DNA of 64,000 nucleotides, taken from the NCBI RefSeq assembly GCF_001553405.1, contig NZ_KQ960952.1, positions 153,965 to 217,964 of the forward strand, read 5' to 3'. Below, one piece after another: positions 1 through 64,000 of this stretch (the first letter of the stretch is position 1; each line of letters starts with the position of its first letter). The position numbers and the translations under genes were made by a program. The notes below the pieces were generated by a model that did not search any database, was not told where the DNA came from, and saw only the letters and a list, made by a program, of their open reading frames with translations. This stretch comes from Megasphaera hutchinsoni (lineage in GTDB: Bacteria; Bacillota; Negativicutes; Veillonellales; Megasphaeraceae).

Positions 1-27
1 AGATGGATATATATCCATCTCTTTTTT
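1..27 (+). terminator. Rho-independent terminator of an upstream gene
   Basis: Positions 1-20 form a perfect palindrome (two 10-base arms, AGATGGATAT and its complement) followed directly by a C and seven Ts. It would end a plus-strand transcript entering from outside the window. It also lies just past the stop of the minus-strand reductase gene, but the minus-strand T tract, if any, is outside the window. Confidence 0.6.
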
Positions 28-36
28 TATTAGCGA

Positions 37-600
37 TTAGCGAATGTAATTGGTCATAATTTTTTGTTCGGTTATAGGAGGGGTTATACCAACCTTTTTT
101 CCCGCATCGATGCAGGACATGATCCAGGCCATATTTTTTCCTAGGGTGCGCATAATTTGTAATCCTTTAATATCTTGTTGAACTTCATCAGGACGATTTC
201 CGTGGATCATATTCCAATAATTAGAAGAAACGATGATCATTTGATGATAGGATAGATATTTTAAGAGGACATCTAACGATGCGGTTGTTCCTGCACGTCG
301 AGCAGATACAACAACGGCACCGACTTTATGATGTAATTCTTTGCCAGCAATGGTACAAAGTTTATCTAAAAATGTAATTACTTCTCCCGTTGGTGAAGCC
401 CAATATACAGGAGAACCGAGAACAATACCATCACAGGTTTTTAATTTTTCGGCTACTTCTTTTATTACTGTATCAGTAGGTACAGCGTGAATAATTTCCG
501 TTTCTATAGATTGTTCTTGTAACGCATTGGCAACGACACTTAATGCGGTATAAGTACATCCTTCTTTACGGCGACTACCATTTAATAATAAAACTTTCAT
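37..600 (-). CDS. Flavodoxin-fold NAD(P)H-dependent FMN reductase family protein
   Basis: A 187-residue protein of the NADPH-dependent FMN reductase/flavodoxin family, probably a cytosolic flavin-dependent oxidoreductase; substrate unknown. The N-terminus shows the FMN phosphate loop (LLNGSRRKEGCTYTAL) and residues about 65-80 the second flavin loop (GSPVYWASPTGEVITFLDKL). I chose the ATG at 600 because the upstream in-frame GTG at 609 lies inside the ribosome-binding site (AGAGGTG). It is a single gene on the minus strand. The family assignment is firm, the physiological role is not. Confidence 0.85.
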   Translation of the reverse strand: MKVLLLNGSRRKEGCTYTALSVVANALQEQSIETEIIHAVPTDTVIKEVAEKLKTCDGIVLGSPVYWASPTGEVITFLDKLCTIAGKELHHKVGAVVVSARRAGTTASLDVLLKYLSYHQMIIVSSNYWNMIHGNRPDEVQQDIKGLQIMRTLGKNMAWIMSCIDAGKKVGITPPITEQKIMTNYIR

Positions 601-635
601 GATGAACACCTCTCAATACACTCTTTATTAGTTGC

Positions 636-664
636 AATATAACATATTTAAAATGCTGATGTAA
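636..664 (-). promoter_or_regulatory. Candidate promoter of the FMN reductase gene
   Basis: On the minus strand an extended -10 (TG, one base, TATATT) lies 17 bases downstream of TTACAT. The predicted start is a short distance upstream of the gene at 600. Extended -10 elements recur in this window, which supports the call modestly. Confidence 0.4.
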
Positions 665-716
665 AGAGATGTGACTAAGATTACAAGATATTGATATAAA
701 CACATAAATAATGAGT

Positions 717-745
717 TTGTTTTTCATTATTACGAATGATATACT
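717..745 (+). promoter_or_regulatory. Extended -10 promoter of the 70-residue ORF
   Basis: TTGTTT at 717-722, a 17-base spacer and TATACT at 740-745 preceded by TG at 737-738. The same hexamer pair occurs before gltS. It supports expression of the short gene at 766. Confidence 0.5.
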
Positions 746-765
746 AATTAAATGGAGGGGATTAT

Positions 766-978
766 ATGCTAGCACGTGATGTAGATGAACAGCTATCATG
801 GGCGGCATATTTAACAGATTTTGCGGCATGGATTGCTTTTTTTTCACCTTATGTAACAGCGGCACAACGACGAGAAATTGGAAAATATCATCCAGCTATT
901 GCAGCAGCATTAGTAAAAAAGCAAGATCTATTAAGTATGGCTATGAATGGTAGTGCGAAAAAGAAAAATATATATTGA
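766..978 (+). CDS. Small hypothetical protein (70 aa)
   Basis: I do not recognise this protein. It has a strong ribosome-binding site (GGAGGGG five bases before the ATG), an extended -10 promoter upstream and a terminator-like hairpin downstream, so it looks like a real monocistronic gene. The sequence is mixed helical: residues about 10-30 are rich in Trp, Ala and Phe (SWAAYLTDFAAWIAFFSPYV), followed by a basic stretch and a lysine-rich end (SAKKKNIY). There is no signal peptide. It may be a small cytosolic or membrane-associated protein. Confidence 0.6.
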   Translation: MLARDVDEQLSWAAYLTDFAAWIAFFSPYVTAAQRREIGKYHPAIAAALVKKQDLLSMAMNGSAKKKNIY

Positions 979-1017
979 TTGTGTGTGTTAGGTAAATCGT
1001 TTATATGTTGTAAAAAT

Positions 1018-1062
1018 ATCGGCATCAGTAGAAGCTATATATCTGATGTCGATTATTTTATA
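1018..1062 (+). terminator. Hairpin after the 70-residue ORF
   Basis: An 11-bp stem (ATCGGCATCAG with CTGATGTCGAT, one G-U pair) followed by a T-rich stretch, TATTTTAT. Probable intrinsic terminator of the gene at 766. Confidence 0.55.
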
Positions 1063-1119
1063 AAAAGCATGAGATCTTTTTGTTAATTAGTTTTTTAGGC
1101 TATTTAAAACGAGGGGATT

Positions 1120-1200
1120 ATGAAAGAGGAATCGATAAAAAGAAACGAAAGAGAAGGTATGGAAAATTATGAATGGGCTGAGAGGTGTTTATTTGCGTAA
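1120..1200 (+). CDS. Possible 26-residue small ORF upstream of miaB
   Basis: ATG at 1120 is preceded by GAGGGG, but only three bases away, which is tighter than usual. The product is highly charged (starts MKEESIKRNEREGMENYEW) and ends at TAA 1198-1200. Its 3' end overlaps the candidate miaB -35 element. No family is recognised; it may be a chance ORF. Confidence 0.22.
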   Translation: MKEESIKRNEREGMENYEWAERCLFA

Positions 1201-1222
1201 CTTTACTTGGCTATGGTATGAT
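1193..1222 (+). promoter_or_regulatory. Candidate promoter of the miaB-mutS-mutL operon
   Basis: TTGCGT at 1193-1198, an 18-base spacer and TATGAT at 1217-1222, about 50 bases before the miaB start. It would drive the eight-gene operon. Confidence 0.4.
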
Positions 1223-1270
1223 ATAAAGTACATGTAAATTCTATTATAGTGGTGGAGTGTTGAAGATAGT

Positions 1271-2602
1271 ATGGATGTCTTAGGAAATAAATTTGCATAT
1301 ATTGCAACCTATGGTTGTCAAATGAATTCTAGTGATAGTGAACGTTATGCAGGTCAATTAGAGGCGTTAGGATATCACATGACGGAAGACATGGATATGG
1401 CTGATGTCATTTTACTCAATACTTGTTGTGTGCGAGAAACAGCGGAAGGAAAAACATTAGGAAAAATTGGCGAATTAAAACATTATAAAGAAAGAAATCC
1501 TAAGTTGGTTATTGCGATTACAGGTTGTATGGCACAGGAGTGGCAAGATAGGTTATTTGAACGTGCACCGCATGTTGATTTGGTAATTGGTACGCATAAT
1601 ATACATAAACTTACAGAGTTATTACAAGTTCGACAAGGTAAACATGCACTAGCTGCGGATATGTCTTTACCGGCCTTTCATGATTTACCCACGAAGCGCT
1701 TTCATAAATTTTTTGCTTGGGTTCCTATTATGAATGGATGTAATAAATATTGCACGTATTGTATTGTTCCGCATGTACGGGGACGTGAAGTAAGTAGGCC
1801 CTTGCAAGATATTGTAGCAGAGGTAAAGGCGTTAGGGAGAGCTGGATATAAAGAAATTACGTTATTAGGGCAAAATGTTAATTCCTATGGATTGGATTTA
1901 AAAGATGGAACGGATTTTTCTTCTTTGGTAGATGCATTGGAAGATGCTAAAGGCGTGGAACGTATTCGATATATGACGAGTCATCCAAAGGATATGACCA
2001 AAAAGATGATTGATGCTATTGCTCGTAGTACACGAGTTGTGCATCATTTGCATTTGCCCGTGCAAAGTGGCTCTAACGCAACGTTAAAACGTATGAATCG
2101 AGGCTATACAGTAGAACATTACTTAGAGTTAGTCGATTATGCTCGAGAAAAAATGCCCGATTTAGTCTTAACAACGGATATGATTGTAGGATTTCCAGGT
2201 GAAACGGAAGAGATGTTCCAGGAAACATTGGCACTTATTCAGCGTGTCGGCTATGATATGGCTTACACTTTTATTTATTCACCACGAACGGGTACGCCTG
2301 CAGCAACGTGGAAAGATCAAATCCCACAAGAGGAAAAAAGTAAACGATTGAAACGTTTGATGGATATTCAAAATGAATTTAGTTTAGCTTTAAATAAAAA
2401 AATGGAACAGTGCGTATATTCTGTTATTGTTGAAGGCCCGACTAAAAATGATGAACATCATTGGTTCGGAAGGACGGGCGGTAATAAAATGATTATTTGG
2501 GAAAATGATGGTTCGGTGTCTATTGGAGATACTGTTTCGGTAGCGGTTGATAAAGGACAAACGTGGGTGTTGAAGGGGCATATTGTAAGCCAAGGAGGAT
2601 AG
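1271..2602 (+). CDS. miaB: tRNA-2-methylthio-N6-dimethylallyladenosine synthase MiaB
   Basis: Radical SAM methylthiotransferase that adds the 2-methylthio group to i6A37 in tRNAs reading UNN codons. Length (443 aa) is typical. The N-terminal UPF0004 domain carries cluster cysteines at about 16 (YGCQMN), 52 (NTCCVRE) and 86 (ITGCMAQ). The radical SAM triad is CNKYCTYC at about 157-164, and the C-terminal part is the TRAM domain. The ribosome-binding site is weak (GAAG five bases upstream), yet no better start is in frame. It leads an operon that also encodes MiaA, which makes its substrate. Confidence 0.97.
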   Translation: MDVLGNKFAYIATYGCQMNSSDSERYAGQLEALGYHMTEDMDMADVILLNTCCVRETAEGKTLGKIGELKHYKERNPKLVIAITGCMAQEWQDRLFERAPHVDLVIGTHNIHKLTELLQVRQGKHALAADMSLPAFHDLPTKRFHKFFAWVPIMNGCNKYCTYCIVPHVRGREVSRPLQDIVAEVKALGRAGYKEITLLGQNVNSYGLDLKDGTDFSSLVDALEDAKGVERIRYMTSHPKDMTKKMIDAIARSTRVVHHLHLPVQSGSNATLKRMNRGYTVEHYLELVDYAREKMPDLVLTTDMIVGFPGETEEMFQETLALIQRVGYDMAYTFIYSPRTGTPAATWKDQIPQEEKSKRLKRLMDIQNEFSLALNKKMEQCVYSVIVEGPTKNDEHHWFGRTGGNKMIIWENDGSVSIGDTVSVAVDKGQTWVLKGHIVSQGG

Positions 2603-2603
2603 C

Positions 2604-5201
2604 ATGACAGAGGAAGTAAAATTGACTCCCATGATGAAGCAATACTTGGAAGTAAAGAAGCAATGTCAAGATCAATTATTATTTTTTCGGTTAGGCGATT
2701 TTTATGAAATGTTTTTTGATGATGCTATTACGGCATCACGTGAATTAGATTTAACGTTGACAGGGCGTGCAGGGGGAAATAAAGAAAAGGTTCCTATGTG
2801 TGGAGTTCCTTTTCATTCGGCTGATACGTATATTGAACGGTTGGTACAAAAAGGCTATAAAGTTGCGATTTGTGAGCAAATGGAAGATCCCAAAATGACA
2901 AAAGGGATTGTCAAGAGACAGATTATTAAAGTGGTAACACCAGGAACGATTACGATGGAGCATGCTGTCGCAGCGAAGCAAAATAATTATATTGGTTGTA
3001 TTATGCAACAAGGAAATATGATATCTTTGGCTTTAGCGGAAGTTACCACAGGAGAATGTATGTGGATGGCATGTAGTATTAAGCAGATGGAAGAGAAATT
3101 ATTTGATATATTATCTGTTTATACACCTCGTGAATTAGTGATAGAAACAATGGCTTCATCGCAACAGTCACGAGTAAAACGATTTTTAGACACTCGTGAT
3201 TGGAGTTGTACGGTAACCGCGATTCAGCGAGATGAAAGTATTGCTTATGAAACGTTACCAGTTAAATATTTTTCAGCACAAGCTGTTGAAAAAGCCAAAC
3301 CTGTATTAGCTTGTATCGGTGTGTTGTTGAAATATATTGCCGATGTAATGAAGTCTGAAATTTCTCATATGAATTTATTAATCGCCATTGATTATACAAA
3401 ACAATTGGTATTGGATGCTGCTAGTTTGCGTCATTTAGAGGTAACTCAAAATGTTAGGGATGGTGGGCGTAAGGGTACACTGTTAGAAGTGCTTGATCAT
3501 ACTCAGACGGCGATGGGAGGCCGGTTACTACGGAAGTGGTTAGAATCTCCATTGCTATCGATTGGGGATATTACGTATCGACAAGACAGTGTGGCAGAAC
3601 TAGTGCAAAAAGTAACATTACGACAAGACTTGGTAAACATTTTATCCCGTATTTTTGATTTTGAACGTATTTTGACGCGTATTGAAATTGGAACAGTCAA
3701 TCCTAAAGATATGGTAGCTTTACGGGAGTCGTTAGCAGCGTTGCCCGCAATTAAGCAATATTTAGCACAAACTCAATCTAGGATGCTTAAGCAATTGGCA
3801 ACACAGATTTCTGTACACGATGATATGTATACGTTATTAATGAGGGGAATTAACGATAATCCTGGTACGGTGTTACGCAATGGTGGGGTTATCCGCAGTG
3901 GTTTTTCAGCAGAGTTGGATGAGATTAGGCGATTAGCAGCAGATAGTCAAACCATATTGCAGGAATTGGAAGCAACCGAACGGGAACGCACGGGTATTAA
4001 AATGAAAATTGGTTATACAAAAGTATTTGGGTATTATTTTGAGATTTCTCATGCTAATACCAAACCGATTCCTGACTATTATGTACGTAAGCAAACATTG
4101 GTTAACGCAGAACGTTATATTACGCCAGATTTAAAAGAATTTGAAGTAAAAGTACTTACTGCACAAGAACGGATGTTAGCATTAGAAACGGCATTGTTTG
4201 CAACAATACGAGAAGACTTGCAACAACAAATTGCGGCTATGCAAGAGACGGCACGAGCATTGGCACAAGTAGATTGCTTGGTTAGTCTTGCGGTGGCAGC
4301 ACAAAAATATAGGTATATACGACCGCAATTGAATACAGAGCGGACTATTCTTATTCGGGACGGACGACATCCTATTATTGAACGATTTTTGAAGTCGGAA
4401 GTATTTGTACCTAATGATGTGCAATTAAATCACAATGATCATGAAATTCTAGTGCTTACAGGACCTAATATGGCGGGAAAATCGACGTACATGCGTCAAG
4501 TAGCCGTATTGGTTTTAATGACCCAAATAGGAGCGTTTATTCCAGCTAAAGAAGCATCTATTTGTCCCGTTGATCGTATTTTTACTAGAATTGGTGCTAG
4601 TGACGATATATTGACAGGACAAAGTACATTTATGGTTGAAATGAAGGAAGTCGCATATATCTTAAAACATGCGACTATGAATAGTTTGCTTATTTTTGAT
4701 GAGATTGGGCGAGGGACGAGTACTTTTGATGGCATGTCTATTGCCCGTGCGGTGATCGAATATGTAGAAAGTAAGGTTCATGCTTTAACATTATTTGCTA
4801 CTCATTATCATGAATTAATTGATATGAGCGATAAAACGACAAAAATAAAAAATTATACGGTAGCTGTTAAAGAGCGCGGCAAAGATATTACTTTTTTGCG
4901 ACGTATTATTGCTGGTGGTGCGGATCGTAGTTATGGATTGCATGTTGCACGATTGGCGGGAGTACCAGAATCTTTATTAAGCAGGGCGGAAGTAATTTTA
5001 AAAGACTTAGAGGCAGCGGAAACAAGACCTTGTCGGGTGTCTGTTTCTAAGGAAGTTGTTGAACGTAATATAGATTTATTCACGAATCCAATTATAGATG
5101 CATTAGTGTCAGTGGATGTTATGGCATTGACACCTATTGAAGCTATTTCGTTTTTGTATAAATTACAAACGGAGGCAAAAGAGGGGAGTGGAATGAAGTG
5201 A
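2604..5201 (+). CDS. mutS: DNA mismatch repair protein MutS
   Basis: Mismatch-recognition ATPase, 865 aa, usual length for MutS1. The N-terminal mismatch-binding domain has the F-x-E motif in GDFYEMFFDDA (about 31-41). The ATPase domain has Walker A GPNMAGKST (about 620-628) and the Walker B region DEIGRGTSTFDG (about 699-710). AGGAGG lies six bases before the ATG. It starts one base after miaB and overlaps mutL by four bases (GTGA), so the two repair proteins are translationally coupled. Confidence 0.98.
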   Translation: MTEEVKLTPMMKQYLEVKKQCQDQLLFFRLGDFYEMFFDDAITASRELDLTLTGRAGGNKEKVPMCGVPFHSADTYIERLVQKGYKVAICEQMEDPKMTKGIVKRQIIKVVTPGTITMEHAVAAKQNNYIGCIMQQGNMISLALAEVTTGECMWMACSIKQMEEKLFDILSVYTPRELVIETMASSQQSRVKRFLDTRDWSCTVTAIQRDESIAYETLPVKYFSAQAVEKAKPVLACIGVLLKYIADVMKSEISHMNLLIAIDYTKQLVLDAASLRHLEVTQNVRDGGRKGTLLEVLDHTQTAMGGRLLRKWLESPLLSIGDITYRQDSVAELVQKVTLRQDLVNILSRIFDFERILTRIEIGTVNPKDMVALRESLAALPAIKQYLAQTQSRMLKQLATQISVHDDMYTLLMRGINDNPGTVLRNGGVIRSGFSAELDEIRRLAADSQTILQELEATERERTGIKMKIGYTKVFGYYFEISHANTKPIPDYYVRKQTLVNAERYITPDLKEFEVKVLTAQERMLALETALFATIREDLQQQIAAMQETARALAQVDCLVSLAVAAQKYRYIRPQLNTERTILIRDGRHPIIERFLKSEVFVPNDVQLNHNDHEILVLTGPNMAGKSTYMRQVAVLVLMTQIGAFIPAKEASICPVDRIFTRIGASDDILTGQSTFMVEMKEVAYILKHATMNSLLIFDEIGRGTSTFDGMSIARAVIEYVESKVHALTLFATHYHELIDMSDKTTKIKNYTVAVKERGKDITFLRRIIAGGADRSYGLHVARLAGVPESLLSRAEVILKDLEAAETRPCRVSVSKEVVERNIDLFTNPIIDALVSVDVMALTPIEAISFLYKLQTEAKEGSGMK

Positions 5202-7090
5202 ATGCGATGATTGCTGTATTAGATGAAGCTACAAGAAATAAAATTGCCGCAGGAGAAGTGGTAGAACGGCCTTCTTCTTGTGTTAAAGAATTAGTAGAAA
5301 ATGCTATTGATGCAGGGGCAACTATGATTGAAGTAGAAATCGCAAATGGTGGTCAAACTTATATTCGTGTTACAGATGATGGGTGTGGTATGAGTCAAGA
5401 AGATGCCCACATGTGTATGATTCGACATGCGACCAGCAAGATTCGCTCGGTTGAAGATATTTTTTCTATTACATCTTTGGGGTTTCGAGGTGAGGCTATT
5501 CCGAGTATTGCTTCTGTATCTCGTTTTCAAATTACGACGCGTAGAAAAGAGGATGATTTTGCCACTCATTTAATAGTTAATGCAGGGAAGGTAGAAACGG
5601 AAGAACAAGTTGGTTCGTCTATTGGAACAACGATGGAAGTGAACGATTTGTTCTTTAATACACCAGCACGGAAAAAATTTTTAAAAAGCGAGCGAACAGA
5701 GGCGTCAAAAATTAGTGAAATGTTGACAAAGTTGGCATTGGCTCATTCGGATATTGGTTTTTCTTTTATTAATAATGGTAGAACTACGCTACAAACGGGT
5801 GGAACTGGTGAGTTAAAAGAAACAATTGCGGCTATTTATGGGGTAGATGTAGCAAAGGAAATTTTTCCAGTACAATATGAAGATGAGTATGTAATGGTGA
5901 CGGGATTTGTTGGTAGACCGTCTATTTTAAAAAGTTCACGAAATTGGCAAACATGTGTGGTGAATCAACGTACTGTTCACAATCCGATGATGTTCAAAGC
6001 AGTTGATAATGCATATCATGCTATGTTACCCAAAGTAGGATATCCTTTTGCTATGATTCATTTACAGATGGATCCAGCTACGATAGATGTCAATGTTCAT
6101 CCAGCTAAAACTGAAATTAAATTTTCTGATGAAAAAGCTATTTATCATGCTATTTATCATGCCATTGTGCAAGCGTTGGTAGCACAAGAGGCCCCAGAAC
6201 AGGTGGCGCGTCCGATCCAAGCAAATTCACAGCAGATGCAACATATTGAAGAAGCATCAGCTCAATATGCACATGTGCAACAATCATTTTTTTGTGGAGA
6301 AGATAGTTTAGTTGAAAGAAGCAAGGTAGAGTCACAGCGTCAACCGCTTATATTGTCTAATATGCCATTAGAAAAATCAGCACAACCGATCAGACATACG
6401 AATGACTATGTGCCGTTACCATCTTCATCTATTCCAGTTGATGAACGCGCATTTTCACAGCAGTTAGCCCAAAAAGAAGGCGTAGAAGCGGTGAGTGCGG
6501 ATAGTATTCGTTTTGCCGATACGGAAGAGATCTTTCCCCTGGGATCGGTAGCTGAATGTTATGTTTTAGCAAAAAAAGGAAATGACTTATATATTATTGA
6601 TCAACATGCAGCTCATGAACGAGTACGATATGATCGTTTTTGCAAGCGTGTTGAAGGATTGCCGAGTCAGCAATTATTGATGCCTTTGTTTGTTGAATTT
6701 GATACAAATGATATGACAATTTTATTAGAACAAGAAGCGGTATTTCAGGATTTAGGCTATACGTATTCACAAGCTGGACCTGAAACTATTCGTGTAGAAG
6801 AAATTCCTTGTGATTTGTCGATGAGTATGATTCAAGAATCATTGCAAACTATATGTCATGATTTACAAGAAAATAAGCATCTTGATAAGGCAACTATTCG
6901 GCATCGGGCATTAGCGTATTTATCGTGTCGGGGAGCGATTAAAGCGGGGGATCATATTACGATGCGTGAGATGAAACAGTTATTAGATGATTTATTTAAA
7001 ACAGAAAAGCCTTTTGTTTGCCCCCATGGTAGACCTGTAATTATTCGTTTTACGGCAGAAGAATTGGCGAAATTATTTAAGCGAACATGA
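5198..7090 (+). CDS. mutL: DNA mismatch repair protein MutL
   Basis: GHKL ATPase that links MutS to strand incision, 630 aa. The N-terminal domain shows ENAIDAGA, DDGCGM and GFRGEAIPSI. The C-terminal domain carries DQHAAHERVRYDRF (about 467), the metal-binding endonuclease motif DQHA-x2-E-x4-E with the last position Asp instead of Glu, and CPHGRP near the end. This suggests a nicking MutL, as expected for a bacterium without MutH. Translation starts at the GTG overlapping the mutS stop or the ATG nine bases later. The linker (about 340-440) is variable and Gln/Ser-rich. Confidence 0.97.
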   Translation: MNAMIAVLDEATRNKIAAGEVVERPSSCVKELVENAIDAGATMIEVEIANGGQTYIRVTDDGCGMSQEDAHMCMIRHATSKIRSVEDIFSITSLGFRGEAIPSIASVSRFQITTRRKEDDFATHLIVNAGKVETEEQVGSSIGTTMEVNDLFFNTPARKKFLKSERTEASKISEMLTKLALAHSDIGFSFINNGRTTLQTGGTGELKETIAAIYGVDVAKEIFPVQYEDEYVMVTGFVGRPSILKSSRNWQTCVVNQRTVHNPMMFKAVDNAYHAMLPKVGYPFAMIHLQMDPATIDVNVHPAKTEIKFSDEKAIYHAIYHAIVQALVAQEAPEQVARPIQANSQQMQHIEEASAQYAHVQQSFFCGEDSLVERSKVESQRQPLILSNMPLEKSAQPIRHTNDYVPLPSSSIPVDERAFSQQLAQKEGVEAVSADSIRFADTEEIFPLGSVAECYVLAKKGNDLYIIDQHAAHERVRYDRFCKRVEGLPSQQLLMPLFVEFDTNDMTILLEQEAVFQDLGYTYSQAGPETIRVEEIPCDLSMSMIQESLQTICHDLQENKHLDKATIRHRALAYLSCRGAIKAGDHITMREMKQLLDDLFKTEKPFVCPHGRPVIIRFTAEELAKLFKRT

Positions 7091-7878
7091 AATTAATCGT
7101 AACGACATCAATGAAAGCTAGTGGGACGGTATGTATCGCGGCTAAACAGTGGACTCATCATATAGGGGGGATATTTGTAGAGCGATGGGGAAAATCGTTA
7201 GAACGCTTAACTGAGCTTAGCGGTGGAATTTTTATTGTTTATACGGCAAAGGGTCCTCAATTATATACACCTCAGGGAAAACATGGTTTTAGTTTGCAGT
7301 TAGCGGAATTACGGATTAAAAAATTACGTAGAGGGGAACGGGATTATCTGTTAGAAGCTTTTGATATGAGACAGGCCGGGCATATATTAGATTGTACTTG
7401 TGGTTTAGGGGCCGATGCAATTACGGCTTCTTTTGGCTTGCCTTCGGGAACACGTGTAACCGCATTAGAAAATTCACCATATTTAGGCGTTATTACAGCG
7501 TGGGGGTTTCAACATTATAGACATGAAAAAGAGGACGTGACTGCGGCCTTGCGTCGCATTCGATTTATTGCCATGGATTATCAAATTTGGTTGAGACGAA
7601 CGTCAGAATATTATGATGTTATCTATTTTGATCCAATGTTTGCACATCCTGTACTTTTAAGTAGTAATTTTAAGCCTTTGCGCAATGTTGTAACCTTAGA
7701 ACCCATAACAAAAGAAATTATTGATTTAGCACTAACCAAAGCAAGTCGCGTAGTTATTAAGACACAATCTACGAAATGGATACAATCATGGTTTCCGTGG
7801 ATGGAGAATATCGGAGGAAAATATAGTCATATTCAATATGCAGTGTTGAAAGGAGGCAGTCAAGCATGGACAAAGTAG
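7087..7878 (+). CDS. RsmJ-like class I SAM-dependent methyltransferase
   Basis: A 263-residue methyltransferase resembling RsmJ/YhiQ, the enzyme that methylates a guanine in the 16S rRNA 3' region in E. coli. The SAM-binding loop is DCTCGLGADA (about 101-110), and the active-site-like motif YFDPMFAH (about 179-186) matches the DPMYPH motif of RsmJ. It overlaps mutL by four bases and miaA by thirteen. The N-terminal 90 residues are less conserved. Target RNA is inferred from the family only. Confidence 0.8.
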   Translation: MKLIVTTSMKASGTVCIAAKQWTHHIGGIFVERWGKSLERLTELSGGIFIVYTAKGPQLYTPQGKHGFSLQLAELRIKKLRRGERDYLLEAFDMRQAGHILDCTCGLGADAITASFGLPSGTRVTALENSPYLGVITAWGFQHYRHEKEDVTAALRRIRFIAMDYQIWLRRTSEYYDVIYFDPMFAHPVLLSSNFKPLRNVVTLEPITKEIIDLALTKASRVVIKTQSTKWIQSWFPWMENIGGKYSHIQYAVLKGGSQAWTK

Positions 7879-8810
7879 TCGCCATAGTCGGTGCAACAGC
7901 AGTCGGCAAGACGGCTTTAAGTTTTGCTTTAGCGGAAAAATTAAAAGCCCCACTTATTTCTGGTGATGCTTATCAAGTATACAAGCATATGGATATTGGC
8001 ACGGCGAAACCAACACCTGAAGAATTACGGCAATTTCGTCATTATTTTATTAATATATTGCAGCCTGAACAAACTTATTCGGCGGCACAATTTTGTATTC
8101 AGGCTAAACAGTATATTGCCCAATATAATGAACAACATGCTATTCCGATTGTGGTTGGTGGAACGGGATTATATATACAAGCGTTGTTAGAAGGATATGA
8201 ATTTGGTGCACCTCAAAGTGTGCCAGCCATTCGCACACAGGTGATACAGCGTATTAAACATAGTAATGTGGCTACATTGAAAGCACATATTTACAAACAT
8301 ACACAGTGGGAACCGAAAGATTGGCATGAATTATTAGCGAATAAAAATCGTTTAATTCGATTGCTTGAGGCGATTGAATTAGGTCAGGGGAAAGAATTTA
8401 TTCATGCAGGTAAAGCTAGTTCTTCTTGCTATGATGCTTATGTGATTGGCTTATCATTGCCAAGAAGTGTGTTATATGAACGTATTGAAAAGCGCATTGA
8501 TATGATGATTCAACAAGGATGGATTGATGAAGTAAGGTACTTATTGCAACTAGGATGCGATATGGAAAGTCAAGCTATGAAGGCTATTGGGTATAGAGAA
8601 TTGGCTGCATATATACGACATGAATTAAGCTTGGAAAAAGCGGTTATGATAATTAAAAAGAGAACAAGGCAATTTGCTAAGCGACAAATTACTTGGTTTA
8701 AACGGATGCCATATATTCATTGGTTTGCAAAAGAAACCTATGGAACAGAGAGCGAATTAATACAAGATGTTATGGCTAATTTGCCTTGGGATTTGCAAGA
8801 AAGGAAATAA
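7866..8810 (+). CDS. miaA: tRNA dimethylallyltransferase MiaA
   Basis: Transfers a dimethylallyl group to A37 of tRNAs reading UNN codons, making the substrate of MiaB. At 314 aa it is the usual size. P-loop GATAVGKT is at residues 9-16, followed by SGDAYQVYKHMDIGTAKP and GGTGLYIQALLEG. The family usually has DSRQVY where this protein has DAYQVY. The ribosome-binding site (GGAGGC) is inside the preceding methyltransferase gene. No hfq follows, although miaA-hfq is a common order. Confidence 0.96.
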   Translation: MDKVVAIVGATAVGKTALSFALAEKLKAPLISGDAYQVYKHMDIGTAKPTPEELRQFRHYFINILQPEQTYSAAQFCIQAKQYIAQYNEQHAIPIVVGGTGLYIQALLEGYEFGAPQSVPAIRTQVIQRIKHSNVATLKAHIYKHTQWEPKDWHELLANKNRLIRLLEAIELGQGKEFIHAGKASSSCYDAYVIGLSLPRSVLYERIEKRIDMMIQQGWIDEVRYLLQLGCDMESQAMKAIGYRELAAYIRHELSLEKAVMIIKKRTRQFAKRQITWFKRMPYIHWFAKETYGTESELIQDVMANLPWDLQERK

Positions 8811-8814
8811 AATA

Positions 8815-10071
8815 GTGGCAATACAGTGGGAAGAAATTAAAAATAAAGCATTTTATATTTGTGCAGATCAATTTCAGCACATTGATCATATTGCATTGGA
8901 AAATACACGTAAAGTGTTACAAGCATATAAAGCAGTTCAGTTATCTGCTTTTCATTTTGCTGGAACAACAGGCTATGGTTATAATGATTTAGGTCGAGAA
9001 CACTTAGATGCTGTTTATGCACAGGTGTTTCATGCGGAAAAAGCGTTAGTCAGACCGCATTTTGTTTCGGGTACACATACACTAGCTACGGTGCTATGTT
9101 CTTTATTACAGGCAGGAGATACATTGGTATCGTTAGTTGGCGCTCCTTATGATACAATGCAAGGTGTAATTGGATACAGTCGTTATACGCCGCATTCTTT
9201 AAAAGAAAAAGGTGTCTTATATGAAGAAGTATCGCTTTTGCATAATACATACGATTTAACTTCGATTGCGAAGACCGTAAAGCGATTACAACCAAAGGTT
9301 GCTCTTATTCAACGTTCACGAGGTTATGCTTCAAGACCATCTTTGACGATTGAAGATATACAGTGCATTATCAAAACCGTTAAACAATATAGTCCTCAAA
9401 CAATTTGCTTTGTCGATAATTGTTATGGTGAATTTACCGATACGCGAGAACCTATTGAAGTAGGGGCAGATATTATTGCTGGTTCTTTAATTAAAAACGC
9501 TGGTGGTGGTATTGCTCCAACGGGAGGATATATTGCAGGAAAAACAGAACTTGTAGAAGCGGCAGCCGATTATTTAACTGCACCAGGATTAGGAGAGGAA
9601 TTAGGTTCTTATGCAACAGGATATCGGTTATTTTTTCAAGGATTTTTTATGGCCCCGCATGTAACGGCTCAAGCTATTAAAGGGGCAGTATTTGCAGCCG
9701 CTGTTTTTGCGGAATTAGGGTTTAAAGTTGAGCCGCAAGCGACGACACGGCGCTCTGATTTGATCCAAACCATTTATTTGGAAAATGAAGATAACATGTG
9801 TCATTTTTGTGAAGGAATTCAAACCTTTTCGCCTGTTGATGCACATGTGACACCAATACCTGATGATATGCCGGGTTATAGTGATAAAATTATTATGGCG
9901 GCTGGTGCATTTGTGCAAGGTTCTTCTATTGAATTATCAGCAGATGGCCCCATTCGAGATCCTTATGTTGTATATTTGCAAGGGGGTATTGTTTTTGAGC
10001 ATAATGTATTAGCAGTGTTACAGGCGGCACAATATATTATGGAACGTAATGAAGGAGTAGGGTATGATTAA
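8815..10071 (+). CDS. PLP enzyme of the aluminium-resistance / methionine gamma-lyase-like family
   Basis: A 418-residue fold-type I PLP protein of the family often called aluminium resistance protein or methionine gamma-lyase family protein (PF06838). The probable PLP lysine is in SLIKNAGGGIAPTGGY (about 224-239), and HFVSGTHTL (about 82) matches the cofactor phosphate region. I chose the GTG at 8815 because AAGGAAAT lies upstream; a longer in-frame ORF from 8767 would overlap miaA. The gene sits next to mutL/miaA in many Firmicutes. The substrate is unproven. Confidence 0.88.
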   Translation: MAIQWEEIKNKAFYICADQFQHIDHIALENTRKVLQAYKAVQLSAFHFAGTTGYGYNDLGREHLDAVYAQVFHAEKALVRPHFVSGTHTLATVLCSLLQAGDTLVSLVGAPYDTMQGVIGYSRYTPHSLKEKGVLYEEVSLLHNTYDLTSIAKTVKRLQPKVALIQRSRGYASRPSLTIEDIQCIIKTVKQYSPQTICFVDNCYGEFTDTREPIEVGADIIAGSLIKNAGGGIAPTGGYIAGKTELVEAAADYLTAPGLGEELGSYATGYRLFFQGFFMAPHVTAQAIKGAVFAAAVFAELGFKVEPQATTRRSDLIQTIYLENEDNMCHFCEGIQTFSPVDAHVTPIPDDMPGYSDKIIMAAGAFVQGSSIELSADGPIRDPYVVYLQGGIVFEHNVLAVLQAAQYIMERNEGVGYD

Positions 10072-10603
10072 AGAAGTATTGGTAGTAGAAGGTCGATCGG
10101 ATGTAGCACGTATTCAAGCATCTCATATTGATGTTGATATGATTACTACCGATGGTTTTTCATTGAGGAAGGATACATTAGAACATATTCAACGAGCTTA
10201 TGAAAAACGGGGGATTATTATTTTAACGGATCCCGATAGTGCGGGAGAACGTATTCGCATGTATTTGAGTAAACGTTTTCCTAAAGCAAAACATGCGTTT
10301 ATTTCACGTGAAGAGGCTACGGCTAATGGAGATATTGGTATAGAGCAGGCAGCAGCAGAATCAATTAAAAGTGCGTTGTTAAAAACACGATATCAACAAT
10401 ATACTCCTACCAGCACTTTTACGATGGCTGATTTATGGAGTGCGCAATGTAGTGGTTGTGGCAATGCGTCGGTTCGTCGCAGTAAGATAGGGGCAATATT
10501 GGGTATAGGATATGGAAATGCAAAACAATTTTTGCAACGTTTAAATCATTATGGTGTTACACGCGAAGAGTGGAAACAGGCCGTTGCTCAAATAGGAGAT
10601 TAG
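10064..10603 (+). CDS. rnmV: Ribonuclease M5
   Basis: Toprim-domain endoribonuclease that matures the 5S rRNA precursor, 179 aa. The Toprim motifs are VVEGRSDVARI (about 6-16) and ILTDPDSAGERIR (about 46-58). The distal part (SGCGNASVRRSKIGAILGIGYGNAK region) is typical of RnmV. It overlaps the preceding gene by eight bases and is followed five bases later by ksgA, the usual rnmV-ksgA pair. Confidence 0.95.
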   Translation: MIKEVLVVEGRSDVARIQASHIDVDMITTDGFSLRKDTLEHIQRAYEKRGIIILTDPDSAGERIRMYLSKRFPKAKHAFISREEATANGDIGIEQAAAESIKSALLKTRYQQYTPTSTFTMADLWSAQCSGCGNASVRRSKIGAILGIGYGNAKQFLQRLNHYGVTREEWKQAVAQIGD

Positions 10604-10608
10604 CATAT

Positions 10609-11460
10609 ATGAAAGATATAGAATTAGCAAAAGAAGATGTAGTACGATATATTGTTAAACGTTTTGGATTGCGAATGAATAAAAAGTTGGGACAAAATTT
10701 TTTAATTTCTCCTGATGTAGTACATCAGATTGCCATAGCAGCGGATCTTAAAGACGGCGATTCGGTTTTGGAAATTGGTCCAGGCATAGGGAGTTTGACA
10801 CAGGCTTTAGCAGAAACAGGTGCATTTGTGCATGCGGTAGAATTAGATGTACATTTATTGCCAGTATTAGCTAAAACATTAGCACATTATGATAATGTAG
10901 AAATTATTCATGGCGATATTTTAAAAATATCGATTCTAGATATTGTAAAAAAGACGCCTTTTACCGTTTGTGCAAATTTGCCTTATTATATAACAACCCC
11001 GATTATTATGCAGTTGTTAGAGTCTAGGTTACCAATTAAGCGGATGATTTTTATGGTACAAAAAGAAGTTGCACAGCGTATGGTTGCAGTTCCAGGAAAT
11101 AAAATATATGGGGCTTTGTCTGTAGCTGTACAATATTATACCGAGCCGCAGCTATTATTTGATATTTCCCCGCACTCTTTTTTACCCGCACCAGAGGTAA
11201 CTTCATCCGTTGTGGAATTACAAATTCGGAATAAGCCGATTGTTGAAGTAAGTGATGAAAAACGGTTCTTTGCTGTGGTTAAAGCGGCATTTGCCCAACG
11301 GCGTAAAACACTAATGAATGCGTTGAAAGGTGCTGGTTATGATAAAAATGTGATTATGCATGTATTAGAGCAAGTGAATATTGATGGTAATCGGCGTGGA
11401 GAAACATTGAATTTATCTGAATTTGCACAAATTGCTAATCATATATCTTTATTAAAATGA
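10609..11460 (+). CDS. rsmA: 16S rRNA (adenine1518/1519-N6)-dimethyltransferase RsmA/KsgA
   Basis: Dimethylates the two adjacent adenosines near the 16S rRNA 3' end during 30S maturation. It has 283 aa. Motifs: KKLGQNFLISPDVV (about 24-37), SAM loop LEIGPGIGSLTQAL (about 57-70), catalytic NLPYYITTPI (about 122-131). The ATG at 10609 was chosen over an upstream in-frame start because AGGAG lies about ten bases before it and the N-terminus then matches the family. It is the last gene of the operon. Confidence 0.96.
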   Translation: MKDIELAKEDVVRYIVKRFGLRMNKKLGQNFLISPDVVHQIAIAADLKDGDSVLEIGPGIGSLTQALAETGAFVHAVELDVHLLPVLAKTLAHYDNVEIIHGDILKISILDIVKKTPFTVCANLPYYITTPIIMQLLESRLPIKRMIFMVQKEVAQRMVAVPGNKIYGALSVAVQYYTEPQLLFDISPHSFLPAPEVTSSVVELQIRNKPIVEVSDEKRFFAVVKAAFAQRRKTLMNALKGAGYDKNVIMHVLEQVNIDGNRRGETLNLSEFAQIANHISLLK

Positions 11461-11511
11461 TAATGAGTATGCTTTTATATCAAAATGATTATAATGAAAA
11501 CGGATAATTGA

Positions 11512-11540
11512 TTGACGTATATATATATTGCGTGTACAAT
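11512..11540 (+). promoter_or_regulatory. Promoter of the transketolase operon
   Basis: TTGACG at 11512-11517, a 17-base spacer and TACAAT at 11535-11540. This close match to the housekeeping consensus places the start near 11547, about 150 bases before the gene. Confidence 0.7.
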
Positions 11541-11617
11541 AAAGATAATGAAAAGAATTTTTTCAGAAAAATCATGGTATGATAATATGAGGTCTAAGAT
11601 TTTATATATGTAGAATT

Positions 11618-11661
11618 GAAAAACGCATGGGCTAATGTAAGGCGTACCAATGCGTTTTTCC
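11618..11661 (+). terminator. Terminator hairpin inside the transketolase leader
   Basis: GAAAAACGCATGG pairs with CCAATGCGTTTTTC (one bulged A), with the T run built into the 3' arm. It lies between a strong promoter (11512-11540) and the first transketolase gene, so it probably works as an attenuator; it could also stop readthrough from ksgA. No riboswitch class was recognised in the roughly 70 bases before it. Confidence 0.55.
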
Positions 11662-11697
11662 TTATATTGGTTTGCTGGTAGTAGGAGGAAGAAATGC

Positions 11698-12522
11698 ATG
11701 ATGAAGGAACTGCAAAGACTGTGTAGGCAAATTCGGCAAGATACTGTGCAGTCTATCTATTTGGCAGGATCAGGTCATCCTGGAAGTTCATTGTCAGCAG
11801 TAGAAATTATGGCAACTTTATATTTTACTGATATTTTTCAGTGTAATCCTTCATGTCCAGATGATCCTACGCGTGATCGTTTTATTTTATCTAAGGGCCA
11901 TGCGGCACCTGCCTATTACAGTGTTTTGGCTCGCAAAGGATTTTTTCCAATATCTCAATTGCGAACGCTGCGACAATTAGGAAGCTCGTTACAAGGGCAT
12001 CCCAATATGGTAAAGTTGCCTTGTTTGGATATGGCCGTGGGTTCATTGGGACAAGGATTATCTATTGCCAATGGAATAGCTTTTGCTTTAAAAAGACAAG
12101 ATATAGCGTCACGGGTGTATTGTCTTATTGGCGATGGAGAGCAACAAGAAGGACAAATTTGGGAAGCTGCTATGTTTTCCGTGCAACATCAATTAGATAA
12201 TGTCTGTTTGATTGTGGATTGTAATGGCTTACAATTAGTTGATTCGGTCGATGTGATAAAAGATATGGAGCGAGTAGCTTTTGCTTGGCAGGGCTTTGGC
12301 TGGCATGTTATAGCTGTTGATGGGCATGATGTAAAGGCCGTATATCAGGCTTTTATAGAAGCACGACAGGTGAAGAAAAAACCAACAGTACTACTGGCAA
12401 AGACCGTAAAAGGAAAAGGCGTTTCATATATGGAAAATCAAGCAGATTGGCATGGTATGGCTCCGAATAAAGAGCAGTATGCCAGTGCGATGAAGGAATT
12501 AAGCCAGGAGGTACAAGAATGA
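11698..12522 (+). CDS. Transketolase, N-terminal subunit
   Basis: The ThDP-binding half of a split transketolase, 274 aa, transferring two-carbon units in the non-oxidative pentose phosphate pathway. GDGEQQEGQIWEA (about 144-156) is the ThDP/metal motif; SGHPGSSLSAVEIM and SKGHAAPAYY line the cofactor site. AGGAGG is nine bases before the ATG at 11698; an ATG directly follows it at 11701. It overlaps the C-terminal subunit gene by four bases, so the subunits are made together. Confidence 0.94.
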   Translation: MMKELQRLCRQIRQDTVQSIYLAGSGHPGSSLSAVEIMATLYFTDIFQCNPSCPDDPTRDRFILSKGHAAPAYYSVLARKGFFPISQLRTLRQLGSSLQGHPNMVKLPCLDMAVGSLGQGLSIANGIAFALKRQDIASRVYCLIGDGEQQEGQIWEAAMFSVQHQLDNVCLIVDCNGLQLVDSVDVIKDMERVAFAWQGFGWHVIAVDGHDVKAVYQAFIEARQVKKKPTVLLAKTVKGKGVSYMENQADWHGMAPNKEQYASAMKELSQEVQE

Positions 12523-13490
12523 AACGAGTACCGATGCGTGATGGGTATGGTAATGCGTTGTTAGAACTTTGTCATACTCATAAAGATGTAATTATATTGG
12601 ATGCAGATGTTGCTACCTCGACGAGAACCGATTGGGTACGTCGGAAGTATCCAGAACAATATGTTAATATTGGTGTTGCTGAACAGGATTTGGTTGGTAC
12701 TGCAGCTGGCATGGCCGCAGCAGGATTAACGCCTTTTGTTTCTACGTATGGTGTTTTTTTAACGGGGCGAGCCTGGGAACAAATTCGTAATACTGTTTGT
12801 TATAATCGCTTGAACGTAAAATTAGGTGGTGCTCATGCGGGCATTTCTGTTGGCCCTGATGGTGGTACACATCAAGCACTAGAAGATATTGCTTTAATGC
12901 GTACGATTCCTAATATGACTGTGGTTGTTCCTTGTGATTATAAGGAAACATATAAGGCTACGCTGGCTTTATATGATATTAAAGAGCCTTCGTATATACG
13001 CTTTGGGCGTAATCCAGCACCAGTGGTTACTACGGATGATACACCTTTTGTGTTGGGAAAAATATCTGTTATGCGCAGAGGAAAAGACGTAACTATTTTT
13101 GCTAACGGGGTGATGGTAGCTCAAAGTTTGGCGGCAGCTATGCAATTGGCAGCAAGAGGTATTTCTGCATCTGTTATTAATGTACATACGGTTAAACCGT
13201 TAGATGTGGAGGGGATCTGTCAATATGCAGCTGCTACGGGAGCAGTTGTTATCTGTGAGGAACATCAGCGTATAGGTGGTTTGGGGAGTGCGATTTGCGA
13301 AACACTAAGTCAACATTGTTGTGTACCTGCTGAATGTGTCGGTATAGAAGATTGCTTTGGCGAATCGGGTGATCCGGATGAGTTATTAACGGCATATCAT
13401 TTAGGAACGGATACTATTTGTCAGGCCGTTGAAAAAGTATTGACACGTAAAATTACATTACCCGAATGTCTTTGTAAGGTAAGTATTTAA
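12519..13490 (+). CDS. Transketolase, C-terminal subunit
   Basis: The pyrimidine-binding and C-terminal half of the split transketolase, 323 aa. NIGVAEQDLVGTAAGMA (about 44-60) holds the conserved catalytic Glu that activates ThDP; GGAHAGISVGPDGGTHQ (about 105-121) matches the substrate-binding loop. It forms the active enzyme with the upstream subunit. A DXS-like role is excluded by the two-gene arrangement and length. A strong terminator follows. Confidence 0.94.
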   Translation: MKRVPMRDGYGNALLELCHTHKDVIILDADVATSTRTDWVRRKYPEQYVNIGVAEQDLVGTAAGMAAAGLTPFVSTYGVFLTGRAWEQIRNTVCYNRLNVKLGGAHAGISVGPDGGTHQALEDIALMRTIPNMTVVVPCDYKETYKATLALYDIKEPSYIRFGRNPAPVVTTDDTPFVLGKISVMRRGKDVTIFANGVMVAQSLAAAMQLAARGISASVINVHTVKPLDVEGICQYAAATGAVVICEEHQRIGGLGSAICETLSQHCCVPAECVGIEDCFGESGDPDELLTAYHLGTDTICQAVEKVLTRKITLPECLCKVSI

Positions 13491-13501
13491 GAGAATACAA
13501 G

Positions 13502-13540
13502 AGCAAAGGAGCATATAAAAGATGTTTCTTTGCTTTTTTT
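13502..13540 (+). terminator. Terminator after the transketolase operon
   Basis: AGCAAAG at 13502-13508 pairs with CTTTGCT at 13528-13534 (with inner GCAT/ATGT pairing), followed by six more Ts. Confidence 0.8.
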
Positions 13541-13541
13541 A

Positions 13542-13570
13542 TTTATTTTTAGTGTTTTTTATGATAAAAT
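13542..13570 (+). promoter_or_regulatory. Candidate promoter of pyrK-pyrD
   Basis: TTTATT, a 17-base spacer and TAAAAT at 13565-13570 with TG at 13562-13563 (extended -10). About 35 bases before the predicted TTG start of pyrK. Confidence 0.45.
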
Positions 13571-13605
13571 ACATGGGAACTTTAAGGAAAGGAATGGGAT
13601 GTTAA

Positions 13606-14370
13606 TTGATAACATGGGTAGAAAATGCTGAAATTATGATGAATAAAGTACTTACTCCTTCAATTTATCAAATGGTGTGCAAGGCTCCACGGATTGCTGC
13701 GATTGCTAAGCCAGGACAATTTGTGAATGTAAAATATATGGCAGGTAGCACGTTTTTGCGTAGACCCTTTGGAATTGCTAATGCGGATCCTACAACGGGA
13801 ACCATTACAATAATGTATCGTGTAGTAGGACAAGGAACTAACGAAATGAAAACGTTATTACCCACTTCAGTTATCAGTGTTGAAGGACCTTTGGGAAAGG
13901 GAGTTTTTTCAATCGGTAGGGAACATTCCTTATTAATTGGCGGTGGCATGGGAGCGGCACCACTCTTGTTTTTAGCCAAGAAGATAAAACATCCTATTGT
14001 CTTAATTTCGGCTAAAAATAAAGAAGAAACTTTTTGGACTCACTTGTTTTCAGCTTATACCGATATAATTTATACTACTACTGATGATGGTTCCGTAGGT
14101 ATCCATGGTTTTGCGACAGCTGCTTTACCGTTTATTTTTAAACAGCATACGGTAGGTCATATAGCTGTTTGTGGACCAACGCCAATGATGCAAGCAGTTG
14201 CTAGAGAAGCAATGCTCCATAATATCGATTGTGAGGTTTCTTTGGAAAAACGCATGGCTTGTGGATTTGGTGTCTGTTTAGGGTGTACTTTTACGGGAAA
14301 AGTAGCTGGTATTCGATACAAAGTATGTAGTGATGGACCGGTATTTTCCTCGCGGGAGGTATTTTTATGA
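13606..14370 (+). CDS. pyrK: Dihydroorotate dehydrogenase B electron-transfer subunit PyrK
   Basis: FAD and 2Fe-2S subunit that passes electrons from dihydroorotate oxidation in PyrD to NAD+, 254 aa. The FAD motif is [11 protein letters not shown] (about 49-59), the NAD-binding glycine run [11 protein letters not shown] (about 110-120), and the cluster cysteines are in [11 protein letters not shown] (about 219-229) plus a later Cys before SDGPVF. The start appears to be TTG; the GGGAT upstream is a modest ribosome-binding site. It overlaps pyrD by four bases. Confidence 0.94.
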
Positions 14371-15281
14371 GTAATTCTATATTACAAACTACTTTTTTAG
14401 GGATACCTATGAATACGCCTATTATGGGGGCATCAGGAACGTTTGGCTTTGGTTTTGAATATATGCCGTTTTTACAAATGAAGTATGTAGGGGCGATTAT
14501 TTCAAAAGGTATTACGCCGTTACCGAGAGAAGGAAATGCAGGTGTGCGTATTGCTGAAACGCCATCGGGGATGCTTAATTGTATTGGTTTAGAAAATCCA
14601 GGGGTGGAGTTTTTTTTAGCTAATTTGTTACCGGAGATACAAAAATTGCATATTCCACTTATTGTGAATATGTCAGCTAGTTCGGTAGAAGAATATGGAG
14701 AGCTTGCTGAAAAATTAGATGTACCTGGCGTAGATGCGGTTGAGGTCAATATTTCTTGTCCGAATGTTAAAGAAGGCGGTATTGTTTTTGGTACAGATGC
14801 TAAGGCGGCAGCAGCAGTGACAGCAGCAGTGCGAAGGCATACGAAAAAACCAGTAATTATGAAATTATCGCCTAATGTTACAGATATTACCTATATGGCA
14901 CAAGCGGTAGAAGCTGCGGGTGCAAGTGGAATTTCACTTATTAATACGGTAACGGGAATGGCTATTGATATTACGACAAGAAAACCTGTTTTAGGAAATA
15001 TTACGGGTGGACTTTCGGGACCAGCGATTAAACCGATTGCCTTACGTATGGTATGGCAAGTAGCTAAGGCTGTACATATTCCTATTTTAGGTGTTGGGGG
15101 AATCAGCACATGGCAGGATGTAGTAGAGTTTATGCTGGCAGGAGCTACAACGGTTGCAGTTGGTGCTTATAATTTTGTTAATCCGCAGGCAATAGAAGAG
15201 ATTGCCATAGGTCTTGAAAAATATTGTCAACAAGAAAAAATCACACATATTTGTGAAATAATTGGCACATTAAAAGATTGA
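14367..15281 (+). CDS. pyrD: Dihydroorotate dehydrogenase B catalytic subunit PyrD
   Basis: Class 1B FMN enzyme that oxidises dihydroorotate to orotate in UMP synthesis, 304 aa. The catalytic-base cysteine is in [14 protein letters not shown] (about 126-139); the FMN phosphate region is GVGGIS (about 240). It works as a heterotetramer with PyrK, encoded directly upstream. The other pyr genes are not in this window. The purine operon promoter begins at its 3' end. Confidence 0.96.
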
Positions 15282-15306
15282 CATGAATATTTCTTTTTGT
15301 TAAAAT
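15278..15306 (+). promoter_or_regulatory. Promoter of the purine operon
   Basis: TTGACA at 15278-15283, exactly 17 bases, TAAAAT at 15301-15306. It overlaps the pyrD stop codon. Transcripts would start near 15313 and carry a leader of about 175 bases before purE. Confidence 0.75.
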
Positions 15307-15360
15307 GATGATGTCAATTAGGACACATAGTTATTATTGTTAATGAATGGAGAGAATACG

Positions 15361-15447
15361 ATGCCTGCTTTATTACAGCTGCGAAAAAAATGCCATTGTA
15401 AATTGCGGTGCAAGTCGTATGTCTCAGTGTATACACCTCAAGAATAA
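15361..15447 (+). CDS. Short leader ORF (28 aa) before purE
   Basis: ATG at 15361 with GGAGAG six bases upstream and a consensus promoter before it. The product begins MPALLQLRKKCHCKLRCKSY, basic with three cysteines; no family is recognised. Its last codons and TAA stop (15445-15447) lie in the 5' arm and loop of the terminator at 15431-15470. A ribosome reaching the stop would therefore cover the 5' arm. It may be an attenuator leader peptide, or simply a small basic protein with its own terminator. Confidence 0.5.
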   Translation: MPALLQLRKKCHCKLRCKSYVSVYTPQE

Positions 15448-15472
15448 GATGTTCTTGAGGTGTATTTGTTTT
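15431..15472 (+). terminator. Terminator/attenuator in the purE leader
   Basis: A perfect 14-bp stem (15431-15444 with 15452-15465), seven-base loop containing the leader ORF stop codon, then TTGTTTTT. It lies 20 bases before purE, so full-length operon transcripts must read through it unless another promoter exists. Confidence 0.8.
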
Positions 15473-15487
15473 TAGGAGGGATTATTG

Positions 15488-15982
15488 TTGAAAGTAGGAG
15501 TAGTTATGGGGAGTGATTCGGATTTCCCAGTAATGAAAAAGGCGTTAGAAGTATTAAAACAATTTGGAGTAGAATACGAAGTGTTATTAGCATCTGCTCA
15601 TCGTACGCCACAAGCAGTTCGAGAGTTTACAGAAACAGCTGTAGCAAGAGGCATTACCTGTATTATTGCAGGGGCTGGCATGGCTGCACATTTACCAGGT
15701 GTAGTAGCTTCATACACTACGCTTCCTGTTATTGGTGTACCGTTGGAAAGCGGCCCTATGAAAGGTATGGATGCGTTATTGTCGATTGTACAAATGCCAT
15801 CGGGAATGCCAGTTGCTACCGTAGCTATTAATGGTGCGAAAAATGCTGCTCTGTTGGCTATTCAAATTGGGGCTGCATCAAATCATAAGTTAGCTCAACA
15901 ATATAGCTCCTATCGGCATAATATGGCCGTAGAAGTCGAAAGAAAAAATCAAAAAATACAAGAGGCCGTACAAGCAATATAA
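15488..15982 (+). CDS. purE: N5-carboxyaminoimidazole ribonucleotide mutase PurE
   Basis: Class I PurE, converts N5-CAIR to CAIR in purine synthesis, 164 aa. Conserved MGSDSDFPVM (about 8-17), ASAHRTP (about 37-43) and GMAAHLPG (about 67-74) are present. There are two adjacent TTG codons; the one at 15488 sits seven bases after AGGAGGG and fits best. A class I enzyme implies a PurK partner, which is not in this window. Confidence 0.95.
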   Translation: MKVGVVMGSDSDFPVMKKALEVLKQFGVEYEVLLASAHRTPQAVREFTETAVARGITCIIAGAGMAAHLPGVVASYTTLPVIGVPLESGPMKGMDALLSIVQMPSGMPVATVAINGAKNAALLAIQIGAASNHKLAQQYSSYRHNMAVEVERKNQKIQEAVQAI

Positions 15983-16008
15983 AGCAATAATATTAATGGA
16001 GGAATGGT

Positions 16009-17427
16009 ATGTTATACGATCCAACCTTAGATAAATGGCATGAAGAATGCGGTGTATTTGGTATCTATGACCCGAAATTAGATATTCCTAAATATATCTA
16101 TTGGGGGCTTTTTGCTTTACAACATCGTGGGCAAGAAAGTGGTGGGATGGCTTTACATGATGGAGAAAATATCCATACCCATCGTGGAATGGGGCTTATT
16201 AGTCATGTTTTTGAAAAGGGAGTTCCTTCGGCAACTGGACATATTGGGATTGGACATGTCCGTTATTCTACGACAGGTGCGAATAATCCACAAAATATAC
16301 AGCCATTAGCGGTATATACTTCAATGGGACAAGTCGCTTTAGCACACAATGGAAATTTAACTAATACGAGACAGTTAAGAGAAGCGTTAGATAAAAGCGG
16401 GACAGCCTTTCAAACGACAATGGATAGTGAAATCATAGTTAATCTTGTCGCGCGAAGTCACAAAAAAACGATAGAAGAACGTATGATGGATAGCTTGAGA
16501 CGGATTGAAGGTGCGTATTCAGTAGTTTTTATGACGAAAGATGCTTTATATGGAGCACGCGATCCCTTTGGCTTTCGACCTCTTTGTATCGGCAAAACGG
16601 CATCAGGTGGTTATGTTATTGCTTCAGAAAGTTGTGCATTAGATGCCATTCATGCTACGTTTGTTCGAGATGTCTTGCCAGGGGAGTATATTAAGATTAA
16701 CGACCGTGGAATTACTTCACAAATGTATACTGCTCCGCAATCGAAACAAGTATGTTCTTTCGAATATATATATTTTGCTCGCCCTGATAGTATTATTGAT
16801 GGGCAAGATGTCTATCAGGCTCGTTTGAACATGGGCGAAGAAATGTGGAAAGAAACACAATATGATGCAGATTTAGTAATTTCTGTACCCGATAGTGGAA
16901 CAACGGCAGCTATTGGATATTCTATGGCTTCTGGCATTCCATTTAATTATGGGTTAATTAAAAATAGATATATGGGACGTACCTTTATTAAACCAGATCA
17001 AAAACAAAGAGAACTAGCGGTGAGAATGAAGTTAAATGTGGTCAAATCGGTGGTAAAAGATCGACGCATTGTCATGGTAGATGATTCGATTGTACGCGGA
17101 ACAACGAGTGGTATTATTTGCAAGATGTTGCGTGAAGCAGGCGCGAAAGAAGTGTACTTATGTATTTCTGCTCCACCTGTAAAATATCCCTGTTTTTATG
17201 GCATTGATACATCCGTACGAAAAGAATTAATCGCGGCACGTATGAATGAAGAAGAGATAAGAGCTTATATTGGCGTAGATAAATTACATTTTATTTCGCC
17301 TGAAGGATTATATCGAGCAATGGATCATATTTTACCGAATACTATGTGTATGGCTTGTTTTAATAATCATTATCCTACAACTGTCCCCGTCGTTACGGAG
17401 GAAGGAGAAAAATATGCCTTTGAATAA
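16009..17427 (+). CDS. purF: Amidophosphoribosyltransferase PurF
   Basis: First committed step of purine synthesis: PRPP plus glutamine to phosphoribosylamine. It has 472 aa. A 13-residue propeptide precedes the Ntn nucleophile Cys14 (EECGVFGIY). The PRPP loop is VMVDDSIVRGTTS (about 361). Cysteines in QVCSFEYIYF, YPCFYG and NTMCMACF match the 4Fe-4S ligands of the Bacillus-type enzyme, so it should be oxygen-sensitive. AGGAGGAA-like ribosome-binding site; it overlaps purM by 14 bases. Confidence 0.97.
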   Translation: MLYDPTLDKWHEECGVFGIYDPKLDIPKYIYWGLFALQHRGQESGGMALHDGENIHTHRGMGLISHVFEKGVPSATGHIGIGHVRYSTTGANNPQNIQPLAVYTSMGQVALAHNGNLTNTRQLREALDKSGTAFQTTMDSEIIVNLVARSHKKTIEERMMDSLRRIEGAYSVVFMTKDALYGARDPFGFRPLCIGKTASGGYVIASESCALDAIHATFVRDVLPGEYIKINDRGITSQMYTAPQSKQVCSFEYIYFARPDSIIDGQDVYQARLNMGEEMWKETQYDADLVISVPDSGTTAAIGYSMASGIPFNYGLIKNRYMGRTFIKPDQKQRELAVRMKLNVVKSVVKDRRIVMVDDSIVRGTTSGIICKMLREAGAKEVYLCISAPPVKYPCFYGIDTSVRKELIAARMNEEEIRAYIGVDKLHFISPEGLYRAMDHILPNTMCMACFNNHYPTTVPVVTEEGEKYAFE

Positions 17428-18481
17428 TAATCAAGAAGCGTTAACTTATGCTGCTTCCGGAGTCAATATTGATGCTGGAAATCAGGCGGTTGAATTAATG
17501 AAAGATTCTGTTAAAGCCACTTATCGTCCAGAAGTAATCGGTGATTTAGGCGGTTTTGGCGGATTGTTTTCATTAGCTAAGATGGGGATGGAAGATCCTG
17601 TTTTAGTCAGTGGTACTGATGGTGTTGGCACCAAATTACGCCTAGCTATTGAAATGGGAAAACATGATACAGTGGGGCAAGATTGTGTTGCTATGTCGGT
17701 AAATGATATTTTAGTACAAGGTGCAGAACCGCTATTTTTCCTGGATTATATTGCTGTAGGGGCACTTGAGCCTACGCAAGTAGCTACGATTGTCCGTGGC
17801 GTCGCTCAAGCTTGTAAAGAGTCAGGGTGTGCTTTATTAGGTGGCGAAACGGCGGAAATGGCTGGATTTTATGCGAAAGGTGATTATGATTTAGCTGGCT
17901 TTGGCGTGGGTATTGTGGAAAGAAAAAAATTAATTACGGGAAATACGATCCAGGCTGGTGATGTATTGATTGGGCTTCCTTCAACAGGCGTACATTCTAA
18001 TGGGTTCTCATTAGTGCGAAAAATAATTTTTGATCGGATGCATTATTCTTTAGATCAAAACATTCCTGAACTAGGAACTACCTTGGGAGAAACATTATTG
18101 ACGCCTACTCGTTTGTATCCGAAAGTATGTTTACCGCTTTTAAAGAAATACACGATAAAGGGAATGGTACATATCACGGGAGGCGGATTTTATGAAAATA
18201 TTCCCCGCATATTACCAAACCAATTAGGTGTAGTCATTGATACCACAGCGTGGCCTGTATTGCCTATTTTTACATTATTACAAAATTGGGGAAATGTTGC
18301 TGTAAGAGAAATGTATCGCACATTTAATATGGGAATTGGTATGATTTTGGTCGTTTCACCAGAAGATGCTGGTCCCATTCGTGAATGGTTAGCGGCTCAA
18401 CATGAAGCAGCGTATATAATAGGAGAAGTCAGAGAAAGCGATGTGCCTGTTGTTTTAGAGGGAGGACTTTTTAATGACTAA
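17414..18481 (+). CDS. purM: Phosphoribosylformylglycinamidine cyclo-ligase PurM
   Basis: ATP-dependent AIR synthetase, 355 aa. The family motifs VSGTDGVGTKLRLA (about 66-79), LGGETAEM (about 142) and GLPSTGVHSNGFSLVRK (about 191-207) are visible. The ATG at 17414 lies inside the end of purF, preceded by GGAGGAAGGAG. Its substrate FGAM needs PurL/Q/S, which must be encoded elsewhere. Confidence 0.97.
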   Translation: MPLNNNQEALTYAASGVNIDAGNQAVELMKDSVKATYRPEVIGDLGGFGGLFSLAKMGMEDPVLVSGTDGVGTKLRLAIEMGKHDTVGQDCVAMSVNDILVQGAEPLFFLDYIAVGALEPTQVATIVRGVAQACKESGCALLGGETAEMAGFYAKGDYDLAGFGVGIVERKKLITGNTIQAGDVLIGLPSTGVHSNGFSLVRKIIFDRMHYSLDQNIPELGTTLGETLLTPTRLYPKVCLPLLKKYTIKGMVHITGGGFYENIPRILPNQLGVVIDTTAWPVLPIFTLLQNWGNVAVREMYRTFNMGIGMILVVSPEDAGPIREWLAAQHEAAYIIGEVRESDVPVVLEGGLFND

Positions 18482-19085
18482 AAAAAAGGTGCTTTTATTG
18501 GCTTCAGGACGAGGCTCAAATGCGAGTGCTTTGTATGAAGCGATGCAAGATGGTCGTATTAATGGGATTCCCGTAGGACTTATTTGTGATATACCGCAAG
18601 CACAGATCCGCCAAAAAGAGAAAGAATGGGATATTCCATTTTTTCTTGTTGATAGAAAGGAATATCCTACAAAAGGGGCGTTTAATAAAAAAATAAAAAT
18701 GCAGGTTGATGCGTTGCATCCCGATTTAATTTGTTTAGCTGGTTTTATGCGAATATTGGATGCAGATTTTGTACGTGCATATGAAGGTAGAATTATTAAT
18801 ATCCATCCTTCTTTATTGCCATCATTTAAGGGGTTACATGCACAACGGCAGGCACTTGAGGCGGGTGTAAAAGTTGCTGGTTGTACGGTTCATTTTGTTA
18901 CGCCTGCGATGGACGATGGACCCATTATTACGCAAGAAACGGTTCCTGTATATGAAACAGATACAGAAGATACATTGGCAAATCGTATTTTGGTTAAAGA
19001 ACATCTTGCTTTTGTTCATGCCGTATCGTTATTTTGTAATGATCAATTAGAAATTTGTGAATCGCGTGTAGTACATCGAAAATAG
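18474..19085 (+). CDS. purN: Phosphoribosylglycinamide formyltransferase PurN
   Basis: 10-formyl-THF-dependent GAR transformylase, 203 aa. Signature [17 protein letters not shown] (about 105-121) includes the catalytic Asn-His, and a conserved Asp lies in MDDGPII (about 143). It begins within the last codons of purM (8-base overlap) after GGAGGA. Its use of formyl-THF matters because the other folate step of the pathway is not encoded by the shortened purH next door. Confidence 0.96.
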
Positions 19086-19096
19086 GAGGTAGAGGG

Positions 19097-19702
19097 ATGA
19101 GAATAAAGCGAGCATTACTAAGTGTATCGGATAAAACGGGAATTGTTGCATTGGGACAGGCTCTTACTAAAATGGGAATTGAAATCCTTTCTACGGGAGG
19201 AACCTTTCGGTTATTAAAAGAACAGGGGGTGCCTGTTATTTCCGTATCCGATGTAACGGGTTTTCCTGAAATGATGGATGGTCGTGTTAAAACGTTACAT
19301 CCCAAGATTCATGGGGCTATTTTAGCACGGCGTGATCATATTCGTGATCAGGAAGAAATGAAAAAATATGATATTATTCCTATTGATATGGTGGTAGTTA
19401 ATTTATATCCTTTTGAGGAAACCATACAAAAAGAGGGTATTACATTAGTTGATGCGATTGAACAGATTGATATTGGAGGTCCTTGTATGGTCCGTGCAGC
19501 GGCTAAAAATAATGCCTATGTAGCGGTTATTACAAATCCCAAGCAATATGCCGAATGCATTTCTATTTTGCAAAGGGATGGTGTTTTTTCTGATGCCTAT
19601 CGATTGAAATTAGCCCGTGAAGCGTTTGCTCATACAGCGGCATATGATACAGCTATTGCTACGTATTTACAAGAGGTAGTAAGAAAGGAAGGCATAGAAT
19701 GA
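19097..19702 (+). CDS. purH: Standalone IMP cyclohydrolase (PurH N-terminal domain only)
   Basis: Closes FAICAR to IMP. Bifunctional PurH is normally a little over 500 aa; this ORF has 201 and contains only the MGS-like cyclohydrolase domain: [15 protein letters not shown] (about 9-23), [29 protein letters not shown] (about 62-77) and [16 protein letters not shown] (about 122-137). The AICAR transformylase domain is absent, and the stop overlaps the purD start by four bases, so this is the native operon architecture rather than a frameshift remnant. The transformylase must come from another gene. Confidence 0.93.
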
Positions 19703-20982
19703 AAATAGCAGTTATTGGTAGTGGTGGTCGAGAACATGCCATTGTTTATGCATTATCAAAAAGTAAACAAGTAGAATCAATTTATGCTATTCCTGGAAAT
19801 GATGCAATGAAAGCACTCGCTACTTGTGTGCCGGTGGAAAATAATAACCTCGATGAAATGGTAAAAATTTGTCAAGAGAAAAAAGTGGATCTTGTTGTTA
19901 TTGGGCCAGAGGGACCATTGACACAGGGGATAACCGATTGTTTGCAAGCCGTAGGTATTCCTGTATTTGGACCGAATAAAAAAGCAGCACAGTTAGAAGG
20001 CTCGAAGGCATTTGCTAAAGCATTGATGAAAAAATATGGGATTCCTACGGCCGCATATGGAGTGTTTACGGATTTAGAAAGTGCGAAGAAGTATATTCTT
20101 AAGCAAGGTGCACCTATTGTAATTAAAGCGGATGGATTGGCGGCAGGAAAAGGGGTAGTTGTTGCCCAGACGACAACGGAGGCAATTCAAGCCGTTTCAC
20201 GTATGCTTGCAGAAAAAGAATTTGGCGCTGCAGGGGTTAAGGTTGTGATAGAAGAGTGCATGGAAGGCGAAGAGGTAAGTGTATTATCTTTTGTAGATGG
20301 TACACAGGTAGTGCCTCTTATTTCTGCTCAAGATCATAAGCGTATATTTGATCATGATAAAGGACCGAATACAGGGGGGATGGGCGCATATGCACCCGCA
20401 CCTATATTGACTGTAGACCTGATGAAATTAGTAAAAGAACGCATTTTATACCCAACATTACAAGCATTACACCAAGAAGGAATTACCTATCGAGGTTGTT
20501 TATATGCGGGGTTAATGATTACTAAAGAGGGACCAAAGGTAGTTGAATTTAATTGTCGTTTTGGTGATCCCGAAACACAGGCTATATTACCTTTGCTGAC
20601 AGGAGATTTGGCACAAATTATGTATGATTGTGCAGTAGGAACGGTCGATGCTAAACAAGTCACATGGCAAAAAGGTGCTGCTTGTTGTGTTATGATGGCT
20701 TCTAGCGGTTATCCGGCTACCTCTCATAAGGGGGATGTTATTCATGGACTGAATGAAATTCATGATGTGCTTGTTTTCCATTCGGGTACGAAAAAAAAAG
20801 AACAGACTTTTGTGACAAATGGCGGACGCGTGATAGGGGTTACCGCAACGGGAATGGATTTAAAAGAAGCGGTTATAAAAGCTTATCAAGCAGTTGATAA
20901 AATTAATTTTGCAGGTATGCAATATCGTAAAGACATTGCATATAAGGGGTTGCAACATCTTACTAAGAAAGATTTGTTTTAG
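19699..20982 (+). CDS. purD: Phosphoribosylamine-glycine ligase PurD
   Basis: ATP-grasp GAR synthetase, 427 aa, second step of purine synthesis. N-terminal [10 protein letters not shown] (about 6-15), ATP-grasp lysine region [16 protein letters not shown] (about 140-155), [20 protein letters not shown] (about 212-231) and metal ligands in [13 protein letters not shown] (about 281-293). It is the last pur gene of the operon. No convincing terminator follows; a T-rich stretch lies at 21010-21045. Confidence 0.97.
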
Positions 20983-21060
20983 CAAATAACACATCCTAGG
21001 CATAGAATTGTTCTTTTTTTCACTTTTTCTTGTTTTTCTATGGGCAAGTACATTTGGTTA

Positions 21061-21069
21061 TGTTATAAT
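21061..21069 (+). promoter_or_regulatory. Extended -10 promoter of the ECF S-component gene
   Basis: TGTTATAAT is a perfect extended -10; no good -35 is visible. It predicts a start near 21076 and a leader of about 115 bases. The leader holds CATTG (21091-21095) able to pair with CAATG (21125-21129), GTTATA (21095-21100) able to pair with TATAAC (21147-21152), and a hairpin CTTGTA/TACAAG (21155-21170) just before the ribosome-binding site. Confidence 0.45.
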
Positions 21070-21191
21070 ACATTTGGCATAAATACGAAGCATTGTTATA
21101 GTTGGTTGGCATAAAGCGAGACCGCAATGTTAGTGGTATGTTTGATTATAACGACTTGTATCTGTACAAGAACGAGAACGGAGGAAAAAGA

Positions 21192-21809
21192 ATGAATAAA
21201 TATTCGGGTGATTCATTCACGGTACCCGTAAAAAAGGCTTTATTTACGACTCAGGAATTAACCATCATTGGTATGCTGGCAGGCATTACTGTCTTATTGG
21301 GAGTAACGGGTTATGGTTTTATTCCTTTACCGATGATGAAAGCAACCATATTACATGTACCGGTTATTATTGGGGCTGTTTTGGCTGGACCGCGGGTAGG
21401 CATAATGGTTGGATTTTTATTTGGTTGTTTTAGCATTATTCAGGCAATCACATCGCCTGTTGTATTATCTTTTGCTTTATTAAATCCACTTATTTCGATC
21501 CTTCCACGGATTTTAATTGCTGTAGGTGCTTATTATACGTATGTAGGAATTCGTAAGCTTATTCGACAAAATTTACTAAGCTTGGCAATTGCTGGATTTA
21601 TTGGTTCGGCTATTAATACCATTGGTGTTATGGGAGGTATCTTTTTATTATATGCTAAGCATTTTGCCGAAGTTCGACATATTCCTGTTGCACATGTAGC
21701 GGATATTATCATTGGGATTTGTGCGATGAATGGATTACCAGAAGCTTTGATTTCGGCCTTTATTACGGCATCTGTAGTAACGGTGTTACAGCGGGTAGTA
21801 AGAAAATAG
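21192..21809 (+). CDS. ECF transporter S component (vitamin-uptake subunit)
   Basis: A 205-residue integral membrane protein with about six hydrophobic segments, the substrate-binding S component of an energy-coupling factor transporter (PF12822-like). KATILHVPVIIGAVLAGPRV (about 52-71), followed by a glycine-rich helix and ITSPVV, is typical of the family. The ligand, probably a vitamin, cannot be read from the sequence. The shared EcfAA'T module is not here. GGAGG precedes the ATG at 21192; an upstream in-frame start at 21102 lacks support. Confidence 0.85.
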   Translation: MNKYSGDSFTVPVKKALFTTQELTIIGMLAGITVLLGVTGYGFIPLPMMKATILHVPVIIGAVLAGPRVGIMVGFLFGCFSIIQAITSPVVLSFALLNPLISILPRILIAVGAYYTYVGIRKLIRQNLLSLAIAGFIGSAINTIGVMGGIFLLYAKHFAEVRHIPVAHVADIIIGICAMNGLPEALISAFITASVVTVLQRVVRK

Positions 21810-21871
21810 AAATGAATGGGTTACATATGGAATATCGTTACTTATACACGAAAAATTAGTAACCGAATAGG

Positions 21872-21914
21872 ACCCCTCTTTGCTTGATAAAAAGTAAAGA
21901 GGGGTTGTATTTTA
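21872..21914 (+). terminator. Terminator after the ECF S-component gene
   Basis: ACCCCTCTTTGCTT pairs with AAGTAAAGAGGGGT (one G-T) across a short loop, followed by TGTATTTT. Confidence 0.8.
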
Positions 21915-22034
21915 GAAATTTTTGTGTTATTTCTTTTCTAAACGTGTTAAAAAAGAGCGGTAGTAGTGGGATAATAAATATGATGGTAGAAATTCATAAC
22001 GGACAAGAAATGATGAAAAAAATTAATAAAAATA

Positions 22035-22063
22035 TTTATTATAGACAGTGAATATGATATACT
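22035..22063 (+). promoter_or_regulatory. Candidate promoter of the lipoprotein-ackA genes
   Basis: TTTATT, a 17-base spacer, then TATACT at 22058-22063 with TG at 22055-22056. It is 37 bases before the lipoprotein start. The rest of 21915-22099 shows no gene I can support. Confidence 0.45.
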
Positions 22064-22099
22064 AAAAAGAGTCTGTAGAAAGAAAAATAGGTGAAGGTT

Positions 22100-22636
22100 A
22101 TGAAGTGGAAATCTTGGAAACAAGCAATTATTTTAATTGGAACAGCAGCTATTGTGGCTGGATGCGGCAATGCATCTGTATTAGAAACATATAGTTTTGG
22201 TACAGTACAATTAAAAGTAGGCTCATCTGAATTGTATATGCAAAGTCCTTTTGATTTAGGACGGATACAGCGCAAATCAGATCCAGGCGTATTGTATGGT
22301 GGCGAAGATAAGCGTATGACCATCATTGCATTAGCTGAACCTAAAACAGCGACGACAGTTGATCAAACCATTGATAACGTGGTATTAGCACTTTCACAGG
22401 CGGAAGATATTTCAGATCTACAAATGAAGAGTAGGCAAATCAATATTGGTAATCGGTCTGGACGCGAATTGATATGTCATTATAATCAACTTCGTAAGGA
22501 TGAAAAAATCCGTATTGTGATGCAAAGTCTCTTCTTTGAAGATAAAGACCAAGTATGGCACATTCAATATGTATATCGTCAAGGTGATAACATCGGGAAA
22601 GAAGCGATTGATCGTGTCTTTGGTCACATACAATAA
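22100..22636 (+). CDS. Predicted lipoprotein of unknown function
   Basis: A 178-residue secreted protein with a signal peptide ending in the lipobox IVAGC (Cys22), so it should be lipidated and membrane-anchored. The mature part has no cysteine pair and no family I recognise; alternating hydrophobic residues and the final WHIQYVYRQGDNIGKEAIDR resemble small domains that sit on the membrane surface. The start at 22100 is preceded by GAAGG; an in-frame GTG at 22091 is less likely. It is 27 bases upstream of ackA and probably co-transcribed. Confidence 0.75.
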   Translation: MKWKSWKQAIILIGTAAIVAGCGNASVLETYSFGTVQLKVGSSELYMQSPFDLGRIQRKSDPGVLYGGEDKRMTIIALAEPKTATTVDQTIDNVVLALSQAEDISDLQMKSRQINIGNRSGRELICHYNQLRKDEKIRIVMQSLFFEDKDQVWHIQYVYRQGDNIGKEAIDRVFGHIQ

Positions 22637-22663
22637 TTAGATGAACGAAAGAGGGTACAGGTA

Positions 22664-23863
22664 ATGATCATATTGGTCGTAAATTGTGGTAGTTCTTCGT
22701 TAAAATATCAATTGATAGACATGAAGAATGAAGAAGTAATGGCAAAAGGGTTAGTAGAACGCATTGGATTGGCAGAGGGTGTTTTAACCCATAAATGGAA
22801 AGATCAGAAAAAGGTTATTAATCAACCTATTCCCGATCATAATGTCGCTGTTCAATTGGTATTAAACATTTTGACAGATAAAGACTGTGGTGTTATTACT
22901 TCTATGGATGCTATTGATGCCGTAGGACATCGTGTTGTTCATGGTGGTGAAAAATTTGCTTGCTCTACATTAATTACAGATGAAGTGATGCAGGCATTGG
23001 ATGAATGCGTAGATATGGCCCCACTTCATAATCCGCCTAATATTATTGGTATTAAAGCTTGCCAGGCGATTATGCCTAATGTTGTTCAAGTTGGTGTTTT
23101 TGATACAGCATTCCATCAAACTATGCCCGCAAAGGCATTTATGTATGGTGTTCCTTATGAATTTTATAAAGAAGATGGTATTCGCCGTTACGGTTTTCAT
23201 GGCACGAGCCATCGTTATGTTGCTGGTGAAGTTGCTCGTGTTATGGGAGTTCCTGTTGAAAAATTGCGTATTATCAACTGCCATTTAGGAAATGGTTCTT
23301 CGTTAGCGGCTATTAAATATGGTAAAAGCGTAGATACGACAATGGGATTTACTCCTTTGCCCGGTGTATTAATGGGTACTCGTTGTGGAGATATTGATCC
23401 AGCTATCGTATTACATGAAATGGAACGTCGTGGTTTATCGGCAAAGGAAATGGATACGATCATGAATAAAAAATCGGGTGTACTTGGTATTTCTGGTGTA
23501 TCCAGTGATTTCCGTGATTTAGGGGAAGCCGCAGCAAATGGGAATGAACGAGCTAAATTAGCATTGGATATGTTCCATTATCAAGTGCAAAAAGCGATTG
23601 GTGCGTTAGCAGCTGCTATGGAAGGGGTAGATGTTATTACCTTTACAGCAGGTGTAGGCGAAAATGGTATTGAAGATCGTGCGGGTATTTGTCGTGGATT
23701 AGCTTATTTAGGAGCAAAATTAGACGAAAAACGTAATGATGTACGTGGCAAAAACGCGTTGATTAGTACGGATGATTCTACCGTAAAATTATATGTCATT
23801 CCGACAAATGAAGAAATTATGATTGCTCGGGATACGCGTGATATTGTTTCGCAGACGAAGTAA
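22664..23863 (+). CDS. ackA: Acetate kinase
   Basis: Interconverts acetyl phosphate plus ADP and acetate plus ATP; a main ATP source in anaerobic fermentation. 399 aa, normal length. ASKHA motifs: [13 protein letters not shown] (about 5-17), [22 protein letters not shown] (about 176-188), [12 protein letters not shown] (about 207) and TAGVGENG. No pta gene is adjacent. A HAD phosphatase follows 28 bases later. Confidence 0.98.
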
Positions 23864-23891
23864 TAGCCGATATTAGCGGCAGAGGTACAAG

Positions 23892-24578
23892 ATGAATATC
23901 GTATATTGGGATATTGATGGAACCCTTATTAATACAGGTGCTGCGGGAATGCATGCAGTGCTAGAAGTATTTCGACAGTGTAAGGGGCCAAAGGTGCATC
24001 TGCCGCGAATTGAGGCAGGCGGACGCACGGATAATTATATTTGTCAGCAAGTGTTGTACAAGTCGACGGGGATTATGCCAACAGAAGAGGAAGTTCAGTC
24101 TTTTTGTCGGCAATACGAAGCGGCTTTATTGAAATGGTTGCAACGAACGGGAAAGGAAGGGACTATTTTTAAGGCGGTACCTCCTATTTTAGAGGCCTTG
24201 CATCATAAGCCTCAAGTTAAGCAACTATTGTTAACGGGTAATAGTTCCATCGGTGCAAAATTAAAGCTATCTTATTTTGGGTTAGATAAATATTTTGACT
24301 TTGTGCATTCGGGATTTGCTTTTCATTTTTATTATCGCAATGATTTAGCACAACATGCACGAAAAATTGCAGAAAAGCAGTGGGGCGATGAAATTGCAGA
24401 AGTGTATGTCATTGGTGATACACCGTATGATATACAATGTGGAAAAGCTATCGGGGCAAAGACTATTGCGGTAGCAACGGGACATTATTCGTATGATGTT
24501 CTTGCTGCGTGTGAACCATGGGCAGTATTACCGGAATTACCTGATGTAGACACGTTTATTTCGTTGCTACAAGTATAG
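23892..24578 (+). CDS. HAD-family hydrolase (phosphoglycolate phosphatase-like)
   Basis: A 228-residue haloacid dehalogenase superfamily phosphatase. Motif I is YWDIDGTLINTG (about 5-16) with two Asp residues, motif II LLTGNSSIGAK (about 116) and motif IV VIGDTPYDIQCGKA (about 177-190). The helical cap between motifs I and II resembles phosphoglycolate phosphatases, but the substrate is unknown. AGAGGT lies upstream of the ATG. Confidence 0.88.
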   Translation: MNIVYWDIDGTLINTGAAGMHAVLEVFRQCKGPKVHLPRIEAGGRTDNYICQQVLYKSTGIMPTEEEVQSFCRQYEAALLKWLQRTGKEGTIFKAVPPILEALHHKPQVKQLLLTGNSSIGAKLKLSYFGLDKYFDFVHSGFAFHFYYRNDLAQHARKIAEKQWGDEIAEVYVIGDTPYDIQCGKAIGAKTIAVATGHYSYDVLAACEPWAVLPELPDVDTFISLLQV

Positions 24579-24585
24579 TATAAAA

Positions 24586-24620
24586 AAAAACTTCAAGAAG
24601 AGTTTTCTTGAAGTTTTTTT
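24586..24620 (+). terminator. Terminator after the HAD phosphatase gene
   Basis: AAAAACTTCAAGAA pairs with TTCTTGAAGTTTTT, followed by a further T run. It ends the plus-strand lipoprotein-ackA-HAD unit and faces the minus-strand tRNA terminator. Confidence 0.85.
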
Positions 24621-24632
24621 ATTTTTCGCTAT

Positions 24633-24666
24633 AAAATAAAAACCTTCCATTTAATAGAAGGTTTTT
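24633..24666 (-). terminator. Terminator of the tRNA cluster
   Basis: AAAAACCTTC pairs with GAAGGTTTTT. Read on the minus strand the stem is followed by a T-rich tract (TTTTTATTTTAT), fitting termination of the Pro-Gly-Arg tRNA transcript. Confidence 0.7.
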
Positions 24667-24678
24667 AAAAGGTTTTTG

Positions 24679-24755
24679 TGGTGACCCAGTAGAGATTCGA
24701 ACTCTAGACCCACAGCTTAGAAGGCTGTTGCTCTATCCAGCTGAGCTACTGAGTC
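24679..24755 (-). tRNA. tRNA-Arg (anticodon TCT)
   Basis: Full cloverleaf with encoded 3' CCA. The acceptor stem is GACTCAG/CTGGGTC with discriminator A; the anticodon arm ACAGC-CTTCTAA-GCTGT gives anticodon TCT (reads AGA/AGG). It is the last of three tRNA genes on the minus strand. Confidence 0.96.
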
Positions 24756-24763
24756 ATAATAAA

Positions 24764-24837
24764 TGGAGCGGGTGATGGGAATCGAACCCACGTAACCAGC
24801 TTGGAAGGCTGGCGCTCTACCATTGAGCTACACCCGC
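24764..24837 (-). tRNA. tRNA-Gly (anticodon TCC)
   Basis: Cloverleaf with encoded CCA. Acceptor GCGGGTG/CACCCGC, anticodon arm CCAGC-CTTCCAA-GCTGG, so anticodon TCC (reads GGA/GGG). It lies between the Arg and Pro tRNA genes. Confidence 0.96.
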
Positions 24838-24846
24838 ATAAAATAT

Positions 24847-24923
24847 TGGTCGGAGCAGCAGGATTTGAACCTGCGACCCCTTGGTCCCAAGCCAAGTGCG
24901 CTACCAAACTGCGCTATGCCCCG
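24847..24923 (-). tRNA. tRNA-Pro (anticodon TGG)
   Basis: Cloverleaf with encoded CCA. Acceptor CGGGGCA/TGCTCCG (one G-T), anticodon arm CTTGG-CTTGGGA-CCAAG, so anticodon TGG. It is the promoter-proximal gene of the cluster. Confidence 0.96.
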
Positions 24924-24997
24924 TCAACAAAAAATATTATATCTTGTATTCTGTTTTTTGTCAATTAGTTTTTTATTATTTTTCAGGGGAATATGCA

Positions 24998-25027
24998 TTG
25001 CAATTAGTTAAATTTGTGTGCTACAAT
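24998..25027 (+). promoter_or_regulatory. Promoter of the GTPase-permease operon
   Basis: TTGCAA at 24998-25003, an 18-base spacer and TACAAT at 25022-25027, 36 bases before the first gene. I looked for a palindromic Zur/Fur-type operator here and saw no convincing one. Confidence 0.55.
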
Positions 25028-25063
25028 GAGGCAGCATATAAAGAAAAGTTGGTGATACTACTC

Positions 25064-25993
25064 ATGAATATACCTATATATATTATTTCAGGTTTTTTAG
25101 GTGCGGGTAAGACAACTTGTATTCAACATCTTATAGCACAATTAGATAAAAAAGAACGGGTTATGATTGTAGAAAATGATTTTGGCGAAGTTAGTTTTGA
25201 TGCAACTGTTTTAAAAAAACAAGGGGTGCATGTACGGGAATTAACTTCGGGTTGTATTTGTTGCAGTTTGTCTGGCGATTTTAAAACGTCTTTGAAAGAA
25301 GTATTGGCAACACAAGATGTAGATATTATTTTTATTGAACCATCCGGGGTGGGAAAAGCCTCAGAAATACGTATGGCTTGTCAAAGTAAAGAATTATCTG
25401 ATCTTGTAACCGTTAAAGGCTGTATTACCATCATAGATATACAGACATGTGCATTATATGCACGTAATTTTGGGGAATTTTATGAAGATCAATTGCATTC
25501 AGGCGATATCATTATTTGTAGTCATGTTGAACAAAATAGAGAAGCGTTAGGAGAAGCATTGGCGGTAATAAAAAAATATAATTCATCAGCATATATTTAT
25601 CAAGAACCATGGGATGAGATTCCATGGCAAACGGTATTACATTTAGGGCAAGCGGCAAGTGTCGAGGTGCCCATTACCTTGGAAACGGCACCTTGTCATG
25701 AGTGTGACCATATACATGACGAACATATATCATTTTCATCGTATACATGGCATGCGAGACAAGCTAGAACGGCAGAGGAATGGCGTCTATATATAGAAGG
25801 GCACATGCAACAAATGCCGGAAGTATGTGTACGGATGAAAGGTATATTGCCAACACCTGATGGACATATTGAAATTCAATATAATGGTACTAATATAGTG
25901 ATAAAACCAATTGATATAAAAGAAAATTTCTTGACATGTATCGGTAAGAAACTATCGGAAAAACAATGGAAAGAAGTGTGGCAAGAGGGATGA
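25064..25993 (+). CDS. COG0523 (CobW/P47K) G3E-family GTPase, putative metallochaperone
   Basis: A 309-residue G3E GTPase. Walker A GFLGAGKT is at about 9-16, the metal-binding CxCC motif at GCICCSL (about 64-70), the E-x-SG motif in FIEPSGVGK (about 89-97). A His/Cys-rich stretch CHECDHIHDEH (about 212-222) is a likely metal site, before the C-terminal CobW domain. COG0523 proteins act in Zn, Co or nitrile hydratase metal handling; which metal applies here is not visible. The ATG at 25064 follows GGTGA; the longer ORF runs back into the tRNA-Pro gene and is wrong. Confidence 0.92.
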   Translation: MNIPIYIISGFLGAGKTTCIQHLIAQLDKKERVMIVENDFGEVSFDATVLKKQGVHVRELTSGCICCSLSGDFKTSLKEVLATQDVDIIFIEPSGVGKASEIRMACQSKELSDLVTVKGCITIIDIQTCALYARNFGEFYEDQLHSGDIIICSHVEQNREALGEALAVIKKYNSSAYIYQEPWDEIPWQTVLHLGQAASVEVPITLETAPCHECDHIHDEHISFSSYTWHARQARTAEEWRLYIEGHMQQMPEVCVRMKGILPTPDGHIEIQYNGTNIVIKPIDIKENFLTCIGKKLSEKQWKEVWQEG

Positions 25994-27567
25994 GTCGGAT
26001 CATAGAACCTATTCCAGTATATGTGGTTACAGGTTTTTTAAGTACGGGTAAAACATGTGTGATAAATCATATTCTGTCTTTTCGTTCGTCCCGTATAGGA
26101 CGGGTTGCCATGGAAGATGGTAGGACTAAAGCAAATACACCTATATGTATGTTACCGATGTTAACTACTACTAATATAGAAGAGGTAGCACAATCGCTGC
26201 TTATAGCGGTACAAGGAAAAGACGTTCAAGAAGTATGGTTAGAGTACAATGGGATGCTTTCTTTTACACTTTTAGAACGATTGTTTTGCGACCCTTGTTT
26301 AGTGAATATATTTCAGATTAAGCGAGTATATTTTGTGACAACGACAAATTATTGTTTGCATTTATTAGGAAAAACCGGAAGTGCTGTTGAATCTCAATTA
26401 GCAAATGCCGATTGTATTTTATGGTGGGATAAATTAGAGGAGACGCAAGTCACATCTAAAACCGATGATGAAACAGTGATAAGTCGGCTGCAACAGTTAT
26501 GTCCACATACACCGTGTATACGTGTTTCTTCATTAGTGGATCGGCGTAGTATTAACAAAATATTGAAAGATCATCAGCATATCACGGGTAGAACAATAGC
26601 ACTAGGAGTAGGGATGGCTGTCTGCTATATAGGGATTTCCGTGTCATCAATACCATTATTAGAAAATGTAAAATATGCGATGGCGTTATGGATGGCAACG
26701 GTAATTCAAGCACTATCATTTTTGCTGTTAGGTATTATTTGTTCGTCCTTTTTGCAAACGTGGATTCCTACTTCTTTTTTTACAAAACGGTTACAAGGAA
26801 ATCTGGTTACTTCTATGGGCTGGGCTTTAGTTGGGGGTTTTTTATTTCCTGTATGTGATTGTGCGGCAATCCCTGTGTTCCGTAGCCTATTAGTGCGAGG
26901 CGTGCCATTACCGGCAGCATTATTATTTATGCTTGCTAGCCCTATTATTAATCCTATTGTCATTCTTTCAACATGGTATGCGTTTTTTGGGATGCCTCAA
27001 GTTGTCATAGCACGTCTTATTTTAGGAGTTATTATTGCTGTTTTGGTTAGTTTATCATTCTTGCACTATCGTGGATTAGATTCGATTGTAGGAAGGGGAC
27101 AAGGATTACTTTCTTTGGAAGATAGATTGGAATCACTAGAAAAAAGCAATAAGGTATTTTATTTTTTAGAAAATGCAAGAAAAGATTTTTTTCGCATGGC
27201 TCCATTTATTATCATTGCCTCTTTGGTTGTATCATTTTTTCAAGTATATATTGGTAATTTCTTGAAATATTATTCTTTAACGGGAAATTTAGCAATGACC
27301 ATTGAATTGATGATCGCTTTAGCTTTTGTTCTATCTATTTGTTCTACGGCTGATGCGATGATTGCTCGCAATATGAGTTCGAATATTCCTTTGCCTGGTA
27401 TATTAGCATTTTTGGTCTTTGGTCCGATGATGGATGTTAAAAATTTTTTTGTTCTAACGTCGCTTTTTCCTAAAGCATTTGTATATCGACTTCTTATTTC
27501 CTTACTATTGGCTTGTTTCGTTTTTGCCTTTGCCTTTGCGGTGATTACAGGAAGTGTGGTGTTATGA
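25990..27567 (+). CDS. Fusion of a degenerate G3E-GTPase-like domain to a DUF318 permease
   Basis: A 525-residue two-domain protein. Residues 1 to about 205 resemble COG0523 GTPases: VYVVTGFLSTGKTCVINHIL (about 9-28) is a P-loop, but the CxCC motif is missing, E-x-SG has become LEYNGM and the NKxD position reads WWDKLE. From about 205 to 525 there are multiple membrane segments of the YraQ/YcgR (PF03773) permease family, with PVCDCAAIPVFRSLLVRG and FMLASPIINPIV. It overlaps the upstream true GTPase by four bases (ATGA); an in-frame ATG at 25966 is an alternative start. Probably a metal or metal-complex permease with a regulatory or docking head; inference. Confidence 0.88.
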   Translation: MSRIIEPIPVYVVTGFLSTGKTCVINHILSFRSSRIGRVAMEDGRTKANTPICMLPMLTTTNIEEVAQSLLIAVQGKDVQEVWLEYNGMLSFTLLERLFCDPCLVNIFQIKRVYFVTTTNYCLHLLGKTGSAVESQLANADCILWWDKLEETQVTSKTDDETVISRLQQLCPHTPCIRVSSLVDRRSINKILKDHQHITGRTIALGVGMAVCYIGISVSSIPLLENVKYAMALWMATVIQALSFLLLGIICSSFLQTWIPTSFFTKRLQGNLVTSMGWALVGGFLFPVCDCAAIPVFRSLLVRGVPLPAALLFMLASPIINPIVILSTWYAFFGMPQVVIARLILGVIIAVLVSLSFLHYRGLDSIVGRGQGLLSLEDRLESLEKSNKVFYFLENARKDFFRMAPFIIIASLVVSFFQVYIGNFLKYYSLTGNLAMTIELMIALAFVLSICSTADAMIARNMSSNIPLPGILAFLVFGPMMDVKNFFVLTSLFPKAFVYRLLISLLLACFVFAFAFAVITGSVVL

Positions 27568-28310
27568 TGAAACGTTGGAATTTACAATTAGTGATAGAGG
27601 GTATGTTATTTATCCTTTTAGCGGTTGTATTAAGCATATTTGTCATCCAAGGAACGTATAAGATGTTTATTACACCACGTATTTTGCCACTTGTATGTAT
27701 ATCTATTATTGTTTTTTTTGTTTGGGGGATAATGACTCTATGGCGTAGAAAAGAGGTTTCTTATAAGAAATCTTATCAAGCTTGTTTGTGGATTTGGATA
27801 CCGCTTGTCTTAATTACGGGACCTTTACTATTAGGAGAAGAACCGTATACAAAACAAATTATTGGAACTATGCAAGATGCACCGCAAGCATCAACGCATC
27901 CCTTTGGTATTGATTTTGATGGACAAACACATATGACGATTGATAATCATAATCGTATGATTATTATGAATACAAAACATTTTTATGATGCTGATTTAGA
28001 ACTGACTAAAAATTTAGAAATGTACCAAGGATACACTGTATATGCAGTCGGTTTTGTATCTTATGATGATGAAATGTTAACAGGAAATGATTTTACTATT
28101 GCACGTTATTTAATGTTTTGCTGTATTAATGATGTTACTCCTTTTGGTATTACTTGTCATTATGAAGGACCTAAACACTGGCAAGAGTATCAGTGGGTTG
28201 CTATAAAAGGAACGGTTACAAAACGGGCTTGGCATGGATTGATGCAACCAGTTATTCATATTGATGAAATTACACCAGCTAAAAAAGTAGAAGGATTTAT
28301 TTATCCGTAA
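27564..28310 (+). CDS. DUF1980 / TIGR03943-family membrane protein (YcgQ-like)
   Basis: A 248-residue partner protein of DUF318 permeases, comparable to Bacillus YcgQ beside YcgR. Two to three hydrophobic helices lie in the first 100 residues (FILLAVVLSIFVIQG, PLVCISIIVFFVWGIM, IWIPLVLITGPLLLG), then a soluble domain that is probably extracytoplasmic. VGFVSYDDEMLTGNDFTIAR and RYLMFCCINDVTPFGI are typical of the family. It overlaps the permease gene by four bases, which supports a two-component transporter. The substrate is unknown. Confidence 0.88.
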   Translation: MMKRWNLQLVIEGMLFILLAVVLSIFVIQGTYKMFITPRILPLVCISIIVFFVWGIMTLWRRKEVSYKKSYQACLWIWIPLVLITGPLLLGEEPYTKQIIGTMQDAPQASTHPFGIDFDGQTHMTIDNHNRMIIMNTKHFYDADLELTKNLEMYQGYTVYAVGFVSYDDEMLTGNDFTIARYLMFCCINDVTPFGITCHYEGPKHWQEYQWVAIKGTVTKRAWHGLMQPVIHIDEITPAKKVEGFIYP

Positions 28311-28335
28311 GCATACAGTGAAAGGAGCGAGAGTT

Positions 28336-28533
28336 ATGCATTTAGGAGCACAAGAATTAATTATTATTTTGATAATTGTTTTAATTTTATTTGGAGGCAA
28401 AAAAGTGAGTGGCCTAGGAAAAGCGTTGGGGATGAGTTTGCGAGAATTTAAAGAAGAAGTAAATAAAAAAGATGACAATGCGGGAGAAATGAAAGAGAAA
28501 GATGGGGTATCGACAGAGGAAAACAAAGATTGA
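28336..28533 (+). CDS. tatA: Sec-independent protein translocase subunit TatA/E
   Basis: A 65-residue TatA-type protein: short N-terminus, one membrane helix (LIIILIIVLILF, about 8-19), the hinge FGGKKVSGLGKALG (about 19-32), an amphipathic helix and an acidic/lysine-rich tail. GGAG lies upstream of the ATG at 28336. It sits 25 bases after the DUF1980 gene, in the same apparent operon. No tatC is in the window, so whether the Tat pathway is complete cannot be judged. Confidence 0.92.
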   Translation: MHLGAQELIIILIIVLILFGGKKVSGLGKALGMSLREFKEEVNKKDDNAGEMKEKDGVSTEENKD

Positions 28534-28690
28534 ACGCTAGATAGTTTAGAAAATAAATGGTATACATTTATATAAGTGTATATATCTAGTGAATACAGGT
28601 AAATTCCTTTTGATTTGAAAAGGAATTTGAAAATAATTATTAATTATAAACAATTAAACAGGATGGCAGAATAAATTTTTAAATTAATGC
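28534..28690. other. Intergenic region after tatA with two inverted repeats
   Basis: No gene is supported here. TATACA/TGTATA form a weak hairpin near 28560-28583, and AAATTCCTTTT pairs perfectly with AAAAGGAATTT at 28603-28630 across a six-base loop. Neither is followed by a T tract on the plus strand, so they may be weak terminators, protein-binding sites or RNA structure. Confidence 0.4.
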
Positions 28691-28719
28691 TTGCTATTTT
28701 TATATAAAAATGATAAGAT
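28691..28719 (+). promoter_or_regulatory. Promoter of the SLH porin gene
   Basis: TTGCTA, a 17-base spacer and TAAGAT at 28714-28719, giving a leader of about 150 bases. A second candidate nearer the gene is TTGTAA (28811-28816), 19 bases, TATAAT (28836-28841). An abundant outer-membrane protein could well have both. Confidence 0.5.
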
Positions 28720-28874
28720 GTTAACAAATATTCTTTTACGTCAAGAATATTTAGAAAAGATACCGAGTATGTCTTATTATACAAAGAGAGGAAACAAGGA
28801 AAACTCGCCTTTGTAAGGATGAAAGGAATCTTTTATATAATAGACGTAAGTATTTATATAAAGGAGTTTTAACT

Positions 28875-30116
28875 ATGAAAAAGTCAAAAGTACTCGCGGC
28901 TCTCGTCGCAACTATGGCAGTTGGTGCTACATGTGCTTTCGCAGCTAATCCGTTTGTTGATGTACCGGCAGATAGCTGGGCATACAAATCTGTAGTAAGC
29001 ATTGCTAATGCTGGTATTATCCAGGGTGTAGATGGGACACATTTCCAAGGGAACCGTAATATTACTCGTTATGAAGCTGCTGAAATTACAGCAAAAGCAA
29101 TGGCACATGCACACCAAGCCAATGCACAACAACGTGCTGTTATCAATAAGTTGGCACAAGAATTTGCTGCTGAATTGAATAACTTGGGTGTTCGTGTATC
29201 GAATTTAGAAGAAAACGTAGGTAATGTAAAATTAACGGGCGATGCACGTGTACGTTATATTCACATTAAAGATAAAAAAGAAAAGGATAGCTCCTATGAT
29301 GCTAAAGTAGCTTTAAATGCAGAAGCAGCTGTTAATGACAATGTAACTGTAAACTATGGTATTGAATATTCCGGAAATTTTGGCGATACAGAGGCAGCTG
29401 GTGAAGCTCGTGCGGTTACGAAAAAAGCAAATGTCAGTGTAAACCTTCCTAAAAATATCAATGTTGTTGTAGGTCGTCAAGATTTTACCTTTGGTCAAGG
29501 GTATTTCTATGATGGTGCTGCTGATGGCGTAACACTTACTTATGGTGGCAATGATATCGTAGCTACGGCTGGTTTTGGTAAATTTAAAGAAGATGGAGTA
29601 ACAAATCGTAAAGTTTCTTTCCAACAGTTAGAAGGATTCTTTGGTGATATGTCTTCTGTTGGCGTATACCACGCAAATGTAATGAATGCTCCAGGTCAGA
29701 ATCCAAAGGGGAATAATTATCGTGCATTAGGTGCATTTGCTAAAATCAATGCGGGAAATAATATTACTGTTTCTGCTAATTATGAATCATTAAAAGAAGA
29801 TAAAAAAGATAGTAAACGTACTGACTTCTGGAGCGGTAAAGTACAGTATGGCTATGCTGATGCAGCAACGCCACAATCTTGGGATGTATGGGTTGAATAT
29901 TTAAATGCTGATAAATTCGCTTTAGACGTAAATAGCAGCTCTTGGAGAGATGGAACGTTGGTATCTGATGTTCGTTCTTGGGGTGTTGGCGTAGATTATG
30001 TTTTAGCTAAGAATGTAAAATTACAAGCAATGCAATCTTTCAGTTCTAAGCAAAAGTCAGATAAAGATGCTAAAGTAAATGAAGAAACACGGGCACAACT
30101 TGTATTTACATTTTAA
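28875..30116 (+). CDS. Outer-membrane porin with N-terminal SLH domain (OmpM-like)
   Basis: A 413-residue diderm-Firmicute outer-membrane protein. A signal peptide (1-24, ending CAFAA) is followed by one SLH domain (about 25-75: NPFVDVPADSWAYKSV then ITRYEAAEI), which in Negativicutes anchors the outer membrane to peptidoglycan. A coiled coil follows (about 82-116, NKLAQEFAAELNNLGVRVSN), then a beta-barrel of alternating strands ending in a terminal Phe (QLVFTF), the BAM recognition mark. The ribosome-binding site is AAAGGAG. This gene is the best sign that the host is a Negativicute. Confidence 0.95.
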   Translation: MKKSKVLAALVATMAVGATCAFAANPFVDVPADSWAYKSVVSIANAGIIQGVDGTHFQGNRNITRYEAAEITAKAMAHAHQANAQQRAVINKLAQEFAAELNNLGVRVSNLEENVGNVKLTGDARVRYIHIKDKKEKDSSYDAKVALNAEAAVNDNVTVNYGIEYSGNFGDTEAAGEARAVTKKANVSVNLPKNINVVVGRQDFTFGQGYFYDGAADGVTLTYGGNDIVATAGFGKFKEDGVTNRKVSFQQLEGFFGDMSSVGVYHANVMNAPGQNPKGNNYRALGAFAKINAGNNITVSANYESLKEDKKDSKRTDFWSGKVQYGYADAATPQSWDVWVEYLNADKFALDVNSSSWRDGTLVSDVRSWGVGVDYVLAKNVKLQAMQSFSSKQKSDKDAKVNEETRAQLVFTF

Positions 30117-30135
30117 TTAGATCAAGTTAAACATA

Positions 30136-30171
30136 AACTGACCTTCTAATATGGAAGGTCAGTTTTTTTGT
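30136..30171 (+). terminator. Terminator of the SLH porin gene
   Basis: AACTGACCTTC pairs with GAAGGTCAGTT, followed by a T run. Confidence 0.85.
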
Positions 30172-30229
30172 GGGAAAAATTTATTTTAGGAACGATTGAT
30201 TATACTTGTATAGATAAGGGAATGTCGTA

Positions 30230-30266
30230 AAAAAATATTCCTACCCACTGGGTAGGAATATTTTTT
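30230..30266. terminator. Bidirectional terminator between porin and SIMPL genes
   Basis: A perfect 17-bp inverted repeat (30230-30246 with 30250-30266) around a three-base centre, with A6 and T6 at its ends. It can act on both strands and probably serves the minus-strand SIMPL gene as well as backing up the porin terminator. Confidence 0.75.
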
Positions 30267-30322
30267 CGTTAGAACATGAGAACATGTTATCATCGGTAGG
30301 ACGGGTGGTAGTAGTACTTACT

Positions 30323-31024
30323 TTATTGTAAATAAAATATTAGCGAAACTTGGCGTCGTATAGTATTTTTCCCTGGTTCAAGAGGGGCAGTGCTAGCTGA
30401 TAGGGCATCAACATTACGCATCATGATACGTTGGGAGGTGGGAAAATCCGATATAGTTATTTCTTTAATGCTGCCGACTTGTTTATCTGCTGCTTGGGCA
30501 GCGACTTCTGCTATTTTTTTACCATTTTTAATCGCTTCTTGTAGCAACGTTAATTGTATTTGGCCGATATTTTCACTTGTAAAAGAAATACTATGTATTT
30601 TGTTGGCTCCCTGTTCAGTTAATTGTGTCAGTAACGGGGAAATATGCTTTAAATTGTGAAGTTTTAGACGTAGCGTATTGGTAACGGTATAGGAAACAAT
30701 GTGTGTTCCTTTTTCATCATAATTTGGATAAATAGAAAATTGTTCTGTTTTCATATCTGTATTAGCTAGGCCAAATGACACAGCACAATTATATAATTTA
30801 GTCATGAGGGAATTATTTTCTTTTTGTGCGGTAATGGGTGTTGTACCCGTCGTTTCCACACCTACAGAAATGTAGGCTGTATCAGGGATGATTTCTTTTT
30901 CCGCATAACCGATCACATGCACTTCACTTGGCATAGTGGGAGTGGCTGCAAAGGCATTGGTTGTCCCCAGGATACTTGCTACAATGAGAGAGAAAAACAG
31001 GTGTTTCAGTTGTATTTTTTTCAT
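30323..31024 (-). CDS. Secreted SIMPL-domain (DUF541) protein
   Basis: A 233-residue exported protein of the SIMPL/YggE family (PF04402). A signal peptide of about 26 residues (hydrophobic HLFFSLIVASILGTT, ending NAFAA) is followed by VHVIGYAEKEIIPDTAYISV, the usual beginning of the fold. It probably forms an oligomeric periplasmic protein; family members are linked to envelope or oxidative stress, with no defined activity. GGAGG precedes the start codon. It is divergent from the TPP riboswitch-thiC unit. Confidence 0.88.
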   Translation of the reverse strand: MKKIQLKHLFFSLIVASILGTTNAFAATPTMPSEVHVIGYAEKEIIPDTAYISVGVETTGTTPITAQKENNSLMTKLYNCAVSFGLANTDMKTEQFSIYPNYDEKGTHIVSYTVTNTLRLKLHNLKHISPLLTQLTEQGANKIHSISFTSENIGQIQLTLLQEAIKNGKKIAEVAAQAADKQVGSIKEITISDFPTSQRIMMRNVDALSASTAPLEPGKNTIRRQVSLIFYLQ

Positions 31025-31106
31025 AACATCCTCCTTAAAAATATTTTGATTTTATTATATCACTGAATAATTTTGATACGCAATATGTATAAAAGGTCTA
31101 TTTTTA

Positions 31107-31135
31107 TTGACAATACGATTGTAAAAAAATATAAT
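31107..31135 (+). promoter_or_regulatory. Consensus promoter of the TPP riboswitch-thiC unit
   Basis: TTGACA at 31107-31112, exactly 17 bases, TATAAT at 31130-31135: both hexamers are perfect consensus. It places the transcript start just before the TPP aptamer. Confidence 0.85.
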
Positions 31136-31157
31136 ATATCATATATGCAAGTGTAAA

Positions 31158-31237
31158 AGCTAGGGGAGCCATATGGCTGAGAAAATGAGAAATTTGACCC
31201 TTGTACCTGATACGGATAATGCCGTCGTAGGGAAGCG
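31158..31237 (+). promoter_or_regulatory. TPP riboswitch (THI element)
   Basis: The conserved blocks are all present in order: GGGGAGCC, GGCTGAGA, GACCCTT, ACCTGATACGGATAATGCC and CGTAGGGAAGC. The aptamer lies between a consensus promoter and thiC. Thiamine pyrophosphate binding should favour the terminator just downstream and switch thiC off. Confidence 0.97.
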
Positions 31238-31249
31238 AAATTGGTAATT

Positions 31250-31278
31250 AGCTCACCTATGTCGGGTGAGCTTTTTTA
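31250..31278 (+). terminator. Riboswitch-controlled terminator before thiC
   Basis: AGCTCACC pairs with GGGTGAGCT, followed by a T run, 13 bases after the TPP aptamer and 25 bases before thiC. It is the expression platform of a transcription-attenuating riboswitch. Confidence 0.88.
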
Positions 31279-31300
31279 TATTAATGGGGAGGTTAGCAAG

Positions 31301-32599
31301 ATGTATACAACACAAATGGATGCAGCACGAAAAGGAATCATTACTCCACAAATGAAAATTGTTGCAAAAAAAGAACAGATGGATGTGGAAAAATTACGTA
31401 GTCTTATTGCTAGTGGAAAAGTGGTAATTCCTGCAAACAAAAATCATACTAGCTTGTCACCAGAGGCGATTGGGCAAGACTGTCGTACAAAAATCAATGT
31501 AAATCTTGGCGTATCACCAGAACACAATAATCACGAAGAAGAACTGCAAAAAGTACGTAATGCGATTGAACTCAAAGCTGAAGCGATTATGGATTTAAGT
31601 AATTTTGGTAAAACTCGTGAATTTCGAACCAAATTAATTGATATGTCGACGGCCATGATTGGGACTGTACCTATGTATGATGCCGTAGGAATGTTGGATA
31701 AGGATTTAAAAGAAATTAGCGTAGAAGAATTTTTTTCTGTTGTTCAGCAGCATGCTGAAGATGGGGTCGATTTTATGACAATTCATTGTGGGATGAATTT
31801 AAAAACGGCCGATCGTATAAAAAAGAATCCTCGTTTAACTAACATCGTATCACGGGGAGGCTCTCTTTTATTTGCTTGGATGGAGATGAATAATCAGGAA
31901 AATCCATTTTATGAATATTACGATAGATTGTTAGATATTTGTGAAGCCTACGATGTTACTTTGAGTTTAGGTGATGCCTGTCGTCCAGGGTGTACGCATG
32001 ATGCAACAGATGCGGCACAAATTGAAGAATTAATTACTTTAGGTGAACTTACTAAACGAGCATGGGAACATAATGTACAAGTGATGATTGAAGGCCCTGG
32101 GCATATGGTTTTAAATGAAATTGCTGCAAATATGCGATTAGAAAAACGACTTTGCCATGGAGCACCTTTTTACGTGTTAGGTCCATTGGTAACCGATATT
32201 GCACCGGGGTATGATCATATTACGAGTGCTATCGGGGGAGCTATTGCAGCTTCTTGTGGGGCTGATTTTCTTTGCTATGTAACGCCTGCCGAACATTTAC
32301 GTTTGCCTGATGTAAATGATGTTAAAGAAGGAATTATTGCGGCACGGATTGCTGCTCATGCTGCAGATTTAGCAAAAGGTATTCCTGGTGCTCAGGCTTG
32401 GGATGATGCCATGAGTAAGGCACGGGTAGCTGTGGATTTTGATACAATGATCCCGTTATCTATTGATCCAGAAAAGGCACGTGCTTATTATGAATCAAGC
32501 AAACCTGAATGTGAAGGCACCTGTACTATGTGTGGTGCTATGTGCCCAGCGAAAACGATGAAAAAGATATTAAATGGTGAAGATATAACATTACGTTAA
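31301..32599 (+). CDS. thiC: Phosphomethylpyrimidine synthase ThiC
   Basis: Radical SAM enzyme that rearranges AIR into HMP-P, the thiamine pyrimidine. AIR comes from PurM of the purine operon. 432 aa, the short form without the N-terminal extension of proteobacterial ThiC. The cluster-binding cysteines near the C-terminus read CTMCGAMC (about 408-415), a C-x2-C-x3-C variant. GGGGAGG precedes the ATG at 31301; the longer ORF includes the terminator hairpin and is not used. Confidence 0.97.
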
Positions 32600-32628
32600 T
32601 ATATTACAATGAAGTAAAAAAACGATTT

Positions 32629-32662
32629 AAAAAAGCTATGAGCATGCTCATAGCTTTTTTTA
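32629..32662. terminator. Bidirectional terminator between thiC and gltS
   Basis: A 15-base arm (A6 then GCTATGAGC) pairs with its complement ending in T6. It serves the converging thiC (plus) and gltS (minus) genes. Confidence 0.85.
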
Positions 32663-32710
32663 CATCATTTTATGGTTAAGTAAATAGGTTTTGCTAATAC
32701 TAGTTAGGCA

Positions 32711-33973
32711 TTAGCGGAATAAATTAATAAAAAACATTAGAATAGAAGCATTTACGGGATCTATAATTAAGGAACCAATTAACGGAATGACAAAAAAAGC
32801 GGCAGGGGCAGGTCCGAATAAAGTGGTCATTGCAGTCATATTGGCAATGGCGTTTGGTGTTGCACCTAAACCAAAGCCACAAACACCAGAAGCCATAACC
32901 GCTGCTTCATAATTTTTACCCATAAAGCGAAATACACAGATATATGCAAATATACCTATGAAACAAATTTGTACACCTAATAGAACAAACATTGGTACAG
33001 CTAAAGAAGCTAGCTGCCACAACTTTAATCCCATGAGTACACAGGTTAGAAAAATGGTTAATCCTATATTTCCTAAAACTTCACTTTCCCGTTGATAAGT
33101 AGGAAAAATATGGGTTATATCAGATAGGTTACGGATAATTGCTGCCATTAACATAGAACCAATATATGCAGGAAAAATAAGTCCGACCATAACAAAAAAT
33201 TTGCTAATCAGTGTGCCTAATCCCATGGCTAAGCATAAATGAGCCATACCATTCATAAAACGATGATTATTAATCGATTGACCACAGCGGCAGGCATGAC
33301 TTAAAATTTCGGTAGGATCTTCTTGTTGACAGGCAATAGCCTCTAATTGTTCTCGTTCGGGACGCATTAATTCTGGATCTAAACGTTCTTCGGCGGCAAA
33401 ACTGTGTAGATAAAAGCGTTTTACTAGTGTTTCTCCTACGGGACCACCGATAATACCTCCAGCTACTAATCCGAATGTAGCTGCAGCAATAGAAATGGTA
33501 GTACCATTAGCAAGGCCTAGGTCTTCTAACAGGGGACCAAAAGCCGCCGCTGTAGCATGTCCACCGATGAGTGGAATAGACCCTGTTGCCAAGCCTAGAA
33601 GGGGATTAATATGAAAGGCATGAACAATAGCTAAACTAATTATGTTTTGTAGCAAAATAATGAGAACGGTGACAACGGCCATTTTTATTACTAATAAGCC
33701 CCCTCTTTTTATTAAAGTGATACTAGCCGTATAGCCGACGCTGGTAAAAAATAACATCATACAAAGGTTTTGCATATCTGCATTTAAGCTGATTTGGGCG
33801 ATTCCTTGTGTATATAAGATGCAATGTACTATTGCAAACAGTAAACCACCTACTACGGGAGCAGGTATACAATATTGGCGCAATATGGAAATATGAGAAC
33901 AAAAAAAGACGCCGACATAAAACACTGCAATTATCGCCGCTAAAGATTGAAACATATTTAGTGTTATAGTCAT
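32711..33973 (-). CDS. gltS: Sodium/glutamate symporter GltS
   Basis: A 420-residue inner-membrane Na+/glutamate symporter with about ten to twelve hydrophobic segments in two inverted halves. RQYCIPAPVVGGLLFAI (about 32-48) and GHATAAAFGPLLEDLG (about 139-154) in the first half and GVCGFGLGATPNAIANMTAM (about 361-380) in the second are the characteristic motifs. AGAGGTG precedes the start. It is transcribed alone from an extended -10 promoter. Confidence 0.94.
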   Translation of the reverse strand: MTITLNMFQSLAAIIAVFYVGVFFCSHISILRQYCIPAPVVGGLLFAIVHCILYTQGIAQISLNADMQNLCMMLFFTSVGYTASITLIKRGGLLVIKMAVVTVLIILLQNIISLAIVHAFHINPLLGLATGSIPLIGGHATAAAFGPLLEDLGLANGTTISIAAATFGLVAGGIIGGPVGETLVKRFYLHSFAAEERLDPELMRPEREQLEAIACQQEDPTEILSHACRCGQSINNHRFMNGMAHLCLAMGLGTLISKFFVMVGLIFPAYIGSMLMAAIIRNLSDITHIFPTYQRESEVLGNIGLTIFLTCVLMGLKLWQLASLAVPMFVLLGVQICFIGIFAYICVFRFMGKNYEAAVMASGVCGFGLGATPNAIANMTAMTTLFGPAPAAFFVIPLIGSLIIDPVNASILMFFINLFR

Positions 33974-34033
33974 ATTAAGACACCTCTTTTAACTCACTTA
34001 GTGATTATGCTTTATACGCGTTGATTGATAATA

Positions 34034-34062
34034 AGTATAACATAAATAAATAGTTTAAACAA
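34034..34062 (-). promoter_or_regulatory. Extended -10 promoter of gltS
   Basis: On the minus strand TTGTTT, a 17-base spacer and TATACT preceded by TG. About 60 bases upstream of the gltS start. Confidence 0.55.
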
Positions 34063-34123
34063 TATACCTCATTCACTTTTAAAAAGCGTTATGGTATAGC
34101 ATTTCAGCATCTTGATAGTGATA

Positions 34124-35326
34124 TTAATCCGGTAGAATATAAGGGGGATGATAAAAATCGATATTTCCTGTATGAAAAGGAGAACCTACGAATGATAAAT
34201 GTTGTAAATCGGTGGCTTGCATATCCAAGGACATCATTTCTTTTGCATATAATGAGGCCTGTTTTAAAAATGGTGGAATTTTGGATACATAAGGGATCAC
34301 AGCTGAAGATTGCTTGATAAATTTTCGTCCTACGGGAGATAGACCGAGGATACGAGCATAGGGGGGCCCTTCTTTGTAAGCTTGCTGAAATAGGCTGGCT
34401 GCTGGATGTAAGACGATATAAGATCCCATGCGACATAAGCGACGATAAGAATAGCGTCTTGTTTTTAATTTACATAAGGCATCGTGCCAGGTGCTACTGT
34501 GAGATACAATATGTAGAAAACGTTGTTCCAGTCCTTCAGAAAAAGCGGGTAATGTGCGTAATGTATCAAGTGATTGTTGTCGGAGTGCATAAAGAATAAA
34601 ATCGCCGTAGCGCGTATAATCTGTATATTCGCCTTGGGAGCGGATGTCATTGAGGTCATTTTTTACTATTGGGGGAAGATATGCGTGAAGGAATGCGGTA
34701 TCATTTTTTTGAAAGGCTTTACGTAATAAGGACCCTGAAGCAAATCCCTTTTCTATGGTCATGCTATCGTGCCGATTACTACGCAAAATAGGATACAATT
34801 CCATTTTTGAAGCATATGTAGAACGAGCTGCTTCGTATTCGATTCCAAGTAACGCATTAGGAGAACCGAGCATTTTTTGTTGGGTTGGCGTTAGCAAAGG
34901 GCGAAGTTGATTGGTTATATATTGTCCATATGTATAGTTTCCCGGAGAAAAAGGGACTTGTTCTATTTTTTTGCGTTTTTGGTATATCTCATAAAAGTCG
35001 TGAGCAGTGCCTATTTCGGAGCCAAAGGCAAGTTGTTGACAGCCTATCAGTGCGGCTAAACGAACTGCACCTGCTGCAAATGCTGGTGCGGCTGAGAGGG
35101 CATATACAGTGGGTAATTCTAGTACTACATCTGCACCAGATTGAATTGCCCAAGCTGCACGACGCCACTTGGTAAATAATGCTGGTTCTCCGCGTTGCAC
35201 AAAGGAACCACTTAATATAATGATAAGTGGCGTAGTTGTAGTAACATGCGAACGAAGAGTGGTTAGTAAAAAATCGTGTCCTTGATGAAAAGGATTAAAT
35301 TCAGCAATAATAGCAATTGGTTTCAT
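34124..35326 (-). CDS. tmcAL: tRNA(Met) cytidine acetate ligase TmcAL
   Basis: A 400-residue nucleotidyltransferase-fold enzyme (YlbM, DUF795). It activates acetate with ATP to make N4-acetylcytidine at the wobble base of elongator tRNA-Met. The N-terminal motif IAEFNPFHQGHDFLL (about 6-20) holds the HIGH-like GH, and GSFVQRGEPALFTKWRRA (about 42-59) is a family signature. It stands alone on the minus strand, divergent from yicC. No clear terminator was seen in 34063-34123. Confidence 0.93.
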   Translation of the reverse strand: MKPIAIIAEFNPFHQGHDFLLTTLRSHVTTTTPLIIILSGSFVQRGEPALFTKWRRAAWAIQSGADVVLELPTVYALSAAPAFAAGAVRLAALIGCQQLAFGSEIGTAHDFYEIYQKRKKIEQVPFSPGNYTYGQYITNQLRPLLTPTQQKMLGSPNALLGIEYEAARSTYASKMELYPILRSNRHDSMTIEKGFASGSLLRKAFQKNDTAFLHAYLPPIVKNDLNDIRSQGEYTDYTRYGDFILYALRQQSLDTLRTLPAFSEGLEQRFLHIVSHSSTWHDALCKLKTRRYSYRRLCRMGSYIVLHPAASLFQQAYKEGPPYARILGLSPVGRKFIKQSSAVIPYVSKIPPFLKQASLYAKEMMSLDMQATDLQHLSFVGSPFHTGNIDFYHPPYILPD

Positions 35327-35346
35327 AAGTTGCCTCTATTTGATAT

Positions 35347-35382
35347 CATTTATGCTACATATAACATTTATGCTACATATAA
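35347..35382. repeat. Tandem 18-bp direct repeat in the tmcAL-yicC intergenic region
   Basis: CATTTATGCTACATATAA occurs twice, head to tail without a spacer and without mismatch. It lies 21 bases upstream of the minus-strand tmcAL start and about 175 bases before yicC. It may be a tandem protein-binding site or a recent slippage duplication. Confidence 0.9.
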
Positions 35383-35557
35383 TACTATTAGTATACTATT
35401 GAATGGGAATACTGCCAATTGGTATATTGTTATAACTTATCTAATAGAAGAGGTTATTGTAGGTATAGGAAAAAATATTAGATTGCAGATTTTCAAATGT
35501 TGTAAATGTGATACAATAGTATATATTTATATAATTTATTTTAAAGGCGGTTTTTAC

Positions 35558-36451
35558 ATGCAAAGTATGACAGGATATGGTAGGGGTGTAGCGACGACGG
35601 AGCAATGTGCAGTAGAAATAGAAATACGAACGATTAATCAGCGTTTTTTAGAATTTAATATACGCTTACCTCATCGATATTTGGTTTGGGAAGAACAAAT
35701 TCGGAAACAAATAAAAGAGCATATTTCTCGAGGAAAAGTGGATGTATATGTCACTATTCGAGAAGGCGAACAGGAAAATCCACAAGTTATTGTACATAAG
35801 GGATTATTGCAAGCCTATAAAGAAGGGTTAGAAGAGGCTCAATCAGTGGGGTTTGAACAAGAACCAATTCGGTTGCAAGATGTGATGCAATTATCAACAG
35901 AATGGGTTACAATTGCACCTCGTGTATGGTCACAGGAAGAAGAACAATTATTTTCTTCCATTTTGTCAGATGCGTTGCAAGATGCGATACAAGGTGTATT
36001 AGACATGCGTCTTAGAGAAGGGGCACATTTAAAAGAAGACCTTCAAAAACGATGTGAACGATTAGTACAGGTAATTGATGATATCACCGCACGGAAAGAG
36101 CATATTATAAAATCATATAAATTGCGACTTATGGAAAAAATTGCAGCTATTTTTGCTAATAAAGAGTATGCTATGGATGAAAATCGTATTTTACAAGAAG
36201 TTGCGATTCATGCAGATAAGGTTGATTTTACAGAAGAAGTTGTACGCTTTCGCAGCCATGTGGTACAATTAACAAAGCTCATGACTTTACAAAAACCAAT
36301 TGGCCGACAGGTAGATTTTTTGTTACAAGAAATGAATCGGGAAGTCAATACGTTGGGTTCTAAAACAACCGATATAGACGTAACAGCTTGGGTCATGCTG
36401 TTAAAAAATGAAATTGAAAAGATACGAGAACAAATACAAAATATTGAGTGA
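35558..36451 (+). CDS. yicC: YicC/YloC-family endoribonuclease
   Basis: A 297-residue member of the YicC family, which act as endoribonucleases in RNA decay. The N-terminus [10 protein letters not shown] is highly typical, as are [11 protein letters not shown] (about 24-34) and [10 protein letters not shown] (about 59-68); the C-terminal DUF1732 part contains [18 protein letters not shown] (about 256-273). AAAGGCGG lies before the ATG at 35558; the longer in-frame ORF back to 35276 is not supported. It heads yicC-remA-gmk-rpoZ-coaBC, a conserved Firmicute order. Confidence 0.95.
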
Positions 36452-36461
36452 TGGTGAGCGT

Positions 36462-36725
36462 ATGAGTTTTAATTTATTAAATATTGGGTTTGGCAATATG
36501 GTCATGGGAAATAAGGTTGTTGCCATTATTAGTCCTGAATCAGCACCAATTAAGCGGATGATTCAAGAAGCACGTGAAGGAAATAGATTAATTGATGCCA
36601 CGTTTGGTCGTAAAACGAGAGCATTACTAATTATGGATAATGGACAAATTATTTTGTCGGCATTACAAGCAGAAACGATTTCGCATCGACTTGTTACAGT
36701 GGAGCCAGAAGATACAGTAGAATAA
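36462..36725 (+). CDS. remA: RemA-family regulator (DUF370)
   Basis: An 87-residue DUF370 protein, homologous to RemA, a DNA-binding regulator of matrix genes in Bacillus subtilis. [20 protein letters not shown] (about 10-29), [15 protein letters not shown] and [16 protein letters not shown] are typical. Its role in an organism without Bacillus-type matrix genes is unknown. GGTGAG is five bases before the start. It sits in its usual place between yicC and gmk. Confidence 0.92.
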
Positions 36726-36738
36726 GGAGATGAAAGAT

Positions 36739-37350
36739 ATGGCAGATACGGGATTGCTGATCGTATTTTCAGGACCATCTGGTGCAGGTAAAGGAACGAT
36801 TTGTGAAGCATTACGTAAAAATTTTCCTAATGTAAATTATTCGATTTCTATGACAACACGTCAACCGCGGGTAGGAGAAAAAGATGGTGTCGATTATTAT
36901 TTTACTTCGGCTAGTGAATTTGAAACATTATTAAAGAAGCAAGCTTTTTTAGAATATGCCAAGGTATATGATCATTATTATGGTACGCCTAAAGAACATG
37001 TATATGGACTATTAGCACAGGGAAAACATGTGTTATTGGAAATAGATATTCAAGGTGCGATGCAGGTTCGTGCACAATATCCAAATTGCGTTTGTATTTA
37101 TATCGTACCACCTAGCCTTGATATATTAGCAAAACGTTTGCGTGAGCGCCATACAGATACAGAAGAAGTTATTTGTAAGAGGCTTCATAAAACGAAAGAA
37201 GAATTGCAGTGGATTTCTAAATATGATTATCTTATTATCAATAATGATTTATCTCAGGCTATCAAAGAAGCAATTGCTATTGTTCAGGCCGAGCAATGTA
37301 AGGTAATACGATTGCAAGAAAAAAGAGAAAAAATTTTAAATGCCTATTAA
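36739..37350 (+). CDS. gmk: Guanylate kinase
   Basis: Phosphorylates GMP to GDP; 203 aa from the ATG at 36739. P-loop SGPSGAGKGTI lies at about 10-20, and TTRQPRVGEKDGVDYYF (about 40-56) is the GMP-binding region. I prefer 36739 to the ATG at 36730 because AAGGAGA directly abuts the latter. Confidence 0.96.
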   Translation: MADTGLLIVFSGPSGAGKGTICEALRKNFPNVNYSISMTTRQPRVGEKDGVDYYFTSASEFETLLKKQAFLEYAKVYDHYYGTPKEHVYGLLAQGKHVLLEIDIQGAMQVRAQYPNCVCIYIVPPSLDILAKRLRERHTDTEEVICKRLHKTKEELQWISKYDYLIINNDLSQAIKEAIAIVQAEQCKVIRLQEKREKILNAY

Positions 37351-37365
37351 AACGGAGGAGATAAT

Positions 37366-37575
37366 ATGTTAATTAAGCCAAGTTTAGAAGATTTAATCAA
37401 AAAAGTAGATAGTAAATATACATTGGTAACCTTAGCCGCTAAGCGTGCACGGGAAATTACTAGTGGGGACACCCCGTTAGTGGATGTACCGACGAATAAG
37501 GTTGTTTCCCTGGCGATGGAAGAAATCAAAGAAGGTAAAATAACGTTTGAATCGCCCAAAAATAGTATCAAATAA
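37366..37575 (+). CDS. rpoZ: DNA-directed RNA polymerase omega subunit
   Basis: A 69-residue omega subunit that helps assembly of RNA polymerase. LIKPSLEDLIKKVDSKYTLV (2-21), AAKRAREITSG and NKVVSLAMEEIKEGKI are conserved. GGAG lies upstream of the ATG. It is between gmk and coaBC, as in most Firmicutes. Confidence 0.95.
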   Translation: MLIKPSLEDLIKKVDSKYTLVTLAAKRAREITSGDTPLVDVPTNKVVSLAMEEIKEGKITFESPKNSIK

Positions 37576-37588
37576 TCAGGAGGCAATC

Positions 37589-38800
37589 ATGCTTTTAGAA
37601 AATAAACATGTTGTGTTAGCCGTTACTGGTGGAATTGCTGCATTTAAAGCAGCGAGTATTACTAGTTTGTTGCGTAAGCAAGGCGCAGAGGTAAAATGTA
37701 TTATGACCGCACATGCAACGGAATTTATTACACCATTAACGTTGCGAGAAATTTCCGGCAATCCTGTCGCTACTTCGTTGTTTGGCGAAACGCCTGAATT
37801 TAATGTGGAACATATTTCGTTAGCACGGTGGGCTGATATCGTGGTGGTAGCGCCAGCTACGGCAAATATTATTGGTAAAATTGCAAACGGTATTGCTGAC
37901 GATTTAGTGAGTACGGTTATTATGGCTACGCAAGCTCCCATATTATTGGTACCGGCAATGAATAGTAATATGTATGCTAATGAAATTGTGCAAGCTAATT
38001 TACAGCGTCTATCTCAGTATGGATATCTCAGCATGGAGCCAGATAGTGGTTACTTAGCATGTGGTATTGAAGGTAAGGGGAGAATGCCTGAACCGGTTGA
38101 TATCATTAAAGAAATTGAATTTCAGCTTAGTCGCACGACTCGTTTTACGGGAAAAAAAGTTATTGTTACAGCAGGGGGAACTAGAGAACCGCTGGATCCC
38201 GTGCGGTTTTTAGGTAATCATTCCAGCGGTCGCATGGGATTTGCTATTGCCAAAGCGGCAGCACTTACAGGTGCGGAAGTCATCTTAATAACGGGAGCAA
38301 CGAATTTAGAAACACCGCGTGGGGTTTCTAAACGTATTGACGTGACAACGACACGCGAAATGAAGGACGCTGTTGACCAATTATATGATGACTGTGATAT
38401 GGTTATTAAAGCAGCAGCTGTAGCTGATTATCGTGTTTCTTGTCCGGCAAAAAATAAAATAAAAAAAACAGACGATCGGTTAGAATTAAAATTAGAAAAA
38501 AATCCAGATATTTTGCATTCTTTAGGTGAGCGTAAGCACAAGCAAATCTTGGTGGGCTTTGCCGCAGAAACGACTAATATTGTAGAATATGGAATGGCAA
38601 AATTACAGAAAAAAAATTTAGACATGTTAGTTGCTAATGATGTCAGTGTGGAAGGTGCCGGTTTTCGTGGCGAAACGAATATTGCTACCTTGTTATTTGC
38701 TGATGGTACACAAGAAGCGTTGCCTAAAATGGATAAATTTGAATTAGCGACGATTATTATGGAACGAGCTATTTCTATTTGGGAAAAACGTCACGCTTAG
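37589..38800 (+). CDS. coaBC: Bifunctional phosphopantothenoylcysteine decarboxylase/ligase CoaBC
   Basis: Two steps of coenzyme A synthesis in one 403-residue protein. The N-terminal flavin decarboxylase (CoaC) shows VTGGIAAFKA (about 10-19), VEHISLARWADIVVVAPATAN with the catalytic His, PAMNSNMY and CGIEGKGRMPEP. The C-terminal ligase (CoaB, from about 188) begins KKVIVTAGGTREPLDPVRFL and contains NHSSGRMGFA. AGGAGG lies before the ATG at 37589. Confidence 0.97.
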   Translation: MLLENKHVVLAVTGGIAAFKAASITSLLRKQGAEVKCIMTAHATEFITPLTLREISGNPVATSLFGETPEFNVEHISLARWADIVVVAPATANIIGKIANGIADDLVSTVIMATQAPILLVPAMNSNMYANEIVQANLQRLSQYGYLSMEPDSGYLACGIEGKGRMPEPVDIIKEIEFQLSRTTRFTGKKVIVTAGGTREPLDPVRFLGNHSSGRMGFAIAKAAALTGAEVILITGATNLETPRGVSKRIDVTTTREMKDAVDQLYDDCDMVIKAAAVADYRVSCPAKNKIKKTDDRLELKLEKNPDILHSLGERKHKQILVGFAAETTNIVEYGMAKLQKKNLDMLVANDVSVEGAGFRGETNIATLLFADGTQEALPKMDKFELATIIMERAISIWEKRHA

Positions 38801-38860
38801 GGTAAAGAAAAATTAAACTTACTATTGCATTATTTATGGGCATAGTATATACTTAATTTG

Positions 38861-38866
38861 TATAAT
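38861..38866 (+). promoter_or_regulatory. -10 element upstream of the metK riboswitch
   Basis: TATAAT 11 bases before the SAM aptamer; the -35 is not recognisable. It would start the transcript at the aptamer's 5' edge. Confidence 0.4.
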
Positions 38867-38876
38867 AAAATATAGT

Positions 38877-38972
38877 TCCATCAAGAGTCGGCGGAGGGAT
38901 TGGCCCTGTGATGCCGCAGCAACCTTCGCTAGAAAGGTGCTAATTCCAACAGTTATACTACTGGAAGATGGG
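38877..38972 (+). promoter_or_regulatory. SAM-I riboswitch (S-box) of metK
   Basis: P1 is CCATC with GATGG. Inside are TCAAGAG, GGAGGGA, TGGCCC, the GCAACC block and GGTGCTAATTCC, the full S-box set. It lies before a terminator and metK, so SAM represses its own synthesis. Confidence 0.96.
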
Positions 38973-38977
38973 TATTG

Positions 38978-39009
38978 TTCCCCCTCTTACCAGAGGGGAA
39001 TTTTTTTTA
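38978..39009 (+). terminator. Riboswitch-controlled terminator before metK
   Basis: TTCCCC-CTCT pairs with AGAGGGGAA, followed by eight Ts. It is the off-state structure of the S-box. Confidence 0.88.
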
Positions 39010-39020
39010 GGAGGAATAAA

Positions 39021-40211
39021 ATGGCTAAAAATCGTGAATTTTTTACTTCTGAATCTGTAACGGAAGGCCATCCTGATAAAATGGCAGATCAAATTTCTGA
39101 TGGCATTTTAGATGCGATTTTGGAAAAAGATCCACATGCTCGTGTAGCATGTGAAACAGTGTTAACAACAGGTCTTATTCATGTGGTAGGAGAAATTTCT
39201 ACAAGTTGTTATGTTGATATTCCACGTATTATTCGTGATACTGTGCGTGATATTGGTTATACACGGGCAAAATATGGTTTTGATTGTGATACTTGTGGTA
39301 TTCTTGTTTCATTAGATGAACAATCTGGTGATATTGCAATGGGTGTTGATGCTGCCAAAGAATATAAAGAAAGTAAGACAGATGAATTTGATGCTATTGG
39401 TGCAGGCGATCAGGGTATGATGTTTGGCTATGCTACAAATGAAACTGATGATTATATGCCTTTGCCTATTTCTTTAGCACATCGGTTATCTCGTCGATTA
39501 GCAGCAGTTCGTAAAAATGAAACCTTATCATATTTGCGTCCTGATGGCAAAACACAGGTTACTGTAGAATATGAAGACGGAAAACCTGTACATATTGATA
39601 CGATTGTTATTTCGACACAACATAGTCCAGAAGTAACACGTGAACAAATTGAAAAAGATTTAATTACGTATGTATTAAAACCAGAATTAACGGATGGGTT
39701 ATTTGATGACAAAACCAAACTCTTTATTAATCCTACGGGACGTTTTGTTATTGGTGGTCCACAGGGAGATTCCGGCTTAACCGGTCGTAAAATTATCGTA
39801 GATACGTATGGTGGTATGGCACGGCATGGAGGTGGTGCCTTCTCTGGTAAAGATCCTACAAAGGTAGACCGCTCCGCTGCATATGCGGCACGCTATGTTG
39901 CGAAAAATATTGTCGCTGCAGGTTTAGCGGATAAATGCGAAATACAATTGGCTTATGCTATTGGGGTTGCACGTCCTGTATCCATCCATGTAGATACATT
40001 TGGTACAGGTAAAGTGGATAACGAAACAATTGTACAGTTAATTGAAAAACATTTTGATTTGCGTCCAGCTGGCATTATTAAAATGTTAGATTTATTACGT
40101 CCTATTTATAAACAAACGGCTGCATATGGACATTTCGGACGGAATGATTTAGATTTACCCTGGGAACGTACGGATAAAGCAGATGTGTTGCGTAAAGAAG
40201 CTGGTTTATAA
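39021..40211 (+). CDS. metK: S-adenosylmethionine synthetase
   Basis: Makes SAM from methionine and ATP, 396 aa. [12 protein letters not shown] (about 15-26), [12 protein letters not shown] (about 120-131) and [20 protein letters not shown] (about 251-270) are diagnostic. AGGAGG precedes the ATG at 39021. It stands between coaBC and priA, genes that are usually adjacent, as its own riboswitch-controlled unit. Confidence 0.98.
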
Positions 40212-40265
40212 TTAAACGCATTGCTGATATATACTAGAGAATATAAAGTGAATATGATAAAATGA

Positions 40266-40297
40266 ATAAGGGCTTGTATATCAAGCCCTTATCTTTA
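40266..40297 (+). terminator. Terminator after metK
   Basis: ATAAGGGCTTG pairs with CAAGCCCTTAT across a short loop, followed by CTTTAT. It lies 20 bases before priA. Confidence 0.7.
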
Positions 40298-40317
40298 TGT
40301 GCAGATGAGGCGACAAT

Positions 40318-42672
40318 ATGATTGCAGATATTATTATTAATACAACGGCTAAACAATTACAACAAACGTTTTCCTATCTCATACCTGAAGGGTTGAATAT
40401 TACTGTTGGTAGTCGTGTATTAATTCCTTTTGGATATCGAAAAGAAGAAGGTATTGTTATTTGCATTAGAGAAGCAAATGAGCGTGATTTTTCTTTTTCT
40501 TTAAAATCAATATTAGAAGTATTATCACAGCAAAGTGGATTTCAAGAAGAAATGGTACAAACGGCACTTTGGATTCATTCGTATTATTTATGTACCATGG
40601 CTGATGCTTTTCGTCTATTTATGGTAGAAAAAAAGGGGATCACTCGTCAATCTTATCTTGTTGTGAATACGGGCATAACAGACCTTGATGTACATGATCA
40701 AAAAATTGTGCAGTCTATTTCTTCTTCTATGTGTTCGTATGAAAAAGCTATTTCTATTTTTGGCAAGCCCACAATAGAGCGGCTTATTAACCAACATATT
40801 ATTCGTGTGCGAGCTACGATTAAAAATAATATTGTCGATAAACAAGAAACGATAGTACAGTGGGTACATGCGGATAATGAAGGTATATTAGTACGCCGGC
40901 CAAGGCAAAAGGCTTTATTGGCATATATGGAACAACATAAAGAATGCACGTTAGAACAATTGTCACAGGATGGATTTCAGCGTCAACTGGTATTCGCATT
41001 ATCTCAAACTGGGTGTATTGGTATCAGTAAACGGTTGAAGAAATCTAATTCAGCTGAGGGGATGTCATCTTTTTATTCACCATGGAAATTAACAAGTGAA
41101 CAAGTGTCGGCAATACATACTGTACGCCAAGATATAGAGGGGAAAACCTACGTATTGCATGGGGTAACGGGTAGTGGAAAAACGGAAGTATATATTCAAT
41201 TGGCGGCAGATGTACTGGCTAAAGCAAAGCAAGTATTGGTCTTAGTTCCTGAAATCGCCTTAACGGGGCAAATGGTACAGCGCTTTTTAGCACGTTTTGG
41301 TGATGAAGTGGTCATTATGCATAGCAAATTGTCTAAGGGAGAACGCAAAGAAGCGTGGATGCGAATGAAAGAAGGCTTGGCACATATTTGTATTGGTGCT
41401 CGCTCGGCGGTCTTTACGGGAGTCCAGCAATTAGGATTAGTTATTATAGATGAATGTCATGATACGTCTTATAAACAAGATGAAGCCCCACGGTATCATG
41501 CGGTTAAAGTTGCACAGAAACGTGCTGCCTATTATGGCTGTCCTGTCGTTTTGGGAAGTGCCACGCCGTTAATTACAGACTATTATCAAAGCTTGCAGGG
41601 CAAATATACGCTTTTATCATTATCGCAACGTGTGTCAGGAAGAAATTTACCATCAGTATGTGTAGTGGATATGCGCAGTGAGTTGGACATGGGAAATTAT
41701 AGTGTCCTTTCATATACCCTCATGGATAAGTTAAAAAAGGCATTAGCTGCACATGAACAGGCGATTATTTTGTTAAATCGGCGAGGATTTTCAACTTTTG
41801 TTATGTGTCGAAAATGTGGATTTGTCGTTATGTGCCAAACGTGTGAGGTGCCGATGGTATATCATAAAGACAATGAAGTATTACGTTGCCATTATTGTGA
41901 AGCCACGTCGCCTATCCCGCAGTGCTGCCCTCAATGCAATAGTAAATATATTAAATTTTTTGGTTCCGGTACGGAGAAAGTTGAAATGGAGCTGCATGAG
42001 TTATTTCCTACGGCTCGTGTCATGCGCTTGGATCAAGATACAACCGTATGCAAGCACCAAGGGGAAAATATTTTGGCAGCTTTTGGGCGAGGGGAAGCAG
42101 ATATTTTATTAGGTACACAAATGGTTGCCAAAGGGCATGATTTCCCTAATGTAACTGTTGTAGGAATTTTGGCGGCAGATAGTCTATTAAATGTTCCTGC
42201 TTATTGGGCAGGAGAACGGACGTTCCAATTATTAACTCAAGCAGCAGGAAGGGCCGGCCGAGGAGATAAACCAGGAATAGTCGTCATGCAGACATATGCA
42301 CCAGAACATTATGTGATTGAAAATGCAAAGAAACAAGATTATCTTTCTTTTTATAAGCAAGAAATTGAATATAGAAAAGCTTTTTTATATCCACCCTTTC
42401 ATGATATGATCAAAATTTTAGTTCAAGATCAGCAGGAGTCTCGCGTATGGCAAAAAGCAAATGCGTTATCGCAGCAATTGCAGCCGATAGTGAATCAACA
42501 AAAAGAGACAGAGTTGATTGGTCCTTTTGTTGATATAATTAAAAAAATACGAAATAAATATAGAGTTGTTTTATTAATTAAGGGAAAAGATTTACAAGAA
42601 ATAAAGGATTATATACGAACACAAAACATTTTACAACAACAAGGTGTTTTGATTGATGTAGATCCTCTTTAA
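40318..42672 (+). CDS. priA: Primosomal protein N' (replication restart helicase PriA)
   Basis: Superfamily 2 helicase that restarts stalled forks, 784 aa. An N-terminal DNA-binding domain precedes the helicase: Walker A GVTGSGKTEVYI (about 282), DExH box DECHDTSYKQDE (reads DECH rather than DEEH), QAAGRAGRGDKPG (motif VI). Two zinc clusters lie in CRKCGFVVMCQTC and CHYC...CPQC (about 498-542). GATGAGGCG is the ribosome-binding region. The preceding terminator means priA needs readthrough or its own weak promoter. Confidence 0.97.
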   Translation: MIADIIINTTAKQLQQTFSYLIPEGLNITVGSRVLIPFGYRKEEGIVICIREANERDFSFSLKSILEVLSQQSGFQEEMVQTALWIHSYYLCTMADAFRLFMVEKKGITRQSYLVVNTGITDLDVHDQKIVQSISSSMCSYEKAISIFGKPTIERLINQHIIRVRATIKNNIVDKQETIVQWVHADNEGILVRRPRQKALLAYMEQHKECTLEQLSQDGFQRQLVFALSQTGCIGISKRLKKSNSAEGMSSFYSPWKLTSEQVSAIHTVRQDIEGKTYVLHGVTGSGKTEVYIQLAADVLAKAKQVLVLVPEIALTGQMVQRFLARFGDEVVIMHSKLSKGERKEAWMRMKEGLAHICIGARSAVFTGVQQLGLVIIDECHDTSYKQDEAPRYHAVKVAQKRAAYYGCPVVLGSATPLITDYYQSLQGKYTLLSLSQRVSGRNLPSVCVVDMRSELDMGNYSVLSYTLMDKLKKALAAHEQAIILLNRRGFSTFVMCRKCGFVVMCQTCEVPMVYHKDNEVLRCHYCEATSPIPQCCPQCNSKYIKFFGSGTEKVEMELHELFPTARVMRLDQDTTVCKHQGENILAAFGRGEADILLGTQMVAKGHDFPNVTVVGILAADSLLNVPAYWAGERTFQLLTQAAGRAGRGDKPGIVVMQTYAPEHYVIENAKKQDYLSFYKQEIEYRKAFLYPPFHDMIKILVQDQQESRVWQKANALSQQLQPIVNQQKETELIGPFVDIIKKIRNKYRVVLLIKGKDLQEIKDYIRTQNILQQQGVLIDVDPL

Positions 42673-42723
42673 TATAGTGTTACAATATAATAGTGAAAAT
42701 CAGGTCTTCCGTAGAGTAATAAA

Positions 42724-42756
42724 AAGAATAGCCTCATTTAAAAGAGGCTATTCTTA
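42724..42756 (+). terminator. Hairpin between priA and thrC
   Basis: AAGAATAGCCTC pairs perfectly with GAGGCTATTCTT. The following T run is poor, but position and stability suggest termination of priA. Confidence 0.6.
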
Positions 42757-42765
42757 TGTTATAAT
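42757..42765 (+). promoter_or_regulatory. Extended -10 promoter of thrC
   Basis: TGTTATAAT directly after the priA hairpin, 36 bases before the thrC start; the matching -35 would fall inside the hairpin and is weak. Confidence 0.45.
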
Positions 42766-42801
42766 AAAAAATAAATTATTATGACATCTAGGAGGCTACT
42801 C

Positions 42802-44316
42802 ATGAAATATAAAAGTACACGTTCATCAGTAACGGTAAATGCAATGGAGGCCTTATTGCATGGTTTAGCTATGGATGGGGGACTGTATGTACCAGAAACA
42901 TTTCCTCAGGAAGTATTAGTCCATAAAGAATGGCAGGGGCTTTCTTATGAAGAGATAGCTACTTGTGTCTTGTCTTACTTTTTTTCAGAAATAGATAAAG
43001 ATACGTTAGGTGCTATGATTCATAAAGCATATGGAAATGGCCGATTTGCAGCAGCAGAAGTAGTGCCGTTTCATTCATTAGATACAGATTTAACGGTGGC
43101 CGAATTATTTCACGGTCCCACCTTGGCTTTTAAGGATTTGGCGTTATCTTTATTTCCGCATTTACTGGTAGCTGCTAAAGAAAGAACTAATGAAAAAAAA
43201 GATATTTTAATCTTGACCGCTACTAGTGGAGATACAGGAAAAGCAGCATTAGAGGCGTTTAAAGATATTGATGGCATTTCTATTATTGTATTCTATCCGC
43301 ACGATGGTGTAAGTCCTATGCAGGCGTTGCAAATGCAAACACAAACAGGAAACAATGTTCACGTATTGGGATTACAAGGAAATTTTGATGAGGCACAAGC
43401 ATTTGTCAAAGAAGTATTTACAGATTCGCAGGTACGGGAAAAAATAGCACAACGGGGTTATATTTTTTCTAGTGCCAATTCCATTAATATAGGTCGATTA
43501 TTGCCGCAAATTGTATATTACGTATGGACGTATGCTCAATTAATAGAACGGGGGTGCATAACCCAGGGAGAAGCATTTAATGTCGTTGTTCCAACGGGGA
43601 ATTTTGGCAATATTTTGGCTGCTTACATGGCAAAACGCATGGGGATACCTATTCATACGCTTCTTTGTGCATCAAATGAAAATCACATTTTAACTGATTT
43701 TCTTCAGATGGGAATTTATAATGAAAAACGTCCATTCTATAAAACGACTAGTCCTTCTATGGATATTGTTCGTTCAAGTAATTTAGAACGATTTTTATAT
43801 TATGTGATGGGAGAAGATACAACTCATATGATTCGTTGGCAGGAACAAATACAGAATAATAAACAAGCAACCGTGCCTACGAAAGTATTGCAACAAATTC
43901 AAAAGGAAATGCTAGGTGGATATGCAAGCGACGAAATAATTTTAGAAAGTATTCGTCAGGTATATGATCGAGATGGTTATTTATTGGATCCGCATACGGC
44001 GGTGGGATATGCCGTATATCAAAAATATAAGCGCAACCATTTGCTACCTTCAAGACATACGGTATTAATGGCTACGGCCCATCCATATAAATTTCCACTT
44101 ACCGTGCATCAAGCATTAGGTTTGGCAAATACCACTGATCCATTTACGGCATTATTACAATTACAAGATATGACGGGAATCGCTATTCCTAGGGCACTTC
44201 ATGAATTGTCCCATAAAAAACGTCGCTTTATGTCAGCGGTCAGTTCATCACAGTTAGAATCAGCTGTGTTAGAAGCGGCTGATTTTATGAAGAAGCGAAG
44301 TGATATGCATGAATAA
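42802..44316 (+). CDS. thrC: Threonine synthase
   Basis: PLP enzyme converting O-phosphohomoserine to threonine, 504 aa, the long form of the family. YKSTRSS at the start, FHGPTLAFKDLALSLFPHLL (about 103-122) with the PLP lysine, LTATSGDTGKAALEAF (about 137-152) and NFGNILAAYMAKRMG (about 276) are characteristic. AGGAGG lies before the ATG at 42802; an upstream in-frame ATG at 42781 lacks a site. It is followed by an EamA exporter that starts inside its last codons. Confidence 0.95.
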   Translation: MKYKSTRSSVTVNAMEALLHGLAMDGGLYVPETFPQEVLVHKEWQGLSYEEIATCVLSYFFSEIDKDTLGAMIHKAYGNGRFAAAEVVPFHSLDTDLTVAELFHGPTLAFKDLALSLFPHLLVAAKERTNEKKDILILTATSGDTGKAALEAFKDIDGISIIVFYPHDGVSPMQALQMQTQTGNNVHVLGLQGNFDEAQAFVKEVFTDSQVREKIAQRGYIFSSANSINIGRLLPQIVYYVWTYAQLIERGCITQGEAFNVVVPTGNFGNILAAYMAKRMGIPIHTLLCASNENHILTDFLQMGIYNEKRPFYKTTSPSMDIVRSSNLERFLYYVMGEDTTHMIRWQEQIQNNKQATVPTKVLQQIQKEMLGGYASDEIILESIRQVYDRDGYLLDPHTAVGYAVYQKYKRNHLLPSRHTVLMATAHPYKFPLTVHQALGLANTTDPFTALLQLQDMTGIAIPRALHELSHKKRRFMSAVSSSQLESAVLEAADFMKKRSDMHE

Positions 44317-45175
44317 AGGGGTTATATATATGATTTTATCGGCGCTTTCCTTTAGCATTCAAAATGTTATTGTTAAAGAGCTCGCGTATACGATGGGAAC
44401 TGGAGAAATTGCTTTTTTCAGAGGACTATTTAGTGCCATTATTATTTTAGTAATGATGAAAGCACAGGGGATTCACTTTTCTAAAGAAGATAGAGGTACC
44501 TTGCTTTTTCGTGGTGTTATGGGTGGTTCCGGGATGATTTGTCTGTTCATTGCATTGGGGGGAATGCCCTTAGCAGATGTTTCCATTTTATCGCAATTGT
44601 CGGCGTTTTTTGTAATGATTTTTGCAGCTGTTTTTTTAAAAGAAATGATGCCGAAAAATAGTTTTATTCCATTGGTAGTAATTGTTATAGGGGCATGTAT
44701 GGTTGTACGACCATGGAATTTTTCATCCTTTAATGTATATTCTATTTTTGTTTTAATTCAAGCTATTTGTGCAGCAGCTGCCTATACAACTATTAGTAAA
44801 TTAACCGGATCAGGTAAACATCATCAATACGAAATTGTATTTTATTTTCTTGCTTGTGCTTGTTTGTCAGGAATTATCTTGATGGGAGGACATTTTCAAG
44901 TACCTACGGCGTGGGAATGGTTTTTATATATTGGATTAGGTGTTATTACGGTTATTGCTCAGGTGTTAATGACCGATGCATATGCTTGTGCGAATCCAGT
45001 TGTAGTTAGTTTTGTGGCTTATATTGCCGTATTTTTTAACGCTTTTTGGGGTTTTGCTATTTTTGATGAAGTGATGACAATCATGACCATTCTAGGGGGG
45101 ATATGTATTGTTGGTGGCTCTATGTATTTAACAAAGTTAAAACATGATCGGTTAGCAAAAAAAAACATAGACTAA
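44309..45175 (+). CDS. EamA/DMT-superfamily transporter
   Basis: A 288-residue protein with about ten membrane helices in two EamA repeats, most likely an exporter of amino acids or other metabolites. The first helix starts GVIYMILSALSFSIQNVIVK (4-23), and the second half has VLMTDAYACANPVVVSFVAY. The eight-base overlap with thrC hints at threonine or related amino-acid export, but this is context only. Confidence 0.88.
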   Translation: MNKGVIYMILSALSFSIQNVIVKELAYTMGTGEIAFFRGLFSAIIILVMMKAQGIHFSKEDRGTLLFRGVMGGSGMICLFIALGGMPLADVSILSQLSAFFVMIFAAVFLKEMMPKNSFIPLVVIVIGACMVVRPWNFSSFNVYSIFVLIQAICAAAAYTTISKLTGSGKHHQYEIVFYFLACACLSGIILMGGHFQVPTAWEWFLYIGLGVITVIAQVLMTDAYACANPVVVSFVAYIAVFFNAFWGFAIFDEVMTIMTILGGICIVGGSMYLTKLKHDRLAKKNID

Positions 45176-45197
45176 GGGGTAAAAAACGGATAACTAT

Positions 45198-45878
45198 ATG
45201 ATGAATACATCTTTTTTCAGGGAATCACATTTGAAATTAAGTCTATTTGCACTTCTGGGTGTATTATTAATAGGAATTCATTGGTATTTTCCTGATTTTT
45301 ATGAAACTATATGGCATTTAGCTATTACGGGGAATATTGAGGGAACCGTAGAGTATATACATTCTTTTGGCGTTTGGGCGGTTGTTATTAGCAGCTTTAT
45401 TACTATTTTTGTGACAATGGTAGGGGTATTGCCATCTATATTTATTTCTGCTGCAAACGGTGTGATTTTTGGCCTTGTAGGAGGTACGCTGATTTCTTGG
45501 CTATCAGAAACGATAGGAGTAACAATTAGTTTTATTTTAATGCGAACGTTATTTCATAGTACTGTCAAACAATGGATAACACATAAGCATCTTTTATTTA
45601 AATTAGATAAGTATAGTACTTTTTCTAACATGCTTTTAGCAAGAGCAATTCCCTATGCACCTAATGGAGTAGTTACGGCTTTAGGTGCAGTTAGTAGTTT
45701 GCGCTATAAAGAATATATAGCAGCATGTTTGATTGGAAAATTGCCATCGGTGGCATTTGAAGTGCTCGTGGGACATGATTTTATTTTATTCCGTAATCAT
45801 GGCAGTCGTTTAGTAGTTACCTTATTAGGAATTTCCATTTGTTATGCTATTATTATTTATTTTCGACGTAGAAAATAA
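45198..45878 (+). CDS. TVP38/TMEM64-family (VTT/DedA-like) membrane protein
   Basis: A 226-residue membrane protein with the VTT (SNARE-associated) domain: about six hydrophobic segments, GVLPSIFISAANGVIFGLVG (about 76-95), and RAIPYAPNGVVTALGAVSSL (about 149-168) with its Pro-rich re-entrant loop. Relatives are lipid scramblases or flippase-like proteins; the function here is not known. It lies 22 bases after the EamA gene. Confidence 0.88.
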   Translation: MMNTSFFRESHLKLSLFALLGVLLIGIHWYFPDFYETIWHLAITGNIEGTVEYIHSFGVWAVVISSFITIFVTMVGVLPSIFISAANGVIFGLVGGTLISWLSETIGVTISFILMRTLFHSTVKQWITHKHLLFKLDKYSTFSNMLLARAIPYAPNGVVTALGAVSSLRYKEYIAACLIGKLPSVAFEVLVGHDFILFRNHGSRLVVTLLGISICYAIIIYFRRRK

Positions 45879-45899
45879 TTGTAAAGGAGGTATATTATT

Positions 45900-46343
45900 A
45901 TGAAAAAAGAATACGAATTAGCTAAAAAATATCATTTAGAAGGAAATAATTGTGTTGAATCTATTGTTAAGACTTGTAATGACAGTATGCAATTACAATT
46001 ACCAGAGGAAGCCATTCGTATGGTATCTGGTTTAGGTGGTGGGTTGGGCCGTTCTGGCTGTGTATGCGGTGCATTAAGTGGCGCTTGTTTAGTATTGGGA
46101 TCATTAGTTGGTCGATTAGATCCAGCAGAAAAACCGCTACCGGAAGTCTATCAATATACGGGGGAATTTCACAATCGGTTTAAAAAACATTTTGGTACAA
46201 CTTGTTGCCGTAGCTTGAATAAATTACAATTTGGAACCCCTGAATATCGCAAATATTGTATTAACATTACTGCAACAGCGGCAGATATGCTTTCTGATTT
46301 CATTGAAGAAAAGGGGTTGCAAAAAAAGAATAGCATAAAATAA
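45900..46343 (+). CDS. C_GCAxxG_C_C family redox protein
   Basis: A 147-residue protein with a regular cysteine pattern: NNCVESIV (about 17-24), GRSGCVCGALSGAC (about 50-63, the GCAxxG-like core), TTCCRSL (about 100) and a later Cys in RKYCIN. The family is named after these cysteines, and members are thought to be redox-active or to bind a cluster. AAAGGAGG lies before the start. Function unproven. Confidence 0.88.
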   Translation: MKKEYELAKKYHLEGNNCVESIVKTCNDSMQLQLPEEAIRMVSGLGGGLGRSGCVCGALSGACLVLGSLVGRLDPAEKPLPEVYQYTGEFHNRFKKHFGTTCCRSLNKLQFGTPEYRKYCINITATAADMLSDFIEEKGLQKKNSIK

Positions 46344-46430
46344 ACGTTACGTAATTGAAAAGAAGTTTCAATATATAGTGACAAATTGATTAATATACAT
46401 TATGATAGTAGTAAAAAGGAGATGAATATA

Positions 46431-47870
46431 ATGTCTGAATTTTCAAGTTGTACTACTATTTTAGTTGGGAAATACGCTTCGTTAGACGGATCTACGTTAG
46501 TAGCTCGTAATGAAGATGGGCACGATGAACCAGAACCGCAACAATTTGTCGTGGTTCAACCAGAAAATCAACCCAAAGTGTATTATACATTCAAGGGCAA
46601 TGTAGAAATTCCATTACCGCCGAATCCTCTACGGTACACGGCTACACCAAATGCTATTTTAGAACATGGTATCTTTGGTGCATCTGGGATTAATAGTGCT
46701 AATGTTGCTATGTCAGCAACTGAAACGATTACAAGTAATCCGCGTGTTTTGGGAGCAGATCCGTATGTGGAAGCATCGTTGGGGGAAGCTGATTTATTAA
46801 CTATTGTTTTGCCATATATCAAAACGCCGCGGGAAGGTGTCTTACGCATGGGACAATTATTAGAACAATATGGTACTTTTGAACCCAATGGTATGGTGTT
46901 TAGTAATGCCGATGAAATTTGGTATATGGAAACATATGGTGGACACCATTGGGCAGCTATTCGTATTCCTGATGATTGTTATGTGGTAGCTCCGAATCGA
47001 TTGAATATAGATGTATTTGATTTTGATAATCCTGATGTATTATATTGCAAAGATTTACCTGATTTTATTGAACGTAACCATTTAAATCCTGATTTTGATG
47101 AACTAAATTTGCGTCATACTTTGGGAAGTTCCGATTATAAAGATGTGCAATATAATAATCCGCGTGCTTGGTATGTACAAAAATATTTTTCGGATACAAC
47201 ACGTTCTTATCATGAAAAATATCCCTTTGTAGATGATCCTGATTGCCCAGATTTACCGTTTATTTGTTATCCTAAGCAAAAGATTTCTATTGAAGATATA
47301 AAATGGGCCCTTTCATCTCATTATGAAGGAACTCCGTACGATCCATATGGAAACGGTAGTGAAGCTGATAGGAAAAAATATCGTGCTATTGGATTAAATC
47401 GAAATATGGAAGTACATGTTTTACAAATGCGTCCGAATGTACCTGCTGATATTGTTGGTATTCAATGGGTAGGTATGGCTTCTAATCCATATAATTGTAT
47501 GGTGCCTTTTTATACAGCTATTTCAGATACGCCTGCATCATATCGGGATACACCTATAAAATATGATCCTAATTATATGTATTGGTTAATTCAAACAATG
47601 GCAGTTATTGGCGACCGTAATTATACATTTTTCGGTACGCAGCATTATGATTTTGAAAAGAAGATGAGTGCGACGTTACGTCACATGCAACAGCAATATG
47701 ATAAGGAATTTATACAAAAGAACTTAAGTGGTATGGATGCCGTTGAATTTTTAACAAAAGCGAATCAAGAAATGGCAGATGCATTATTTGCTGCAGCAAA
47801 AGCGTTATTAGGAGATTTTGTTTGCACAGGTAGTCATAAAATGACATTGCGTTTTAATTTGGCCGATTAA
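46431..47870 (+). CDS. pepD: C69-family dipeptidase
   Basis: A 479-residue Ntn-hydrolase dipeptidase (peptidase family C69/U34). The nucleophile is probably Cys7 in SSCTTILVGKYASLDGSTLV, with NEDGHDEPEP following. No signal peptide is visible, so it acts in the cytosol; a short N-terminal extension before Cys7 may be removed autocatalytically. AAGGAG precedes the ATG at 46431. It probably supplies amino acids from peptides in a peptide-fermenting anaerobe. Confidence 0.93.
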   Translation: MSEFSSCTTILVGKYASLDGSTLVARNEDGHDEPEPQQFVVVQPENQPKVYYTFKGNVEIPLPPNPLRYTATPNAILEHGIFGASGINSANVAMSATETITSNPRVLGADPYVEASLGEADLLTIVLPYIKTPREGVLRMGQLLEQYGTFEPNGMVFSNADEIWYMETYGGHHWAAIRIPDDCYVVAPNRLNIDVFDFDNPDVLYCKDLPDFIERNHLNPDFDELNLRHTLGSSDYKDVQYNNPRAWYVQKYFSDTTRSYHEKYPFVDDPDCPDLPFICYPKQKISIEDIKWALSSHYEGTPYDPYGNGSEADRKKYRAIGLNRNMEVHVLQMRPNVPADIVGIQWVGMASNPYNCMVPFYTAISDTPASYRDTPIKYDPNYMYWLIQTMAVIGDRNYTFFGTQHYDFEKKMSATLRHMQQQYDKEFIQKNLSGMDAVEFLTKANQEMADALFAAAKALLGDFVCTGSHKMTLRFNLAD

Positions 47871-47878
47871 TAAAGAAT

Positions 47879-47922
47879 AAAAAAGTGGTGAGTAAGCATG
47901 CTTACTCACCACTTTTTTTTAT
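47879..47922. terminator. Bidirectional terminator between pepD and the permease
   Basis: AAAAAGTGGTGAGTAAG pairs with its perfect complement across CATG, ending in eight Ts on the plus strand and an A run at the other edge. It serves both converging genes. Confidence 0.88.
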
Positions 47923-49367
47923 TCTTTATCTCTTGAAAGATCAACTTCTTTTAAAGGAATAATATGTGTTTTGTGTTTGAGTTTGTGATATAGAAAAACA
48001 ATAAGAAAAATAGGAATACCAATATATACTACGGATGCACCATACCAGTCGATATGAGTGCCGAGAAAGGCGGAATAATTTTGTCCTGCCGTAATAATAA
48101 TACACATCATGAGTGCCAATAGGGGACCAAAGGGAAATAAAGTTGCTCGATAGGGTAGTTTACGTAAGTCCTTTCCTTGTGCGATGTAAGCTCGGCGAAA
48201 ACGATAATGGCAAAGGGCAATTCCAATCCATGTAATAAAACCGGCCATGCCACTAATGTTAACGAGCCAAGCATAAGCTTTTCCTTCACCAATAAGAGAA
48301 GTTAAAAAAGCAGCTAAGCCAAAGGCAGCAGTAGCTATTAACGCATTTACAGGAACGCCACGTTTGTTTAGTTTCAAAAAACATTTTGGTGCTTGCCCTG
48401 TTTCCGCGAGGGCATATAGCATACGCGTTGAAACATATAAACCTGAATTTCCTGCTGATAAAACGGCTGTTAAGATGACCGCATTCATGATAGAGGCAGC
48501 GGCAACTAATCCAAACCGTTCAAATACTAAGGTAAAAGGACTAATAGAAATATTGGCAATATCCGTATTTAGCAAATTAGGATCGGTATAAGGAATTAAA
48601 AATCCGATGACAATAAATGAGCCAAAATAGAATAATAAAATTCGCCAAAAAATAGAATGAACCGCACGAGGAATGTTTTTCTCTGGATCTTCACTTTCAC
48701 CAGCTGCAATACCAATCATTTCGGTGCCTTGAAAGGAAAACCCAGCGACCATAAATATTCCGAGCATTGAGGTAAAGCCGCCAACAAAAGGTGCATCTTT
48801 AATAAACCAATTGGTAAAACCAGGAGATTCACTAGGACCAATACCTAAAATAAGACAAGCCCCAGCAAAAAGAAAAACTAAAACAGTGACCACTTTAATA
48901 CCTGAAAATATAAATTCACTTTCACCATAGGAGCGGGTAGAAAGATAATTCAATAGAAAAAGGACTATTAAAAACAAACCACTCCATAGTGAGGCAGGTA
49001 ATTCGGGAAACCAATATTTCATAATTAATGAGCCAGCGACTAATTCAGCGGCTAAGGTAATTGCCCAATTAAACCAATAATTCCAGCCTAAGGCAAAACC
49101 TAACGATTTATCTACATAGCGATTGGCATACGTTTCAAAAGAGCCGCTGACAGGTAAGTACGCTGCCATTTCGCCAAGACTAGTCATGAGGAAATATACC
49201 ATAACCCCAATAAGTGCATATGCTACAAGGGCACCGCCTGGACCAGCAGAACTTACTGTTTCTCCACCAGCAACAAAAAGACCTGTACCGATGGCACCAC
49301 CGATGGCAATCATATTCATATGACGTGCTTTGAGGCTGCGGCGTAATTTCTGTTTTTCGTCTTTCAT
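47919..49367 (-). CDS. Amino-acid permease (APC superfamily, LysP-like)
   Basis: A 482-residue inner-membrane amino-acid:cation symporter with about twelve helices. The N-terminal LKARHMNMIAIGGAIGTGLF (about 12-31) is the AAT-family signature. SGSFETYANRYVDKSLGFAL and GFSFQGTEMIGIAAGESEDP (about 219-238) are closest to lysine-type permeases, but the substrate is inferred only. It is transcribed alone on the minus strand. Confidence 0.92.
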   Translation of the reverse strand: MKDEKQKLRRSLKARHMNMIAIGGAIGTGLFVAGGETVSSAGPGGALVAYALIGVMVYFLMTSLGEMAAYLPVSGSFETYANRYVDKSLGFALGWNYWFNWAITLAAELVAGSLIMKYWFPELPASLWSGLFLIVLFLLNYLSTRSYGESEFIFSGIKVVTVLVFLFAGACLILGIGPSESPGFTNWFIKDAPFVGGFTSMLGIFMVAGFSFQGTEMIGIAAGESEDPEKNIPRAVHSIFWRILLFYFGSFIVIGFLIPYTDPNLLNTDIANISISPFTLVFERFGLVAAASIMNAVILTAVLSAGNSGLYVSTRMLYALAETGQAPKCFLKLNKRGVPVNALIATAAFGLAAFLTSLIGEGKAYAWLVNISGMAGFITWIGIALCHYRFRRAYIAQGKDLRKLPYRATLFPFGPLLALMMCIIITAGQNYSAFLGTHIDWYGASVVYIGIPIFLIVFLYHKLKHKTHIIPLKEVDLSRDKE

Positions 49368-49524
49368 ATAATCACAACCTTTTACTATAATAAATAAAAA
49401 CTACTTTTCTATTATACAGAAACTTCAATGACCTGACAATTAAAATGAGCGTAAAATACAAATTTAGCATTATCATTTCAGGTATTATATGGAGATAATA
49501 GAAAATAAGGGAAGGCCAATAAAA

Positions 49525-49562
49525 AAAACACAACGCAGATATAAATATCTGCGTTGTGTTTT
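49525..49562 (-). terminator. Terminator of the tRNA-Ser gene
   Basis: A perfect 17-bp stem (AAAACACAACGCAGATA with its complement) around a short AT loop. On the minus strand it is followed by more Ts, directly after the tRNA. Confidence 0.85.
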
Positions 49563-49566
49563 CTTT

Positions 49567-49655
49567 TGGCGGAGCGGGTGGGATTCGAACCCACGAGACC
49601 TTTCGGTCCAACTGATTTCGAGTCAGCCCCGTTATGACCACTTCGATACCGCTCC
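49567..49655 (-). tRNA. tRNA-Ser (anticodon CGA)
   Basis: Class II tRNA of 89 bases with encoded CCA. Acceptor GGAGCGG/CCGCTCC, anticodon arm GCTGA-CTCGAAA-TCAGT giving anticodon CGA (reads UCG), and a long variable arm with stem GGACC/GGTCT. The rest of 49368-49732 holds no gene I can support. Confidence 0.94.
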
Positions 49656-49732
49656 ATATGACGCTTTGTTATTTTAGCATAAAAATATAGTAGCGTCAAT
49701 TATAAAATATTTAATATGTATAACTAAATAGA

Positions 49733-50386
49733 TTACTTTTTATTTTTTTTATTAGAAGCGTAATCGCCTATGCTTTGAATGAGATTTACTCCGACGATTA
49801 AAATAATAATAGTAATTAACATGATATCGCCTTGAAAGCGTTGATAACCGTAACGAATAGCAATATCACCTAAGCCGCCACCACCAATAGCACCAGCCAT
49901 AGCAGAAGAACCAATTAAATTAACGATTAATACGGTAACGTTATTAATAATTGTCGGTAGTGCTTCCGGTAATAATACTTTGCGAATAATTTGAAAAGGG
50001 GAAGCACCCATAGATTCAGCGGCTTCGACTAATCCAAAATCAACATCACGAATAGACGTTTCCACTAAACGACTTAAAAAAGGAATGGCAACGATGGTTA
50101 AGGGAACACAAGCAGCAGTGGTGCCAATAGAAGTACCAACGACTAGTCGTGTAAAAGGAATAATCGCAACCATTAAAATAATAAAGGGAATAGAGCGAAT
50201 AATATTAACGATAGCTCCTAATATTTGATGAATATGTTTATGTTGTAAAATATGATTTTTTGATGTTATAACTAATGTAACTCCCAAAGGAATACCGATG
50301 ATAGCGGCAATGATGGTAGAAACAATCACCATTATTAATGTTTCTTGAATTCCTTGGAGCATTAAATCAACAATTTCTAGGGACAT
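49733..50386 (-). CDS. metI: Methionine ABC transporter permease MetI
   Basis: A 217-residue permease with five membrane helices, partner of MetN. The EAA loop is EAAESMGASPFQIIRKVLLPEA (about 130-151, quoted in part as EAAESMGASP). It overlaps metN by 20 bases. The substrate-binding lipoprotein MetQ, often the third gene, is absent: a tRNA-Ser gene lies downstream instead. Confidence 0.93.
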   Translation of the reverse strand: MSLEIVDLMLQGIQETLIMVIVSTIIAAIIGIPLGVTLVITSKNHILQHKHIHQILGAIVNIIRSIPFIILMVAIIPFTRLVVGTSIGTTAACVPLTIVAIPFLSRLVETSIRDVDFGLVEAAESMGASPFQIIRKVLLPEALPTIINNVTVLIVNLIGSSAMAGAIGGGGLGDIAIRYGYQRFQGDIMLITIIILIVGVNLIQSIGDYASNKKNKK

Positions 50387-51410
50387 ATCCTAACACCTCA
50401 CTTTTTACGGGTAATGTTTTGATATAGGAATAGGCTTTTGCCTGTGTTTCCATATCGCCTAATATAATAATAACTAAATAGCCAAAGCGTTCGTTTTGGA
50501 TATAATCAATATTGCCATATAATACACTAACATTAATATTGAACTTGCGAACCACTGAAGCAACCAACGGATCACCTGTTAAAGCACCTTTAAACCGCAA
50601 ACGCACAAGCATGGAAAGGTTTGGCGCAGGTTGGGGAGAAATACCTAATTTTTTTAGTCCTTTTGGTAACTCCATATTAATAACTGATTTCACAAATTCT
50701 TGCATCGTTTCTGATTGAGGATTCGAAAATACATCCACCACACGACCGGATTCTTTGATGATACCGCCTTCAATAACGGCAACACGATGGCAAATATCTT
50801 TTACAACGCTCATTTCATGTGTAATTATAACAATGGTTATGCCTAAGCGCTTATTGATGTCTTGTAATAAATCTAAAATCGATTTTGTCGTTTGGGGATC
50901 TAATGCTGATGTAGCTTCATCACATAACAAAATTTTAGGATCGCTTGCCAATGCCCGCGCAATACCGACTCGTTGCTTTTGACCACCTGAAAGTTGGGAA
51001 GGGTAATTATATTTACGATCAGTTAAATTTACCAGTTCTAACAAATCGGATACCTTTTTCTCGATGGCTTCTTTGGAGGCTCCAGCTAATTCTAAAGGAA
51101 AGGCAATATTTTCAAATACCGTTCGAGAGGATAATAAATTGAAGTGTTGGAATATCATACCAATATGTTTTCGTTCTTCTCGTAATTGAGCTTCCGTTAA
51201 TGTGGTTAAATCTTTACCGTCAATAATGACGTTTCCCTCGGTTGGTTTTTCTAACATATTAATACATCTAACTAGTGTAGATTTACCGGCACCACTTTTG
51301 CCAATGATACCAAAAATTTCACTGTCTTCGATAGTTAAAGAAATACCTTTTAAAGCATTTACTTTTGCCTTACCGCTATATGTTTTGGTGATATTCTCTA
51401 AACGAATCAC
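50367..51410 (-). CDS. metN: Methionine ABC transporter ATP-binding protein MetN
   Basis: ATPase of the D/L-methionine importer, 347 aa. Walker A GKSGAGKST (about 37-45), signature LSGGQKQRVGIARALA (about 139-154), Walker B ILLCDEATSALDPQ. The C-terminal 80 residues form the NIL domain that senses methionine and inhibits uptake. The start is GTG at 51410, about nine bases after AAGGAG. It is controlled by the SAM-I riboswitch upstream. Confidence 0.96.
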   Translation of the reverse strand: MIRLENITKTYSGKAKVNALKGISLTIEDSEIFGIIGKSGAGKSTLVRCINMLEKPTEGNVIIDGKDLTTLTEAQLREERKHIGMIFQHFNLLSSRTVFENIAFPLELAGASKEAIEKKVSDLLELVNLTDRKYNYPSQLSGGQKQRVGIARALASDPKILLCDEATSALDPQTTKSILDLLQDINKRLGITIVIITHEMSVVKDICHRVAVIEGGIIKESGRVVDVFSNPQSETMQEFVKSVINMELPKGLKKLGISPQPAPNLSMLVRLRFKGALTGDPLVASVVRKFNINVSVLYGNIDYIQNERFGYLVIIILGDMETQAKAYSYIKTLPVKSEVLGYVPRNC

Positions 51411-51441
51411 AGTATCAACTCCTTTTTTTTAATAAACAAAT

Positions 51442-51470
51442 AAAAAAGACCATCAACAAGAATGATGGTC
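51442..51470 (-). terminator. Riboswitch-controlled terminator before metN
   Basis: Read on the minus strand, GACCATCA pairs with TGATGGTC, followed by six Ts. It lies between the SAM aptamer and metN. Confidence 0.85.
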
Positions 51471-51487
51471 TGTATTCTCACATAACA

Positions 51488-51580
51488 TCATCTGCCGGAA
51501 TGTTCCGTTGGATTTGGCACCTTCCCAAACTGGGGGTTGCCGCAACGTCATAAGGCCAGTCCCTCGGTTGCTCGCGATGA
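51488..51580 (-). promoter_or_regulatory. SAM-I riboswitch (S-box) of metNI
   Basis: On the minus strand P1 is TCATC with GATGA; GCGAGCA, GAGGGACTGGCC, CGGCAACC and GGTGCCAAATCC follow in S-box order, then the ATTCCGGCAGATGA end. SAM binding would stop transcription of methionine uptake. Confidence 0.95.
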
Positions 51581-51601
51581 ATTAAATTTATTGTTTGAGT
51601 T

Positions 51602-51630
51602 ATTCTATCATTTTAGATTATTTTTGTCAA
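51602..51630 (-). promoter_or_regulatory. Promoter of the metNI riboswitch unit
   Basis: On the minus strand TTGACA, exactly 17 bases, TAGAAT, about 20 bases upstream of the aptamer. Confidence 0.75.
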
Positions 51631-51745
51631 CGCAAAACTACTGCTTTTAAGTGCTTTTGAAAAAATTTCTTTTTATTTGTATGTATAATAGTGATATGGT
51701 ATAGTATAATTAATTGGTAAAGATAAGAAAAAATGAGGTGAAATA

Positions 51746-53749
51746 ATGTTTACTATGTTTATTGAGGGGGCACAGCAGGATATAAAGTTAATACTTATTC
51801 CTGTTATCATTTCTGCAATATTTCGATTTCTTTTTATTTATCTTTATGGAAATGGTGAAAAAAACGCTCTATATTATAAAAAAGTTCGTCTATCCCTGTG
51901 GTTTGGATTTTTGTGGGGGCTAGATTTTCATGCTTATGTATATTTATTATCGTTATTATGTATTACTATTCCTAGTGTTTTCGTGGTTTCATATGCAAAT
52001 ATAGCGGATTCTTTACGCTGTTTATGGGTGGTAGTATATGCTTTATGTTTATATGTGGCATTTATGGGGAAGATGATTTTTTATGGAGAATTTCATGATA
52101 TTTACAATCAAACGATGTTATTAGGAAAAAATGCAGATAAGGGTAATTTTGTCGATATCTTTTTACATCAATACCATGGATGGATAATTTTACTGGGGAT
52201 CATTCCGTATAGTATAATTGTTTATTTTCTTACTGCTGGTATTTTAGTTACACCTGTTATTCCCTATCTTTTGATTGATAATACTTTCCTTCGCTATCTT
52301 GTTAACTTTTTCTTTTTTGTCTTAGCTGGGGTGGGATTCTATTGGATTCGATACGGCGGACATTTATCTCATTTGTTTAAACCATCTAGGAATAATATGC
52401 CTACGTTGTTAAAAAATGATCCATTTTTTTCTAAAGCAACTGTTGATGATTTGATTGCGATTGAATTAGTATTGAAACAGCAAGAAAAAAAGATCTTAAA
52501 ACATACGGAGGAAGAGTCAACTCAAATATTAATCCCGTTATTTGGCAAAACAGATCAAATGAAAAATCGTGATTGGTCGTTTTTTCTGCGTCATGCTAAG
52601 GGTGCAAAAATACGAAAACCAAAGCATATATATTTCATTGTAGGAGAAAGTTATACGCAAGTTCCTTTTGATGAGAAATACAAAGACCTGCATTTAGTAG
52701 ATGGAGGAAAGGCATTTAGGCAAAGTGAACATACGATAGCGGTATCTAATTTTTTACCGGCAGGCTTGATTTCACAGCCGTCACTTGCAAGTTTATTCTC
52801 AGGTATTTTTGATGCTAATTTTGAAATTAATGAAATGCCCATATTTCAGCGAAAGCAAGTACCGACTGCATTTGCGGCACAAATGCAAAGATTGGGCTAT
52901 CATACGGCCTATTGGTATGGCGGCAATACGGCTTGGGCTAGTCTTGGCCGGTTTGGGAAAGCACAAGGGTTTGAAATACAGAAAGGGGCCCCTGAATTTT
53001 GCCCTAGTAATTCACCTCATACGTGGCTTGGTATTTATGATCACATATTTTTTGAAGGGTTATATGAAGAAATTTGTAAACTGGATCCAGAAATCCCTAT
53101 GTTCCATCTCATTTATACGACATCAAATCATCCCCCTTATACGATTCCAGTGGGTAAATTCGGATTTGATCCAGATCGGATTATGCCTAATTTATCAGCG
53201 GATATTCGACAGGACTCAAAATTATTAAATAATTTAGGTATGTATTGGTATGCCGATCATTATATGAGCCAATTTATACGTAAGGTACAGACGTTGGATG
53301 AAGATAGTCTGATCATTGTCACAGGAGACCATTCACGACTTATTATTCCTTTTAACACGGAAATGTATTCGCAAAAAAATCCAACTTTACGTGAAAAATA
53401 TTGTACATCTTTTGCTATGTATCATCCTGATTTACAGCAGTCTATGTTTTATCAAACTAAAATTGGTGGACATATGAATATTATGCCAACCGTATTAGAA
53501 TTAATTGCACCAGAAGGATTTGAGTATTATTCGATCGCACCGTCCTTTTTAGAACCTATTGATTCGGTTATAACCCCTTATCATTGGCTTACATCTGATA
53601 TGATTGGGTATTATGAAGACGCCATAGCGTCATCGTTAGAAGATACGGAAATGGAACAGACGAAGGGAATTACTTGTTTTTATAAAGAAAGGCAAGCATG
53701 GTGTGAATGGACGGCATGGGTAATCAAGCATCCCGAATTATTGCATTGA
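51746..53749 (+). CDS. Membrane-anchored sulfatase-fold transferase (LtaS/MdoB-like)
   Basis: A 667-residue inner-membrane enzyme of the alkaline phosphatase/sulfatase superfamily. Five or so membrane helices occupy residues 1-205; a long linker leads to the periplasmic catalytic domain (about 290-610). HIYFIVGESYTQVPF (about 294-308) is the first metal/substrate motif, ISQPSLASLFSGIF (about 343-356) the nucleophile region (Ser or Thr not fixed), and VTGDHSR (about 527-533) the Asp-His metal ligands. In a diderm it probably transfers phosphoglycerol or phosphoethanolamine to a glycan; lipoteichoic acid synthesis is unlikely. It sits 14 bases before a GT25 gene. Confidence 0.82.
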   Translation: MFTMFIEGAQQDIKLILIPVIISAIFRFLFIYLYGNGEKNALYYKKVRLSLWFGFLWGLDFHAYVYLLSLLCITIPSVFVVSYANIADSLRCLWVVVYALCLYVAFMGKMIFYGEFHDIYNQTMLLGKNADKGNFVDIFLHQYHGWIILLGIIPYSIIVYFLTAGILVTPVIPYLLIDNTFLRYLVNFFFFVLAGVGFYWIRYGGHLSHLFKPSRNNMPTLLKNDPFFSKATVDDLIAIELVLKQQEKKILKHTEEESTQILIPLFGKTDQMKNRDWSFFLRHAKGAKIRKPKHIYFIVGESYTQVPFDEKYKDLHLVDGGKAFRQSEHTIAVSNFLPAGLISQPSLASLFSGIFDANFEINEMPIFQRKQVPTAFAAQMQRLGYHTAYWYGGNTAWASLGRFGKAQGFEIQKGAPEFCPSNSPHTWLGIYDHIFFEGLYEEICKLDPEIPMFHLIYTTSNHPPYTIPVGKFGFDPDRIMPNLSADIRQDSKLLNNLGMYWYADHYMSQFIRKVQTLDEDSLIIVTGDHSRLIIPFNTEMYSQKNPTLREKYCTSFAMYHPDLQQSMFYQTKIGGHMNIMPTVLELIAPEGFEYYSIAPSFLEPIDSVITPYHWLTSDMIGYYEDAIASSLEDTEMEQTKGITCFYKERQAWCEWTAWVIKHPELLH

Positions 53750-53763
53750 GGAGGTAGGCGTGC

Positions 53764-54522
53764 ATGAAATGCTATGTATTAACCACGGCTAATGAAAAAA
53801 AACGTCAAGAACATGCGCAAGCTGAATTTACTAAAATAGGAATAAAACCGATTTTTTTTCAAGGTATTGATGGACGAATAATGTCTTCTGCACGATTAGG
53901 TGAAATCTCCAATAATACGGCGATGCTTCCTGGAGAAGTAGGGTGTGCGGCTAGTCATTTGCATATTCTTCGTGCATTTTTGCAATCAAAAGAAGAAGCG
54001 ATTTGTATATTTGAAGATGATGTTTGTTTTTCTACAACTATGACAGCTTCTTTATTATCAGCTATGCAAACATTTATTAGTCAACAAACTGGTGGAGCGG
54101 CATTGCTTTTAAGAAAAAGAAAACGATTAGGTAAAATGATTCAATCATATCAAGACATAAAAATATATGAATGTTTTCGTGCTAGTGGCGCTATTGCATA
54201 TATTATTAACAGAAAAGCAGCAGAAATAATTATTAACTTGAATACGCCCATACGCTTTCAAGCAGATAATTGGAAGGTTTTTATAGCTGCCGGTGCAATA
54301 TCTTTATATGCTTTAGATAATGATTTGTGTTTTGAGTGGGAAGAAGATGGTAAATATCGTAGTGTTGTGGGCGAATCATCTCTTCGAGCCTGCCATCAAT
54401 CATCACATAAAAAAATGGTACACCAATTTTTAAAATCGCAGGGAAAGACTACCTTTTTTGAATTTAAAGTATTGCTTAAGGCTTATTATTATGCGTGGTA
54501 TCGAATGATTACACGTCGCTAA
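53764..54522 (+). CDS. Glycosyltransferase family 25 (LOS/LPS-type)
   Basis: A 252-residue GT25 enzyme, a family best known for adding galactose in lipooligosaccharide. The family hallmarks GEVGCAASHLHIL (about 58-70) and the metal-binding FEDDV (about 86-90) are clear, after the short N-terminal motif YVLTTANEKKRQEH. The C-terminal tail is basic with aromatic residues. Its neighbour is a sulfatase-fold envelope enzyme, which suggests they modify the same surface glycan; inference. Confidence 0.88.
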   Translation: MKCYVLTTANEKKRQEHAQAEFTKIGIKPIFFQGIDGRIMSSARLGEISNNTAMLPGEVGCAASHLHILRAFLQSKEEAICIFEDDVCFSTTMTASLLSAMQTFISQQTGGAALLLRKRKRLGKMIQSYQDIKIYECFRASGAIAYIINRKAAEIIINLNTPIRFQADNWKVFIAAGAISLYALDNDLCFEWEEDGKYRSVVGESSLRACHQSSHKKMVHQFLKSQGKTTFFEFKVLLKAYYYAWYRMITRR

Positions 54523-54602
54523 TAAAGGGAAAGGTCTTTTTACTAGAATCTAATTTTATTTTGTGTTAGAATTACATATTATATGCAAAGGGGAGACCGT
54601 TC

Positions 54603-56276
54603 ATGGAACAGGAAAAAAACAAAAATTTTATTGAATCAAGTATAGAAAAAGATATACAAGAAAAAAAATATGGAGATCGAATTCATACCCGTTTTCCACC
54701 TGAACCGAATGGGTATTTGCATATTGGGCATGCGAAATCAATTTGTTTAAATTTTGGGATTGCAAAAAAATATGGCGGTATTACGAATTTACGCTTTGAT
54801 GATACAAATCCCTCAAAGGAAGACACGGAATATGTTAATTCGATAAAAGAAGATGTTGAATGGTTAGGATTTTCATGGGATGATCGTATGTTTTACGCCT
54901 CTGATTATTTCCCTATTTTATACGATTACGCCGTGAAATTAATTTCGCTTGGAAAAGCTTATGTCGATGATTTATCGGGGGAAGAAATTCATGCTTATCG
55001 TGGAACTTTTAATGAACCTGGTAAGGAAAGTCCGTACCGCGATCGTAGTGTAGAAGAAAATTTACGATTATTTCAGGAAATGAAAGAAGGAAAATATCAA
55101 GACGGGGAAAAGGTTTTACGGGCCAAGATTGATATGGCTAGTCCTAACCTTAACATGCGGGATCCCGTATTATACCGTATTTTACATGCATCTCATCATC
55201 GAACTGGAAATACATGGTGCATTTATCCTATGTATGATTTTGCCCATCCTGTTTCAGATGCAATTGAACGTATTACTCATTCTATTTGTACGTTAGAGTT
55301 TGAAGCACATCGTCCATTGTATAATTGGGTATTAAAAGACTGGGAAGATCCAGAAGGACAAAAACCACAGCAAATTGAATTTGCTCGTTTAAATGTTACC
55401 CATATGATTACGAGTAAGCGAAAATTACGGGCGTTAGTCGAAAAAGGAGTCGTACGTGGTTGGGATGATCCTCGGATGCCTACTATTTCAGGCATTCGAA
55501 GAAGAGGATATACACCTGCTTCGATTCGCGATTTTTGTGAACGCATTGGTGTAGCTAAAGCGGATAGTATGGTTGATAGTGCATTGCTGGAATATTGTAT
55601 TCGCGAAGATCTGAAGCTAAAAGTTCCCCGTATTATGACGGTAATCGATCCGATTAAAGTGGTGTTAGTCGATTATCCGGAAGGCAAAACAGAAACATTA
55701 ATCGCTGATAATAATCAAGAAAATGAATCAATGGGACAACGTAAAATAACGTTTAGTCGTGAATTGTATATTGAACGACAAGATTTTATGGAAGAACCAG
55801 TTAGAAAATTTTTCCGTTTGGCACCAGGTAAAGAAGTACGGTTAAAGTATGCATATATTATTAAATGTGAACGTGTGTTAAAAGATGAACAAGGAAATAT
55901 TATTGAAATACATTGTACTCATGATCCTGAAAGTAAGAGCGGTACGGGAGAAAATGCCAATCGCAAGGTAAAAGGGACATTACACTGGGTATCAGCAGCA
56001 GATGCGGTAGATATTACAACTAGAATGTACGATTATTTATTAACAGACAATGAAGAAGACGGGGACAAAGATATTTTAGAGCAAATCAATCCTCAAAGTT
56101 TAGTTGAATATCAGAGTAAGGCAGAAGCGTATATTAAAGAATTTAAACAAGGAAATTCTTTTCAATTTTTACGGCAAGGTTATTTTGTCATCGATCCAGA
56201 TACTACATCGGATCATATTGTAGTAAATCGCATTGTAGGTTTACGAGATACATGGGCAAAAATGCAAAAAAAATAA
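54603..56276 (+). CDS. glnS: Glutaminyl-tRNA synthetase
   Basis: Class I synthetase charging tRNA-Gln, 557 aa. [17 protein letters not shown] (about 28-44) contains the HIGH motif, and [14 protein letters not shown] (about 267-280) the KMSKS-like loop. The C-terminal beta-barrel anticodon domain is present ([12 protein letters not shown]). Most Firmicutes lack GlnRS and use GatCAB, so its presence suggests ancestral acquisition. GGGGA precedes the ATG. Confidence 0.96.
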
Positions 56277-56290
56277 CGAATATATAAAAT

Positions 56291-56346
56291 ATAAATGACC
56301 GAGTATTTCATTTTTAATTTTTAGATGAAATTTCGGTCATTTTCGC
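56291..56346 (+). terminator. Terminator after glnS
   Basis: AAATGACCGA pairs with TCGGTCATTTT-side bases, with inner ATTTCAT/ATGAAAT pairing, ending in TTTT. Confidence 0.75.
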
Positions 56347-56415
56347 TCATAACTATTGCCTCTTTGTGGAACAGCTTGTATAATAAACTCAACTTTTGAG
56401 ATAAGGAGGAAGAGA

Positions 56416-56685
56416 ATGAAACGATTTTCATCTCAAAGTACGTTTGTCATTATTGTTATTTTAGTGTTAGGTGGAATTTTTGGAGGTATTATAGGGGAAT
56501 TAATTAATACTTCAGAAATAGGAAATACGATTTCTTTACTTACGGAGCATCACGAAATTTTTAATATCAACAATATTGCCATTAATTTATATATTATAGA
56601 ATTTAATTTTGGTCTCCATTTTGCACCGAATGTGTTGAGTATTATCGGTATTATTATTGCTTGGTTTATTGCTAGAAAATTATAA
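56416..56685 (+). CDS. DUF4321 membrane protein
   Basis: An 89-residue protein with two hydrophobic helices (FVIIVILVLGGIFGGIIG near the start and VLSIIGIIIAWFIA at the end) around a polar middle. It matches the DUF4321 family, which is commonly encoded directly before maf in Clostridia and Negativicutes, as here (14-base gap). No function is known. AAGGAGGA precedes the ATG at 56416. Confidence 0.8.
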   Translation: MKRFSSQSTFVIIVILVLGGIFGGIIGELINTSEIGNTISLLTEHHEIFNINNIAINLYIIEFNFGLHFAPNVLSIIGIIIAWFIARKL

Positions 56686-56699
56686 TAGGAGGCACGATT

Positions 56700-57254
56700 G
56701 TGTTACTGTTAGCATCTACATCGCCACGACGCAAAGAGTTATTAAATACGCTGCAATATGTATATGAAATAAAACCTTCGTCTTACGAAGAGGATATTCC
56801 TGTTCAAGGAGATCCGTCAGCATTTTGTTTACGGCAAGCACGTGGTAAAGCCGCAGCAGTTAGTCGTATTTATAGTCATGATTGGGTATTGGCAGCCGAT
56901 ACTATTGTTGCATTGGGAACGACTATTTTAGGTAAACCGCATCATGTTGAAGCGGCAAGACATATGTTGCAGCAGTTATCGGGAAAAGAGCATATGGTCT
57001 TTACTGCAGTTGTGTTACGGCGGCAAGAAAAAATATACGAAACAGTAGTACAAACACGTGTCATATTTAGGATACTTTCGGCTGTAGAAATTGATGCGTA
57101 TATTCGTACGAAAGAACCAATGGACAAAGCAGGTGCATATGCTATTCAAGGTGGGGCTGCTTCCTTTATAAAAGAAATACATGGATCATTTACTAATGTT
57201 ATTGGATTGCCTCTAGCGGAGGTAAAAGAAATGCTTGTTCAAGCACAGGTGTGA
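56700..57254 (+). CDS. maf: Maf nucleotide pyrophosphatase
   Basis: A 184-residue Maf-family house-cleaning nucleoside triphosphate pyrophosphatase acting on non-canonical or excess nucleotides (dTTP/UTP type). LLLASTSPRRKELL (2-15), the substrate loop around VLAADTIVALG (about 63-73, catalytic Asp) and DKAGAYAIQGGAASFI (about 142) are family motifs. Start is GTG at 56700 after AGGAGG. It overlaps radC by four bases. Confidence 0.94.
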   Translation: MLLLASTSPRRKELLNTLQYVYEIKPSSYEEDIPVQGDPSAFCLRQARGKAAAVSRIYSHDWVLAADTIVALGTTILGKPHHVEAARHMLQQLSGKEHMVFTAVVLRRQEKIYETVVQTRVIFRILSAVEIDAYIRTKEPMDKAGAYAIQGGAASFIKEIHGSFTNVIGLPLAEVKEMLVQAQV

Positions 57255-57940
57255 TAATGAAACCAACGTTCTGTACAAAAAATGAACAACCACGCGAAAA
57301 GTTTATCCAACAAGGAAAAAAAGCACTAACTGATCGAGATTTATTGGCTATTTTATTGCGTACAGGGATAAAAGGATACTCTGTTTTGGAAATTGCGGAT
57401 TTAGTATTACAGCAACTACCACAAGAAAATATTTATTATTTAGGTGAAATATCGATACATGATTTGTGTAAAATTCATGGGATTGGAAGAGATAAGGCCA
57501 TTACGCTATGTGCGGCTGTTGAATTAGGTCGAAGGATTGTTAAACAGCGTGTAAAAAAGAATTCTCCTGATTTTAATCATCCCGATTGTATTGCAGAATA
57601 TTTAATGGAAGATATGCGATATTTACCGCAGGAGCGATTTATAGCAGCATTTTTATCTACTAAAAATCGGTTAATTTGCATACAGACCATTTCGATAGGT
57701 TCTTTGAATATGAGTGTAGCTAAAGCCAGGGATGTCTTTCGGATGGCCTTACAATATAACGCTGCAGCGGTTATTTTAGCACATAATCATCCTAGCGGGG
57801 ATCCAGAACCGAGTCCTGATGATATTGCGATTACTAAACGCATTGCTGAAGCAGGGAATATCATGGGAATTCCGGTTTTAGATCATATCATTATCGGTGA
57901 TGGTGATTTTGTAAGTTTATGTAGGCGTGGTTATCTATAA
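57251..57940 (+). CDS. radC: RadC/JAB-domain protein
   Basis: A 229-residue RadC protein with an N-terminal helix-hairpin-helix part (IHGIGRDKAITLCAAVELGRR region) and a C-terminal JAB/MPN metalloprotease-like domain: AHNHPSGDPEPSPDD (about 177-191) with its His-x-His and Asp metal ligands. Despite the name its role in repair is unproven. The start is the GTG overlapping maf or the ATG six bases later. Confidence 0.94.
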   Translation: MIMKPTFCTKNEQPREKFIQQGKKALTDRDLLAILLRTGIKGYSVLEIADLVLQQLPQENIYYLGEISIHDLCKIHGIGRDKAITLCAAVELGRRIVKQRVKKNSPDFNHPDCIAEYLMEDMRYLPQERFIAAFLSTKNRLICIQTISIGSLNMSVAKARDVFRMALQYNAAAVILAHNHPSGDPEPSPDDIAITKRIAEAGNIMGIPVLDHIIIGDGDFVSLCRRGYL

Positions 57941-57957
57941 TGAATAACGTATGTAAG

Positions 57958-57997
57958 GAAAGAATTTTGTAGTTGTTATAAAATTCTTTCTTTTTTT
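57958..57997 (+). terminator. Terminator after radC
   Basis: GAAAGAATTTT pairs with AAAATTCTTTC, followed by a run of seven Ts. The T run overlaps the next promoter's -35. Confidence 0.85.
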
Positions 57998-58024
57998 GTG
58001 TATATTATTTTTTTTTGCTATAAT
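57996..58024 (+). promoter_or_regulatory. Promoter of the aroK-pfkA pair
   Basis: TTGTGT, a 17-base spacer, TATAAT at 58019-58024, 40 bases before the kinase start. Confidence 0.55.
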
Positions 58025-58063
58025 AAAATGCAATGTTTGTAAATAGAGAAGGGAGGTACGGTA

Positions 58064-58651
58064 ATGAAAAGGAATATTGTTTTGGTTGGTATGATGGGCA
58101 GTGGTAAAAGTCATATTGGTAGAAAATTAGCACATCATTTGAATTGGCAATTTGTCGATACAGATAGAAGAATCGAACAGGCGGAAGATAAAACCATTGC
58201 TGAATTTTATTCCTCTTCTGGTGAAGCCGCATTTCGAGAGCGTGAAATAAATATATTGCAACAAGTAAGCCGCTATCATGAAGCCGTTATTTCCTTTGGC
58301 GGAAATTTTCCTATGACGATTGAATCATATCGTATATTACATAAGCATGGATTTATTATTGCTTTATTAACAGAACCTTTTCGCGTGGAAGAACGAGTTA
58401 AGCGCCATATTGGCAAACGACCTACTGTTGATTACGACAATTTATCCGTTTTTGTACGAAAAATGTTGAAAGAATGGGAAACTATTTATCCCTACTGTGA
58501 TGCTGTTATTGATACGACTCGAGGCGGTTCGGGACAAATCGTACAAATGATTACGAAGACACTTCGAGATAAAAAAGTTAATTTTGTAAAACGGGAAAAA
58601 CGGAGGCGAAATAATGAAACGGAAAATAGCAATTCTAACAAGCGGCGGTGA
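58064..58651 (+). CDS. aroK: Shikimate kinase-family protein
   Basis: A 195-residue P-loop kinase like AroK, which phosphorylates shikimate in aromatic synthesis. Walker A GMMGSGKS (about 9-16), FVDTDRRIE (about 31-39), the shikimate-binding Arg in AAFRERE (about 56-62) and the lid IGKRPTV (about 117) are present. The usual GGG of the substrate loop reads GGN in VISFGGNFPM (about 76-85). The last 20 residues (ending NNETENSNSNKRR) come from DNA that also encodes the pfkA ribosome-binding site and start, with a 38-base overlap. It could be a related kinase. Confidence 0.82.
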   Translation: MKRNIVLVGMMGSGKSHIGRKLAHHLNWQFVDTDRRIEQAEDKTIAEFYSSSGEAAFREREINILQQVSRYHEAVISFGGNFPMTIESYRILHKHGFIIALLTEPFRVEERVKRHIGKRPTVDYDNLSVFVRKMLKEWETIYPYCDAVIDTTRGGSGQIVQMITKTLRDKKVNFVKREKRRRNNETENSNSNKRR

Positions 58652-59576
58652 TGCACCAGGAATGAATGCTGCTATTCGCGGATTGACTCGGTATGCTTTA
58701 TCCAAAGGTATTGATGTATATGGTATTATGCGTGGTTATGAAGGTCTTTTAAACCAAGAAATTATTCCCCTCACGAGGAGAAGTGTCGGTGAAATTATTC
58801 ACCGGGGGGGGACGATGTTACGTACTGCTCGTTGTCCTTCTTTTTTACATGAATCAGCTCAAAAGCAAGCCGCGGACTATTTACAGCAATCACAAATAGA
58901 TATGCTTTTTGTGATTGGCGGAGATGGTTCCATGCGTGGTGCTGCAGCACTAAGTAGACAAGGTATTGATACGATGGTTATTCCTGGAACTATTGATAAT
59001 GATATGCCTGGAACACAATATACGCTGGGTTTTGATACGGCCGTTAATACCGTATTAACTGCTGTGAATAAAATTCGTGATACGGCATTTTCACATGAAC
59101 GCGTTGCCGTAATTGAAGTGATGGGACGGAATTCTGGATTTATTGCACTTGAGGCGGGGTTAGCGGTAGGTGCTGAAATGGTATTAATTCCAGAGTACCC
59201 TGTTGATTTGGCGGGGATTTGTCAACAATTAACCGCTTCGCATGAAAGAAAAAAAATGAGCAGCATTATTATTGTCGCTGAAGGTGCGGCCAAAGGTAGC
59301 GATGTCGTTGCTTATATTCAACAGCACACGCAAGTTGAAACGAATTTAACGGTGTTAGGTTATATTCAACGAGGCGGTTCTCCTTCTTCTTATGATGCTG
59401 TAATGGCTGGGAAATTAGCACAATGTGCGATTGACACATGGCTACAAGGCAATACTAATTGTATTATTGGTCTACGAGATAATGTTATTATGGCAACTCC
59501 TTATGCTAAAGCAGCATCAATAAAGAATACCTTAGATAAAAAGAAATATGAGTTAGTACATGTATTAGGGCAATAA
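58614..59576 (+). CDS. pfkA: ATP-dependent 6-phosphofructokinase
   Basis: Key glycolytic kinase, 320 aa, the bacterial PfkA type. LTSGGDAPGMNAAIRG (about 8-23), FVIGGDGSMRGA (about 98-109; GGDGS marks ATP rather than pyrophosphate use), PGTIDNDMPGT (about 123-133) with the catalytic Asp, and VLGYIQRGGSPSSYDA (about 246). CGGAGG is six bases before the ATG, inside the kinase gene upstream. Confidence 0.97.
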   Translation: MKRKIAILTSGGDAPGMNAAIRGLTRYALSKGIDVYGIMRGYEGLLNQEIIPLTRRSVGEIIHRGGTMLRTARCPSFLHESAQKQAADYLQQSQIDMLFVIGGDGSMRGAAALSRQGIDTMVIPGTIDNDMPGTQYTLGFDTAVNTVLTAVNKIRDTAFSHERVAVIEVMGRNSGFIALEAGLAVGAEMVLIPEYPVDLAGICQQLTASHERKKMSSIIIVAEGAAKGSDVVAYIQQHTQVETNLTVLGYIQRGGSPSSYDAVMAGKLAQCAIDTWLQGNTNCIIGLRDNVIMATPYAKAASIKNTLDKKKYELVHVLGQ

Positions 59577-59643
59577 TATGTAACTAAATTTGAAATAAGT
59601 CGAGAATTAGCGTAATTTTTTTCTCTATTTTTTATTTTATAAT

Positions 59644-59672
59644 TTGACAACGCATAAAAATACAACTATAAT
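59644..59672 (+). promoter_or_regulatory. Perfect consensus promoter of the amino-acid ABC transporter
   Basis: TTGACA at 59644-59649, exactly 17 bases, TATAAT at 59667-59672. The start falls near 59679, about 47 bases before the permease gene. Confidence 0.85.
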
Positions 59673-59725
59673 ATATAACGTAAATAGTTATAAATATTCA
59701 TAAATTAGTATGAAGGAGAATTATT

Positions 59726-60394
59726 ATGTCGTCTTTTGATTTTGAGTTAATTTGGAACTCGCTACCTCTGCTTATTACGGGAGCTGGAGTTACAATTGAA
59801 ATTACAGCGATTTCCGTAGGTATTGGCTTTATTTTGGGATTAATTGTCAGTATTTGTCGCCTTTCGCAACTGAAAATAATAAAAGGTATTGCCATTTGTT
59901 ATGTTAATATTTTGCGAGGCACACCATTATTAGTACAGATTTTTTTAATTTACTTTGCACTTCCTATGATTATCGGTCAACGTATCAATCCTTTTGTTGC
60001 TGCCGTTGCAGCTTGCTCCATTAATAGTGGCGCTTATGTTTCGGAAATATTTCGTGCGGGCATTCAAGCTGTTGATAAAGGACAAATGGAAGCAGGGCGG
60101 TCATTGGGCTTATCTTGGATGCAAACTATGTGGTATATTATTTTACCACAAGCTTTTCGTAAAGTTATTCCTCCATTAGGGAATGAATTTATTTCGATGA
60201 CCAAGGAAACGTCGTTAGTTTCTGTTATTGGCTTTGAAGAATTAACACGTAAAGGGCAATTAATTATTGCTAAAACATATGGGTCCTTTGAAATTTGGTT
60301 AACCGTAGCTGCTATTTATTTAATTATGACTTTGAGTATTGCCCAATTAGTTAGTTATTTAGAACGGAGGCTGGCGACGGATGATAAAAATTGA
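59726..60394 (+). CDS. Polar amino-acid ABC transporter permease (GlnP/HisM family)
   Basis: A 222-residue permease of the HisMQ/GlnP family. The N-terminal motif [29 protein letters not shown] (about 57-69) and the EAA loop [15 protein letters not shown] are characteristic. The preceding AAGGAG and a consensus promoter imply strong expression. No substrate-binding protein gene is adjacent, so the substrate cannot be named. It overlaps the ATPase gene by 14 bases. Confidence 0.93.
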
Positions 60395-61100
60395 GGGATT
60401 AGAAAAAAAGTTTGGTAATCATGCTGTATTAAAGGGCATTGATTTAACTATTCAAGATAAAGAAGTAGTGGTCATTATTGGGCCTTCTGGTTCGGGAAAA
60501 AGTACGATATTACGGTGTATCAATCGTTTAGAAGAACCTACGGCAGGTCATATCACCGTAGATGGCGTAGGTATAGATGATGCAGACAGCATTAATGCGG
60601 TTCGTAAAGAAGTAGGAATGGTCTTTCAACGATTTAATTTATTTCCGCATATGACAGTACTTGAAAATATTACCTTAGCGCCGATTAAAATACGTCACGA
60701 ATCAAAATCAGAAGCAGAAGTGCATGCGTTGCAATTACTTAAAAAGGTTGGATTAGAAGATAAAAAAAATGCTTATCCTGATACCTTATCAGGGGGACAA
60801 CAACAGCGAGTAGCGATTGCTCGAGCATTAGCAATGAAACCCAAATTTATGCTTTTTGATGAACCAACATCGGCATTAGATCCAGAAATGGTACGGGAAG
60901 TATTGGATGTTATTAAAGAATTAGCTCATGAAGGCATGTCTATGGCCATTGTTACACATGAAATGGGATTTGCTAAAGAAGTTGCCGACAGAGTGTTATT
61001 TATTGATGAAGGGATTATTTGTGAAGAAGGGACACCGCAACAAATTTTTTCGCATCCCGTAGAAGAAAGAACCAAGGAATTTTTATCTAAAATATTATAG
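60381..61100 (+). CDS. Polar amino-acid ABC transporter ATP-binding protein (GlnQ family)
   Basis: A 239-residue ATPase of the polar amino-acid uptake family. Walker [10 protein letters not shown] (about 34-42), Q-loop [18 protein letters not shown], signature [16 protein letters not shown] (about 134-149) and Walker [14 protein letters not shown]. It pairs with the permease encoded directly upstream. Confidence 0.95.
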
Positions 61101-61113
61101 GTAATAATTGGGT

Positions 61114-61150
61114 GAAAGAAGTCTTGTCTATGTGCAAGACTTCTTTTGAT
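61114..61150 (+). terminator. Terminator after the ABC transporter
   Basis: AAAGAAGTCTTG pairs with CAAGACTTCTTT across an eight-base loop, then TTGATTTT. Confidence 0.8.
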
Positions 61151-61221
61151 TTTGAATATTAGATTAAAATATGGCAAATGCCATCTCTTTTAGTGAAAAG
61201 TTGGCAAGGACTATACAGATA

Positions 61222-62259
61222 ATGTATAATAAGCTCATGGATATGAGAATCTGGTTTAAAGAAAATAAAAAAATATATAGTATTGGTCTCGTAGTACTGG
61301 GGATAATTACGGTTATATGCATTGCTTTTGCCATATATTTTATGCCGTGGTCTTGGCATAAAAACAAAGGTTATTTTCAAGTGCAAGATAATCAAACAGC
61401 AGTACAAGTAGCACAGCAGTTATATCAACAAGGATATATTAGTCATCCACGGCTTTTTATTTTTATTGTGCGTATAACAGGTAATGCCCATACATTGAGA
61501 GCAGGGGAATATTTTATTACCTCTCATATGAGTTTTTATGCAATGATTCATAAACTTACTAGCGGACATTCAGAGGCTTATCGTATTGTTATTCCGGAAG
61601 GATATACGGTAAGGCAAATTGCTAAGGTGATTGCCTCAAAAGGTCGTATATCTGAAAAAGATTTTTTGCAAGCAGCGAATCAGGATTCTTTGCTTTATCC
61701 ATATATGAAAAGCACACGTCCAGTGGTATTTAAGGCAGAGGGTTTTTTATTTCCTGATACGTATGATATTCCTTATCATGCGAAGGCAAAGGATGTTGTG
61801 CAAGTTATGTTAAAAAATTTTGATCGTAAAGTACCGAGTACATGGCGAAGTAAAGCTAAAAAACAGCATTTAACTGTATCTGAGTGGGTAGCACTTGCTT
61901 CTTTAGTAGAACGAGAAGCTCGATATGGAGAAGATAGAAAACCTATTGCCGAAACATTTCATCAACGATTAAAAATACATATGAAATTGCAATCTGATGC
62001 AAGTATTTCGTATGCTATGGGAACTCATAAATTGGGATATTCTCTATCTGAATTACAATATGATTCACCTTATAATACGTATAAGTATGAAGGGTTGCCG
62101 CCCGGGGCTATTTGTAATCCAGGGTTACCTTGTTTAGAAGCAGCGTTATCAGAAAAAGAAACGCCATATGTATATTTTGTAGCCGATCGCGAGGGACATA
62201 ACCATTTTGCAACTACGTATGAAGAACATTTACGTAATATACAGGAGTATCTTCGATGA
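61222..62259 (+). CDS. mltG: Endolytic murein transglycosylase MltG
   Basis: Membrane-bound lytic transglycosylase that ends nascent glycan strands. The start is uncertain: ATG 61171 has no ribosome-binding site, ATG 61222 has AAGGA eleven bases upstream (345 aa), and a promoter-like TTGGCA-18-TATAAT at 61201-61230 would favour ATG 61237. One membrane helix lies near the N-terminus (SIGLVVLGIITVICIAFAIY). The YceG domain shows EGFLFPDTYDIP, the catalytic Glu in LVEREARYGEDR, and LPPGAICNPGL. It overlaps the next gene by four bases. Confidence 0.93.
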   Translation: MYNKLMDMRIWFKENKKIYSIGLVVLGIITVICIAFAIYFMPWSWHKNKGYFQVQDNQTAVQVAQQLYQQGYISHPRLFIFIVRITGNAHTLRAGEYFITSHMSFYAMIHKLTSGHSEAYRIVIPEGYTVRQIAKVIASKGRISEKDFLQAANQDSLLYPYMKSTRPVVFKAEGFLFPDTYDIPYHAKAKDVVQVMLKNFDRKVPSTWRSKAKKQHLTVSEWVALASLVEREARYGEDRKPIAETFHQRLKIHMKLQSDASISYAMGTHKLGYSLSELQYDSPYNTYKYEGLPPGAICNPGLPCLEAALSEKETPYVYFVADREGHNHFATTYEEHLRNIQEYLR

Positions 62260-62858
62260 AGGGATTATTATTAGAGATGGAGCGGTATGGTAGACAACAG
62301 GAAGTGCCATTGATTCGTCAATCAGAAATTTCCTTGTTATGTCATATCGTAAAGCAGTATAAACCGAAACATATACTAGAAATAGGTACAGGGATTGGGT
62401 ATTCAACATTACTAATGCTACTATATGCGGCACCAGGTGCTATTATTGATACAATAGAAATTAATACCGAGCGTATGGAAAAAGCTCATTTTTTTATTTC
62501 TCGTACCCCCTATGAAAAGCAAATTCGATTTCATACAGGTGATGCTTGTTCCGTATTGAAAACATTACATGAAAGATGGGACTTTGTCTTTTTAGATGGT
62601 CCTAAGGGGCAATATATTCGGCAATTACAACTTATTTTGCCATATCTACAAAAGCAAGCACTTATCGTAGCAGATAATGTGCGGTATCACGATATGTTAT
62701 ATATTGACGGAACAATACCACATAAACATCGAACGGCCGTACAACGGATACGTACATTTTTATCTTATATAGAAAATGAAACATTATTTTCAACAGTTTT
62801 TTTTGAAAATGGTGATGGCATGACCGTATCCCGATATAAGGGATATCACTATGAATGA
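62256..62858 (+). CDS. trmR: tRNA 5-hydroxyuridine methyltransferase TrmR-like O-methyltransferase
   Basis: A 200-residue class I SAM methyltransferase of the YrrM/COMT type. Motif I is LEIGTGIGYSTLLML (about 40-54), the acidic residue lies in DTIEINTERM, and DFVFLDGPKGQY (about 109-120) is the metal/substrate motif. In Bacillus TrmR methylates 5-hydroxyuridine at tRNA position 34, made by U32-peptidase homologues; the same neighbours are found here, mltG before and a U32 peptidase after, which supports this role. Confidence 0.88.
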   Translation: MKGLLLEMERYGRQQEVPLIRQSEISLLCHIVKQYKPKHILEIGTGIGYSTLLMLLYAAPGAIIDTIEINTERMEKAHFFISRTPYEKQIRFHTGDACSVLKTLHERWDFVFLDGPKGQYIRQLQLILPYLQKQALIVADNVRYHDMLYIDGTIPHKHRTAVQRIRTFLSYIENETLFSTVFFENGDGMTVSRYKGYHYE

Positions 62859-62903
62859 ACGAGAAGGTATTCTTTGTTATAGAGAAAGGATTAGAATAAA
62901 ATA

Positions 62904-64000
62904 ATGCAACACATGGAATTATTAGCACCAGCAGGAAATATGGATAAGTTAAAGGCAGCATTTTTATATGGTGCTGATGCCGTCTATTTAGGGGGAAAAT
63001 CATTTGGGTTACGTGCATTTAGTGATAATTTTTCTCCTGAGGAAATGAAAGAGGCAATTTTTTATGCCCATAAACTTGGGAAAAAAGTGTACGTAACCGT
63101 TAATATTTTCCCTAAACATGAGGATTTACCTGCATTGCCCTCATATTTAAAACAACTATATGAATTTCACGCAGATGCAGTTTTGGTGGCTGATCCAGGA
63201 ATTTTTGGTATAGTTAGAGAAGTTGTTCCTAATTTACCTGTACATATTTCCACACAAGCGAATACAACTAATTGGGCGGCTGTTAAGTTTTGGCATGATC
63301 AAGGGGCTTCACGCGTCGTAATGGCGCGAGAAGTGAGTTTACATGATATTCATGAAATCCATGATCGTGTGCCCGTTGAACTTGAAGGATTTGTACATGG
63401 GGCTATGTGTATTTCGTATTCAGGTAGGTGCTTATTAAGTAATTACTTTACACAAAATAGGGATTCTAATAGAGGGCAATGTGTTCAATGCTGTCGATTC
63501 AAATACAATATTGTTGAAGAAACGAGACCCGGTGAGTATTTCCCTGTCGTGGAAGATGAACGAGGAACCTATATTTTTAATTCTAAAGATCTATGTATGT
63601 TACCGTACATCCCTGATATGTATGAAGCAGGACTTACAAGTTTAAAAATTGAAGGACGCATGAAAAGTGTACATTATGTGGCTACAGTAGTAAAAGTGTA
63701 CCGAGAAGCGATGGATGCTTATGAAAAAGATCCATCACATTTTACGATAAAACCTGAATGGGTAGAAGAATTAGAAAAGATATCACATCGGCCATATACA
63801 AGAGGTTTTGCCGTTTCACGTCCAACCGAAGCCGATCAGGTATATAGCCATTCCTCGAATACACAAACACATGAATTTATAGGCGTGGTAAAGTCATATG
63901 ATGAAGTGCAGCAAATTATTTGGATAGAGCAACGTAATCACTTCAAAGTAGGGCAAGAAGTTGAATTTTTACAACCTCATGAAAATATTGTACGCATAGA
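62904..64000 (+). CDS. trhP: U32-family peptidase TrhP, tRNA uridine 5-hydroxylation (partial)
   Basis: The gene is open to the window end, so it is truncated here (365 codons seen). MELLAPAGNMDKLKAAFLYG and GADAVYLGGKSFGLRA at the start and FVHGAMCISYSGRCLLSNYF (about 165-184) are the U32 peptidase signature, with cluster cysteines following (GQCVQCC). Homologues hydroxylate U34 of tRNA with prephenate as helper. It follows trmR by 45 bases, and the two likely act in sequence. ATG 62904 or 62913 may be the start. Confidence 0.93.
   Translation, partial: MQHMELLAPAGNMDKLKAAFLYGADAVYLGGKSFGLRAFSDNFSPEEMKEAIFYAHKLGKKVYVTVNIFPKHEDLPALPSYLKQLYEFHADAVLVADPGIFGIVREVVPNLPVHISTQANTTNWAAVKFWHDQGASRVVMAREVSLHDIHEIHDRVPVELEGFVHGAMCISYSGRCLLSNYFTQNRDSNRGQCVQCCRFKYNIVEETRPGEYFPVVEDERGTYIFNSKDLCMLPYIPDMYEAGLTSLKIEGRMKSVHYVATVVKVYREAMDAYEKDPSHFTIKPEWVEELEKISHRPYTRGFAVSRPTEADQVYSHSSNTQTHEFIGVVKSYDEVQQIIWIEQRNHFKVGQEVEFLQPHENIVRI

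Follow-up and report, generated by a model that had tools for sequence, protein, structure and literature searches.

A G3E-like domain without the metal site is fused to a DUF318 permease in a putative zinc-handling cassette of anaerobic bacteria

The zinc GTPases of family COG0523, Escherichia coli YjiA and YeiR and Bacillus subtilis YciC, share the Walker A, ENDFG, CxCC and ExSG motifs with one GTPase of the gene cassette described here, and their G fold is also common to a second cassette domain, termed the head, for which YjiA is the best match in both fold and profile. The NKxD motif recognises the guanine base (PMC9164220) and is described as intact in the G3E family by the 2009 survey of COG0523, in which the word fusion is absent (PMC2770081). 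HypB and UreG are G3E GTPases, like the cassette subunits, and HypB dimerises with nucleotide (PMC9164220). In FeoB a G domain is fused to a metal permease, as in the fusion protein treated below, an analogy that is functional only; its nucleotide specificity is debated (PMC9164220).

The permease and partner families of the cassette, in the same gene order, are found in YcgR/YcgQ-type pairs (ScfA/ScfB; BAS1632; SMU.746/747). These DUF318-DUF1980 pairs, named ScfAB in group A streptococcus and YcgR/YcgQ in B. subtilis, have no known substrate (PMC5584981). COG3689 is mentioned in a genome report and DUF1980 in a lipoprotein survey. The literature searched yielded no description of the cassette, no report joining COG0523 with DUF1980 and a permease or with COG0701, and none on TIGR03943; domain databases may already list the architecture. 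What COG0523 metallochaperones deliver their metal to and what the widespread DUF318-DUF1980 permeases carry are both poorly known; the cassette joins the two questions.

The cassette looks like an undescribed zinc-handling machine of many anaerobic bacteria. Its architecture, its conservation, the recombination of its modules and its zinc neighbourhood are demonstrated below. Our preferred reading, held tentatively and at somewhat short of an even chance, is that the separate GTPase and the head form an asymmetric G3E pair handing zinc to the C-terminal domain of DUF1980 (DUF1980_C) and, where present, to the permease.

Gene order and distribution of the cassette

The window, i.e. the whole stretch of DNA analysed, comprises 64,000 nucleotides of Megasphaera hutchinsoni (contig NZ_KQ960952.1). 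Four genes lie on its plus strand at 25064-28533 (Table 1), preceded by three tRNA genes on the opposite strand. ATGA overlaps link the GTPase to the fusion (25990-25993) and the fusion to the DUF1980 gene (27564-27567). The reading frame of the fusion, ending at 27567, is open from 25966 (533 aa) and has an alternative start at 25990 (525 aa), which is the likelier one because of the ATGA overlap at this position; residue numbers of the fusion (G23, E93, C459 etc.) nevertheless follow the 533-aa reading. The promoter-like site is a consensus match only, 25 such sites being found in the region where 18.8 are expected by chance.

Table 1. Features of the cassette region (positions in the window)
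Feature	Position	Strand	Remarks
Promoter-like site	24998..25027	+	TTGCAA-18-TACAAT, TG before -10; upstream of GTPase
COG0523-type GTPase, 309 aa	25064..25993	+	Walker A GFLGAGKTT, ENDFG, CICC, EPSG
CICC of GTPase	25253-25264	+	residues 64-67
His/Cys-rich stretch of GTPase	about 25694-25726	+	
Fusion head, metal-less G3E domain	25990..26580	+	GFLSTGKT, E-x-G, E-Y-N-G, no CxCC
Fusion permease part	26581..27567	+	first helix and ArsP_1/DUF318 domain
DUF1980/TIGR03943 partner	27564..28310	+	three predicted membrane helices, C-terminal OB-fold domain
DUF1980 OB-fold domain	about 27942-28307	+	invariant CCxxD
TatA	28318..28533	+	match E 1.9e-16; adjoins conserved cassette

Matches to Pfam- or TIGRFAM-type models at each gene confirm, with corrections, the four-gene layout proposed in the first-pass annotation, including the GTPase-permease fusion. 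The upstream GTPase matches Pfam cobW at 1.2e-39 (136.2 bits; cut-off 20.7), its CobW_C-like C-terminus being weak at 17.6 bits, under the cut-off. Within the single open frame of the fusion, residues 17-152 match cobW (6.4e-5, 23.0 bits; gathering score 20.7) and residues 238-524 match ArsP_1 (PF03773; 5.2e-51, 174 bits; cut-off 32.3). The DUF1980 partner passes the curated cut-off of TIGR03943 (1.3e-32, 113 bits; 88.8). The fusion permease does not reach the curated score of NF033936, the NCBIfam model of SO_0444 Cu/Zn efflux, for which it scores 50.7 bits of the 300 required.

A genome scan with the window protein as the lone query gave no matches; a class-wide search yielded full-length fusions in three families of one order, and a scan of named genomes with an alignment as query revealed 338 relatives, the best 80 of which are practically all fusions. 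These best 80 include Negativicutes (Megasphaera, Veillonella, Anaeroglobus, Colibacter), many Clostridia (Lacrimispora, Hungatella, Tissierella, Desulfosporosinus and others), Synergistaceae and Anaerolineaceae. With carriers in several classes and, going by record titles, at least three phyla, the earlier suggestion that the arrangement is lineage-specific is wrong. After identical sequences had been dropped, the distinct set comprised 93 fusions and 83 upstream GTPases. The single open frame and the 93 distinct homologues establish the 525-residue fusion as one real gene, as had been claimed, and exclude both two genes read as one and an assembly error.

The order GTPase-fusion-DUF1980 is kept in 20 of 20 Negativicutes loci and in most of the 80 named loci. 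TatA, which had been counted as a fourth member of the unit, has to be removed from it: none of the 20 Negativicutes cassette loci has a TatA match beside the cassette. In ten of 83 fusion loci the locus DNA contains no upstream GTPase, and a number of the ten lie away from any contig edge; these loci are counted against the asymmetric-pair reading.

Motifs kept and lost in the two G domains

The CxCC cysteines are present in all 83 distinct homologues of the upstream GTPase (CICC in the window), and NKxD is present at the G4 position in none of them (0/83); the window protein has SHVE at G4, and the alignment shows S-[H/R]-x-x in most. Hence, of the “intact” or “true” G3E GTPase of the first-pass annotation, the metal site stands (CICC, together with ENDFG and EPSG) and the NKxD motif does not. 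Owing to its SHVE, the protein is filed as COG0523-type, in a divergent subfamily, and not as a canonical member. Additional COG0523 genes downstream of some cassettes (three loci) retain NKxD. In GTPases of the two-gene arrangements described below, the aligned G4 reads S/T-[R/H]-T; an [N/T]KxD pattern in these proteins was rejected, as the match sits elsewhere, outside the aligned G4.

That residues 1-205 of the fusion are G3E-like, as had been proposed, is borne out by a profile built from heads, which matches the solved structure of E. coli YjiA at 8.5e-11, and by an AlphaFold2 model built with 82 fusion sequences (mean pLDDT 89.7, pTM 0.83), for which Foldseek ranks YjiA entries best (E 1e-4 to 4.7e-4), with HypB, FtsY and UreG next; the presence of the permease in the query keeps the TM-scores low. 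Aligned to YjiA by HMM, the head lacks E37, C66 and C67 and keeps E39 and G41. Exactly these three missing residues are mutated to alanine in the zinc-site variant of YjiA, E37A/C66A/C67A (structure 4ixn).

Among the 93 distinct fusions, G23, G28, K29, E50, G52, E93 and N95 of the head are invariant, G96 is present in 92, and residue 94 is W or Y; CxCC occurs in none (0/93), for which reason the head, G3E-like as it is, is not filed as a COG0523 metallochaperone. Walker A, the switch element and the Walker B glutamate are thus retained, and where true GTPases have E-x-[S/T]-G, the head has E-[W/Y]-N-G. The earlier account of lost motifs is accordingly right for CxCC and G4 and has to be revised for E-x-SG, which has not degraded randomly but become a conserved E-[W/Y]-N-G (N in 93 of 93). 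A decaying pseudogene domain is ruled out by the invariant motifs; one truncated copy is known.

Having lost both metal site and G4, and with a dedicated GTPase as its neighbour in most loci, the head might serve solely to recruit the COG0523 GTPase to the permease, be it as a passive docking tether or as a regulatory pseudo-enzyme, as the first-pass annotation proposed. This we consider unlikely, since an invariant Walker A, E-x-G and Walker B glutamate across 93 divergent sequences would be needless in a tether, and since the head is also found on DUF1980_C in genomes without any ArsP_1 permease (see below). The absence of NKxD from both GTPase and head means that the nucleotide may not be GTP, which also counts against the asymmetric-pair reading; judged from these motifs, GTP should not be assumed as the nucleotide of the system.

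The head as a module, its partners and the metal

A head-only profile search of the phylum uncovered alternative arrangements. In eight loci, a soluble protein of ~315 residues joins the head, with E-[YLF]-N-G and no CxCC, to DUF1980_C; both domains exceed the Pfam cut-offs in all four loci scanned, no membrane helix is predicted, and DUF1980_C is cytosolic in these proteins. An A-type GTPase, i.e. one corresponding to the separate GTPase of the cassette, adjoins the gene in seven of the eight loci; in Vescimonas fastidiosa, the pair is annotated merely as two GTP-binding proteins. Six of the genomes with head-DUF1980_C proteins have one copy of DUF1980_C each and no ArsP_1 match. In a further locus, all four modules are separate neighbours, in the order permease, DUF1980, GTPase, head, the head carrying a single predicted membrane helix at its end. 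Fused to DUF1980_C in some genomes and separate in another, the head is a module in its own right; it accompanies the active GTPase and DUF1980_C, and a permease need not be present. Docking of the GTPase onto the permease, the role proposed earlier for the head, is therefore too narrow a reading.

In a G-domain tree (a quick, unrooted search with several long branches), a branch with SH-aLRT 98 divides all heads, whatever their fusion, from every CxCC GTPase; as the heads have one side of the tree to themselves, their origin by recent duplication of the neighbouring GTPase is not supported. Head and GTPase distances correlate beyond the effect of the permease (partial r 0.42, 0 of 500 permutations). 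Such co-divergence may reflect interaction, which it fits without proving, or could stem from shared inheritance; taken with the near-universal adjacency, it makes the postulated functional link between head and upstream GTPase likely.

The permease part has an invariant C-D-C (residues 297-299), C459 and D463. In the model of the DUF1980 protein of the window (pLDDT 90.5), the hydrophobic stretches form three long helices, and the C-terminus folds into a beta domain with a Foldseek match to the OB-fold (4e-4). All 63 aligned DUF1980 members carry CCxxD, which the head fusions share and which is a plausible zinc site. According to the positive-inside charge bias, DUF1980_C of the window protein is probably located outside the membrane, in contrast to its cytosolic position in the head fusions, so that a single transfer route does not explain both, a further point against the asymmetric-pair reading. 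A G3E-permease fusion with conserved nucleotide motifs, invariant permease residues (CDC, C459, D463) and zinc ABC importer genes in the neighbourhood would also suit an NTP-driven pump, in which the GTPase-head pair is the motor of the permease, as in ArsA/ArsB or FeoB, and zinc is pumped instead of merely being handed over. This alternative appears improbable: head and DUF1980_C exist without a permease, and DUF318-DUF1980 pairs unfused to a head occur, also in Negativicutes, which indicates that the permease can work without such a motor.

The metal theme of the first-pass annotation is backed by the neighbouring genes. In the loci of the best 80 of 338 relatives, the flanks contain an ABC-3 permease in 42, a ZnuA-like binding protein in 39 and a Fur-family regulator in 36 cases, with at least one of these in 46 of 80; according to Pfam matches, they often lie just upstream of the cassette and are co-oriented with it. 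One sampled binding protein has the zinc proteins YcdH and AdcA as best matches, and a sampled regulator resembles Fur and the zinc regulator FurB to a similar degree. These neighbours point to zinc, which is well supported as the metal of the cassette family in Clostridia; in Bacillus anthracis, moreover, the DNA upstream of a gene for an ArsP_1 permease is bound by Zur (PMC6336718). For the window's genome, zinc is inferred: there are no zinc genes beside its cassette, the sole ABC-3 gene of the genome lies on another contig, and matches to a Zur box of the B. subtilis type are no better than in shuffled sequence, upstream of this or the other cassettes. The missing zinc neighbours of the window cassette and the missing B. 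subtilis-type Zur boxes are counted against zinc transfer by the asymmetric pair.

The permease might also move other cargo, such as a metal chelate or an envelope compound, the GTPase pair merely sensing or metallating it. In its favour, ScfAB has fitness phenotypes and no known substrate (PMC5584981), and those relatives of ArsP_1 that bear a name in NCBIfam are efflux transporters. About half of the loci, on the other hand, are linked to zinc-import genes, and the thiol and acidic residues of the membrane part are invariant; both tell against this explanation, which is quite unlikely. Transport by the cassette could run in either direction, since the named relatives are exporters while the genes around the cassette belong to zinc import.

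A tentative mechanism and its relation to known systems

The asymmetric-pair reading could operate in the following manner: The separate GTPase (subunit A) would carry the metal via CxCC and E37 and bind nucleotide, and the head (subunit B), devoid of the zinc ligands E37, C66 and C67 of YjiA, would contribute its P-loop, switch element and modified Walker B (E-W/Y-N-G). A and B may associate into a nucleotide-dependent heterodimer, in place of the HypB homodimer, and the complex may transfer zinc between A and the CCxxD of the DUF1980 OB-fold. B would anchor the pair to the metal recipient, which, depending on the genome, would be either DUF1980_C by itself or the permease complex. Where B and the DUF318 permease are one chain, as in the window, the invariant CDC, C459 and D463 of the permease could conduct the metal, and zinc handover and membrane passage would then be coupled. 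A broader claim, that the cassette represents a new class of NTP-coupled metal transporters in which a nucleotide-switched, unequal G3E heterodimer loads or drives zinc via the DUF318 permease and its OB-fold partner, we regard as somewhat unlikely; were it true, the loss of NKxD in both subunits would imply independence from GTP specificity. Gene fusions link one COG0523-type GTPase subfamily to DUF1980_C and a permease, and a second conserved subunit, annotated merely as “GTP-binding protein”, has been uncovered; zinc limitation is the condition indicated by the cassette context.

Compared to known systems, the cassette differs in several respects (i) from the COG0523 zinc GTPases, in that its GTPase is devoid of NKxD and its head of E37 and CxCC, the latter being fused to a permease or to DUF1980_C; (ii) from the YcgR/YcgQ pairs, which have been reported without a G3E head; (iii) from HypB, a homodimer of complete subunits, in that the cassette would form a heteromer. 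ArsA, a SIMIBI-class NTPase consisting of two unequal halves, acts on the permease ArsB, for which we know of no homology to the cassette permease; in this purely functional analogy, one unequal half is located on the permease in the cassette and the other is the metallochaperone. The G protein class and the permease of FeoB are not known to be related to those of the cassette, in which the fused domain, unlike that of FeoB, has a separate metal-binding partner GTPase. The cassette would provide a rare case of a metallochaperone subunit that is physically built into a transporter.

Fusion genes lacking an adjacent GTPase

Within the two Lacrimispora loci (L073, L074), no GTPase gene adjoins the fusion-DUF1980 genes. 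The genes beside them encode a protein resembling FeoB and a regulator resembling DtxR/MntR, both called by eye from sequence. At L102 and L108, the fusion gene lies immediately 3' of an ABC-3 permease gene, with which it overlaps at locus position 6010, and a zinc-type binding protein gene precedes the pair; an adjacent GTPase is likewise absent within these loci, and the same Faecalicatena strain carries a complete cassette at another site (L065).

Additional and shortened components

At three loci, a canonical, NKxD-bearing COG0523 gene directly follows the cassette on its 3' side. In one genome, the fusion of a fur-GTPase-head locus ends after the head (217 aa), in which EWNS replaces EWNG, and an unfused permease-DUF1980 pair is found at a separate site; the short protein is probably a truncated fusion.

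Locus coordinates of cassette variants
Feature	Coordinates
Lacrimispora fusion-DUF1980 genes	L073:2787-8315; L074:2791-8402
Fusion directly behind an ABC-3 permease gene	L102:3532-8429; L108:3526-8426
Further canonical COG0523 gene with NKxD	L091:8732-9853; L112:8411-9445; L116:8400-9500
fur-GTPase-head locus	L187:4029-6401
Unfused permease-DUF1980 pair, same genome	L188:3997-5953

A cysteine motif in the permease loop

In the A4 alignment, a CxCG motif occurs in 48 of the 82 fusions, a subset that seems to consist of the clostridial sequences. The consensus places it in a permease loop that follows residue 365 in the numbering of the window's fusion, which itself lacks the motif there. This CxCG may form an extra metal site.
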